DNA of 41,902 nt. It comes from Lachnospiraceae bacterium. GTDB lineage: Bacteria > Bacillota > Clostridia > Lachnospirales > Lachnospiraceae. This document shows, piece after piece, positions 1 through 41,902 of the stretch (its first letter is position 1; each line of letters starts with the position of its first letter). The stretch is taken from positions 1 to 41,902 of the forward strand of contig JAETRI010000028.1 in the NCBI GenBank assembly GCA_021770245.1, read 5' to 3'. The position numbers and the translations under genes are program-made. Below the pieces are notes generated by a model. The model was given only the letters and a program-made list of their open reading frames with translations. It was not told where the DNA came from and searched no databases.

Positions 1-762
1 ATCCGTCTGGACGTAAAAGCGGAGGAGACGGTATACCGCCCGGGGAAAGAAGGGGATGTGGCCGTGAACCTCTACGACATTGAACCGCACCTGAGGCGGA
101 GCGGGGATCTCCCCCGTCACAACCGTTTCTACCAGGCGATGACGGACAGCAGCCGGCTGCCCAGCGGGGAAAAGGACTATGAGAGACTGCCCGACCTGTA
201 TGTACTGATGATCCTGGACCGGGATCCGTTCGGATATGGCCAGATGGTGTACAGCATCAGGAACCGGTGCGAGGAAGTGGAGGAGCTGGCGTATGAGGAC
301 GGTCTACACTTCTATTACTTTAATACCCGGGGAGAGCTGGGAGGGAACGAAGAGATCAGGAGGATGCTGAAATATCTGCAGGACAGCCGGGAGGAGAATG
401 CGACGGACGAGGCGACGAGATGCCTGCACGGATATACACAGCGGGTGAAAATCCAGCCGGAGGTGAGACAAAGCTATATGTTATGGGAAGAATATGTGGA
501 AGAACTGAAGGAAGAAGGCAGAGAGGAAGGCCGACAGGAAGGTAGGCGGGAAGGTAGAGCAGAAGGAAGGCAAGAGGGAAAGCAGGAAGGAAAAGAGGAG
601 GGGATCCGCCAGTCCATATTGGATTTACTGGAAGGATACGGAGACATTCCGGAGCGGATATCGGAGCGCCTATATGCCGAAAAGGATTCCGACATTCTGA
701 GAAGATGGCTGAAGCTGGCAGCACGGGCAGACAGTTTGGAAAATTTTGAAGCGGAAATATGA
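1..762 (+). CDS. Rpn/PD-(D/E)XK nuclease family transposase, 5'-truncated by the window
   Basis: The reading frame is open from base 1 to the TGA at 760-762, so the start lies outside the window; a GTG at 58 is probably internal. The first codons read IRLDVKAEE, which resembles the R-x-D-V catalytic-core region of the Rpn/PD-(D/E)XK nuclease family. The middle (DLYVLMILDRDPFG, then a YFNTRGE segment) also fits that family. The tail is a charged stretch of repeated EGR/EGK units (about bases 514-603) followed by a helical end, typical of Rpn proteins. Known members are nucleases linked to recombination or phage defence. The expected G-x-x-x-N-I/V-E-x-Q part of the core is altered here (GDVAVNLYDIEP), so activity is uncertain. 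No transposon ends are visible. Confidence 0.75.
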   Translation: MRLDVKAEETVYRPGKEGDVAVNLYDIEPHLRRSGDLPRHNRFYQAMTDSSRLPSGEKDYERLPDLYVLMILDRDPFGYGQMVYSIRNRCEEVEELAYEDGLHFYYFNTRGELGGNEEIRRMLKYLQDSREENATDEATRCLHGYTQRVKIQPEVRQSYMLWEEYVEELKEEGREEGRQEGRREGRAEGRQEGKQEGKEEGIRQSILDLLEGYGDIPERISERLYAEKDSDILRRWLKLAARADSLENFEAEI

Positions 763-881
763 GAAAACGAATTGATCAGGCAATACCCGTGTTCGTTATC
801 GGCCGGGAGCACCTCCTTGATAATTGAATAGACTTTATGCTTTGGCTGTAATATACTTAATTGTGATGGAAGGATGAGCAT

Positions 882-1094
882 ATGGATAACGAAAGTAAGG
901 AAATGTTTCAAAAGGTTTTAGATCGCCTCAATATCATAGAATTAAAACAAGACCGCACAACAAAGAAGCTGGAAGATTTACGGCTTGATGTGGCAATTGC
1001 CAAAAGGGATGTCAGGCATGACATTCATCAGCTAAAGGACGAAATGGAGACAGTTATAGAAGTTTTGAAAATGAATGAACTGATACCACAATAA
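882..1094 (+). CDS. small coiled-coil hypothetical protein
   Basis: This 70-residue protein begins at an ATG preceded by GGAAGGATG-like ribosome-binding sequence. It is highly charged and predicted to be nearly all helix, with heptad-like spacing of I, L and V (KVLDRLNIIELKQD, KKLEDLRLDVAIAKRDV). It has no signal peptide, membrane segment or catalytic motif. It lies 120 bp after the Rpn-type gene on the same strand but is probably transcribed separately. Small coiled-coil proteins of this sort are common in Lachnospiraceae near mobile or accessory genes. Function unknown. Confidence 0.6.
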   Translation: MDNESKEMFQKVLDRLNIIELKQDRTTKKLEDLRLDVAIAKRDVRHDIHQLKDEMETVIEVLKMNELIPQ

Positions 1095-1184
1095 ATGCGA
1101 CGAACAAAAAGCACCGGACAGGCATCATAAGTGACGCATACAACAGAATTAAGCAAAAAGAAGCCGTATTCCCTGCCCATTGAG

Positions 1185-1239
1185 CCAGCCTGCGGACCGC
1201 TCCCGGAAGGACACTCCCGGCGGACGATCCTCAGGCTGG
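1185..1239 (-). terminator. stem-loop downstream of the glycopolymer operon
   Basis: Arms CCAGCCTG (1185-1192) and CAGGCTGG (1232-1239) enclose a GC-rich, partly self-complementary interior. It lies just beyond the stop of the last minus-strand gene, so it could end that operon. No T-run follows, so a classical intrinsic terminator is not shown. The remaining part of 1095-1296 holds nothing else recognisable. Confidence 0.35.
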
Positions 1240-1296
1240 AGGAAAATTCCAAAGTCATCCCGGAAACACATGCAAGCAGGGAGCCCGCTGATTGGG

Positions 1297-2493
1297 TTAG
1301 CAACGATCCAGCGCCTGATGGATCCTCTCCCCACAACTGCTTTCATGGATCTTGGCTTGTCTGCGGTCCGCCCGTTCCACATAAGAAAGATATGCCTCCA
1401 GATCCACAAGCCTGCTCTCCATGGCCTCCGAAGGAGCTTCGGACATTTTATCCGCAAGGTACCGGTCTAAAAGCTGCCTTTGGAACACATCCCGGTACCA
1501 TTCCTCATCCGGCCGGTACCATCTCCCGTATGCCTGTTTTTGACTCACATGGATATCTACCATCTGATCCGCCTGATTCGGGCATAACCGGATCACATCT
1601 CCCAAAACCCGGTAAGAATAAAATCTTTTCCATCCGCCTCTTATGTCTTCCATTTTACCGAGCTTTTCCGGAAGAAGGCAGAATACCTTCAGCCTTTTGT
1701 CCAAAGGATCCGGCTCCAGCAGACAGTTTCCCGTATTGGGCACCAATAATATCCTGCCCTGGATCTCCATCACATTGGAATAACCAATTTCATCGTACTC
1801 CTCCGGCGGCAGGTATCTTTCCGTCACTCCCGTATCCGGTTCCCATCTGATAACACTGCCGCTTTTTAACAGGGAAAACCAAAACGCGGTCCCGTCATAA
1901 CCGACATCCGTAAACTGATAATCCCCGATTTGTTCGACGGAAAGGGTCTTTTCCTCCACATCGATGCACACAAGATAGGAACGCTCCCTTATGACCGTAT
2001 ATACTTTCGTTCCCCTTTTCACATACTGTCTGTAGAAAACAGGAGCGTTCCTGTCTGCCGCCTCCTTCAAAACGGGATCCATCGGAAGATCCCAGTATTC
2101 TGTCTTTCGTCCTTTTATATCAAATACTACAACCGGTTGTTCCAGGCTGGACGGCAGAAGCCATATCCGATCCCCGATCCGATAGGAATCCACATATCGG
2201 TTTCCGGTGTCCCCTTTTTCTGTAACCGGATAATAAATCCGCTCCTTTGTGTCCCTATTCCAGACACAGATTCGTTTCGCATAACCCGGTACAAAGATCA
2301 GTTCCCTTCCGTAAGAATAAATCCGATAGTACAGGCCGTCCTGCAGAGGTCTTTCTCCCTCAAAGGAAAACAGATACTCCGCCCTCCCGGTCGCCCTGTC
2401 TATCGAAAAGCAGGCGTTACACAGGGTATCTGCTACGATCCATGAGTCTTCTGTTTCAAAGGCATCCGCAAATGACAGTTTCAGATCCCGCAT
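1297..2493 (-). CDS. hypothetical protein, repeat-rich (possible beta-propeller)
   Basis: This 398-residue protein has an ATG preceded by GAGAGGAG six bases upstream. It has no signal peptide or membrane segment. It contains recurring blocks of about 45-50 residues that follow a pattern of hydrophobic strand, aromatic W/F/Y, then a basic/acidic turn (for example KRICVWNRDTKERIYYPV, GRKTEYWDLPMD, GSVIRWEPDTGVTERYLPP). This suggests a WD/Kelch-like beta-propeller, but the fold is inferred from pattern only. The C-terminus is helical and charged. It is the last gene of the minus-strand glycopolymer cluster, 12 bp after the methyltransferase, so it may bind or sense the polymer or its building block. 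I do not recognise a specific family. Confidence 0.6.
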   Translation of the reverse strand: MRDLKLSFADAFETEDSWIVADTLCNACFSIDRATGRAEYLFSFEGERPLQDGLYYRIYSYGRELIFVPGYAKRICVWNRDTKERIYYPVTEKGDTGNRYVDSYRIGDRIWLLPSSLEQPVVVFDIKGRKTEYWDLPMDPVLKEAADRNAPVFYRQYVKRGTKVYTVIRERSYLVCIDVEEKTLSVEQIGDYQFTDVGYDGTAFWFSLLKSGSVIRWEPDTGVTERYLPPEEYDEIGYSNVMEIQGRILLVPNTGNCLLEPDPLDKRLKVFCLLPEKLGKMEDIRGGWKRFYSYRVLGDVIRLCPNQADQMVDIHVSQKQAYGRWYRPDEEWYRDVFQRQLLDRYLADKMSEAPSEAMESRLVDLEAYLSYVERADRRQAKIHESSCGERIHQALDRC

Positions 2494-2505
2494 TCTATAC
2501 TCCTC

Positions 2506-3255
2506 TCAGTTTTTAGGTTTCTCACATATCGCATAGATGCTTCCGCTCAGTCCCGGATATCTTTCTGCCAGCTTCTCCATACCATATAATTGATCTTTTC
2601 CAATGATTTCATTTTCTATCATTTTATTTAGCTGAAAATCCGCAAACTCCTTCACAAAAGTTCCTCCCTTTTCCAGGAGTTTGAAGGATGATTTTTCTAT
2701 CAAGTTCTGTAATTTGGGAAGATCAAAAACTCTCCTATGCCCATGAGCCAGATCATTTTCCGTTAATTCATATAGATCAGTTAAAAGGCCCATATCTAAA
2801 GCCATTTGCCGTGATAAAGCCTGTCCATTTGGGACCGTAATAAACAATCTTCCGCCAGGTTTCAGAGCACGATAAGCAATTTCTAAGATCTGAAAAGGAT
2901 CCACGACATGTTCCAAAACATAACTGCAAAAAATATTGTCATATTTATTCTCATATACCAAATCTTCAAATAATGAATATATAAATGTAACATTTTCCTT
3001 TTTGACAACTTCATCTTCCAGCTTTTCCAGCATTCTTTTGCTTCCATCTACTACGTCCAGTCTTTCCACCAGATCCGATAGAATACTGGTAGAGTATCCA
3101 TCAGAGCAGCCCATCTCCAAAGCTATATTCCCCGGCAGCAGTTCTATATTTTTTAAATAAATCCTGATATACGCATCTGTACTCCATTTTGAGATCGGCG
3201 AAGTAAACGTCTTATATGTCTCGAACACCTTATCCAGAAATTCGGTTTCCTTCAT
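2506..3255 (-). CDS. class I SAM-dependent methyltransferase
   Basis: The 249-residue protein has a Methyltransf_11/25-type Rossmann fold. Motif I is LEMGCSDGYS (about residue 38) and the post-I acid is in LDVVDGS. Motif II is YDNIFCSYVLEHV, and motif III is LKPGGRLFITVPNG. The last of these, together with LEHVVDP, is characteristic of small-molecule or sugar O/N-methyltransferases and ubiE-like enzymes. The ATG at 3255 is chosen over upstream TTG codons because GGAGG lies 10 nt before it and too close to the TTG at 3264. It follows the FkbM gene by 72 bp on the same strand, so a role in methylating a sugar or polyol of the glycopolymer is likely. The substrate cannot be read from sequence. 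Confidence 0.8.
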   Translation of the reverse strand: MKETEFLDKVFETYKTFTSPISKWSTDAYIRIYLKNIELLPGNIALEMGCSDGYSTSILSDLVERLDVVDGSKRMLEKLEDEVVKKENVTFIYSLFEDLVYENKYDNIFCSYVLEHVVDPFQILEIAYRALKPGGRLFITVPNGQALSRQMALDMGLLTDLYELTENDLAHGHRRVFDLPKLQNLIEKSSFKLLEKGGTFVKEFADFQLNKMIENEIIGKDQLYGMEKLAERYPGLSGSIYAICEKPKN

Positions 3256-3327
3256 TACCAACAAACCTCCCTTTCCTATTGAATCCTATTGATATCCTCC
3301 ATCCTCAGCACCCTTTTAAACAGACGA

Positions 3328-4785
3328 CTACACCATTGCGTATAATATTGTTTCGTATTTATAAAGTGAATAATGGCGATAGTATAGTTTATATTCCGGC
3401 ACCAGCGACAGAATATAAGCCGGGATATCCACAAAATCCGCCGCCTTATGATAGATGGAGATGGCAAGCACCGGCTTCTGGCTTCGAATGATATTTTCAC
3501 ACCCTTTTAAAGCCTCCAGCTCCGCTCCCTCGATATCCATTTTGATCAGCGTTACTTCTTCGTCCTGCAGAGCGCTGTCCAAGGTCGTCACTTCGACCAC
3601 GCCGGCTGCCGTTTCCGATATTTTTGAGAGTGCCGACCCGCCGTCACTAAAATGTAACGTTGTTTTCTCCGACCATAATCCTTTATCCGACAGGGTAAAT
3701 CTCTGATACTGCTTATTTCTGCTGATATTCCGGCAATGGGCATAATTCGCCTTATCGGGTTCAAACGAATAGATATGCCGGTAGCGGCCGTTCGTCAATT
3801 CAATAAATTTCTGAACCGTACCGCAGTCAAAGCAGCCCACGTCTACAAATATTTCTTCGCTCCCCAGCCGCAATGCCGGCAAATCGAAATACTGTATCCC
3901 GTATTGGAACGGATTATCGCTGCTACATGGCATCAAAACTCTGTCTTTTTTATAGCCAAGCGCCTGTATCTTATCAAGGAGTGCATAGCTTAGTGACCTC
4001 TGGCCGCATCCCATCAGGATATTCACATCCGGGCCGAAAACCTTTACTGCCTCCAGGCTTACGATCGGCAGCCCCCGCCAAACCGTTTCCTGGAGCAAGG
4101 CATTATCCGTGCAGATTCCTTTCAGGCAGATCCCCATTTCCAAAAAACGGGAGCCAAAATAATTCAGTATCGTCCAGTTGGGAACATACAGGAAATTTTC
4201 CTGTTCCTTCTGATACCTGCCGGTCCTTATCCAGTCACCAAGCGTTTTATACCCTCCTGCATCTTTCAAAACGGCGCTGCTCTCTCTCTGCATAGCAAGA
4301 TAATAGCGGATATCGCAGCTCATCTTTGCCAACATCGCATAGTGGAACACGCACTTACTTTCCGTATCCCTCAGGCTCCGATACCACGGAAATACCTCCC
4401 ATATCTCTCCCCTTTCCGTCTCCTGCATCTGATATAGATCTGACGCCAACTCACTCCATTTCAACCCGCAATAATCAGTGATACCCAGAACCTGCAGGAT
4501 ATTTTTGATCTCTTTCTGATATTTATCCTGTACGGCAATGATGATAGACACGTTTTCCCGTACTAGCTTTGAAAACTCCCACACCGTAAGCACGGGGAGT
4601 CCCAGGACCTGTTCCTCCGTACGCTTTGTTTGGACAAACCCCTTCACCTTTCCCTGATCCATTCTTTCCTTTAGGAAATAATATACGGTTTTTGCACAAA
4701 ATCCCGTTCCGTACAGATAAATGTCCCCCGACAGGTGATGCACCTGTTCCAGCACAGTCCTGATATCATTGATCACGATTCCCAT
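3328..4785 (-). CDS. FkbM-family methyltransferase with N-terminal Rossmann-like domains
   Basis: The 485-residue protein has at least two parts. The C-terminal 200 residues are an FkbM O-methyltransferase: VDVGCFDCGTVQKFIEL is the SAM-binding loop, IYSFEPDKANY the post-motif acid, and LIKMDIEGAELEALKG the hallmark FkbM motif. The N-terminal 280 residues hold two Rossmann-like nucleotide-binding units (IYLYGTGFCAKTVYYFL near residue 22, and ILMGCGQRSLSYALLDKI further on), like the partner domains often fused to FkbM in glycan clusters. The start is an ATG 10 nt after the end of the decayed radical SAM gene; GAAAGG upstream is a weak ribosome-binding site. It probably methylates a sugar of the surface polymer. 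It is full length with no breaks. Confidence 0.8.
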   Translation of the reverse strand: MGIVINDIRTVLEQVHHLSGDIYLYGTGFCAKTVYYFLKERMDQGKVKGFVQTKRTEEQVLGLPVLTVWEFSKLVRENVSIIIAVQDKYQKEIKNILQVLGITDYCGLKWSELASDLYQMQETERGEIWEVFPWYRSLRDTESKCVFHYAMLAKMSCDIRYYLAMQRESSAVLKDAGGYKTLGDWIRTGRYQKEQENFLYVPNWTILNYFGSRFLEMGICLKGICTDNALLQETVWRGLPIVSLEAVKVFGPDVNILMGCGQRSLSYALLDKIQALGYKKDRVLMPCSSDNPFQYGIQYFDLPALRLGSEEIFVDVGCFDCGTVQKFIELTNGRYRHIYSFEPDKANYAHCRNISRNKQYQRFTLSDKGLWSEKTTLHFSDGGSALSKISETAAGVVEVTTLDSALQDEEVTLIKMDIEGAELEALKGCENIIRSQKPVLAISIYHKAADFVDIPAYILSLVPEYKLYYRHYSLYKYETILYAMV

Positions 4786-4795
4786 ATTTTTAAAA

Positions 4796-5988
4796 CTACC
4801 TTTCTAGAGTTCCTGCGTCAGACTCTCTTTTCCAAATATCATAGATCATATCTTCGATCGTTATTACGCATGCCTTGGTTTTTTCCTAAAAGAATCAGCC
4901 AAAATTTTTCCGTCGTTCAATGGCGTCACTATGACAAGATCATAGCGATTCCAGTCACAGCTTTCCGGATCAATCGTCCGTATTCCGTACCATTCCCGGC
5001 AATTCCGATCGGCAACCGTCGGAGCAAAGCAAACTCTTTTAATTCTTCATATAGCCGATGTCCCCAATTCGCAAAACCATAAATTAAAATATTTTTATAC
5101 CCGTTTTCCTGACAATATCCGGAAAAAGCATTCGGACTTTTTTTCTGTAGTATCAGCCATTTACTCATTAATACATATAACAACCGATATTCTGTTCCCG
5201 GCAGCATTCTCTTGTCGTGAATATTGCTGCCTCCCCACCAGAATATTTTCTCACTTTTTAGCCTTTCATCCTTTAATACATCCATATATTCTTCATAATA
5301 TGGATGCGCCGGATTCAATATATCCTTTTCCAGATACTCATCCTCGGTCAATTGGAACCACTTATAAATGGGATTCAGCCGAACCTCATCCATGCCCCCC
5401 AAGATATTTGTAGGTTGCCCTCTGAAAGCTGTTTGCTGTCACCGCTCATCTGATATAATAATCGGACAGATGCTTGATCCCGTCCCAGTGTTCCTCATCA
5501 AATAAGACTCCGTTTGTCTCGAGCGTAATCTTCAGATCCGGATTAACCGGCTTAAGAGATTCCAGCATTTCCATCACATAAGGGGAAGCAAAGCAGTCGC
5601 CTTGTCCGTCCGTTGACAGGAAGTTTGCCGTCGGCAGATAGGGTTTCAGCATCTCAATAATACGCTTCATATTATCAAGATATCCCTGGTCCGGCACAAA
5701 TACCTCTTTTCTGCATGACGGGCAGGAGTGGTTACAGATATAATCGATCGCACAATTAAATTCCACCGGTCTGTCCAGCGGTATTAATTTTTCCTTCTCG
5801 GAGGCTTCGTCTATCTCTCTAAGGCTGTTGTTTTCGCATCGCGGGCAGCTCCTTTGACGGCAATACCGAAAGCTGCCGTCGCGTACCGACTCCCTGAGTT
5901 CCTCCGCTGCAGCGCTGTTCCACACCTCTTCCAATGTATTTTCCAAAAGATTACCCAACTTCTTAAGGAAATTGAAACGAAGTTTCAA
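4796..5988 (-). pseudogene. decayed radical SAM protein with C-terminal Rossmann-like module
   Basis: Reading on the minus strand, 5988-5446 encodes NLLENTLEEVWNS-type N-terminal sequence, a C-x-x-C cluster (SCPRC), and the radical SAM signature C-x3-C-x2-C (CNHSCPSC, bases 5713-5736), ending at a TGA after SDYYIR. The frame then changes. From about 5402 it reads MDEVRLNPIYKW and ILNPAHPYYEEY, the usual C-terminal part of the same family. The roughly 40-50 residues normally between these are missing, so a deletion and frameshift are inferred. After GFANWGHRLYEEL another frameshift near 4930 moves the continuation TIDPESCDWNRYDLVIVT into a different frame, and a third near 4870 gives ITIEDMIYDIW up to a TAG at 4796. 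The N-terminal first iron-sulfur segment is also absent. Multiple lesions make it a pseudogene unless sequencing errors explain them. Confidence 0.75.
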
Positions 5989-6051
5989 TCTTTTCCCTCC
6001 AATTGATCAGTTTATCGGATAATCTATAAAAGCCAACGGCGGTCCCCTTTT

Positions 6052-6519
6052 TTAGAGACCGAAAATGATATCCTCAAACTTCAGGATCGCGAAATCCCCT
6101 TTTTCAGCCAATTTCTCTGCAATCTCGTCAAAATCATAAGCTGTCACGACAACGGCATCTACCTGCGGCAGCTCCTCGGACGGATCGTAGATAGGAAGCG
6201 AATAGGTCAGTCTGTCCGCACGTTGGTCAATTCCGTATACCACCTGTACTCTGCTCCCCTCCAGATCGTCGATCACCCGCTGTCCAATGTGGCTCATGCC
6301 GTAAACAGCGATTTTTTCATAACCGTGTTCCTCAAAATAAGCAGATAACTCTTTGTGATGCTGCTTTGTCACCACATATTGGTTCATTGTCCGGAAAAGA
6401 TTTAAATACTTAGTAACATCCTCCCGTCTCTTTTTCTCTTTTCCATGTTTCAACGCACATATCCCTATGGCCCCAAATAAAAGGCCGCAAAAAAAACAGA
6501 TAACATCTCTCATTTTCAT
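6052..6519 (-). CDS. membrane-anchored protein with Rossmann-like C-terminal module
   Basis: From the ATG at 6519 (AGAAGG just upstream; an in-frame ATG at 6513 and upstream ATGs are alternatives) the protein has 155 residues. Residues about 5-23 (VICFFCGLLFGAIGICAL) form one membrane helix, followed by a basic stretch that should face the cytoplasm. The rest is a helical linker and a Rossmann-like module. This has a glycine-rich turn in IAVYGMSHIGQRVIDDL, a second strand ending in an acid (VVYGIDQRAD), and later strands (VDAVVVTAYD, FAILKFEDIIFGL). The same module occurs at the end of the neighbouring radical SAM pseudogene and at the start of the FkbM protein. It may be a membrane-tethered nucleotide-sugar-binding or accessory protein of glycan assembly. 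The catalytic role is unknown. Confidence 0.65.
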   Translation of the reverse strand: MKMRDVICFFCGLLFGAIGICALKHGKEKKRREDVTKYLNLFRTMNQYVVTKQHHKELSAYFEEHGYEKIAVYGMSHIGQRVIDDLEGSRVQVVYGIDQRADRLTYSLPIYDPSEELPQVDAVVVTAYDFDEIAEKLAEKGDFAILKFEDIIFGL

Positions 6520-6564
6520 CCTTCTGTTTCTCCTTTCCATTGCTCCTCTCTCTATTGTTCCTGC

Positions 6565-6589
6565 ATGCCGCAAGCTTTGCCTGCGGCAT
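6565..6589 (-). repeat. ATGCCGCA hairpin, leader of the 6519 gene
   Basis: Perfect 8-bp arms ATGCCGCA (6565-6572) and TGCGGCAT (6582-6589) enclose a 9-nt loop. It lies 46 nt upstream of the membrane-anchored gene and resembles the GCCGC hairpins at 14839, 16983, 21923, 38456 and 40315. Confidence 0.6.
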
Positions 6590-6626
6590 CACCGCCAATA
6601 AAGAGTTTGAAATTCCCTTATTAAGC

Positions 6627-7904
6627 TTATTCCCGCCAATCGATCAGGCTCTCCACATTTTCCGTCCCAAACACTGAAATCCCACACTGTTCCCAAACTT
6701 CTTTTCGTTCTCGAAAGGAATCATCTATCAGAATAGCGCTTTTGTCTTCTATATATCCGGACTTTGGATTTTCTCCCACAGATATCATTCGATCAAATAA
6801 TCCATCTGGAATACGGAACTGTTTTAAATATGACTTTATATCCCCTTGGTGCCTCGATAATAAAACGATTTGGTTTTTCTTATTTACACATTGATATAGA
6901 TATCGGATAAGCAGGGTGTTTATCCTTCCTTTTAATATCAGCGTATCATCCAGATCCACATAAACCGTTCGATAATCCAAAGACAATTTATAGCGGCTGA
7001 TCAAAGCTCTTTCCACATATGCATCATAACCATTCCGAATGATTTCTACCGGCAGTCCCATATGCATATAGAGCGTCAACAACGGAAAATTGATCCCTCT
7101 GTTTCTGCTAAGCCCCATAGTTCCTGCAATCCTGGCCGCCGCTTCCAACAGCTTGTATTCTCCCATACCATCTTTTTTTAATTGAAAAAACCAAGCCCCT
7201 ATAAATTTCAGCCGACTATTCAGAATATCGGCTATATATGAGATCTCAGCGTCTGTCTCCATCGTCTCCGAACGAACCGCTATCCCACTTTTTATCCGCA
7301 TACGTTTTCTCGCTGTACATACCTGCAGGATACCTTCCATATCAGTAAAGCAGTCTACCGTTATTTCTTCTCCCGGAAGGTATTCCGTGATCACCATATC
7401 TTCCGGATTTTCTATTTTCCTCCAATCAGCTTCACACGTAATCTTCCATGTCCCTTGTGAGCCCTGTCCTCTATCCGGTTTTACGAATACCGGATAAGAC
7501 TCCACCTCCTCCCGCGAAGAATACACTCTGGGTATGAAGGATTCCTGTTTCAGAAATTCATATGTTTTTCTTTTAAAACGTGTAATTTCCACCGTTTCAA
7601 GCTTGCTGGTAATAATTTTTGCATGGATCTCCTGCTGCCTGCGTGTCATGAATAAAAGGACATCATCGAAGGCCGGATAGAGAAACTCCACCCCTTCCCG
7701 CTCCAATATCTCATTTAACCTTTCAATGAAATTCTCTTCCCTGTAATACGGTACCATCAATGTCTGAGGATATACCATTTCCGCATGATCCCGTACGCTG
7801 GTCAATCCGAGCAGTTCAATATATTTATCATATCTTAACGCATTGCAGATTTCCAAACCAATTTCGCTGCCTGCCGGAAACACCGCCACTTTTATTGTCC
7901 TCAT
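6627..7904 (-). CDS. ATP-grasp protein with fused C-terminal HAD phosphatase-like domain
   Basis: The 425-residue protein begins with a pre-ATP-grasp Rossmann segment (VAVFPAGSEIGLEICNAL). It is followed by an ATP-grasp fold: VFVKPDRGQGSQGTWKI carries the ATP-binding lysine and glycine loop, VITEYLPGEEITVDCF the hinge and acid, and LLEAAARIAGTMGLSRNRGINF the metal-binding end, as in carbamoyl-phosphate-synthase-like ligases. From about residue 310 a HAD-type domain follows (VYVDLDDTLI, IVLLSRHQGD, AILIDDSFRER), with both aspartates of the DxD motif present. ATP-grasp enzymes join a carboxylate to an amine via acyl phosphate, so the protein may attach an amino acid or acid to an amino sugar, with the HAD domain acting on a phosphate. 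Its ATG overlaps the preceding stop (ATGA), so it is translationally coupled. Confidence 0.8.
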   Translation of the reverse strand: MRTIKVAVFPAGSEIGLEICNALRYDKYIELLGLTSVRDHAEMVYPQTLMVPYYREENFIERLNEILEREGVEFLYPAFDDVLLFMTRRQQEIHAKIITSKLETVEITRFKRKTYEFLKQESFIPRVYSSREEVESYPVFVKPDRGQGSQGTWKITCEADWRKIENPEDMVITEYLPGEEITVDCFTDMEGILQVCTARKRMRIKSGIAVRSETMETDAEISYIADILNSRLKFIGAWFFQLKKDGMGEYKLLEAAARIAGTMGLSRNRGINFPLLTLYMHMGLPVEIIRNGYDAYVERALISRYKLSLDYRTVYVDLDDTLILKGRINTLLIRYLYQCVNKKNQIVLLSRHQGDIKSYLKQFRIPDGLFDRMISVGENPKSGYIEDKSAILIDDSFRERKEVWEQCGISVFGTENVESLIDWRE

Positions 7905-9238
7905 CTGTTCATGAGCTCCTTCATCCGGTTTTTCATCTTTTTCTTTTTCCGCTTCACCGCAATGGACATGAATTCCCTCGCCATATGCTTTGTATAGAAA
8001 ATCCGTTTCTCGCAGTCAACAGCCAAAAGATCCTTTTTCTTTGTCTCCCTTTTCAAAACCGCCAGCTCTTTCCCCATCCATTTAGATAACTTCATAAAAG
8101 CACGCCGGATTTCTCCTATACTCCCGTATCCCATATAAGATTTATAATGGACATACAAAAAATCCAGCTCGCAGAGATGTTTCAGGCCGTTCTTTGTCAT
8201 TCGAAAGAAATCAAGGACGTTATTGCTGCAGGTATGATCCATCCGGGTCAGATACATCCGCCAGCCCTCGTCGGTCAAAATCAAGGTGTATTCCTGCGTC
8301 GTAATGCCGTAGCTTTTCCGTACGCCGGAAATATACCCGTCGATTTTTTTCGGCGTCTGCCCGGCAAAAAGGTTCCTCGAAAACACATATTCCCTCTTGG
8401 AACGATATCGATCATATATGAGGGGATTTTCCTGTCTGTCAAAGCCGATCAGATTATAGGCCAGCTGTTTGATATCCAGAGAGCAGACCGTATCCGTCAG
8501 ATCTCCCGCACCGAGTGTGGCGTCATAAATCATAAACGGCGTATGGATGATATTGGTATACGGTTCGATGGAATGGGCATACCCGTTATTATAATCGTGT
8601 CCATAAAAATCATCTCCGTGATCCCCATAGAGGATCACCACCGTATCTTTTAACAAATCCCTTTCCCGCAGATAAGAAAGGATTGTCCCCGCCGTTTCGT
8701 CGATCCTCCGGTATCCGTACTGCCAGCGCTCCGTCGGGTTTGTGATATGGAACTTTCTCTCATCGGAATAGCACAGGTGACTGACCTCATTGCAATAATA
8801 GATCAAAAAATTACTGTTGTCCGTCACCGCCCGGTCGATCGTCTCCCGCACGTCCGCAAGAGACCGCCGGTAATCGGAATAATTTACAAGATCACTCTGC
8901 TTTGCATACATATGTCCGGGGTTGATCTCGTTTCCAAGCGCTGCAGGATAATGTACGCCCAGAGTCCGAAAACCCTGTTTTGCCAGGACATCCACAAAGG
9001 ATTCCGCATTCCTGTGGGTCTGGATAAAATCCCCGAAATACTGCGTGTTTTCTATCCGGTAGAGATCCCCGTAGAGGATATCATTGAGCACCATTGCCGT
9101 AGAGGTGGCGGTTGCATAATAGTTTCGGTATCTCATACACCTTTCAGAGAATTCGTGCACATTCGGAAACAGTTCCGGATTCATATCATATGTCAGCCTG
9201 CTGACGCTCTCCAGATGCAATACCACTAAATTTTTCAT
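7901..9238 (-). CDS. alkaline-phosphatase-fold sulfatase-like hydrolase/transferase
   Basis: The 445-residue protein starts at the ATG that overlaps the aminotransferase stop (ATGA at 9235-9238). The upstream extension of the frame lies inside the preceding gene and is not used. Motifs of the sulfatase/phosphopentomutase superfamily are present: LHLESVS near the N-terminus supplies a metal-binding Glu, a Thr/Ser-rich ATATSTA segment (about residues 42-48) a candidate nucleophile, and YGDHGDDFYGHD the second metal site. It lacks the C-x-P-x-R sulfatase signature and has no membrane segment. It is therefore more likely a phosphotransferase or phosphodiesterase acting on phosphoglycerol or phosphoethanolamine-type groups than a sulfatase. 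The cluster context (LicD, cytidylyltransferase) supports a phosphorylated polymer. Confidence 0.75.
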   Translation of the reverse strand: MKNLVVLHLESVSRLTYDMNPELFPNVHEFSERCMRYRNYYATATSTAMVLNDILYGDLYRIENTQYFGDFIQTHRNAESFVDVLAKQGFRTLGVHYPAALGNEINPGHMYAKQSDLVNYSDYRRSLADVRETIDRAVTDNSNFLIYYCNEVSHLCYSDERKFHITNPTERWQYGYRRIDETAGTILSYLRERDLLKDTVVILYGDHGDDFYGHDYNNGYAHSIEPYTNIIHTPFMIYDATLGAGDLTDTVCSLDIKQLAYNLIGFDRQENPLIYDRYRSKREYVFSRNLFAGQTPKKIDGYISGVRKSYGITTQEYTLILTDEGWRMYLTRMDHTCSNNVLDFFRMTKNGLKHLCELDFLYVHYKSYMGYGSIGEIRRAFMKLSKWMGKELAVLKRETKKKDLLAVDCEKRIFYTKHMAREFMSIAVKRKKKKMKNRMKELMNR

Positions 9239-10371
9239 CGTTTCTCGCCCTGTCCTATTATTTCTCTGATATATGCACAGATGCAGGAGACGGTCTCTGT
9301 CTCCAGATCCGCATAGATCGGAAGTGTAAGTACGGAAGCCGCCGCCTTTTCGGCTACCGGCGTCCCTTTCACCGAGTAAATGTTCCCATAGCATTTCGTA
9401 TCATTTACCAACGGATAAAAATATTTCCTTGTGTAGACGTTCCTCTTTTTCAGTTCTTCGTAAATCACGTCCCTGCCAACCCCCAGGATCTCCTTATCAA
9501 AGAGTACCGGGAAATACGCATAATTCGTTTTGACGTCCTTCTGTACAAAGGGAAGCGTGATCCCCGGGATATCCTTCAGCCCTTCTATATATGCCTCAAA
9601 AAGCACTTTTCTCCTGGTGATCTCTCTTTCCACATTCCTCAGGTTACACAATCCCATGATCGCGCGCAGTTCGTCCATCTTGGCATTGGCTCCCACCCCG
9701 TCTATATACTCTTCGGAACGTATTCCAAAATTTTTCAGGCTGTATAATTCCTTTCCGTCTTCCTCATTATGGTAAATGACCGCACCGCCCTCCACCGTAT
9801 TAAACACCTTCGTGGCATGGAAGCTCAGGATCGACATATCCCCGTAACAGGCCGCCGGTTTCCCTTTATATGTCACGCCAAATGCATGCGCCGCATCATA
9901 GATAACCTTCAGCCCGTGTCTTTTTGCAATCTCCTCGATCTTCTCCACATCGCAGATTCTTCCATAGATATGTACCGGAACGATCGCACAGGTCCTCTTG
10001 CTGATCAGCGCTTCTATCTTCGATACATCTATGGTAAGATCCTTCTCATTGATATCGCAGAAAACCGGAGTGAGATTATTTCTCACGATGGCATGGGTGG
10101 TGGAGATAAACGTAAACGGTGTGGTAATCACTTCTCCCGATAATCCCTGGGACTGCAGGGCCATTTCCAGGGCCATATGCCCATTGGTCATCAGGGAGAT
10201 CCGATCCGTCTGCAGATATCGGCATAATTCCTGTTCCAGCTGCTGATGATATTCCGCCATATTCGTTAGGATATGGCTGTCCCATAACGGCCGGATCCGC
10301 TCCACATATTCGTTATAATCCGGCATGGACGGACGCGTCACATAGACCGGTTTCTCCAATCTTCCTTTCAT
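9235..10371 (-). CDS. DegT/DnrJ/EryC1/StrS sugar aminotransferase
   Basis: The 378-residue PLP enzyme starts at the ATG at 10371, with AGGGGT 7 nt upstream, overlapping the glycosyltransferase stop by 1 nt (TGATG). SFHATKVFNTVEGGA contains the PLP lysine (K188) and VIYDAAHAFGV the ring-nitrogen aspartate (D159). LTNMAEYHQQLE and TNGHMALEMALQ are typical N-terminal substrate-loop sequences. The PVYVTRPSMP opening and overall pattern resemble enzymes that make dTDP-4-amino-4,6-dideoxyglucose (VioA/DesI-like), but this is from memory of the family and the substrate is not proven. No matching nucleotide-sugar dehydratase is in the window, so the 4-keto sugar would come from elsewhere in the genome. 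It supplies an aminodeoxysugar for the polymer. Confidence 0.88.
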   Translation of the reverse strand: MKGRLEKPVYVTRPSMPDYNEYVERIRPLWDSHILTNMAEYHQQLEQELCRYLQTDRISLMTNGHMALEMALQSQGLSGEVITTPFTFISTTHAIVRNNLTPVFCDINEKDLTIDVSKIEALISKRTCAIVPVHIYGRICDVEKIEEIAKRHGLKVIYDAAHAFGVTYKGKPAACYGDMSILSFHATKVFNTVEGGAVIYHNEEDGKELYSLKNFGIRSEEYIDGVGANAKMDELRAIMGLCNLRNVEREITRRKVLFEAYIEGLKDIPGITLPFVQKDVKTNYAYFPVLFDKEILGVGRDVIYEELKKRNVYTRKYFYPLVNDTKCYGNIYSVKGTPVAEKAAASVLTLPIYADLETETVSCICAYIREIIGQGEKR

Positions 10372-11300
10372 CAATATACCCCTGTCAAATATCGTATCGA
10401 AAAATAGATCATATAGAAGAATCGTTCCACACTATTCATTTCCCCAAAGAGGATTTGCAGCCACTGCCCATATTCCCTGTCAAAAGACGCCTTATGAAGG
10501 AGCTGCCAGTAATCGCGGCTGATTCTCATATAAATCCATGGATAGGTAACAGCCGGAAAGATATGTGCTAAAATCTTTATGCTCTTGATCTTATCCCGGC
10601 ACAGAACCTCTTTTTCCATGGCACTGAAATTGGATCCGTGACTGGGAACCCACCTGTAAGCCGCAGTAACCTCATCCAACATTGCGATCTTTCCATTGCT
10701 TACCGCAATCGCCTCTATAATAATGTCCTCTACCATCTTTGTCTGCAAAAGATACCTGTCATTTTCTCTATTCAGATAATAATTTCTTGTCATAAAGCAG
10801 CCGATAAACTTAAACTGATTATAGGGGTACATCGTCTTTGCAAAATCCAGCGGGGTTTCCAGCGCATGATCCAGAAGCTTAGGGCCCGTGACCATTTCCT
10901 TCCCATACCGGTCGATCACCGCCACCTTTGTCATCACCCCTGCGCATTCCGGATGGATATCCAGATAATCCGCCTGTTTCTGCAGCTTATCCATATCGAT
11001 CCAGCAGTCGTCCCCTTCCAGGAAGGCGATATACTCCCCTGTACAACGCCGCAGCGTTGATACCAAGTTCCTGCTCGCCCCCAGGTTTTCCTTTCGAAAT
11101 AACGGCTTAACAAGATCCGGATATTTCTGCGCATATTCCCGGATAATGCGCCTGGTTGCGTCCGTCGAACAATCCTCCCCGACCATCACCTCAAAACGAA
11201 AATCCGTGTGCTGTCCGACCACACTGTCAAGAGCCTGCCTGATATAGTTTTCATGATTGTATGCCACCATCAGCACACTGACCTTTACTTCCTGTTCCAC
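10371..11300 (-). CDS. glycosyltransferase family 2
   Basis: The 309-residue protein uses a GTG at 11300 that has AGGAG seven bases upstream and overlaps the previous gene by 16 nt. KVSVLMVAYNHENYIRQALDSV is the GT-A nucleotide-binding start, and VGEDCSTDATRRII is a classical GT2 strand-turn. AFLEGDDCWIDMDKLQKQADYL contains the D-D metal site (GDD) in the usual DxD position. The C-terminal 120 residues are helical (FAKTMYPYNQFKF and onwards) and likely bind acceptor. It probably adds one sugar to the repeat unit on a lipid carrier at the cytoplasmic membrane. Overlaps with both neighbours place it in the same coupled operon. Confidence 0.85.
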   Translation of the reverse strand: MEQEVKVSVLMVAYNHENYIRQALDSVVGQHTDFRFEVMVGEDCSTDATRRIIREYAQKYPDLVKPLFRKENLGASRNLVSTLRRCTGEYIAFLEGDDCWIDMDKLQKQADYLDIHPECAGVMTKVAVIDRYGKEMVTGPKLLDHALETPLDFAKTMYPYNQFKFIGCFMTRNYYLNRENDRYLLQTKMVEDIIIEAIAVSNGKIAMLDEVTAAYRWVPSHGSNFSAMEKEVLCRDKIKSIKILAHIFPAVTYPWIYMRISRDYWQLLHKASFDREYGQWLQILFGEMNSVERFFYMIYFSIRYLTGVY

Positions 11301-12637
11301 TGTCTTTTCTCCTCGTTCAAAAAGCGCTCCATCCTCTCCGCTATCCAAATCGATTCCTCTCCGGGAAGCCGGCCGCTTTTTTTATTCGTTCCGTTGATTG
11401 TCGATACGAAGTTACTCAGCTCATAACGCAGCCCGTCTCCCAGATACTTGCTGAAATACTTCTCGTTCAGGGAGTTGTCCTCAAACCGCGTTTCAAACGT
11501 GCGCGTCTTCCACCAGGGAGCCTCCGCCAGGATGTAGCCTCTGGTCCCCGATACCAGCAGCTGTCCTTCCGATTTCACCCCCAGCCCTACCTTAACGGTC
11601 GCTAAGCTGTTCTCATACCGCAAATATGCCTTCGTATAAACGTCAATCCCTTTTTCGTTCCGAAAAACCTCAAAGCGGATATCCCGGCACTCCTTTCCCA
11701 GGATCTTCACGACCGCAAGCAGCGGATAACTCGCCAGCTCCGTAAAGCTTCCTCCGTATATGGGATCGTTCAATTCCCGCGAGTCCGGTTTTTCCAGTTT
11801 GGTAAAGCACGCTTCCACATCCCTCACCTCTCCGATCACGCCGCTGCGCACGATCCCCAGAAGCTGTACAAAACCGGGACAATAGGCCGTCTTGATCCCT
11901 TCCATAAGGACACAGCCTTCTTGTTTTGCCAGGGAAAACAGGCTCTCGGCCTCCTCCTTTGCGAGAAACATCGGTTTCTCACAGAGCACGTGTTTCTTCT
12001 GAAGGAGCGCCTTTTTGATATATTCCCCATGGGTTTCATGGGGGGAGGCAATGTAAACGGCGTCCACGCTGTCCAGGAAGCCGTCCAGATCGTCATAGCA
12101 GTGATTCAGCTCGAATTTCTCCGCGTATGCCCGTGCCTTTTCCAGCTTCGGATGGTAGACGCTCTCCACGTTGGAGCCGCTCACATACCTGGCCTCCGGT
12201 ATGAACCGGTGCGCGATGCGTCCCGTACCGATCACTCCCATCCGCACGATCCCATAGTTTTTCTCCCGCAGCATCGTACTGGAAATCCCCTTCGTCCGCT
12301 CCAGGTAGACCACCTGGCAGTAGGCCTTCAGGTAATCAAAGACCCCGGTCCAGTCGGAACCCACCGTAAAGATATCGATCCCGTAGCGCTGGATATCCTC
12401 GATCTTCTGTCCCACATGATCCTCGATGATCACTTCATCCACGAATCCGGTCTGTTTGACATGCTCGATCCGCTCCATAATCGGATCGACCACGTTCTGT
12501 TTTCCCCTGGATTCGTCATAGCTTTCCGTCGTGACACCCACGATCAGATAATCCCCCAGCGCTTTCGCCCGCTGCAGCAGCCTGTAATGCCCCTCATGAA
12601 ACAGGTCAAAAGAACCATACGTGATTACCTTCTTCAC
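11285..12637 (-). CDS. bifunctional cytidylyltransferase / Gfo-Idh-MocA oxidoreductase fusion
   Basis: The 450-residue protein starts with a GTG at 12637, chosen because GGAGG is 8 nt upstream and because it forms a GTGA overlap with the LicD stop. Residues 1-130 are a TagD/Tar-type cytidylyltransferase: YGSFDLFHEGH carries the HxGH motif (H14, H17), and RTKGISSTMLR (114-124) is the ISSTxxR loop. From about 131 a Gfo/Idh/MocA oxidoreductase begins: GVIGTGRIA binds NAD(P), and HVLCEKPM contains the E-K-P motif (220-222). The first domain should make a CDP-polyol such as CDP-glycerol, and the second should reduce or oxidise a related carbohydrate. The fusion recalls the CDP-ribitol enzyme Bcs1, although there the reductase is of another family. 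The true product is unknown. Confidence 0.85.
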   Translation of the reverse strand: MKKVITYGSFDLFHEGHYRLLQRAKALGDYLIVGVTTESYDESRGKQNVVDPIMERIEHVKQTGFVDEVIIEDHVGQKIEDIQRYGIDIFTVGSDWTGVFDYLKAYCQVVYLERTKGISSTMLREKNYGIVRMGVIGTGRIAHRFIPEARYVSGSNVESVYHPKLEKARAYAEKFELNHCYDDLDGFLDSVDAVYIASPHETHGEYIKKALLQKKHVLCEKPMFLAKEEAESLFSLAKQEGCVLMEGIKTAYCPGFVQLLGIVRSGVIGEVRDVEACFTKLEKPDSRELNDPIYGGSFTELASYPLLAVVKILGKECRDIRFEVFRNEKGIDVYTKAYLRYENSLATVKVGLGVKSEGQLLVSGTRGYILAEAPWWKTRTFETRFEDNSLNEKYFSKYLGDGLRYELSNFVSTINGTNKKSGRLPGEESIWIAERMERFLNEEKRQWNRK

Positions 12638-13506
12638 GGACCACACCTCCCCCTCTCCGTATTCCCCTCTCCTGCCGCATAGGATGCGGGCAGTTTCAAT
12701 CTCGTGACCGGATGTGTCTTTCTGTCTTTTTCCTCCGGCAGTTCCATATAATCCCCGAACTTGAAGCGAAGATATTCGTCGCTGCGTCGGATCCCGCTAA
12801 ACTGCCTTCCCTCAAACGAATACCGGCTGCTCTCCCGATACCATACGCGCAGATACCCGTATTCCCCTGCCGGTGCGGGGAACGTCAGGATCCTGACCCA
12901 GGGAGAATGTCTGTACTTTCGGTTTCCCCGCCTGACGAACCGTCCGTACCGTCTCTTCAGCCGTTCTTCCGGATAACGGTTCATGAGAGAATATACCGCT
13001 CTCTTCCAGAAATTTTTCTCCGCCCTCGCTCCCACGGACGCCCACATCAGTTTACGCAGGATAAAACAGCGCAGGTTATAACATTTTCTGGCCAGCTTTC
13101 CCGCCGGGATACTGTCCAGCGGAAAAATATCAATGAAAACCCCCTGATGGTATTTCATATGTTCCTGATATTCACGAAGGAACAACGAATCTTTACGCCG
13201 CAGCTTTCCGTATCCCCAACGGTATCCTTCTGTCACATCGATATCCTGGAAAAGAAAGCGCTCCGTATCCAGCTCCGTTTCACAGGCTTTCTTAAACCGT
13301 TCGTACTCCGGCCTCAGCAGCGCCACATCCGCGTCGTCATCCCAGGGGATATATCCGCCGTGCCTGACCGCGCCCAGCAGCGTCCCGGCTATGATATTGT
13401 ACCGGATCTTCTTTTTACGGCAGATCCGATCGACTTCGCAGAGCATCTCCAGCTGGATCATCTGAACCGCTCTCAGTTCCTGTTTCGACAACTGATATGT
13501 TTCCAC
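12634..13506 (-). CDS. licD-like: LicD family phosphotransferase
   Basis: The 290-residue protein starts at a GTG (13506) preceded by GGAGGT at suitable distance; an upstream GTG at 13512 is too close to that site. GTLLGAVRHGG followed by YIPWDDDADVAL (about residues 41-62) is the signature of LicD, a nucleotidyltransferase-fold enzyme that moves phosphocholine or other phospho-groups from a CDP donor to a sugar. The following FKKACETEL and GVFIDIFPLDSIP also match the family. There is no signal peptide. It sits directly before the cytidylyltransferase fusion and after the CDP-glycerol-transferase-like gene, so the natural donor is a CDP-activated alcohol made in the same operon. Choline genes (licA/licC) are not present. 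Confidence 0.85.
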   Translation of the reverse strand: METYQLSKQELRAVQMIQLEMLCEVDRICRKKKIRYNIIAGTLLGAVRHGGYIPWDDDADVALLRPEYERFKKACETELDTERFLFQDIDVTEGYRWGYGKLRRKDSLFLREYQEHMKYHQGVFIDIFPLDSIPAGKLARKCYNLRCFILRKLMWASVGARAEKNFWKRAVYSLMNRYPEERLKRRYGRFVRRGNRKYRHSPWVRILTFPAPAGEYGYLRVWYRESSRYSFEGRQFSGIRRSDEYLRFKFGDYMELPEEKDRKTHPVTRLKLPASYAAGEGNTERGRCGP

Positions 13507-13519
13507 GCCCACCTCCGGT

Positions 13520-14830
13520 CTATATTCTGTGGTTCATGATCATCACCGGCTTTCCCTCCGCCTTGAAAAGCTCTATCACGGAGCTTCTGCTCCCGTAATA
13601 CGCATCCGAGACGTCCACCGCCCTGTGCAGATCGGGGGAGGTATCATAGATGCCTATCCCGTCTTTTTGATATTCCGATATCAGATCCCGGTATCTTCCC
13701 GCCGCTTCCGGATTCATGGATTCCGCCGTCGCATCGCTCAACGGATGCGGCCTCCACAAAAGTACCAGGTTCCTGTTCCTACGGAAAACGTCAAACACCG
13801 TTTCCAGCTTTCTGAAAAAGGCGTCGGAATAAGCCTGCATGAGCATGGTCAGATGTGTATTAAAAAAGACGACCGGCTTTTTCTCTCCGTTTTCCCAGAT
13901 CATCCGCCTCCAGTCCTCCGGGAGATCCTCCATACGCACATTCCTGTCCTGTGCATCGAATTTCGGGGAGCCGTAGGCGGCAAATTTTCTTTCTATCTGT
14001 TTCGTAACGCTCTTCACGCGCAGCGTCTTGCAATACTCTTCGATATAACGCTGCCTTACCTTTTCGGACTGCAGCACCACCGTATCCGCATAAAGAATCC
14101 CCGGCAGCGCGCAATAGAGAGCTTTTACGTCGTCGTTCTGATGTATAAAATAAGGTATATATACTAAAGAGCCTGTCAGCTCACGAAGACGTTTGGCATA
14201 AAAGTCCGGATGGACGCTGGTCACATAATTATATTGATCATAAGGATTATGTATATAAATAACATCCGGCTTCCAGCTTGCGATATCGTGCTCTTTCCAA
14301 TCCAATATGGGCACGTATTTCGGATAATCTTTGCTTTCATCGTGCAGTTCGCCAAAGCTCCCGTCAGGATTTTTGTCATAATAGGGGATGGGCATCACAT
14401 AAGCGTCACAGTCCGGATCCCTCTCCGCCGCCTCCCACACGCTTTCAAGGGAGTCCCACATCGCCGCTTTATACGGCAAAAAGAGGATTTCCCTTCTGTC
14501 GTCCGGGAAATCGTATCGGATCATATTGGACAGGGCCGTCAGCTCCTTTGTCGCCTTTTTGACCAGCTTCCGGCAGACCGCTTCCGTCTGCAGCACATTG
14601 CTGATCTGATATACCGTCTCACAGTAATCTTCCAGCAGATGGACGGCCTGCATATACTCTGCTCCAAGGGCTTCTATTTGGTTACCCACAAGGACCGCAC
14701 TCTCCTGACACTGGATGAGCATATTCGTTACGCCGGCCGGATCAGACGTCCTGTTTCCCAATATGGAATCATTTGCCTGCTGCATCGTCCCTATCATGGC
14801 AAGTAATTCCTTTTTCATATATTGTTTCAT
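13520..14830 (-). CDS. CDP-glycerol glycerophosphotransferase-like protein
   Basis: The 436-residue protein starts at an ATG with GGAGGA seven bases upstream. The N-terminal 100 residues are helical (MLIQCQESAVLVGNQIEALG). The rest has GT-B-like features of the glycerophosphotransferase (TagB/TagF-type) family: VVFFNTHLTMLMQAY, LVLLWRPHPL (the conserved R-P-H-P), and DAYYGSRSSVIELFKAEGKPVMIM, whose Y-G-x-R-S-S near the end matches the family D-Y-S-S region. It should transfer a glycerol-phosphate or similar unit to a growing polymer at the membrane. It is the first gene of the coupled cluster; the next gene begins 14 bp downstream. Confidence 0.8.
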   Translation of the reverse strand: MKQYMKKELLAMIGTMQQANDSILGNRTSDPAGVTNMLIQCQESAVLVGNQIEALGAEYMQAVHLLEDYCETVYQISNVLQTEAVCRKLVKKATKELTALSNMIRYDFPDDRREILFLPYKAAMWDSLESVWEAAERDPDCDAYVMPIPYYDKNPDGSFGELHDESKDYPKYVPILDWKEHDIASWKPDVIYIHNPYDQYNYVTSVHPDFYAKRLRELTGSLVYIPYFIHQNDDVKALYCALPGILYADTVVLQSEKVRQRYIEEYCKTLRVKSVTKQIERKFAAYGSPKFDAQDRNVRMEDLPEDWRRMIWENGEKKPVVFFNTHLTMLMQAYSDAFFRKLETVFDVFRRNRNLVLLWRPHPLSDATAESMNPEAAGRYRDLISEYQKDGIGIYDTSPDLHRAVDVSDAYYGSRSSVIELFKAEGKPVMIMNHRI

Positions 14831-14838
14831 GAGAATCC

Positions 14839-14866
14839 TCCGTGCCGTGTCCTTTGCGGTGACGCA
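14839..14866 (-). repeat. degenerate GCCGC hairpin before the CDP-glycerol transferase-like gene
   Basis: The segment aligns column by column with the better-preserved hairpins at 16983 and 40315 but its stem is imperfect. It directly precedes GGAGGA and the ATG at 14830. Beyond it, 14867-15199 holds AT-rich sequence on which I could not place a confident promoter. Confidence 0.4.
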
Positions 14867-15199
14867 ATGAGAAATTACGAATACGATATGGGTTTCATCC
14901 GGTCACCGGACACCGGAACCGGCTTTCCTCCTGCGGTTCGTCTGAAAGCCATGAAGAAAGAAGGATCGATGATCAGATCCTTTTATATAAAATAATATCG
15001 ACACCATTCCATGATAGATAATAGTGCCTCCAATCCCTTGTCCATATGGAACTGTAGATTATTTTATCAAGATCTCTCAAAAAAATCAATGCCCAGGCAG
15101 CGGTAAACCATGGTAAACGGTAACAGTACAGGCCCCCCGCAGGCTCCCGGACGCCGGAACGCACAGGGAAGGATCCTGCGGGATAGCTGTCTGTTATGG

Positions 15200-15259
15200 C
15201 AAACGCAAGAATGCCCGGGCGGGGATGCCGCAGATGCCACAGAGGCATTCTTGCGTTTG
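15200..15259. repeat. 16-bp perfect inverted repeat
   Basis: CAAACGCAAGAATGCC (15200-15215) is perfectly complementary to 15244-15259, with a 28-nt GC-rich gap. It lies about 75 bp past the stop of the sulfatase gene on the minus strand. It could form a strong RNA hairpin, but no T-run follows on either strand. Confidence 0.7.
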
Positions 15260-15262
15260 GCG

Positions 15263-15318
15263 TAAACGGTAAGTCATGGCCAACAGCCGGACGGTTATCA
15301 TAAGTGGTAAGTCACGGC
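15263..15318. repeat. 18-bp imperfect direct repeat pair
   Basis: Segments 15263-15280 and 15301-15318 match at 15 of 18 positions (core GGTAAGTCAYGGC) and start 38 bp apart. A related GGTAAACGGTAA stretch occurs near 15111-15122. Function unknown. Confidence 0.5.
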
Positions 15319-15333
15319 GAAGCTTTGGGCCGT

Positions 15334-16839
15334 TCAGATATTTGTTCCAAGCAGCTTTGCACGGATATCCCTGACGTGTTCCGAATCGTCCCCCAGGGCG
15401 TCCATCCTGGCTAAGAGGCGGCCGCGCATCGTCGTAATTATCCCGGCATACTCCGGCATATGGATCAGGTTCCTTTGCTCAAAGGGATCCTCTTCCAGGT
15501 CGTACAGCTCGTGCACGTCCCCCTCCGTCGCGATATATTTCCATTTCTCATAGTATAAAACACGCTGTCCCGCACGGATCCCGAAGTGTCCGAAGTGTTC
15601 TGCCATCAGGTCTTCCCGGATACTGTCTTTCTCTCCCCGAAGCAGCTTTGCCAGGCTCTTCCCGTCCATATGCCCCGGTACCGTTATCCCCGCCATCTCC
15701 AGCACGGTGGGCGGCAGATCCAGGTTGCTCACCGGCTCCCCGCTGGCCCTTCCCCCTTCCTGTCCCGGCCAGCGGATCACCAACGGGATATGCATGACCT
15801 CCTCCATCATGTCTCCCGCCTTATCCACCAGCCCTCCGTGGCTGGCCAGCGCATCCCCATGGTCTGCCGTGTAGATGACGATCGTATCCCCGGAAAGCCC
15901 CCTCCTATCCATTTCGTCCAGAAGCCTTCCCACCGCACTGTCGATATAGGAATACTGTTCGTATGCATATTTCATCAGCATCTGCCAGTCTTCCCAGGTG
16001 CAAAGCGGGTTCTCCTTTTGGATCCTCCTTTGGAAATCCTGTACCATCCCCGCTTTCCCAGTGGGCGGCTGGGAGAACGACGGATACTCCCGGATCTCTT
16101 TTTCGTCTATCAGATCCCTCATCTCCCAGGGGACCTGGTACGCGTGATGCGGCCCCCACATGTCCACCCGCACCGCAAAGGGCTGTCCTTCCTTCGCGCA
16201 TCCTTCCATCCACTCCAACGCGGCAGAGGTTAAAAAATCGGACTCGTGCACTCTCCCGGTGTCCTTTAAGATACCCGCGGCATACATATTGAAATTATCC
16301 GTCTCCGTCAGATCATAATCTCCGTTCTCATATCTTTTTTCACAGGCCGCATTCCCTTCCTTTAGGCCGAATCCGGTGGTCATACCCCATTTCTGTTGAA
16401 AGATCGGATGACCGTAACCGTTTTTCTCCAGGTAATCCCTGTATTCCGGCATATGATACGGATTCCCGTAGCCCTCCGGATAGAATCCCTCTATCCCCTT
16501 CTGTGCAAAGTTCTCAAATCCGCTGTGATTTTTGCCGAAATGTCCTGTCCGATATCCGGCCTGCTGCAGATAGTCCGTATAAAAAGGGAGGCCCGGGTCC
16601 GCGAATTCCCCGTTATCCAGCTTGCCGTGATGATGGGCATAGACCCCTGTGAGCATGGAAGCCCGGGCGGGCAGGCAAAGCGGATGGACGGAATGGCAGT
16701 TGGTAAATTCCATCCCTTCCCTGGCCAGCCTCTCGTAAGCGGGAAGGACGGGCCTGGCCCCCTGTGTCATCTTATAATGGCGGAATGTGACATGGTCCAG
16801 CATGATCCAAAGAATATTTTGTTTTTTGTGTTTTTTCAT
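15334..16839 (-). CDS. type I (formylglycine) sulfatase
   Basis: The 501-residue protein starts at the ATG at 16839, with GGAG six bases upstream; the ATG at 16851 would lack this site. The signature C-x-P-A-R (CLPARASMLTG, C55) marks the cysteine that is oxidised to formylglycine. ILWIMLDH supplies a metal-binding Asp (D15) and YTADHGDALASHGG the second metal site. DMWGPHHAYQ also matches sulfatase active-site sequence. No signal peptide is seen, so it acts in the cytoplasm unless exported by another route. A cysteine-type sulfatase in an anaerobe needs an anSME maturase, which is not in this window. It removes sulfate from an imported sulfated sugar. It is divergent from the GH43 gene at 17156. 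Confidence 0.88.
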   Translation of the reverse strand: MKKHKKQNILWIMLDHVTFRHYKMTQGARPVLPAYERLAREGMEFTNCHSVHPLCLPARASMLTGVYAHHHGKLDNGEFADPGLPFYTDYLQQAGYRTGHFGKNHSGFENFAQKGIEGFYPEGYGNPYHMPEYRDYLEKNGYGHPIFQQKWGMTTGFGLKEGNAACEKRYENGDYDLTETDNFNMYAAGILKDTGRVHESDFLTSAALEWMEGCAKEGQPFAVRVDMWGPHHAYQVPWEMRDLIDEKEIREYPSFSQPPTGKAGMVQDFQRRIQKENPLCTWEDWQMLMKYAYEQYSYIDSAVGRLLDEMDRRGLSGDTIVIYTADHGDALASHGGLVDKAGDMMEEVMHIPLVIRWPGQEGGRASGEPVSNLDLPPTVLEMAGITVPGHMDGKSLAKLLRGEKDSIREDLMAEHFGHFGIRAGQRVLYYEKWKYIATEGDVHELYDLEEDPFEQRNLIHMPEYAGIITTMRGRLLARMDALGDDSEHVRDIRAKLLGTNI

Positions 16840-16889
16840 GATAATCTCCATTCCGGAGCGTTTACGCGGCGGGGCGGTCCGCCATCAAA

Positions 16890-16968
16890 GCTATTTGCGA
16901 CGCTCCGGCGCAAATAGCCAGGCGAATCTGGTTCGCCTGTGAAACAATAAGCCATCGGGCTTATTGTT
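16890..16968. repeat. array of three adjacent hairpins in the sulfatase 5' region
   Basis: Three inverted repeats follow one another: GCTATTTGCG/CGCAAATAGC (16890-16899/16909-16918), AGGCGAA/TTCGCCT (16920-16926/16932-16938) and AACAATAAGCC/GGCTTATTGTT (16943-16953/16958-16968). All arms are perfect, with loops of 4-9 nt. They fall in the leader of the minus-strand sulfatase gene, or in its promoter region. No promoter match is obvious. Confidence 0.7.
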
Positions 16969-16982
16969 CAAACTATCCTCCA

Positions 16983-17001
16983 TGCCGCGTCCTGCGCGGC
17001 A
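16983..17001 (-). repeat. GCCGCG hairpin with AGGA loop
   Basis: Arms TGCCGCG (16983-16989) and CGCGGCA (16995-17001) carry the loop CAGGA as read on the minus strand, and GGAGGA follows. Unlike the other copies it is not followed by a nearby start codon; the sulfatase begins 144 nt downstream. Confidence 0.6.
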
Positions 17002-17068
17002 CCGCCTTCTTGCGGCAGTCTGCCCGTTTTTCTTTTTTTGTACCTTTTTCCCTGCATGATACAAGAAG

Positions 17069-17130
17069 CATGGAATCCCCCAAAAGTATTCCATGTTCGC
17101 TCTTCTTCTGATAGAATACAGGAAGAAGAG
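17069..17130. promoter_or_regulatory. two inverted repeats upstream of the GH43 gene
   Basis: CATGGAAT/ATTCCATG (17069-17076/17088-17095) and CTCTTCTTC/GAAGAAGAG (17100-17108/17122-17130) are perfect inverted repeats 26-61 bp upstream of the GH43 ribosome-binding site. They could be operators or leader hairpins. Confidence 0.45.
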
Positions 17131-17155
17131 GATCATTATATAAAAGGAGGAACCT

Positions 17156-18067
17156 ATGCAGCAGGAAATGTTTATCAATCCCGTCCTGGACGGTTGTGCA
17201 GATCCGGACGTGATCTGGCACGAGGGTGTCTGTTATCTGTACGCCACCAATACGGACAGGAAAGACGATCAGGAAAAGGGCTTTAAGGTGTACAGTTCTA
17301 CGGATCTGATCCACTGGACGGACAGGGGAATGGCGCTGCGGGCGGCGGACTCCTGGGGAGAGGACCAGTTCTGGGCCCCGGATATCGTCTATGCGGACGG
17401 CATATTCTATCTGTCCTATTCCGTGGAGGAGCACCTATGCATCGCCACCAGCACTTCACCCCTCGGCCCCTTCGTACAGGAGGTAAAGAAACCCCTCCAT
17501 GAGGACATCAAGGAAATCGACAGCCACTTTTTTCAGGATAAGGACGGGACCTGGTATCTTTATTTCGTCCGTTTCTTTGAGTCCAATCAGATCTGGGGAG
17601 CACGGATGACGGATGACAGGATGGGAATACGGGAAGAAACTTTAACCCGTCTCCTGATCCCGGATACGCCCTGGGAGTGCATCCAATGGCCGGTGAATGA
17701 AGCCCCTTACATGATTTACCACAACGGCCTGTATTACCTCACCTATTCGGGCAGCCACTGCCTCTCCGATTACGGTTCCGGATATGCCGTCGCCGATTCG
17801 CCCCTCGGCCCTTACACCAAATATGAGGGCAACCCCTTTCTGCATTCCAACGACAGGGTTCACGGGGTGGGGCATCACTGTATCACCCACTCGCCGGACG
17901 GCAGCCAGATGTTCCTCATCTATCACAGGCATTATGATCTGACCCAAATGAACCCCCGCCGCCTGTGTGTGGACAGGCTCCGTTTCGAGCCGCAGCCGGA
18001 CGGGCCCGATATCCTGGTCGTGGACGGCCCCACAACGGATCCCCAGCCCGTACCTCGTTGGGATTAA
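17156..18067 (+). CDS. glycoside hydrolase family 43-like enzyme
   Basis: The 303-residue protein starts at an ATG with AAAGGAGG seven bases upstream. It is a five-bladed beta-propeller of the GH43 (clan F) type. The three catalytic acids can be placed: D16 in CADPDVIW (base), D122 in KEIDSHFF (pKa-modulating Asp) and E182 in PVNEAPYM (acid). Further family features are FWAPDIVYADGIFYLSYSV and GPYTKYEGNPFL. It has no signal peptide or carbohydrate-binding module, so it acts on oligosaccharides in the cytoplasm. Family members are mostly alpha-L-arabinofuranosidases, beta-xylosidases and galactanases; the exact substrate is not clear. It is divergent from the sulfatase at 16839 and convergent with the MFS gene. 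Confidence 0.85.
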   Translation: MQQEMFINPVLDGCADPDVIWHEGVCYLYATNTDRKDDQEKGFKVYSSTDLIHWTDRGMALRAADSWGEDQFWAPDIVYADGIFYLSYSVEEHLCIATSTSPLGPFVQEVKKPLHEDIKEIDSHFFQDKDGTWYLYFVRFFESNQIWGARMTDDRMGIREETLTRLLIPDTPWECIQWPVNEAPYMIYHNGLYYLTYSGSHCLSDYGSGYAVADSPLGPYTKYEGNPFLHSNDRVHGVGHHCITHSPDGSQMFLIYHRHYDLTQMNPRRLCVDRLRFEPQPDGPDILVVDGPTTDPQPVPRWD

Positions 18068-18106
18068 CTTCACGACAAACGCAGGAATGGTCCTGTGGCC
18101 CCTCTC

Positions 18107-18154
18107 GGCCGGGGCCCTGCGTTGGCGCTCCATTGGGCCCCGGCCTGTTTTTGT
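18107..18154 (+). terminator. intrinsic terminator of the GH43 gene
   Basis: An 11-bp perfect GC-only stem (18107-18117 with 18135-18145) with a 17-nt loop is followed by TGTTTTTG. It lies 40 bp after the GH43 stop and just before the stop of the convergent MFS gene. Confidence 0.85.
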
Positions 18155-18160
18155 CCCATA

Positions 18161-19342
18161 TCAGGCGGCCTGCTTTTCTTTCTTTTGAGCGGAAAAATGG
18201 GCATGCAGCCCCACTGCGCATCCTCCTGTCACCAGCATGAGAACCAGTCCATAGAGGAAATAGGTCTCGAGCAGTCCGATCCGGTCCCCCAGCCAGCCTC
18301 CCACGATGTTGCTGAACGTACATGCGATCCCGGTCTGAACCATGTAGAACAGGGACTGCCCCGTTCCGTGGAGCTCCTTTGGAAGGTTCTGGTTCATGAA
18401 CATGACGCAGCTGTAATACATGATCATGTAGCTCATCCCCTGAAGGGACTGTCCCAGGAAGATGCCCGCTATGCTCCCGGTAAGAGGCAGCCAGATCCGC
18501 ACCGACATGACCCCGCCCGCAATGAGGAGCAGATACTCGATCCGCACCTTTCTCGAAAGATATCGGATCCCCAAAAGGACGGGCACCTCGCTCAGGGCGG
18601 AGACGCACATCAGCCTTCCGATGGTCCCGTTATCATACCCCATATCCGTGACTACCAGGCCCAGAAAGGAACCGTAGCAGCCCAGAACGATCTGGAAGAT
18701 GCAGGCATAGAACAGGATAAACACGATCTTCCTGGAACGGAAAATAGACCATACGTTTACTTTTTCTTTTTTCCCGCCTCCGCTCCTGCGCCCGCCGTTC
18801 AGAAGGAAAGTAATGCAGAACATGGCGCCCCAGGCCAGGGAGGTGATCTTGAAGGAAGCCGTGGGATCTTTCTTCAGATACATCCCGGCAAAGATGACCA
18901 CCACCGAATAGGCCAGCGTCCCTCCCAGCCGGATGCTGGAAAACTGCAGGCCGTGTTCCATGGCCATATCCACCACCAGCGAATCCCCGATGGGGCCGAT
19001 GGCACAGTTGAAAAGGCTGTAGAGGAACACGCAGGCGGCGAACATGGGAAAGGTATGGGCGCCATAATAGCACAGGACGGCGCCCATGGAGCCCAGGAGC
19101 GCAAAACGCAGCACACTCATGTGCCGCCCTGTCCTGTCGGAAAGGATTCCCCACAGCGGCTGCATCACCAGGGCGAGCATGGGGCCGATCGCGGACAGCA
19201 TCCCGATCTGGCTCACGCTCATTCCCTGGGATCTGTAGTAGACCCCGATATAGGCGCCGAAAGTGGCGCCCGGTATATAGTACAACGCGTTGAACGTAAA
19301 CAGGATCCAGAAGATACGGACTGCCTTTTTTTCGCTGTGCAT
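18161..19342 (-). CDS. MFS transporter, sugar-type
   Basis: The 393-residue protein has about 12 hydrophobic segments (for example IFWILFTFNALYYIPGATFGAYIGVYY and IVFILFYACIFQIVLGCYGSFLGL). The conserved MFS loop 2-3 motif is GILSDRTGRHMSVLRF. A central basic loop (GGRRSGGGKKEKVNVW) separates the two six-helix halves. It resembles the MFS_1-like/LacY-type group of proton-coupled oligosaccharide and nucleoside transporters. The ATG has GGGAGG five bases upstream. It follows the isomerase gene by 12 bp, making it the last gene of the sulfatase-aldolase-kinase-isomerase operon. It likely imports the substrate sugar or exports a by-product. Confidence 0.85.
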   Translation of the reverse strand: MHSEKKAVRIFWILFTFNALYYIPGATFGAYIGVYYRSQGMSVSQIGMLSAIGPMLALVMQPLWGILSDRTGRHMSVLRFALLGSMGAVLCYYGAHTFPMFAACVFLYSLFNCAIGPIGDSLVVDMAMEHGLQFSSIRLGGTLAYSVVVIFAGMYLKKDPTASFKITSLAWGAMFCITFLLNGGRRSGGGKKEKVNVWSIFRSRKIVFILFYACIFQIVLGCYGSFLGLVVTDMGYDNGTIGRLMCVSALSEVPVLLGIRYLSRKVRIEYLLLIAGGVMSVRIWLPLTGSIAGIFLGQSLQGMSYMIMYYSCVMFMNQNLPKELHGTGQSLFYMVQTGIACTFSNIVGGWLGDRIGLLETYFLYGLVLMLVTGGCAVGLHAHFSAQKKEKQAA

Positions 19343-19354
19343 GGGAACCTCCCT

Positions 19355-20752
19355 TTAATAGGTATTCGGCATATCGGGAAGGTCGATCTGGATATCCAGA
19401 TAACGGCAGGCCTCCTGCATGATTTCCGTATAGCTTCCATGGATTCCCACCACATGATGGATATAGGGGCCGAAGATAAACTTCTTCTCCCACTTCACCC
19501 AATCTTCCGTCTCGATCCAGAGATAGTTTCCATTGGTGACGGGGCCTTCCACTCCCTTTGCCTCTCCGGCGAACATATAGTACTTTCCGTTGATGCCGTC
19601 AAAGCGCAGTACCGTGACCCTGCCTCCCTCCAGCTCATAAAATCCCTTTCCCTGTTCGATGATATACCCTTCGGCCCCTTTTTTCTTCAGCCGCTTTGCA
19701 AAGGAACCGCAGTGCCAGAGCAGCTCCGCATTGTCGTTCTCCGGATGGCGGATGGTAAGATCCGCCACAAAGGAAGGGGTGGTATACCTGGAAGCGGCAA
19801 CAGCCATGACGGAAGTGATCGCTGCATGCACATCATTCTCACAGGCTGCAGGGATCCCCCTGTCATTCAGATCGCCCAGGATAAAGCAGGGCGATACCCC
19901 GTATTTCGTGCGGAACAGATTCCAGCATTCACAGGAAATGGCATTACAGCAGTTGTCCTCGGCGAAGTCCATCAACGCCAGTTCGATGGCTGCCAACGGA
20001 TAGCGCTTCTCCCCCAGCCGGCTGATGTCCAGTCCCGCATCCACCAGATCCTGGAGCAATGCCTCCATCCGGTCTTTTTTCCCTGCAAGGATCCGGTCCA
20101 CCATATTCAGGATGACGGTGGGCTCTCCGGGTACGATCTCGATATCGTACTTTTCCAGCAGTTCCGATTCATTGACCATTACGCTCAAAAACTCTTTCGG
20201 CCGGCTGCTGATCTTCGCAATCCGAAGCGCCCGGAATGCCTTGACCACGTTTGCCACGGCCAGGAAATCCCGAAGCCCGCGCACCAGGATCTCGCTGTCT
20301 GGCTCGCAGTTCTCAATATAGGAAAACTTCACACCGTAATGCATCAGCAGCTTGGTGGTGGCGAACATGCCGCACTGGCTGTCCGTGGGCCTCCATTCCA
20401 GCCCGTTGGGATAGCCGTCCCTGGGTCCCCAGATCAGCACCGGAAGCCCCATATCCTTGGCAAGCCTCCCCACCGCCTCCTCCTGCCCGAAATTACAGTG
20501 GGGCACGATCAGGGCATCCACGCCTGCTGCCGTCAGCTTCTCATAAGCAGGCTTCACGTCGCGGTAATGCATGAGCATACCCTCTTCGTTAATATCTTCG
20601 ATTCCCACGATATCGAAGTCCAGCTGCTCGGCCAGCTCATAAAATCTCTTCACCACCGCTTCCTTCTGCCTGGTGGTGGTTTCGTTACGAAATGCTTCCC
20701 TCCTGGTCGGTACCAGCCCGATTTTCAATCGCTTTTCCCGGTTTTTCATCAT
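19355..20752 (-). CDS. L-fucose/L-arabinose isomerase family protein
   Basis: The 465-residue protein has the layout of the L-fucose isomerase-like family. The N-terminal Rossmann-like domain (KIGLVPTRREAF, VDALIVPHCNFGQEEAVGRLAKDMGLPVLIWGPRD) is typical. The C-terminal part has NCCNAISCECWNLFRTKYG and MFAGEAKGVEGP, where the E and D/H ligands for Mn2+ are expected (candidate E in CECW and H in IRHPEND). The reaction is aldose to ketose. It is followed in the pathway by the kinase and aldolase encoded upstream in the same operon. Whether the sugar is fucose, arabinose or another aldose cannot be decided. Its ATG is preceded by GGGAG, part of the hairpin repeat at 20760. Confidence 0.8.
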   Translation of the reverse strand: MMKNREKRLKIGLVPTRREAFRNETTTRQKEAVVKRFYELAEQLDFDIVGIEDINEEGMLMHYRDVKPAYEKLTAAGVDALIVPHCNFGQEEAVGRLAKDMGLPVLIWGPRDGYPNGLEWRPTDSQCGMFATTKLLMHYGVKFSYIENCEPDSEILVRGLRDFLAVANVVKAFRALRIAKISSRPKEFLSVMVNESELLEKYDIEIVPGEPTVILNMVDRILAGKKDRMEALLQDLVDAGLDISRLGEKRYPLAAIELALMDFAEDNCCNAISCECWNLFRTKYGVSPCFILGDLNDRGIPAACENDVHAAITSVMAVAASRYTTPSFVADLTIRHPENDNAELLWHCGSFAKRLKKKGAEGYIIEQGKGFYELEGGRVTVLRFDGINGKYYMFAGEAKGVEGPVTNGNYLWIETEDWVKWEKKFIFGPYIHHVVGIHGSYTEIMQEACRYLDIQIDLPDMPNTY

Positions 20753-20759
20753 CTTTTTT

Positions 20760-20860
20760 TACTCCCTTCTGCCTGCCGAAGGCAGGCCTTCTCATCAGGA
20801 CAGCCGAAGGCGCCCTTCCTTCGGCTTACTCCCTTCTGCCTGCCGAAGGCAGGCTTTCTC
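20760..20860 (-). repeat. tandem double-hairpin leader, GCCTGCC type
   Basis: Two 34-nt copies (20760-20793, 20827-20860) each contain GCCTGCC/GGCAGGC with loop GAA. A different hairpin lies between them: AGCCGAAGG/CCTTCGGCT (20802-20810/20818-20826) with a 7-nt loop. On the minus strand each copy ends in AGAAGGGAG; the copy nearest the isomerase supplies its Shine-Dalgarno. The layout (SD, hairpin 1, CAGGA spacer, 9-bp hairpin with 7-nt loop) equals that of the 66-nt units at 24495 and 33328. Confidence 0.75.
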
Positions 20861-20862
20861 GT

Positions 20863-21813
20863 CTACAGATTGTTCCGGTAATATGCCAGGCGCTCCATGG
20901 CCTGCCGGTCGTCGATCCTCCCGGTTTCCATAAAGATACGCACCGTCTCCCGGTCCGGAATACCGGTCCGTCCTCCGATGCAGGTACATTTGACCGCAGA
21001 AACCGCACTGGCGAACCTGGCGCATTCCGGCGCGCTCATCCCCTCCAGCAGGCCCACGATATAGGCTCCGTGAAATACGTCCCCTGCTCCCGTGGTATCC
21101 CTCACCTGCACCGGATAACACGCCGTTGTGAAGAAGCCGTCCTCTGCGGTCATCCCCACGCTGCCTTTGCTGCCCAGCGTGACGATCGCGGTGGAAGGGC
21201 CGGCTTCCAGCAGTCTTCTGCAGCCCTCCTCATAGTCCAGCTCCCCGAACATGTCCCGATAGAAAAATTCCGAGGCGATGAACACATCCAAAAGAGGCAG
21301 GAGCTTCACAATCCCCTCCTGATAATGATCCGCGTCCATCACGGTAACGATCCCGTTCTCCCTGGCAAAGGCGGCTGCCGCCGCGCTGGCCGCATTTCCG
21401 TTCTCCAGATGCAAATAACGCGCCTTCTTCAGATAGGCATAGTCGATCTCTTCCGGCAGAAGTTCTCCGGCCGTCCCCGGCCTGCCGATGAAGATCCTCG
21501 TCTTGTGTTCCTCTTCCGACAGGGAAAGGCAGAAAGGGCTGGAGGTTCCCTTTTCTCCCACCACCAGAGCAGAAATATCCACCCCGTTGTACGCAAGATC
21601 CTCTGTCACGAACCTTCCCCTGTGATTCTCTCCCACCTTGGCTATCATACCGGCGCTCCGGCCCAGCCTCGCTGCCGCCACCATAGCGGTAGCCACTTTG
21701 CCGCCTCCTTGATAGAAAGCTTCATTCGCCGTGGCCGCCCCGTCCAGCTCCGGCATGCGGCTCACGTTCATCACCATATCATATATGGGAACCCCAATCC
21801 CCACCACATCCAT
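20863..21813 (-). CDS. PfkB/ribokinase-family carbohydrate kinase
   Basis: The 316-residue protein begins at the ATG at 21813 (MDVVGIGVPIYDM). The frame is open further upstream but that stretch is low-complexity and crosses a hairpin. Family marks are QGGGKVATAMVAAARLG near residue 40 (substrate-side glycine motif) and VRDTTGAGDVFHGAYIVGLL near residue 235, whose TGAGD contains the catalytic Asp and anion hole. Ribosome-binding sequence before this ATG is weak (AAGAGAG). It should phosphorylate the ketose made by the isomerase, giving the substrate of the class II aldolase encoded just upstream. Position in the operon supports this: aldolase stop to kinase start is 169 bp, kinase stop to isomerase start 110 bp. 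Confidence 0.82.
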   Translation of the reverse strand: MDVVGIGVPIYDMVMNVSRMPELDGAATANEAFYQGGGKVATAMVAAARLGRSAGMIAKVGENHRGRFVTEDLAYNGVDISALVVGEKGTSSPFCLSLSEEEHKTRIFIGRPGTAGELLPEEIDYAYLKKARYLHLENGNAASAAAAAFARENGIVTVMDADHYQEGIVKLLPLLDVFIASEFFYRDMFGELDYEEGCRRLLEAGPSTAIVTLGSKGSVGMTAEDGFFTTACYPVQVRDTTGAGDVFHGAYIVGLLEGMSAPECARFASAVSAVKCTCIGGRTGIPDRETVRIFMETGRIDDRQAMERLAYYRNNL

Positions 21814-21922
21814 CTCTCTTACCCATGCCTTTCTTGTTCCGGACGCTCTTCCCGAAACGGGAACAGGCCCGGAACCATATGTCCGAAAGAACTTTCCTTT
21901 CCCTTCCATCCCTTCCCGGCAT

Positions 21923-21939
21923 GCCGCATTCCCTGCGGC
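21923..21939 (-). repeat. GCCGCA hairpin before the kinase gene
   Basis: Perfect arms GCCGCA (21923-21928) and TGCGGC (21934-21939) with loop GGGAA on the minus strand, followed by GGGAAGGG. It lies 110 nt upstream of the kinase ATG and belongs to the GCCGC hairpin group. Confidence 0.5.
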
Positions 21940-21982
21940 CCGGACTATGCACGCTCCCAACGACAGGAATCCGAAACAGCCC

Positions 21983-22828
21983 TTACAGGCTGAAATGCCC
22001 GGGATTGATCCGCGCAATCCTGCCGCGGACGAAATCAATGACTTCTTCCCCTGCTTCTTTATAATGATCCAGTACGAAGCCGTCCCTGCCCATGTGTGCC
22101 GCAACGCTCTTCTTGCATTGTTCGAAGAACTCCGTGCCGATGTTCACCTTGTTGATGCCGTATTTCACGGATTCGATCATCTGTTCCGCAGGGATCCCGG
22201 AGCCGCCGTGCAGCACCAAAGGCGTGGAGATCGTCCGGTTGATCTCATCCAGCCTCTTTATATCCAAATGGGGTTCGCACACATAATGCCCATGGCTGTT
22301 TCCGATGGCCACGGCCAGCGCGTCCACGCCCGTCTTTTCCGCGAAATCCTTCGCCTGCTCCGGCCTGGTATACAGCTCTGCATTGCAGAAGTCTTCCTTC
22401 CTGCTTCCCTGTCCCACGGTCCCCAGTTCGGCTTCCACGTCCACGCCCAGCACATGGGCGCATTTCGCCACAGCGGCTGTCACAGCCAGATTCTCTTCAT
22501 AGGGTTTGGCAGATCCGTCATACATAACGGAGGGAAAACCGGCGGCTATCCCGCCCACCGCCACCTCATAGGCCTTGCCATGGTCCAGATGCACGCCCAC
22601 CGGTACGGATGCCCTCTTTGCCAGATCCGTGGCGACGGCCGCCATGGTGGTAAAAGGAATGAAATGGCTCATATCCGGATAAAACATCAGCAGTACCGGC
22701 ATCTTTTCCCGTTCTGCCGCCTCTACCACCCACGCCGCCGACTGATAATCGAAAACATCAATCGCAGCCACTGCAAAGCGGTTCTCATCCGCCATCCTGA
22801 GGATCTCCCTCACTTTCATGGATCCCAT
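21983..22828 (-). CDS. class II ketose-bisphosphate aldolase (FBA/Gat family)
   Basis: The 281-residue protein has the zinc-site sequences of class II fructose/tagatose-bisphosphate aldolases: VGVHLDHGKAYEVA (the first zinc His and catalytic Asp), DVEAELGTVGQ, AIGNSHGHY (zinc His) and LVLHGGSGIPAEQM (zinc His and phosphate loop). INKVNIGTEFF is the second phosphate-binding segment. The ATG at 22828 has AGGAAGG six bases upstream; a second ATG lies three codons in. It cleaves a phosphorylated ketose to dihydroxyacetone phosphate plus an aldehyde. With the isomerase and kinase it forms an aldose catabolic route, using FBA-type rather than the FucA/AraD-type aldolase of the classical L-fucose pathway. 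Confidence 0.85.
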   Translation of the reverse strand: MGSMKVREILRMADENRFAVAAIDVFDYQSAAWVVEAAEREKMPVLLMFYPDMSHFIPFTTMAAVATDLAKRASVPVGVHLDHGKAYEVAVGGIAAGFPSVMYDGSAKPYEENLAVTAAVAKCAHVLGVDVEAELGTVGQGSRKEDFCNAELYTRPEQAKDFAEKTGVDALAVAIGNSHGHYVCEPHLDIKRLDEINRTISTPLVLHGGSGIPAEQMIESVKYGINKVNIGTEFFEQCKKSVAAHMGRDGFVLDHYKEAGEEVIDFVRGRIARINPGHFSL

Positions 22829-22953
22829 ATTGTACCTTCCTTTCTGCCGTTTTCGGCACTTCTGAATCCTGGCTCACACAGGCACGGGCCCTTTTAATCC
22901 GATCCGTCCCTGTGGAAGCACTCTCTGTCTTGCCTCCGGCGCCGAAGCCTTTG

Positions 22954-23028
22954 GCCGTATCCGGCTCTGTGCAAAAGCGCCTTTGGCCGCGTCCGGCCCT
23001 CCGCCGGATCCCTCGGCCGCATCCGGCC
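22954..23028 (-). repeat. three tandem GGCCG hairpins between sulfatase and aldolase
   Basis: Self-complementary units (G)GCCG-N4-CGGC(C) lie at 22954-22965, 22985-22998 and 23015-23028, with periods of 31 and 30 bp. On the minus strand each is followed by CGAGGG or CAAAGG. The array begins one base beyond the sulfatase stop codon. The rest of 22829-23029 shows nothing else. Confidence 0.65.
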
Positions 23029-23029
23029 C

Positions 23030-24490
23030 TTACCAGCAGGCCCTTCGCACCGGAAGCGGATCACAGGTCTGGGCCATACGGTCACACATGACCTCCAGGA
23101 GACGCAGCTTCACATCCTTCCAGCCCTCTTCCCCGTAATGGTTCACCCGTTCCGTAGGTTCTTCTGTCAGATCATACAACTCTCCTCCGCAGCCTTCTTC
23201 TCCCGGCTGCTGATGCACCTTCACCAGCTTGTATCTTCCGTCGCTCACCATGGTAGCAAAGGCCAAAGGATTCCGATGGTTGATGTTACTGTTGTAATAT
23301 TCGCAATAGACGCTGTCCCGGTGAACGTCAAGCTGTGCCTCCCCTGTCAGCAGCCTCCAGAAGGATCTGCCCTGGATCCCTTCCTCATGCCCGATTCCCG
23401 CCGCGTCGCACAGCGTCGGCACCAGATCCGTAAGCTCCACCAATGCCTTGCTGCGCCTTCCTGCCGGTATCACCCCGGGCCAGCTCATAATCAGCGGCAC
23501 ATGGACGTTATTTTCATAGAAATAGGGCCCTTTTAAATACATTCCATGATCTCCCAGGTTCTCCCCGTGGTCAGAATGGAACAGGATGAGCGTGTCCTTT
23601 CTCAGGCCCGTTTCCTCCAGATGATCCAGGAGCCTTCCCACCTGATGGTCGATCAGATCCACCATGGCCCAGTAGGCTGCCTTGATCATCCGCCTGTCAT
23701 GGTCATCCATCTCAGTATAGGCCAGATATCCCCTGGTATCATAAGCCCCTTCATGGTCCTTGCGCTGGAAAACGGGTTTATTGTCCAGCTCTCCTTCCTC
23801 ATACTCCGGAAGGGGGATCTCATCCAGCCGGTCCAGATAGGGCTGCAGATACTCCTTAGGGGGGTCGAAAGGATGATGGGGATCAAAACAGTTCAGAGAG
23901 AACATCCAATCCTTTCCGAAGGCCCTTGCCGTGTCGATGAAACGGATCGCCTCATCCACGCACCAGGTCGTCTGATGATAGGGTTCCTCCATCCCGGTCT
24001 GTACATAGCGGCAGTCCTCCCGGTCCGGGGTCACATAATCCATCCCCTTCCCGATCAAAAACTGCTGGTATTCGTTAGCCGGCCAGTTCGTCCCCCTGTG
24101 GGGCTGGGGATGATGGGACCAGCTGAAAAAATGATAGCCGTCGTCTATCCGCGGTTCGGCCAGCCTGCCCGTCCCGTCATGGCAGGCCGACAGGTGCAGT
24201 TTTCCGGAAAGCCCGCAGAAATATCCTTTGTCTGCCAGCATCCGGGGAAAAAGCCGTTCTTTCCCGTCGATGTCCTGCCCGTTCTGTCTGGGGCCGCAGG
24301 TCCTGGGATAGCGTCCCGTGAGGAAGCTTCCCCGGCTCGGTGCACACACGGGGCTCTGGCAATAGGCCCTTTCAAAAAGGATCCCCTCATTCGCCAGCCG
24401 GTCCAGGTTCGGAGTATGTACCCACCCGTTTCCATAGCATCCCAGCGTATCGTACCGCTGCTGATCCGTGCATATCCATAATATGTTCAT
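23030..24490 (-). CDS. type I (formylglycine) sulfatase, first gene of catabolic operon
   Basis: The 486-residue protein starts at the ATG at 24490, with AGGGGAG directly upstream; a longer frame would run through repeat sequence. The signature C-x-P-S-R (CAPSRGSFLTGRYP, C49) is present. ILWICTDQQRYDTLGCYG carries the metal Asp (D9), and FHSDHGENLGDHGMYLKGP the second metal site. LNCFDPHHPFDPPKEYL is also characteristic of sulfatases of this group. There is no signal peptide, so it is probably cytoplasmic and acts after uptake. The operon continues with aldolase, kinase, isomerase and MFS transporter. Its promoter region (24708-24735) carries the dyad pair shared with the SBP1 operon. Expression likely depends on the neighbouring ArsR-type regulator. 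It requires an anSME maturase encoded elsewhere. Confidence 0.9.
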   Translation of the reverse strand: MNILWICTDQQRYDTLGCYGNGWVHTPNLDRLANEGILFERAYCQSPVCAPSRGSFLTGRYPRTCGPRQNGQDIDGKERLFPRMLADKGYFCGLSGKLHLSACHDGTGRLAEPRIDDGYHFFSWSHHPQPHRGTNWPANEYQQFLIGKGMDYVTPDREDCRYVQTGMEEPYHQTTWCVDEAIRFIDTARAFGKDWMFSLNCFDPHHPFDPPKEYLQPYLDRLDEIPLPEYEEGELDNKPVFQRKDHEGAYDTRGYLAYTEMDDHDRRMIKAAYWAMVDLIDHQVGRLLDHLEETGLRKDTLILFHSDHGENLGDHGMYLKGPYFYENNVHVPLIMSWPGVIPAGRRSKALVELTDLVPTLCDAAGIGHEEGIQGRSFWRLLTGEAQLDVHRDSVYCEYYNSNINHRNPLAFATMVSDGRYKLVKVHQQPGEEGCGGELYDLTEEPTERVNHYGEEGWKDVKLRLLEVMCDRMAQTCDPLPVRRACW

Positions 24491-24494
24491 TTGT

Positions 24495-24662
24495 GCTCCC
24501 CTCTGCGTGCAAAGCACGCATTCAAATCAGGGAGGTTGAAAGCGTTTTTCTTTCAACCTTGCTCCCCTCTGCGTGCAAAGCACGCATTCAAATCAGGGAG
24601 GTTGAAAGCGCTCTTCTTTCAACCTTGCTCCCCTCTGCGTGCAAAGCACGCATTCAAATCAG
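24495..24662 (-). repeat. tandem 66-nt double-hairpin leader, 2.5 copies
   Basis: Two full 66-nt units (24495-24560, 24561-24626) and a partial third (24627-24662) precede the sulfatase ATG on the minus strand. Each has hairpin 1, TGCGTGC/GCACGCA with a 3-nt loop. Full units also have hairpin 2, GGTTGAAAG/CTTTCAACC with a 7-nt loop (AAAAACG or AAGAGCG on the minus strand). Each unit ends in AGAGGGGAGC; the last copy serves as Shine-Dalgarno for the sulfatase. Confidence 0.9.
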
Positions 24663-24707
24663 TGGGGCAGTTCCCCTTCCAGTTCTGCTGTACCTATCCT
24701 TAAGGTC

Positions 24708-24735
24708 ATTATATGTTCTACCTATTTTTTTTCAA
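24708..24735 (-). promoter_or_regulatory. sigma-A-type promoter of the sulfatase operon
   Basis: On the minus strand TTGAAA (24735-24730) and TATAAT (24713-24708) are separated by 16 bp. A 7-bp inverted repeat ATCATTT/AAATGAT (24735-24752) overlaps the -35 element. The predicted start is near 24701, giving a leader of about 210 nt that contains the tandem hairpins. Confidence 0.75.
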
Positions 24736-24754
24736 TCATTTCATTAAATGATAT

Positions 24755-24800
24755 GCATTTTGTATGCCATGCCCGTTCTTAATACATTTTTTATGTATTA
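24755..24800. promoter_or_regulatory. tandem dyad operators (sites A and B), sulfatase/arsR region
   Basis: Site A is GCAT-N5-ATGC (24755-24767). Site B is the perfect dyad TAATACAT-N5-ATGTATTA (24780-24800). Their centres are 29 bp apart, at about -60 and -89 relative to the predicted sulfatase start. The same pair occurs at 31339-31384. Confidence 0.75.
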
Positions 24801-24805
24801 CCAGC

Positions 24806-24834
24806 TTGCATTTTTTCGCGTTCCATCCTATAAT
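24806..24834 (+). promoter_or_regulatory. sigma-A-type promoter of the ArsR-type regulator gene
   Basis: TTGCAT (24806-24811) and TATAAT (24829-24834) are separated by 17 bp. Site B ends 5 bp upstream of the -35, so the regulator may control its own gene. The predicted leader is about 78 nt. Confidence 0.8.
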
Positions 24835-24918
24835 CTCAGTAATACAAAGGCTCGGGCCGTTCTCCGTCGGAGCCGCTATGCATGCGGGCCGCACGGTCCG
24901 TGAAAGGAGGTAAAGGAC

Positions 24919-25875
24919 TTGGATATCGACGAAATCAAACAGCAGATCACCCTTGATCTGTCCGATATTGAGAACACGGCCCGCATCTGCAAGGCCCTGT
25001 CCTCCGAAACCAGACTGGAGATCCTGCGGTGTCTGGTCGCCAAAGCCATGACCATCAGCGAACTTGCGGCGCATTTCTATCTGCCCATGTCCTCCATGTG
25101 TCTGCACATCAAGACCCTCCGGGAGGCCGATTTGATCTCCGTAGTCCCAAAGTCCGGGATCCGGGGCTCCCAAAAGCTGTGCGGGATCAAAACCTCCCGG
25201 ATCAGCCTGGATCTTTTTTCCCATACAAGCAAAATCGTCCATAACCCTCCGGCTTTCGTCAATATGCCCATAGGCCATTACAGCAACTGCGAGGTACACC
25301 CGCCCTGCGGTATCGCTTCCGCCGATTCCTACCTGTATCAGGAGGATACGCCCTACGGCTTCTATTCCCAGGACAGGACGGACGCTTCCCTGTTGTGGTT
25401 TTCCAGCGGCTATCTGGAATATCAATTTTCCAACTATACCCTGCAGCAAGACCGTGTTTCCCAGATCGAGTTCTCCTTTGAGGTATGTTCCGAAGCCCCC
25501 GGGTATAACAACAACTGGCCCTCCGATATCACCCTTGAACTGAACCACAAACCTGTCACCACCTTCCGTACCAAGGGGGATTACGGCGGAAGGAAAGGGA
25601 TTTACAATCCTTCCTGGTGGAGCGATTCCCTTACCCAGTTCGGCGAATACAAGAAAATCCTCATTACCCGCGACGGCTGCTTCATGGACGACCGGCAGGT
25701 ATCCGAAGAGAACATCGACAGCCTGGGTCTTTTAAAGGATTATTTCTTTTCTTTCATCCTCCGGGTGGATCCGGACAGCCAGCACGTGGGCGGCATGAAT
25801 CTGTTCGGAAAGCATTTCGGCGATTTTGCCCAGGATATCGTCATGAAAGTGGAATATGAAAACAACGGCATTTAG
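24919..25875 (+). CDS. ArsR-type HTH regulator with large C-terminal domain
   Basis: The 318-residue protein uses a TTG start with AAAGGAGG eight bases upstream. Residues about 15-85 are an ArsR/SmtB winged helix (ICKALSSETRLEILRCLV, then the recognition region TISELAAHFYLPMSSMCLHIKTLREADLI). No metal-binding CxC or histidine sensor pattern is seen in the helices. The remaining about 220 residues form a beta-rich domain (for example YNNNWPSDITLELNHKPVTTF, SWWSDSLTQFGEYKKI) unlike ordinary ArsR proteins. I infer it senses a ligand such as a sugar. It is divergent from the sulfatase operon, and dyad sites lie between the promoters. It likely controls that operon and the SBP1 operon, but this is untested. 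Confidence 0.8.
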   Translation: MDIDEIKQQITLDLSDIENTARICKALSSETRLEILRCLVAKAMTISELAAHFYLPMSSMCLHIKTLREADLISVVPKSGIRGSQKLCGIKTSRISLDLFSHTSKIVHNPPAFVNMPIGHYSNCEVHPPCGIASADSYLYQEDTPYGFYSQDRTDASLLWFSSGYLEYQFSNYTLQQDRVSQIEFSFEVCSEAPGYNNNWPSDITLELNHKPVTTFRTKGDYGGRKGIYNPSWWSDSLTQFGEYKKILITRDGCFMDDRQVSEENIDSLGLLKDYFFSFILRVDPDSQHVGGMNLFGKHFGDFAQDIVMKVEYENNGI

Positions 25876-25925
25876 CTTACCGTGCGCAGACAGCATTCGA
25901 TACGCGCCGCTAAACATACCGTCTA

Positions 25926-25940
25926 AAGCGCACTGCGCTT
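25926..25940 (+). repeat. AAGCGC hairpin before the YesL-like gene
   Basis: Arms AAGCGC/GCGCTT (25926-25931/25935-25940) with a 3-nt loop are followed by GGAAAGG and the ATG at 25955. It is a plus-strand example of the hairpin-then-Shine-Dalgarno layout. Confidence 0.5.
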
Positions 25941-25954
25941 GGAAAGGATCCCGC

Positions 25955-26632
25955 ATGTTCCGACAAGAAGGTACCTTTGTTTCCATTGTCAACCGGATCG
26001 CAGATATGGTAATACTCAGTGTCCTCTGGTGTGTCTTCAGCCTGCCTCTCGTCACCGTCGGTGCCTCCAGCGCGGCGTTGTATCACACCGTCGTCAAAGT
26101 AATCCGGCAGGACAGAGGCTATGCTTTTTCCACCTTTACCGCGTCCTTCCGATCCAATCTGAGGCAGGCCCTGGCCCCGACCCTTCTCTATCTTTCGGTC
26201 TTCGGCGCTCTGGGCGCCGCCTGCCTTGTATTCTGGGAGGATACGGACAGCATCCTGGCCTCTTCCTACGTGATGCTCTCCATGATCCTGCTTCTGCTTT
26301 TCGCGGCCGCTTTCCTCCATACCTTTGCCTTGATCGGACGGTTCCGTTTAACGGGGAGGGAACTGTTCACCGTCGTCGTCCGGCTCAGCTTCCGTCACCT
26401 TTTCCGCAACATCCTGCTTCTGTGCATGCTCGTCTTTGCCCTGGAAGCGGCGCTGTACTATCTTCCCCTCCTGTTTATCCTCCCTTCCGGCTTTTCTTTC
26501 CTTTGTTCGCTGATCCAGGAGCCTCTGTTCTCCCGCTACATCCGGTTTGAGGACGACTGGAATACGGACGTGCTGCACCGGGAGGACCTCCCCTTTTCCG
26601 GAAAGGGTGCCGACCGTGAAGACAATCCCTGA
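25955..26632 (+). CDS. YesL-like (DUF624) membrane protein
   Basis: The 225-residue protein starts at the ATG at 25955, preceded by GGAAAGG; the frame is open further upstream without a ribosome-binding site. It has about five membrane helices (ADMVILSVLWCVFSLPLVTVG, LAPTLLYLSVFGALGAACLVFW, VMLSMILLLLFAAAFLHTFALIG, ILLLCMLVFALEAALYYLPLLFIL). The early VWCVFSLPLVTVGASSAALY-like segment, with its conserved P-x-x-T-x-G-x-S-x-x-A-L-Y pattern, is the hallmark of YesL/DUF624. Such genes accompany sugar ABC importers and their regulators; their molecular role is not established. It follows the ArsR-type gene by 79 bp and is probably in the same transcript. Confidence 0.85.
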   Translation: MFRQEGTFVSIVNRIADMVILSVLWCVFSLPLVTVGASSAALYHTVVKVIRQDRGYAFSTFTASFRSNLRQALAPTLLYLSVFGALGAACLVFWEDTDSILASSYVMLSMILLLLFAAAFLHTFALIGRFRLTGRELFTVVVRLSFRHLFRNILLLCMLVFALEAALYYLPLLFILPSGFSFLCSLIQEPLFSRYIRFEDDWNTDVLHREDLPFSGKGADREDNP

Positions 26633-26645
26633 TTCGACAGGAATA

Positions 26646-26710
26646 CAGGGAAGAAGGGTCCATCGGCTGCCGGTTTTTATCCGGCAGCAGCGATGAGCCC
26701 TTCTTCCCTG
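26646..26710. terminator. large two-part hairpin between convergent genes
   Basis: Outer arms CAGGGAAGAAGGG/CCCTTCTTCCCTG (26646-26658/26698-26710) and inner arms GCTGCCGG/CCGGCAGC (26666-26673/26681-26688) form one long stem-loop in the gap between the convergent YesL-like and GH43-like genes. No T-run follows, so its strength as a terminator is uncertain. Confidence 0.6.
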
Positions 26711-26738
26711 CGGAGGGGATCACCAGTTCCCCGTTTCC

Positions 26739-27674
26739 TTATCTCGTAATCTCTACCTTCAGCACGTCGCCGTCTATGATCATTTCGTCGATCCTGGCGG
26801 AGCGGGCATCCTCAGACAGGGCCGCATCCCCCATATCCCTTCCATGATAGACGATATAACATTTGCCGCCGTCAAAGATCACGCTGTTATGTCCCATTCC
26901 TTCGATCCAGTCCGTATTGCACAGCAGAGGCGCATAAGTATTCTCATCCGGATATTTCTTCCAGTCCAGCGTCCGCAGGTCTGCATCCTCCGGGCCGTGC
27001 GCAACACAATATCCGATGAAATAGGTAGGGTTCGTATGATTGGCGCCGGAGAACATCAGGAAGTGGGTCTGCCCCACATGGAAGTAGAATGCGCCTTCCA
27101 CCGTATGCCAGTCTTCCCCTTCCTTAAAGCGGTTCCTCATATAGATCTCTTCATCCAAAGTGGGACGCACCACACAAACCGGCCTTCCCTCCATGGTGAG
27201 AGGATCCGTCATCCTGTCGCAGTAGATATAAGTACCAACGCGCTCAGCTTCATAGATATTCTGACAATAGAAATGATAGATCCCGGAGCCGTTCACCACC
27301 ACATGAGGATCAATAGAGAAAGGCGGCATCAGCTTCTTGACCATCCGGAAAGGGCCATGGGGAGAATCCGCCACGGCGACACGCATGGTATGCCCATGTT
27401 CGTCCTCCGAATCCAGATCCCTGCTGGAATAATACATATAATATCTTCCGTCCATCCGGATCACGCAGGGCGCCCAGCAGTTCTTCTGTCCGGTCATATC
27501 GAGACAGATCCCTTCATATTCCCAGCCGTCTAACAAATTGTCGCTGGAAAAGAGCGAAGGCCCGTTGGGTCCGGTGGCATAGAGATAATATCTTCCGTCG
27601 TCCGCCTTGATCATATACGGATCCGCCTGACCGAGCGGAGCCGTATCATTCGGTTTTCGCTTATATAGTTTCAT
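26739..27674 (-). CDS. glycoside hydrolase family 43-like enzyme, second
   Basis: The 311-residue protein is a GH43-type beta-propeller. Candidate catalytic residues are D18 in QADPYMIKADDGRYYLYAT, D122 in FSIDPHVVV and E193 in HTVEGAFYFHV. WAPCVIRMDGRYYMYYSS and MGHNSVIFDGGKCYIVYHGRD are further family features. It has no signal peptide. It differs clearly from the GH43 at 17156. The ATG has AGGGG ten bases upstream. It lies 126 bp after the second permease of the SBP1 importer, so it is probably the last gene of that operon and hydrolyses the imported oligosaccharide. The 126-bp gap holds only an AT-rich tract. Confidence 0.82.
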   Translation of the reverse strand: MKLYKRKPNDTAPLGQADPYMIKADDGRYYLYATGPNGPSLFSSDNLLDGWEYEGICLDMTGQKNCWAPCVIRMDGRYYMYYSSRDLDSEDEHGHTMRVAVADSPHGPFRMVKKLMPPFSIDPHVVVNGSGIYHFYCQNIYEAERVGTYIYCDRMTDPLTMEGRPVCVVRPTLDEEIYMRNRFKEGEDWHTVEGAFYFHVGQTHFLMFSGANHTNPTYFIGYCVAHGPEDADLRTLDWKKYPDENTYAPLLCNTDWIEGMGHNSVIFDGGKCYIVYHGRDMGDAALSEDARSARIDEMIIDGDVLKVEITR

Positions 27675-27800
27675 GTGTCTTGATCCCCTTTAAAAATAAA
27701 ATATAATATTCCACCGCGGGCATTTTGTCCCAAACGGCTTTTTCCTGCCTGCGGTTCAAATCCGTGTATGAAAGATAAAACATCGGCCTTATTTTCCGGT

Positions 27801-28649
27801 CTATTTTACGGAACTGTCAATCTGTCCCTCGATAATGTACCTCTGCAGGAACAGATACATCACGATAACCGGAAGCAGGCCCAGGGCACAGGTGGCGCAG
27901 GCTCTCGGCATGTCTCCCGCACTGTTTCCGCGGCTGAACGCCGCCTTGATCACCAGGATAATAGTAAATTTGGATTTATCCTGCAGCAGGAACATGGGCA
28001 TCAGGTAGTTATTCCAGGAGCCCGTTGCCGCCATAATAATACGCGTAACCGTTACGGCCTTCAGCTGCGGCATGATGATCGTTAAGAAGGTGCGTATCAC
28101 GCCGGCGCCGTCGATGGCAGCTGCCTCGTCCAGAGCCACCGGGATGGAGATGATAAAGTTCACATACATGAACATGGTGGCCGGAATACCACCCGCCGCG
28201 GACAGCAGGGCCAGACCGACCAGGGTATTGCTCAGCCCCATCTTGACCATCAGGGAATAAGTACCTACCAGCAGGGCGATACCGGGAATCATCATAACCA
28301 GCATGTTGATCTTGCGGATCGCATTGTTCACCGCACCGCTGCTCCTGGCGACGCCGTATGCAGCCATCGCCGCCACGATAATCTCCAAAACCACGGTTTC
28401 CACGCACAAAATCAGGGAATTCTTGAAGCCGATCCATATATCCCCGGCTGCGAATACGTTCTTGTAGTTATCAAAGTACCATACCTCAGGCAGTGCGAGG
28501 TTGTGTGCAAAATCCTGCAGCGTCTTAAAGGAACGGATCAGCATGATGTAGATGGGCAGCATATAGATCAATACCAGCACTGCTGCCACGATATAGCACC
28601 ACCAGGTGGAATGGGTGTTGGGGCCTTTACCCGTCTTGACCTTTGCCAT
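27801..28649 (-). CDS. carbohydrate ABC transporter permease (MalG type), importer 1
   Basis: The 282-residue protein starts at the ATG at 28649, overlapping the previous stop (TAATG), with GGAGG upstream; an extension to 28679 is not needed. It has six membrane helices (for example WWCYIVAAVLVLIYMLPIYIMLI). The cytoplasmic EAA loop EAAAIDGAGVIRTFLTIIMP contacts the ATPase. The C-terminal end QRYIIEGQIDSSVK is typical for the MalG/CUT1 group. It pairs with the permease encoded immediately upstream. No ATPase gene is present, as usual for CUT1 importers in Firmicutes that share an MsmX-like ATPase. Confidence 0.92.
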   Translation of the reverse strand: MAKVKTGKGPNTHSTWWCYIVAAVLVLIYMLPIYIMLIRSFKTLQDFAHNLALPEVWYFDNYKNVFAAGDIWIGFKNSLILCVETVVLEIIVAAMAAYGVARSSGAVNNAIRKINMLVMMIPGIALLVGTYSLMVKMGLSNTLVGLALLSAAGGIPATMFMYVNFIISIPVALDEAAAIDGAGVIRTFLTIIMPQLKAVTVTRIIMAATGSWNNYLMPMFLLQDKSKFTIILVIKAAFSRGNSAGDMPRACATCALGLLPVIVMYLFLQRYIIEGQIDSSVK

Positions 28650-29518
28650 TAATACTCCACCTCCCTCTTTCTGAGCCACGCATTGATCGGCAGCGTGATG
28701 ATCATGATCATAAAGAACATGATGACGCCCACTGCGGATGCATATCCGGCCTTCTCGTCGTTGAAATACAGCATCTGGATATAATAGGACAGGGACATGG
28801 ACCTCCTGTTGGGTCCGCCGCCGGACATGGCCACGATCACCTCGTACATCTTAAAGCCGCCGATCAGGTTGGTCACAACGGCAGTGGTAATGGAAGGGAT
28901 CAGCAGCGGAATCGTGACACGGGTAAATTCCTGCCAGCGGTTGGCGCCGTCCAGCCTGGCCGCTTCCTTATACATCGTCGGGATATTCTGCAGGCCGGCC
29001 AGGTAGATCAGCATACATAATCCCATGTACTGCCAGGAATTGGCAAGGGTAATAATAATCGTTGCAGAAAGTCCGGTCTCCATCCAGTAGATCGGAGAGA
29101 CCCCGAACCAGCCCAGGATCTCGTTGAATACGCCGTTGTCCAGATCCACGAAGAAACGCAGGATCTGGCCCATGATAAATCCCGATATCATAATGGGCAT
29201 GTAAAGGATTACCCGTACACCGTTCCGGCCTTTGAAAGTCTTATTGAGGAACAGTGCCGTGGAAAGGCCCAGAATGTTCTGCAGCAGGGTGGAACCAAAG
29301 CCGTAAATCATCGTATTTCTGGTAGAACTCCAGAATACATCATCGGAAAACATTTTGATGAAATTCTCTATCCCGATAAACTTCATCTTCTGTGAATAGC
29401 CGTTCCATTTAAAGAACGATAATCTCAGACCGTTCACCAGCGGAGCACCGATGAACCAGAGCATCAGGATGATCGCAGGAATAGTCAGAGCAAGATATAT
29501 CCTCTTTCTTTTCTTCAA
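28649..29518 (-). CDS. carbohydrate ABC transporter permease (MalF/UgpA type), importer 1
   Basis: The 289-residue protein uses a TTG start at 29518 with GGGGGT about seven bases upstream; no closer ATG fits. It has six membrane helices, the first being LALTIPAIILMLWFIGAPLVNGL. The EAA loop is KEAARLDGANRWQEFTRVTI. The late segment MSGGGPNRRSMSLSYYIQMLYF is the usual G-G-P-x-x-x-T/S region of MalF-type permeases. It overlaps the next permease by one base and lies 148 bp after the SBP1 gene. Together they form the membrane channel of importer 1. Confidence 0.92.
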   Translation of the reverse strand: MKKRKRIYLALTIPAIILMLWFIGAPLVNGLRLSFFKWNGYSQKMKFIGIENFIKMFSDDVFWSSTRNTMIYGFGSTLLQNILGLSTALFLNKTFKGRNGVRVILYMPIMISGFIMGQILRFFVDLDNGVFNEILGWFGVSPIYWMETGLSATIIITLANSWQYMGLCMLIYLAGLQNIPTMYKEAARLDGANRWQEFTRVTIPLLIPSITTAVVTNLIGGFKMYEVIVAMSGGGPNRRSMSLSYYIQMLYFNDEKAGYASAVGVIMFFMIMIITLPINAWLRKREVEY

Positions 29519-29614
29519 ATCAGTACCCCCTTATCTCAAATACATTTGATAAGCCCCATAAACTATCCTTCGCAGCAGCCCGCCCGGGCCGTTCTACCCT
29601 CCCATGATAGAAAA

Positions 29615-29643
29615 CAGGTGAGGCGGCGAAGCCACCCCACCTC
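29615..29643 (-). terminator. hairpin between SBP1 and permease genes (possible attenuator)
   Basis: A stem of about 12 bp with one mismatch and a UUCG-type tetraloop (GGC-TTCG-CCG on the minus strand) is followed by GTTTTC. Partial termination here would make more binding protein than permease, a common arrangement in such operons. Confidence 0.6.
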
Positions 29644-29666
29644 TTTTTTCTTCCGAAAGAATATAC

Positions 29667-31052
29667 TCAGCCTTCCTGTGCCGCTTCGTAGAGATCCACA
29701 TAGTTCTCTTTCATATATTCCACACAGGCTTCCTGTCCCGCTTCGCTGGCATCTTCGAACAGCATATTGGATGCGTTGCCGGCGATCGGCCACATTCCGG
29801 AAGGCATATACTTCCTATCCCAGAAGTTATCATAGAAGATATTACGATCCCCACATTTGTCCTTCATTTCCTGGAAGGTCTTCTGGCCCATGCCGTCGTC
29901 GATCTCCATGCAGGACTTCAGAGCGGCGACCTTACCGGTAGCCTGGTTCATCTCATTGGCGATCTCGGCTTTTGCAAAGAATGTAAGGAATGCCTTTGCA
30001 GCGGCTTCATTGGAAGTGTCTTTCCAAATTCCGAAGGTATCGCCTTCACCCACTGCCACGTGCTGCACGCCGTCTTTGGTGGAAGAGAAGGAAGGCAGGA
30101 ACGCCATCTTCGCATCGGGTTTCAGCGTCTGTGCGGTAACGATGATGCCAGGGTCATTGCCCAGGATGAAAGCACACTTGCCGTCCGCAAATCTCTCGGC
30201 CAGTGAATTTGCATCCATGGTGAGGATATCTTCATAGAAATAGCCTTTGTTGATCCAGTCGGCCATGGTCTTAACCAGAGAGTTCTTATAGGACTCCCAA
30301 TCCCAGGTGCCGTCCAGCTGAGCTGCGCCGTCTTCTGCCATCTCGCCTTCATAGGTCACGAAGGTTCCCGCATAGTTGGTCATCAGGCCGGGGTTGGAAT
30401 TCATGCCGAAGGGGGTATATCCGGCAGCTTTGATCTTCTCGCAGGCAGCGGTCAGATCTTCATAAGTATTGATCGTATAAGGATCCACTCCTGCCGCTTC
30501 GCAGACATCCAGATTCACCAGAGTCGCGTTGATCAGCTCGGAAATCATCATAACATAGATCGAACCGTCGGAATCCTGGATAACGCCCAGTGCGGATTCG
30601 TCCAGGTCGGACACCCAGGGCTCGTTCCTCAGATCCATCAGATATTCTTTGTAACGAAGGATGGACCAGCCATGGGTCTGCCAGATATCGGGCATCTCAT
30701 TGGCTGCCATACGGGTCTTCAGGGTAGCTTCGTAGTCGTCGCCGTACTCCGCTACGTTCACGGTTACACCGCTTTCTGCTTCGAACTGATCCACAAGTTT
30801 GTTGAAGGTCGCAAGCTGGTCGCCGGTATAGGTAACGGCGATCTCCAGCGTAGCTCCGGATACATCACCGGCCGCTTCCGCATTATCTCCCCCCGCTTCG
30901 CTTTCGGCGGGTGCCTCTTCTTCACTGGCCGCAGGCGCTGCCGCCGACTCTGCGGGCTCCTGCGATCCGGTAGAGCCGGAATTTCCTCCGCAAGCCGCAA
31001 GAGACGATGCGAGCACTGCTGCCATGACAAGAGCAACGATCTTCCTCTTCAT
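29667..31052 (-). CDS. extracellular solute-binding lipoprotein, importer 1
   Basis: The 461-residue protein starts at an ATG with GGAGGAG upstream. A lipoprotein signal (MKRKIVALVMAAVLASSLAAC) has the lipobox LAAC with the lipidated Cys at 21. An Ala/Glu-rich linker runs to about residue 65. The mature part is a family 1 sugar-binding protein: LEIAVTYTGDQLATFNKLVDQFEAESG is the usual start, ADWINKGYFYEDILTMD and FADGKCAFILGNDP are typical middle segments. It should bind an oligosaccharide outside the membrane and pass it to the two permeases. It is the first gene of an operon whose promoter shares the dyad pair with the sulfatase operon. Confidence 0.92.
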   Translation of the reverse strand: MKRKIVALVMAAVLASSLAACGGNSGSTGSQEPAESAAAPAASEEEAPAESEAGGDNAEAAGDVSGATLEIAVTYTGDQLATFNKLVDQFEAESGVTVNVAEYGDDYEATLKTRMAANEMPDIWQTHGWSILRYKEYLMDLRNEPWVSDLDESALGVIQDSDGSIYVMMISELINATLVNLDVCEAAGVDPYTINTYEDLTAACEKIKAAGYTPFGMNSNPGLMTNYAGTFVTYEGEMAEDGAAQLDGTWDWESYKNSLVKTMADWINKGYFYEDILTMDANSLAERFADGKCAFILGNDPGIIVTAQTLKPDAKMAFLPSFSSTKDGVQHVAVGEGDTFGIWKDTSNEAAAKAFLTFFAKAEIANEMNQATGKVAALKSCMEIDDGMGQKTFQEMKDKCGDRNIFYDNFWDRKYMPSGMWPIAGNASNMLFEDASEAGQEACVEYMKENYVDLYEAAQEG

Positions 31053-31290
31053 ACAAATCTCCTCCTTTTTGATATTTGATGCAGAACCCTTTCTAAGGAC
31101 TCTCCATCCTGATTTTGATCAATACAATTTAATTGTATTAATACCGTTTTTATTTGACACCTTTTGTCCCTAAATACTCTTTTCCGTCTTTCCATTTTGC
31201 CCATAGTTCCAAACATTGTGTCAACGCAAATAAACATTACGACTAATACACAGCGCTGTGATGTTCGTCATATTTGTTATTTATGGCTTT

Positions 31291-31319
31291 ATTATATAGA
31301 CGCTTTTCACATTTTTCAA
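31291..31319 (-). promoter_or_regulatory. sigma-A-type promoter of the SBP1 operon
   Basis: On the minus strand TTGAAA (31319-31314) and TATAAT (31296-31291) are separated by 17 bp. The predicted start is near 31284, giving a leader of about 230 nt that is AT-rich and contains the further inverted repeat TACAATTTAATTGTA (around 31121-31137). Confidence 0.75.
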
Positions 31320-31338
31320 TATAATTCAAGAAATTTAT

Positions 31339-31384
31339 ACATTTAGTATGCTTTTCTCGATTTTAGTACATTATTTATGTACTA
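31339..31384. promoter_or_regulatory. tandem dyad operators (sites A and B), SBP1 promoter
   Basis: Site A is ACAT-N5-ATGC (31339-31351). Site B is the perfect dyad TAGTACAT-N5-ATGTACTA (31364-31384). Centres are 29 bp apart, and site A lies 16 bp upstream of the -35, exactly as in the sulfatase promoter. Confidence 0.75.
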
Positions 31385-31409
31385 TATGGGGCATCGTTTG
31401 GAATCCGCC

Positions 31410-31451
31410 AAAAAGAGACCCCCTTTCTGCCATAAGCAGATCGGGAGTCCC
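31410..31451 (-). terminator. intrinsic terminator of the importer 2 / GH63-like operon
   Basis: On the minus strand a stem formed by GGGACTCCC and GGGGGTCTC (two G-U pairs), extended by TCTGC/GCAGA, is followed by TTTTT. It lies 165 nt after the GH63-like stop. In 31452-31615 I see no other supported feature. Confidence 0.75.
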
Positions 31452-31615
31452 TTCGATAGCCATATTAACGCTCAAGCAATGATCAAATCGTTCCTCTTTT
31501 ACTAAAAACCAACAAGGAGAACCGCCGGCCGCACAAGAAAATTCACAGGGATTCGGGACAATATCCGTAAGCGGTTCCATCGGTTCCGGCCGGAGGCGGA
31601 GCCGGCACTTTCTGC

Positions 31616-33322
31616 TTATGCCAAATATTCGTGAGCCATCACCAGCATCACGCTGGCCGTCCAGGTATAGGCCCTGTCCCGAAGCCCGTCGCCCGTGAGG
31701 GCGTCAAAATTCTCGGCGCAGCCGCTCTTTCCAACCATCTCGCAGAATCTGCGGGTGACCTGCTGCACATATTCCTTCTCTCCGCATTCCATCAGCCCAT
31801 CCAGGATCAGCATGGTACTGGGCGCCCAGATCGGGCCTCGCCAGTATCCGTCCGACTCATAGAGGCCGCTCTTGGGGCTTTCTGTGGCAAGGCCCCATGC
31901 AGTGAGGAATTTGTCTCCCTTCAACACCTCGATCATCTTCTTTTGGATCTGTCCGGGGAGCAGTTTCCCCAACACGATGGGAAGGTAAAGGATCAGGCTG
32001 TCCGTCTCCACCCGTTCCTTTTCCAGGCCCGCATAAGCCACCGGCAGATCATCCACGAAGAGTTCTTCCAGCATACGCTCCCTCATCTCGTCCCTGCGCC
32101 GTTCCCACATGCGCCTGGCGGCCTGGCGGCCCAGCTTTCCGGCCACCTCTGCCAGCACATCCATCTGCAGCACCAGGAAAGCGGCCAGATCGGGAAGGGT
32201 TGCAGGCGGCAGCTTCAGAAATGCGGTGGAATTATCCCAGCCCGAATCGTTCCCATGGGTATACTCACACAGTCCGTCCCCGTTCTCGTCCCGGCAGTCC
32301 AGCCACCAGTTCGTCCATCCGGAAAGCTTGTCATAAGCCTCCGCGAGCTGTTCCATGGACAACTCCATCACTCCCATCAGCTTGCGCAGAGCCCATCCAT
32401 GGATCGGCGGTTTGCAATAATTGTGGATCGGTTTGCTGTCGTTCACGCTGTCAGGGATATTTCCGGACGGCTTTTGATGGTCAAAGAGCACCAGGAATTG
32501 ATCCCAAGCTTCCTTCGGGTTTCCGTAGGAGAGCGCCATGGCATTGAAGCAATGATCCCAGCTCCACACATTGCACATCCAGTTTTTGGACATCAGCATG
32601 GCTTCTCTGGTAAGAAGGCCGCAGGGCTTCACAATGCTCGACCAGTCCACATAGGCTGCGATCCTGGCCGTCTCCTCATACTGCGCTTCGACCGAGGGCA
32701 TGGAAGCATGGAAGGCCTCGAAGGCTTCCCTGCTGCAGACTGCGGCTTCCTCAAAATCAAAATCCCTTCCCCGGTCCTGCCAGTCTTCAAAAGCCTCCTC
32801 CACGCTGACAAGATACTCTCCCGACTCGTCCGGAATGAGGTGCAGCCTGCAATAAGCGGCGGTACTGCCGTCCCATTCCTGCTCTGCCTCTATCCTGCCC
32901 TGCTGAGCACGCAGCACATACCGGCAGTTGTTCCTGAAGCAGTTCATCAGCAGGAACCGCCTCTCCCCTGCCTGCATGGGCTGGCTGAAGGTAAAGGGCA
33001 GGCCCTCGCTCATAAAATCAAGCGTCATGGGCAGATCCCCCTTCAGCAGAAGCGTATCCGCGTCATGGAATGCCATACGGCACTTCTTCCCTTCTTTTTC
33101 GATCCGCAGCTCGTCCGCATCCGCCGCGTATCCGTTTTCTTCCACCGCATCCCCGTTCCCGGTCTCAACCCTCGCCACAAAGGAGGAAGAGGCCGAGCCA
33201 TGGACAGTCCTTAAGTACATCCCCCGCTCTATCTTCTGATGGTTAAAGCAGCCCTCCAAATAAGATACGGCCAAATAGGATCCTCGATAACTAAACGGTA
33301 CTTCTCTCAAATTCAACTTCAT
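31616..33322 (-). CDS. GH63/MGH1-like glycoside hydrolase
   Basis: The 568-residue protein starts at the ATG at 33322 with AGGGGAG six bases upstream; the longer frame would run into hairpin repeat sequence. The N-terminal 200 residues are a beta-rich domain. The rest is an (alpha/alpha)6 barrel of the trehalase/glucosidase group: NVWSWDHCFNAMAL, HGNDSGWDNSTAFL, GYWRGPIWAPSTML and NFDALTGDGLRDRAYTWTASV. These match the MGH1-like/GH63 family, whose members act on mannosylglycerate, glucosylglycerate or alpha-glucosides. Candidate catalytic acids are the Asp in WSWDH and the Asp/Glu near GWDNS. No signal peptide is present. It is the last gene of the importer 2 operon and likely hydrolyses its ligand in the cytoplasm. 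Confidence 0.82.
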   Translation of the reverse strand: MKLNLREVPFSYRGSYLAVSYLEGCFNHQKIERGMYLRTVHGSASSSFVARVETGNGDAVEENGYAADADELRIEKEGKKCRMAFHDADTLLLKGDLPMTLDFMSEGLPFTFSQPMQAGERRFLLMNCFRNNCRYVLRAQQGRIEAEQEWDGSTAAYCRLHLIPDESGEYLVSVEEAFEDWQDRGRDFDFEEAAVCSREAFEAFHASMPSVEAQYEETARIAAYVDWSSIVKPCGLLTREAMLMSKNWMCNVWSWDHCFNAMALSYGNPKEAWDQFLVLFDHQKPSGNIPDSVNDSKPIHNYCKPPIHGWALRKLMGVMELSMEQLAEAYDKLSGWTNWWLDCRDENGDGLCEYTHGNDSGWDNSTAFLKLPPATLPDLAAFLVLQMDVLAEVAGKLGRQAARRMWERRRDEMRERMLEELFVDDLPVAYAGLEKERVETDSLILYLPIVLGKLLPGQIQKKMIEVLKGDKFLTAWGLATESPKSGLYESDGYWRGPIWAPSTMLILDGLMECGEKEYVQQVTRRFCEMVGKSGCAENFDALTGDGLRDRAYTWTASVMLVMAHEYLA

Positions 33323-33327
33323 TTTTT

Positions 33328-33428
33328 GCTCCCCTCCGCCCGCTTTAGCGGGCACTCCATTCAGGGAGGTTGAAAGCGTCCTTCTTTCAACCTTGCTCCC
33401 CTCTGCGTGCTTTAGCACGCACTCCATT
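33328..33428 (-). repeat. 66/67-nt double-hairpin leader, 1.5 copies
   Basis: A full unit (33328-33394) and a partial one (33395-33428) precede the GH63-like ATG. Hairpin 1 is GCCCGC/GCGGGC in the first copy and GCGTGC/GCACGC in the second, both with loop TAAA on the minus strand. Hairpin 2 is GGTTGAAAG/CTTTCAACC with loop AAGGACG. The closest copy ends in GGAGGGGAGC and serves as Shine-Dalgarno. Confidence 0.9.
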
Positions 33429-33449
33429 ATTGATATACAGCTCTCTTCC

Positions 33450-34283
33450 TCAGCCTTTCAGGCCGGAAAAGGTGATTCCCTCGATGAAATATTTCTGTGC
33501 CATGAAATATACCGCAATCATAGGGATCGTAATTACCGTGGCCACCGCCATCATCAGGTTCCAATCGCTGGTGTGCTGCCCCATGAAGTTCTGCAGCGCC
33601 AAAGACACTGTCTTTAGTTTTCTGTCATCCAGATACAGAAGAGGCCCCATAAAATCGTTCCAGGTGTTCATGAAGGTGAACACTCCTACGCTGCACAGAG
33701 CAGGCTTGGACATAGGGACAATGATCCTGGAATAAATAATGAAATAGTTCGCGCCGTCCACCAGCGCCGCTTCGTCATATTCTTTCGGTATCCCGGAATA
33801 GAACTGCTTCACCAGAAAGACGTTGAAAGCGCTGCCGAAGAAACAGGGTATGATCAACGGGTAAAAAGTGTTATACCCGCCCACGGCCTGCCAGATCAAA
33901 AACTGCGGGATCATCAGAACCGTATAAGGGATCATCATGGTGGATAAAAGCAGGGCAAACCACAGGTTCCTCCCCCTGAACTTCAGCCTTTCAAATCCGA
34001 ATGCAATGAAGCTGGCGCTGAGTACCGACCCCACCAGGTTAAATGCCACGATGACGGCCGAATTCAGAAAGTACCGCCCAAAGGGCGCCTTGGTAAATGC
34101 CTCTTTAAAATTTTCCAGATCGTAGTGGGAAGGGAACCACTGGATCGGCATTGTCATAATCTCCCGATTTGTCATGAATGCGCTCCGTACCATCCAAAAG
34201 AACGGAAAGAGCATCAAAAAGGAGATGCCGACCAGTAATATGTAGCAAAGCAGCTTGACTTCAGACTTTTTTCTGCTTTTCAT
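33450..34283 (-). CDS. carbohydrate ABC transporter permease (MalG type), importer 2
   Basis: The 277-residue protein starts at the ATG at 34283, four bases after the previous stop, with GGAG nine bases upstream (an ATG at 34304 would overlap the preceding gene). It has six membrane helices (LLCYILLVGISFLMLFPFFWMV at the N-terminus). The EAA loop is DEAALVDGANYFIIYSRIIVP. The end AQKYFIEGITFSGLKG is the classical CUT1 MalG C-terminus. It forms a pair with the permease encoded immediately upstream and uses an ATPase encoded elsewhere. Confidence 0.92.
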   Translation of the reverse strand: MKSRKKSEVKLLCYILLVGISFLMLFPFFWMVRSAFMTNREIMTMPIQWFPSHYDLENFKEAFTKAPFGRYFLNSAVIVAFNLVGSVLSASFIAFGFERLKFRGRNLWFALLLSTMMIPYTVLMIPQFLIWQAVGGYNTFYPLIIPCFFGSAFNVFLVKQFYSGIPKEYDEAALVDGANYFIIYSRIIVPMSKPALCSVGVFTFMNTWNDFMGPLLYLDDRKLKTVSLALQNFMGQHTSDWNLMMAVATVITIPMIAVYFMAQKYFIEGITFSGLKG

Positions 34284-34287
34284 AATC

Positions 34288-35190
34288 TCAATCTCCGTTC
34301 TCATAGATCACCCATTTGTTCTGGGTCTTGAACACCACCGCCGTCAGCACGGCGATGATCAGGAACAGAATCCATGACATGGATGCCGAATACCCCATTC
34401 GGGACTGCTTAAAGGCCGTCCGGTAGACCAGCAGGGAATAGAACAGGCTGGCATTGTTCGGCCCGCCGTCCGTCATGATATAGGCTTGGGTGAAGGTCTG
34501 CATGGATCCGATAATCGCCATCACAAAATTATAGAATACGATGGGCGTCATCATAGGTACCGTAATATGGAAAAATTTAGGCAAGGCTCCTGCTCCGTCG
34601 ATTTCCGCCGCCTCGTAGAGCTGCCTGGATACCCCCTGCAGGCCCGCCAGATAGATGACCACATTGTTCCCTGCCGCCCACAACGCCATCACCGCCAGAC
34701 AAGGGAGCACCCCCTTTGCGCTGAAGATAAAGTTTTGTGTATGCAGTCCCACCCCTTTTAGGATGCTGTTGAGCAGCCCATGCATGGGATTATAGATATA
34801 CATCCATACGGCGGCGCTGGCCACCACGGGCACGATGGAAGGAACATAGAAGATCGCACGAAATATGGAGATCCCTCTCACCTTCGTATTCAGCAGAATC
34901 GCTATCAGCAGCGGGACACAGGTCACCAGCGGGACCGTAAGCAGTGTATAGGTTAAGGTCACTTTGATTGCCTGCCCCACTAACGGGTCGTGGAACAGAT
35001 TTTTATAGTTCTCTGCGCCGATAAACTCCATCGGCGTAATCACGTCCCATTCCGTAAAGCTGATTGCCATACTGTAGAGCATCGGACCGAAGCTGAAACA
35101 GGCAAGGCCGATGATTACCGGTGCGATAAAAAAATATCCCCATCGAAGCTGGCTTCTTTCCCGCAGGCTCATTTTTTTCTTTTTTTTCAT
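34288..35190 (-). CDS. carbohydrate ABC transporter permease (MalF/UgpA type), importer 2
   Basis: The 300-residue protein starts at the ATG at 35190 with AGGGG seven bases upstream; the ATG at 35196 is too close to that site. After a basic N-terminus (KKKKKMSLRERSQLRWG) it has six membrane helices (YFFIAPVIIGLACFSFGPMLYSM first). The EAA loop is YEAAEIDGAGALPKFFHITVP, and MTDGGPNNASLFYSLLVY is the conserved late loop. It lies 255 bp after SBP2, with several hairpins in the gap. It is one half of the membrane channel of importer 2. Confidence 0.92.
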   Translation of the reverse strand: MKKKKKMSLRERSQLRWGYFFIAPVIIGLACFSFGPMLYSMAISFTEWDVITPMEFIGAENYKNLFHDPLVGQAIKVTLTYTLLTVPLVTCVPLLIAILLNTKVRGISIFRAIFYVPSIVPVVASAAVWMYIYNPMHGLLNSILKGVGLHTQNFIFSAKGVLPCLAVMALWAAGNNVVIYLAGLQGVSRQLYEAAEIDGAGALPKFFHITVPMMTPIVFYNFVMAIIGSMQTFTQAYIMTDGGPNNASLFYSLLVYRTAFKQSRMGYSASMSWILFLIIAVLTAVVFKTQNKWVIYENGD

Positions 35191-35205
35191 TCTCATACCC
35201 CTGCA

Positions 35206-35228
35206 TATCGCAGGCAGAGCCTGCGATA
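35206..35228 (-). repeat. 10-bp hairpin before the importer 2 permease
   Basis: TATCGCAGGC/GCCTGCGATA (35206-35215/35219-35228) with a 3-nt loop ends 9 nt from the AGGGG ribosome-binding stretch of the permease at 35190. Confidence 0.65.
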
Positions 35229-35350
35229 CTGCCATCAATGGAAAGTTTGGAAGTCTGTTTCCAAACGTATACCTCTATCGTTCTCTTTTCGATTTCAGGA
35301 GATTTTACCGCCAGACGGTTCCTGAAATTCGAATGCTTTCGGTTTCCATT

Positions 35351-35409
35351 GGAAGCGGCTATGCCGCTTCCCTGTCATACGGGCCGCTGCCTAAAGAGCA
35401 GCGGCCCGT
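35351..35409 (-). repeat. two strong hairpins between SBP2 and the permease
   Basis: GGAAGCGGC/GCCGCTTCC (35351-35359/35363-35371, 3-nt loop) and ACGGGCCGCTGC/GCAGCGGCCCGT (35379-35390/35398-35409, 7-nt loop) are perfect. They lie 36 nt past the SBP2 stop. They may stabilise the SBP2 mRNA 3' end or attenuate transcription; no T-run follows. Confidence 0.75.
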
Positions 35410-35445
35410 GTCAGTCCAAAGGTTCTTCTGCCAGGCGGCAGTATG

Positions 35446-36882
35446 TTAGTCCCAAATCCCCTGGAGCTGATCCGACACGTCCAGCGTGCCAAGCGCATCC
35501 GCTGCAGTGGTTTCTCCGAGCCATACATTATCCAGAAGCGGAACAATGGTGTTATCCACGATTGCCGGGAAATTCTTCAAGGATACGTTCTCTCCCAGCC
35601 TGGTATTCTTCTGCTGAAGAATATTCTTGAACGCCTCACAGTTGGCGCTCTCGTCCACTTTGGTATAGGTAGCCGCCCAGGCCTTCTCGTTCTCTCCTCC
35701 GTCAAAGATATTCAGCGTGTGAGGAAGTCCGCCCAGCGCCACGCCTGCATTTTTCGACGTGGAGATCGCATTTTCAAACTCCGTATAATAACGGAAGAAA
35801 TCGAAGGCTGATTCGTTATCCGCGCTCTTAGGAGACATGCATACCCCAGCGCCCCAGCTCATATTGGCCGGATGCTTAAACATAGGGATCTGGGCTACTC
35901 CCACATCGTAGCCTTCATTGGCATAGTTGCCCAGCGCCCACGCCCCGTCGATCGCCATGGCCAGCTGGCCGTTCATCAGCATCGCGGATTTATCCGAGAA
36001 AGCGCCCTTGGCCATTGCCACGGTAGGCGCACATTTGTGAACCAGAGACAGATCCGCAATCCCCTGGAGGACCTCCAATCCTGCCTGCGTGTTGATGAGA
36101 AGCTCCGTTCCCTCCTCGTTGGCAATGCCGGCATCGTTGGTATACAGAAGAGGCATAAACACATTCCAGTCCGTGGGCATCATAGTCCCATACACGTTCA
36201 CGCTCTCTTCGTCGAACCCTTCATCATTGGGCGTATTCCCGTTGGCATCCTTCGTCAGCTTTTTCGCGTTTTCCACGAACTCGTCCCATGTCCATGGATT
36301 TTCCGCATCCGTGGAGGGCGCCTCGATCCCGTTCTCGGCAAAGATCTCCTTGTTGTAATACAGCGCAAGGGTCGTCACATTACATCCCACCCCCCAGATA
36401 CCGTCTCCGGCCTGGAATACGGTGGTGGACACCATCTCCGTGTTCGGGTCAAATCCCGCCTTCTCATACAGCGGCTTCAGATCCAGGACCGCTCCCTTGG
36501 TACCCCATTCCAACACACTGCCCTCCGGAAGCTTGAACACCTCCGGCATGCTGTCCGCAGCCGCCATGGTATTGATCTTACTCAAGTATTCCGAATAAGG
36601 GATAAAATTCGCCTCGATCGTCACACCGGGATGCTCTGCCTGGTACTGATCGCAGATCGCCTGGTCAAATTCCTGCTCAGCTCCCGACGACCAGGAGTAG
36701 AATGAGACCTTCACATCCCCTGTGGACGCGGGCTGCCCGGCTCCCGTGTCCTCTCCGGAAGCGCTGCTTTCGGATGCACTGCTTCCGTTTTGGCCGGATG
36801 CGCTCTTATCGTTCCCCTGACATCCCACAAGGGAGAAGGTTAAGCATATTCCCAACAGCAGCGCCAAACTCTTTTTCAACAT
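35446..36882 (-). CDS. extracellular solute-binding lipoprotein, importer 2
   Basis: The 478-residue protein starts at the ATG at 36882, nine bases after AAAGGAGG; a TTG at 36888 is too close. Its lipoprotein signal ends in LVGC. A Ser/Ala/Gly-rich linker runs to about residue 55. The mature part is a family 1 sugar-binding protein (VSFYSWSSGAEQEFDQAICDQYQAEHPGV, VTTLALYYNKEIFAENGIEAP, NPWTWDEFVENAKKL). It is the first gene of importer 2 and follows the AraC-type response-regulator gene by 117 bp. I found no clear -35/-10 pair, which would fit an activator-dependent promoter. Confidence 0.92.
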   Translation of the reverse strand: MLKKSLALLLGICLTFSLVGCQGNDKSASGQNGSSASESSASGEDTGAGQPASTGDVKVSFYSWSSGAEQEFDQAICDQYQAEHPGVTIEANFIPYSEYLSKINTMAAADSMPEVFKLPEGSVLEWGTKGAVLDLKPLYEKAGFDPNTEMVSTTVFQAGDGIWGVGCNVTTLALYYNKEIFAENGIEAPSTDAENPWTWDEFVENAKKLTKDANGNTPNDEGFDEESVNVYGTMMPTDWNVFMPLLYTNDAGIANEEGTELLINTQAGLEVLQGIADLSLVHKCAPTVAMAKGAFSDKSAMLMNGQLAMAIDGAWALGNYANEGYDVGVAQIPMFKHPANMSWGAGVCMSPKSADNESAFDFFRYYTEFENAISTSKNAGVALGGLPHTLNIFDGGENEKAWAATYTKVDESANCEAFKNILQQKNTRLGENVSLKNFPAIVDNTIVPLLDNVWLGETTAADALGTLDVSDQLQGIWD

Positions 36883-36999
36883 GGACAAAATCCTCCTTTA
36901 CTTATGTCTTTTATCTGGTTGATATGTCCATTTTATCTGCAATACATTGGCGGGGCTAGTACAAAATGGCTAAATAAATAGCACGATCTCTCCTTCCTT

Positions 37000-38442
37000 C
37001 TATCGCTTTGTCCCATTCCGAAACTCCCTGGGCGAAAGCCGGCAGACTTTTCGAAAGGATCTGGCAAAATAATTGGCGTCGCTGTAGCCCACGATCCGAG
37101 CAATCTCGCTGATGGACCAATCTGTCATACTCAGGTATTCCTTCGCTTTCTCCATCCGATAGTTCTCCAGATACTGGGGGATCGTCATACCCAGCTTTTC
37201 TTTAAAACGCTTCGTCATGTACCCCGGCGCCAGAAAGAATTCCCCGCTCAGCTCTGCCAGGCCGATTTCTTCCTGATAATGTTGTTCCAGATAGAGGCGG
37301 ATCCGTTCCACCACATCGTCCCTGTTCAATTGGCCTCTCATCTTCTCGCGCAGTATCCGGCCATATTGCTTCCATTTTTCCAGAATATCCTGTTGGAGGC
37401 GGCAGTTCGTCAGAGCCATCATGCCGAACTCTTCTTTCAGGTTTCCCGGAATTGCCATTTCATATTTCATGTAAACGCCCGCATATATCGTCATCACGGA
37501 ATGATGGACCTCCAGCAGGGACGGAACATACTCTCTCTTGGAAAATATCTCTGCAAACAGATCCTCCAGAATCTCTTCATATCGCTTTTCCTTCAGATTA
37601 TCCAAAGCGATCTCCAACTGTTCCAGATTCCGTTTCGGCCAGCATAGCGTATCCAGATCCGCAGGAAATACCTGCCTGGCTCCATACCAGAACCGCAGGT
37701 TCAAAGCGCCCTCCAGATGCCGGAGTAGCTCTGTCATATCCTGTCCGTCAGCCCTGATCCAGGAGGCGCACGCCGACATCCAAGGGGAAAGCGCTTCCAG
37801 GACAGTCCTTATCCTATCTTCCTCCATCTCCATACCCCCCATTAAGAGAAGCACATTCCTGCTTCCCTGAAAATGGAGCATCCTCCACTGGTCCCGGGGA
37901 AAATCCTGCCTCCAGATCCTTTTACACTCCCCGGGAGACTCTGTCAGCAAGTCCGTCAGCCTTTCCTGATACAGAAGGACCGCCGTTCCGCGGAACGCCC
38001 CCCGTTCCGTCGGACAGTCTTCCCAATATTCCTTTCTGCTGTCCATCAGCCGCTCCTGCTCCTCCCGAATGGCACGGCATACCTTTTCCATCGTTTCCTG
38101 AAATTCCTGCTGTATGATGGGCTTCATAATATAATCCATCACACCGGCCTGGATTGCCTTTTTCACATAGGCAAAATCATCATAACCGCTGATGATGATA
38201 AACCTCGTCTTGCTGTTCTCATCGATCCTGCGTACTCTTTCCACAAACTCCAACCCGTCGCACTGGGGCATGTTCACATCTACGAGAAAAATATCCGGCC
38301 CTGTTTTCTCATATAACTCAAAAGCCTCATTTCCGTTCCCTGCAACGCCCACCACCCGGACAGGCAGGCCTGTGAGCGCGAGCCGCCTTTCGATGCTTTT
38401 CACCACAAATGCCTCATCGTCCGCAATACATATCTTATACAT
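37000..38442 (-). CDS. AraC-type response regulator (YesN-like)
   Basis: The 480-residue protein starts at the ATG at 38442 with GGAGG six bases upstream; a longer frame to 38577 lies in non-coding leader. Residues 1-120 are a receiver domain with acidic pair in IADDE, phospho-acceptor D55 in IFLVDVNMPQ and K107 in YIMKPI. The middle 260 residues are an uncharacterised linker domain. The last 100 residues are an AraC HTH: IGLAELSGEFFLAPGYMTKRFKEKLGMTIPQYLE and WSISEIARIVGYSDANYFARSFRK. With the upstream kinase it should activate the downstream SBP2 operon when the extracellular ligand is sensed. Confidence 0.92.
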   Translation of the reverse strand: MYKICIADDEAFVVKSIERRLALTGLPVRVVGVAGNGNEAFELYEKTGPDIFLVDVNMPQCDGLEFVERVRRIDENSKTRFIIISGYDDFAYVKKAIQAGVMDYIMKPIIQQEFQETMEKVCRAIREEQERLMDSRKEYWEDCPTERGAFRGTAVLLYQERLTDLLTESPGECKRIWRQDFPRDQWRMLHFQGSRNVLLLMGGMEMEEDRIRTVLEALSPWMSACASWIRADGQDMTELLRHLEGALNLRFWYGARQVFPADLDTLCWPKRNLEQLEIALDNLKEKRYEEILEDLFAEIFSKREYVPSLLEVHHSVMTIYAGVYMKYEMAIPGNLKEEFGMMALTNCRLQQDILEKWKQYGRILREKMRGQLNRDDVVERIRLYLEQHYQEEIGLAELSGEFFLAPGYMTKRFKEKLGMTIPQYLENYRMEKAKEYLSMTDWSISEIARIVGYSDANYFARSFRKVCRLSPREFRNGTKR

Positions 38443-38455
38443 TCCGTTCCTCCAC

Positions 38456-38472
38456 ACCGCATCCTCTGCGGC
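38456..38472 (-). repeat. GCCGCA hairpin with GAGGA loop before the response regulator
   Basis: Arms CCGCA/TGCGG (38457-38461/38467-38471), extended by a G-U pair in RNA, carry loop GAGGA on the minus strand. The sequence GGAGGAACGG and the ATG at 38442 follow at once. Confidence 0.6.
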
Positions 38473-38586
38473 TTTGTGATGTGACAGCAACCGACATGCC
38501 GGCAATGTCACTGCTGCAGACGGCGCCGCACGCCTTTTCCACCCGTGATCCGGACCCGGCCGCACGCATATGCACACTCCGCAAGA

Positions 38587-40293
38587 TTACGGAAATCGAA
38601 TACGGATCCTGGTTCCCGCCCCTTCTTTGGATACAATTTCAAAGTCCATATCCTGTTGATATTCCAGATACATGCGGTGGAACACATTCTGGATCCCTAC
38701 ATGTACCGAGGAGGCCGGCCTCTCCACGGGCTCCCGTCGGATCTTTTCCATCGTCTTCGTCAATTCCTCCCGACGTTCCTGCGCAATCCCCGCTCCATTA
38801 TCCATAATCATGATCTCTGTCGATCCTTCCGTCTCCCTGATCATAACCGTAATGCAACATTCTCCCGTCTGCTCCGCAAAGCCGTGCCGGATGCAATTTT
38901 CCACAAGGGGCTGGAGAATCGCTTTCAGGATCTTCCTCTCCAAGGCATCTTCCGCCACCTCGTAGTATACGGAAAGGCCCTTAATTTTAAACTCCATAAT
39001 CATCAGGTATTTCCTGATATGATCCAATTCCTCTCTCACGGTCACCCATTTGCTTCGATTTAGATTGTATCGGAAGATCTGCCCCAGCGTCTCGCACACA
39101 TGGACTGCGGTCTCATTTCTGCCGCTGAAAATCAATCCATTAATCAGCTCCAATGTATTATACAGGAAATGCGGATTGATCTGTTCCAAGAGCATCTGAT
39201 ACTCCGTTTCCTTCTGGAGCATGCTCACCGCCCTGTTTTTCTCGATCAATTCATGGATGGATGCCGACATCTCATTAAAGCCGTCCAGCAGATCTCCCAG
39301 CTCATCCTGATATCTGTTCTCTATATATACGCCCATATGATCGTCCCGGATCTCGTTCATGGCATCCCGGCACTGGGTGATCGGAACGATCAGATAGCGG
39401 GACATCACCACGGCCAGGGAGAGGAACAGGACAGCAACGCCCGCAACCACCCCCGCAAAAGCCAGCCAAAGTGCCCGGTGCTCCAACGTGATGCTTTCCC
39501 GATCCAGGTAGACCACCAGCCTCCAGTGCTCAGAACCCACCCGGATTTCGGCTTCCTTCTGTCTCATATGGGATGCTCCCCGCAGTTCTTCCGGCAGATC
39601 CCCCGCGATCAGGACGCCGTCTCCTCCATAGAGCTCTGCATATCCGCCCTCAAAATTCGTGTCCAGAAACCGTGCAATGCTCCCCTGGGGTATCGTTGCC
39701 ACCAGGATCCCTTCACGCTCCAATGTATAATTGTTTTTGATTAAATAATAGAAGCACATTGACCAGCCGGACCGTTTTCGATATACCCCGCTGTCCCTTC
39801 CGATCTCCACATACTTTCCTTTTTCTTCCAATTCCGCATACCACGCCCGCTCCGAAAGTTCCACGGAGTAATCCAACGTCTCCCCATAGCTGGTCATCCG
39901 CAGCCCGTCATCCAGGATGATTGCAAAATGCGTCCCCTCATAGAAGCCCACCAGGCCATACAGAAAATCCGCCACCCTGTCCCTGATTCTCTGTTTCTCA
40001 TGATCGTTTCCTGTCGCCTCAAACATATTCTGCAGCCAGCTGCTGTAGCAGGCCGTGAGCGCCGCCTCATCCACCCGGGTCAAATATCGTTCGATCTCCT
40101 CCTTGCGCTGTTCCAGAAGGCCGTCCAGGCTCCTTTCAATGGCCTCCGTCGTATTCCGCTCCGAAATCATCAAACAGATCACCGTAGTCATCAGGACCGT
40201 GACCAGAAAAAATGCCAGCACGATTCCCACAATTTTCCTCTGCAGACCCGGCTTACGGATGCTTTCCACCAGATATCTCACTGCCCGGCGCAT
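38587..40293 (-). CDS. sensor histidine kinase (YesM type)
   Basis: The 568-residue protein starts at an ATG with GGAGG upstream. It has one membrane helix near residues 22-43 (IVGIVLAFFLVTVLMTTVICLMI), a large extracellular dCache-like sensor region to about residue 285, and a second helix (AGVVAGVAVLFLSLAVVM). A HAMP segment follows (IVPITQCRDAMNEI), then the His_kinase domain with phospho-acceptor His in EQINPHFLYNTLELING. The HATPase has N-box ILQPLVENCIRHGF and G-box IMIMDNGAGI. It phosphorylates the AraC-type regulator encoded 144 bp downstream and senses an extracellular ligand, possibly via SBP2. Confidence 0.93.
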   Translation of the reverse strand: MRRAVRYLVESIRKPGLQRKIVGIVLAFFLVTVLMTTVICLMISERNTTEAIERSLDGLLEQRKEEIERYLTRVDEAALTACYSSWLQNMFEATGNDHEKQRIRDRVADFLYGLVGFYEGTHFAIILDDGLRMTSYGETLDYSVELSERAWYAELEEKGKYVEIGRDSGVYRKRSGWSMCFYYLIKNNYTLEREGILVATIPQGSIARFLDTNFEGGYAELYGGDGVLIAGDLPEELRGASHMRQKEAEIRVGSEHWRLVVYLDRESITLEHRALWLAFAGVVAGVAVLFLSLAVVMSRYLIVPITQCRDAMNEIRDDHMGVYIENRYQDELGDLLDGFNEMSASIHELIEKNRAVSMLQKETEYQMLLEQINPHFLYNTLELINGLIFSGRNETAVHVCETLGQIFRYNLNRSKWVTVREELDHIRKYLMIMEFKIKGLSVYYEVAEDALERKILKAILQPLVENCIRHGFAEQTGECCITVMIRETEGSTEIMIMDNGAGIAQERREELTKTMEKIRREPVERPASSVHVGIQNVFHRMYLEYQQDMDFEIVSKEGAGTRIRIRFP

Positions 40294-40314
40294 GTCTTTT
40301 CCTCCCTAACCAAC

Positions 40315-40340
40315 GTGCTGCGTCCTGCGCGGCAGCGCAA
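40315..40340 (-). repeat. GCTGC hairpin with AGGA loop before the kinase gene
   Basis: Arms GCTGC/GCAGC (40317-40321/40332-40336) enclose a loop containing CAGGAC as read on the minus strand. It aligns with the element at 16983 over about 25 nt. GGGAGGA and the kinase ATG at 40293 follow. Confidence 0.55.
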
Positions 40341-40401
40341 TGCAAAATTCGTGAAGGCGATTTCGCACTACTTCCATCCGTTTCGCGCATAGCAGCAAAA
40401 T

Positions 40402-41538
40402 TCACATTTCAAAAACCATTGTAAGTACTAACAGAATCACCAAGAAGCAGACATTCGCCACCGTAAAGTACCGAAAGTACGCCCCCTTTCTTTGGCTTTC
40501 TTCCCTTGCGATGAGCTTGTAGGTAATCAGGCTGGCCATAGACGCAATCAGTGTTCCAAGCCCGCCAAGATTGACACCGATAATCAGAGCAGGGAGATTC
40601 TCTGTAAATCCGGACAGCAACAGCGCTGCCGGGACATTGCTGATCACCTGGCTTGCAGCCACCCCGGCCAAGACTTCATGGTCAGTGACGATCTGCTGCA
40701 GCACATGTGAAAACGTTGGAATTCTTCCGGTATTGCCGATGAAAATAAAGAATCCAACGAAAGTCAGAAGCAGACTGTAGTCCACACGGGAAAAAAGGCT
40801 TCTATCCACCAGCAGCAGGGCAAGAAAAGTCACGCAAAACGTCACACCGTACGGAACCGCCCTGGCTACCGTCAGAAGGGCAAGCGCAAAAAGGACGGCG
40901 TAGACAGCCAGACGGGCTTTATTTCCTGGCAGCCCCGTCCCCTCGGTAAAGAAGACCTGAACCGGCTCGTGGCAGCCTCCGGACTGGTGCAGGCTCCAAA
41001 GGATGAGGACCAGAAGCGCCGCCGATGTATAGGGCAGCGTCAACAGCATAAAATCCCCCGGGGAGAGTCCTGCCCTGCCATACAGGTACAGATTCTGAGG
41101 GTTCCCAATAGGCGTCAGCATACTGCCAAGATTTGCAGCGATCGTCTGCAGTACCACAACAGGGATGACCAACTGTCCCTTTACTTCCGGCCCAATCATA
41201 TCCAGGACAATGAATGTAAAGGGTACAAAGGTGATGAGAGCCACGTCATTTGTGACCAGCATACTTGAGAAGAAGCAGAGCAGGACAAGGATCAGCACCA
41301 GCTGCCTTACTTTGCGCACCTTGCTCAACAGTACCTGGGCGACATACCGGAATACGCCGCCCTTTTGCAGTCCGGCCATGATGCTCATCAGACAGAACAG
41401 GATAGACAGCGTCCGGAAATCTACATAGCCTATGTATTCTCTGTCCGGACGGACAAAAAGTGCGGAGACGATGGCAAGGACAAACGCCACGCACAACACC
41501 GTTTCCTGCCTGAAAAAGTGTATCAGTTTCTTCTTCAT
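40402..41538 (-). CDS. SLC13/ArsB-type (CitMHS) anion transporter
   Basis: The 378-residue protein starts at the ATG at 41538 with AAGGAG eight bases upstream; the extension to 41655 covers a terminator region. About 10-12 hydrophobic helices are present. Family marks are LVTNDVALITFVPFTFIVLDM and NLGSMLTPIGNPQNLYLY, which match the conserved (N-D-V-A) and (T-P-x-G-N-P-x-N) motifs of the ArsB/NhaD/SLC13 group. The second repeat shows QVISNVPAALLLSGF. It likely moves a di- or tricarboxylate or inorganic anion; sulfate or arsenite cannot be excluded. It is not obviously linked to the sugar genes. It lies 108 bp upstream of the sensor-kinase gene on the same strand. Confidence 0.85.
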   Translation of the reverse strand: MKKKLIHFFRQETVLCVAFVLAIVSALFVRPDREYIGYVDFRTLSILFCLMSIMAGLQKGGVFRYVAQVLLSKVRKVRQLVLILVLLCFFSSMLVTNDVALITFVPFTFIVLDMIGPEVKGQLVIPVVVLQTIAANLGSMLTPIGNPQNLYLYGRAGLSPGDFMLLTLPYTSAALLVLILWSLHQSGGCHEPVQVFFTEGTGLPGNKARLAVYAVLFALALLTVARAVPYGVTFCVTFLALLLVDRSLFSRVDYSLLLTFVGFFIFIGNTGRIPTFSHVLQQIVTDHEVLAGVAASQVISNVPAALLLSGFTENLPALIIGVNLGGLGTLIASMASLITYKLIAREESQRKGAYFRYFTVANVCFLVILLVLTMVFEM

Positions 41539-41653
41539 CGCATTTTCTCCTTCATAGCGGGAGGTCCGCATTGCGCTCAGTGCCGACGCTTTGGGACGAC
41601 CCCTACCGTGACCACCTCGCCCCAATTTCTTCTCCCTTATCTCCGGTATAATC

Positions 41654-41687
41654 AAAAGCCCGCAAACACGAATGCTTGCGGGCTTTT
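41654..41687 (-). terminator. intrinsic terminator after tRNA-Asn
   Basis: Arms AGCCCGCAA/TTGCGGGCT (41657-41665/41676-41684) with a 10-nt loop are flanked by A and T runs on both sides, so it can work in both directions. It ends the rRNA-tRNA transcript 5 nt past the tRNA. Confidence 0.85.
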
Positions 41688-41691
41688 TCAG

Positions 41692-41763
41692 CTCCCCGAG
41701 TAGGGCTCGAACCTACAACAACTCGGTTAACAGCCGAGTGCTCTACCATTGAGCTATCGAGGA
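41692..41763 (-). tRNA. tRNA-Asn (GUU)
   Basis: The 72-nt minus-strand sequence folds into a cloverleaf: acceptor TCCTCGA/TCGGGGA with one G-U pair, D arm GCTC/GAGC, anticodon arm CTCGG/CCGAG with loop CTGTTAA (anticodon GTT), and T arm GTAGG/CCTAC with TTCGAGC. The discriminator is G and CCA is not encoded. It lies about 100 nt after the 23S end in the same direction. Confidence 0.95.
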
Positions 41764-41860
41764 TTATCTCCCAGGGTACCTCTTCCGCCATACCCTCAAA
41801 ACCGAACATTGACTCAAAACTTCTTCCTTCTTTCCTTCCCGCTTTGCAACTCTCTCTCAG

Positions 41861-41902
41861 GATAAGCCTTCGACCGATTAGTACTGGTCTGCTCCATACA
41901 TT
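41861..41902 (-). rRNA. 23S rRNA, 3' end only
   Basis: On the minus strand the last 42 bases of the window read ...ACCAGTACTAATCGGTCG then AAGGCTTATCC, the conserved 3' end of bacterial 23S rRNA. The exact 3' end is estimated. The 97-nt spacer 41764-41860 to tRNA-Asn has a weak AGGGTA/TACCCT hairpin but no 5S gene. Confidence 0.85.

Follow-up and report, generated by a model that had tools for sequence, protein, structure and literature searches.

A paired-dyad operator shared by two carbohydrate operons in a Lachnospiraceae bacterium, and its candidate ArsR-type regulator

Two operons with one promoter layout

The window analysed here, a 41,902-nucleotide stretch of contig JAETRI010000028.1 (assembly GCA_021770245.1, Lachnospiraceae bacterium), carries two operons of interest on its minus strand. 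The first, at 18161-24517, comprises genes for a sulfatase with the CAPSR motif, a class II aldolase, a PfkB kinase, an isomerase-like protein and an MFS transporter. The second, at 26739-31052, encodes a solute-binding protein (SBP1), two permeases and a GH43 protein. Divergent to the sulfatase operon, on the plus strand at 24919-25875, lies the gene for a candidate regulator, here called REG, which Pfam and structure prediction describe as an ArsR-type winged helix with a C-terminal beta-sandwich. The isomerase-like gene (19355-20752) has a weak match to the sulfoquinovose isomerase SftI (83 bits, cut-off 700) and adjoins the PfkB kinase and class II aldolase genes, perhaps marking an unassigned sugar pathway.

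Both operons are preceded, on the minus strand, by the same elements in the same order: site B (TARTACAT-N5-ATGTAYTA), 12 bp, site A (GCATACWAAATGYATA), 16 bp, TTGAAA, 16 or 17 bp, and TATAAT. A preliminary description of the window had proposed this common layout, and its sequences and coordinates proved correct. At the sulfatase promoter, site B (TAATACAT-AAAAA-ATGTATTA, 24780-24800) has no mismatches to the consensus dyad, and in site A (GCATACAAAATGCATA, 24752-24767) only the downstream half matches the extended half-site. A promoter scan returned TTGAAA-16-TATAAT at 24735-24708 (-35 at 24730-24735, -10 at 24708-24713), with 11 of 12 consensus matches. At the SBP1 promoter, site B (TAGTACAT-AAATA-ATGTACTA, 31364-31384) and site A (GCATACTAAATGTATA, 31336-31351) precede TTGAAA-17-TATAAT at 31319-31291 (-35 at 31314-31319, -10 at 31291-31296), again with 11 of 12 matches; the chance yield of the two scans is 0.6 and 1.7 sites per region. 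With +1 assumed to lie 7 nt past the -10 hexamer, the centres of A and B fall at -60 and -89 for the sulfatase promoter and at about -61 and -90 for the SBP1 promoter, in keeping with the earlier estimate of near -60 and -90. By eye, REG has a likely promoter of its own, TTGCAT-17-TATAAT at 24806-24834 on the plus strand, which the promoter scan did not list; site B would end 5 bp upstream of this putative -35.

The exact site pair is not scattered randomly through the genome. In 4,281,116 bp, two copies of RCAT-N5-ATGY (identical to RCA-N7-TGY) separated by 8-16 bp occur at 2 places, both in the window and both at the target promoters, and a reversed-pattern control gave 0. A weight matrix built from six pairs, including both window pairs, scored the two promoters at 54.8 and 49.1 against a maximum of 8.0 in 10 shuffled windows, and a 14-pair matrix reached at most 7.7 in 20 Markov shuffles. 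The bare pair pattern with up to two mismatches is noisy (11 places in the same genome, control 3), and the single RCAT-N5-ATGY is mildly enriched in the window, with 6 occurrences against 2.92 expected, a count reached in 3 of 100 shuffles.

Two further structures lie in the leaders. Three tandem 66-bp units with a hairpin occupy 24494-24691 in the sulfatase leader; we regard them as a dispersed repeat because the genome holds 43 matches, some at contig ends. The SBP1 leader contains, at 31240-31270, a palindrome inside GAC...GTC that reads CACAGCGCTGTG here and GATAGCGCTATC or GATAGGCCTATC in relatives. Its symmetry is kept while its letters change. It perhaps acts as an RNA hairpin or as an operator, and its fold z-scores across five genomes range from -0.85 to -2.97.

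Conservation of the pair among relatives

Sequence comparison indicates a shared architecture under selection at both promoters, and its conservation is well shown. When the REG-sulfatase intergenic region is aligned across five genomes, B, A, TTGAAA and TATAAT emerge as conserved islands, the -10 being invariant and the -35 changing only at its last base, in E. porci. Between the sites the 12 bp differ from genome to genome while the sites themselves are kept, which bears out the earlier suggestion of selection on the sites amid non-conserved DNA. The SBP1 promoter layout is also kept in E. porci, CE91-St56 and E. tayi. Since pairs persist separately at both promoters in these three genomes, recent duplication is unlikely, as had been proposed; the two promoters may nevertheless descend from one ancient ancestor. 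Elsewhere among the relatives, the layout precedes another sulfatase gene (G303, G299 and G307) or a GH43 gene (G300).

On relatives' loci, the six-pair matrix scored nine places outside its training set at 20 or more. Of the 15 distinct places that the 14-pair matrix scored above 22, 14 belong to its training set. The promoter is not part of this matrix, yet at 13 of the 15 its TTGAAA follows site A after 15-16 bp and at least 11 of 12 promoter positions match the consensus (L056 and L058 have 8). A fixed distance between an upstream site and the -35 is a trait of class I activators. The B-to-A distance is apparently 28 rather than 29 in L103 and, weakly, in L057.

Orthologues of REG, taken as at least 70% identical, are present in 9 of 13 genomes of the window's genus, Eisenbergiella. 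Profile R1, built from the six pairs and searched on these 13 genomes (E<=0.1, at most 150 candidates scored per genome), gave 11 matches, 6 of which are training sites. Four of the 5 non-training matches lie on REG's contig within 12 kb of the REG orthologue (G303, the second pair of G302, G299 and G300; E 2.0e-4 to 0.02), and the fifth is partial (E 0.09) and away from REG. R1 had no match in the four genomes without a REG orthologue, which is weak evidence because these genomes are only 77-84% complete. At E<=0.1 it also failed to recover the second pair in each of G304 and G309, as well as the G307 pair, although G307 has REG; the matrix scan found all of them. We do not rely on the association between REG and the pair (p 0.007), in which training and incomplete genomes are counted. 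With 20 candidates scored per genome, a broader profile, R2, found no full-length match outside Eisenbergiella among 299 family genomes (best E 2.7e-4, partial). At E<=0.05 it had some match in 81 of the 299, mostly partial, which we take as background. Within Eisenbergiella its 13 strong matches are exactly its own training sites, so that this search is not independent evidence; three weak matches (E 0.04-0.07) lie elsewhere.

The SBP1 promoter of one relative, G107, is a natural promoter swap. Its leader is homologous from the -10 downstream, lacks both sites, and has in their place TTGACA-17-TATAAT, which matches the consensus at 12 of 12 positions (L104:12761-12789).

REG and a putative operator core of its homologues

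The winged helix places REG among proteins with an ArsR/SmtB DNA-binding domain (HTH_20, 40.2 bits, cut-off 27; HTH_5, 25.7 bits, cut-off 22), and in fold comparison it matches ArsR homologues. REG falls below the cut-off of the curated metalloregulator profile NF033788 (44.2 bits against 55). CzrA-type metal-sensing ArsR/SmtB repressors share its winged-helix fold, whereas REG has about 220 further residues. In the predicted model (mean pLDDT 89.6, pTM 0.65), the winged helix is followed by a beta-rich domain. Foldseek retrieved ArsR proteins and also beta-sandwich proteins, including lectins and alginate lyases, with TM-scores of at most 0.30. This second group, listed without residue ranges, presumably corresponds to the C-terminal part of REG, a domain that would possibly sense a sugar.

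Homologues of REG occur in 81 of 299 sampled family genomes at E<=1e-10. The recognition helix segment SSMCLH is common to the Eisenbergiella REGs, L057, L058 and G247, the last being a genome of another genus. In G247, REG is 62% identical, and by tblastn its 20-kb locus contains none of the other 19 window proteins compared. A palindrome with one mismatch, TAGTACATAATATATGTTATA, lies directly upstream of this REG, and none as good arose in 20 shuffles of the locus. By eye it fills the spacer of REG's own promoter (TTGCTT/TATAAA), which a stricter promoter rule did not call.

A core of the same spacing is enriched before more distant homologues. From 131 upstream regions, removal of 8 duplicates and of 12 at 60% identity or more left 111 homologues below 60% identity, and within about 350 bp upstream of these WACA-N7-TGTW was found in 19 against 3.9 expected (z 7.8). 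Among the other spacings of this core, N3 to N12, none exceeded z 1.7 in the same set. For the shorter ACA-Nn-TGT in the last 200 bp, N7 reached z 7.9 and N6 also z 3.7. Because WACA-N7-TGTW was chosen after viewing upstream sequences, a set of 53 homologues (54 less 1) served as a held-out test. There the core preceded 8 of 53 against 2.2 expected (z 4.3, with 8 also the best of 100 shuffles), and other spacings gave z of at most 1.2; two of the 8 sites are one sequence. The z values are generous because related genomes are not independent, and the spacing control is the better argument. No WACA-N7-TGTW was found before 92 of the 111 distant homologues or 45 of the 53 held out. Scans of the distant homologues for TACA-Nn-TGTA and for generic inverted repeats gave weak signals only, and CAT-Nn-ATG was not enriched upstream of them.

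Two other patterns were seen by eye. ATTAAT-type dyads, perhaps of the same geometry with other letters, lie upstream of the REG homologues at L185, L186, L191 and L197, and ACTTGTA..TACAAGT-like palindromes precede the homologue in most of seven genomes of one genus (L223-L229).

How the pair may act

In class I activation, as by CRP, one dyad is centred near -60 and another site lies farther from the promoter. Judging from the sequence, we consider it reasonably probable that both operons are activated by REG dimers bound at B, about -89, and at A, about -60. The two promoters would form a small local regulon of the divergently transcribed REG, whose dimers would recognise the dyad with its core RCA-N7-TGY. 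One dimer on the near-perfect palindrome B would help a second onto the lopsided A, whose position resembles that of a class I activator site and whose neighbouring -35, on the downstream side, departs from consensus by one base. With an inducer bound to its C-terminal domain, REG would stimulate both operons. The inducer would presumably be a sugar from the glycan on which the sulfatase, GH43 and ABC transporter act, be it sulfated or arabinose-containing. We infer activation from the position of the sites; cooperativity between dimers and an inducer are postulated alongside it. The likeness to CRP is one of site position, the protein families being different; class I activators also contact the RNA polymerase alpha subunit, which on this reading would be expected of REG too. 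Loss of the sites together with gain of a 12/12 consensus promoter in G107 is what one would expect had activation come from the sites.

It is rather unlikely, though deserving of attention, that REG binds but represses or is dual, acting from upstream or mainly on its own divergent promoter until a sugar releases it. Most ArsR proteins are repressors, and the family is best known for those that respond to metals. TTGAAA-TATAAT lies close to consensus, and the target promoters may work without an activator, a point against the activation reading. A promoter could be called for 17 of the 19 distant homologues with a site before their own gene. Eight of these sites centre at -60 to -132 and 9 at +3 to +39, a repressor position, which counts against the activation reading; the G247 site, by eye within the spacer of REG's own promoter, points the same way. 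Against repression, no part of either site reaches the -35 from its upstream side at the two targets, and the distance between A and the -35 is conserved. Moreover, no divergent gene adjoins the SBP1 pair (the MGH1 gene, 31616-33427, shares its strand), and G107 has a consensus promoter in place of the sites.

Described systems offer partial likenesses. ArbA/ArbR, probably the nearest relative described so far, is an ArsR-family regulator encoded beside abfA in Caldicellulosiruptor (ArbA of C. bescii) and, in the passage concerned, a predicted repressor (PMC8579813), which favours repression by REG. By that description it resembles REG in being ArsR-type, at a carbohydrate locus, divergent to its target and provided with several predicted intergenic sites. 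Its sites are in repressor position, whereas neither site of the pair is so placed at the REG target promoters, where the centres, about -60 and -89, fall upstream of the -35. The REG homologue at L225 (304 aa, about 31% identical over nearly the full length) is transcribed divergently from an ORF that weakly matches an arabinofuranosidase C-terminus, the same gene order as ArbA/abfA. In Geobacillus 56T3, an ArsR-annotated gene heads an arabinan cluster in the order ArsR, SBP family 1, two permeases and GH43; the likeness to the REG locus is one of gene order, the passage giving no operator or function (PMC4428132). In PMC3616900 and PMC11575207 the ArsR genes treated in the passages concerned are metal-related or lack an assignment. 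Searches of open-licence PMC papers showed no description of the paired operator.

That a regulator encoded elsewhere binds the pair, for example an AraC/YesN-type response regulator such as that at 37003-38577, seems improbable. A YesN is encoded in the window, and the co-location of sites and REG could merely mirror that of the operons. However, when 20 window proteins were compared by tblastn with 25 related loci, REG was present, in most Eisenbergiella loci together with DUF624, SBP1, two permeases, GH43 and the sulfatase operon, and YesN/YesM had no match at E<=1e-15 in any of the 25. YesN was set aside as binder on this result. Among 20 further proteins from four loci (ORFs of at least 180 aa), Pfam identified no other transcription factor. 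A palindrome follows REG into G247, and the N7 core is enriched before REG homologues. The divergent ArsR-type regulator, earlier named as the simplest binder, is on these grounds the best candidate, and the sequence comparisons strongly support REG as the putative binder of the paired sites. Chance likeness in AT-rich DNA, or a recent copy, is highly improbable and largely refuted: both regions are AT-rich and similar around the promoter, but shuffles stayed far below the observed scores, the 12-bp gap changes while the sites stay, and three other genomes have pairs at both promoters.

Returning to activation by REG, we suggest, tentatively and with more doubt than confidence, that REG represents a family of one-component sugar regulators that is widespread but for the most part undescribed, combining an ArsR winged helix with a jelly-roll-like sensor and recognising a core ACA-N7-TGT. 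One Eisenbergiella branch of it would have evolved into a true class I activator that acts on a fixed tandem B-29-A operator. With a defined operator core and a predicted sensor domain, regulons could be predicted for many sugar-uptake loci of Firmicutes that are so far unassigned, and the REG system would permit asking how the ArsR fold shifts from repression to activation.
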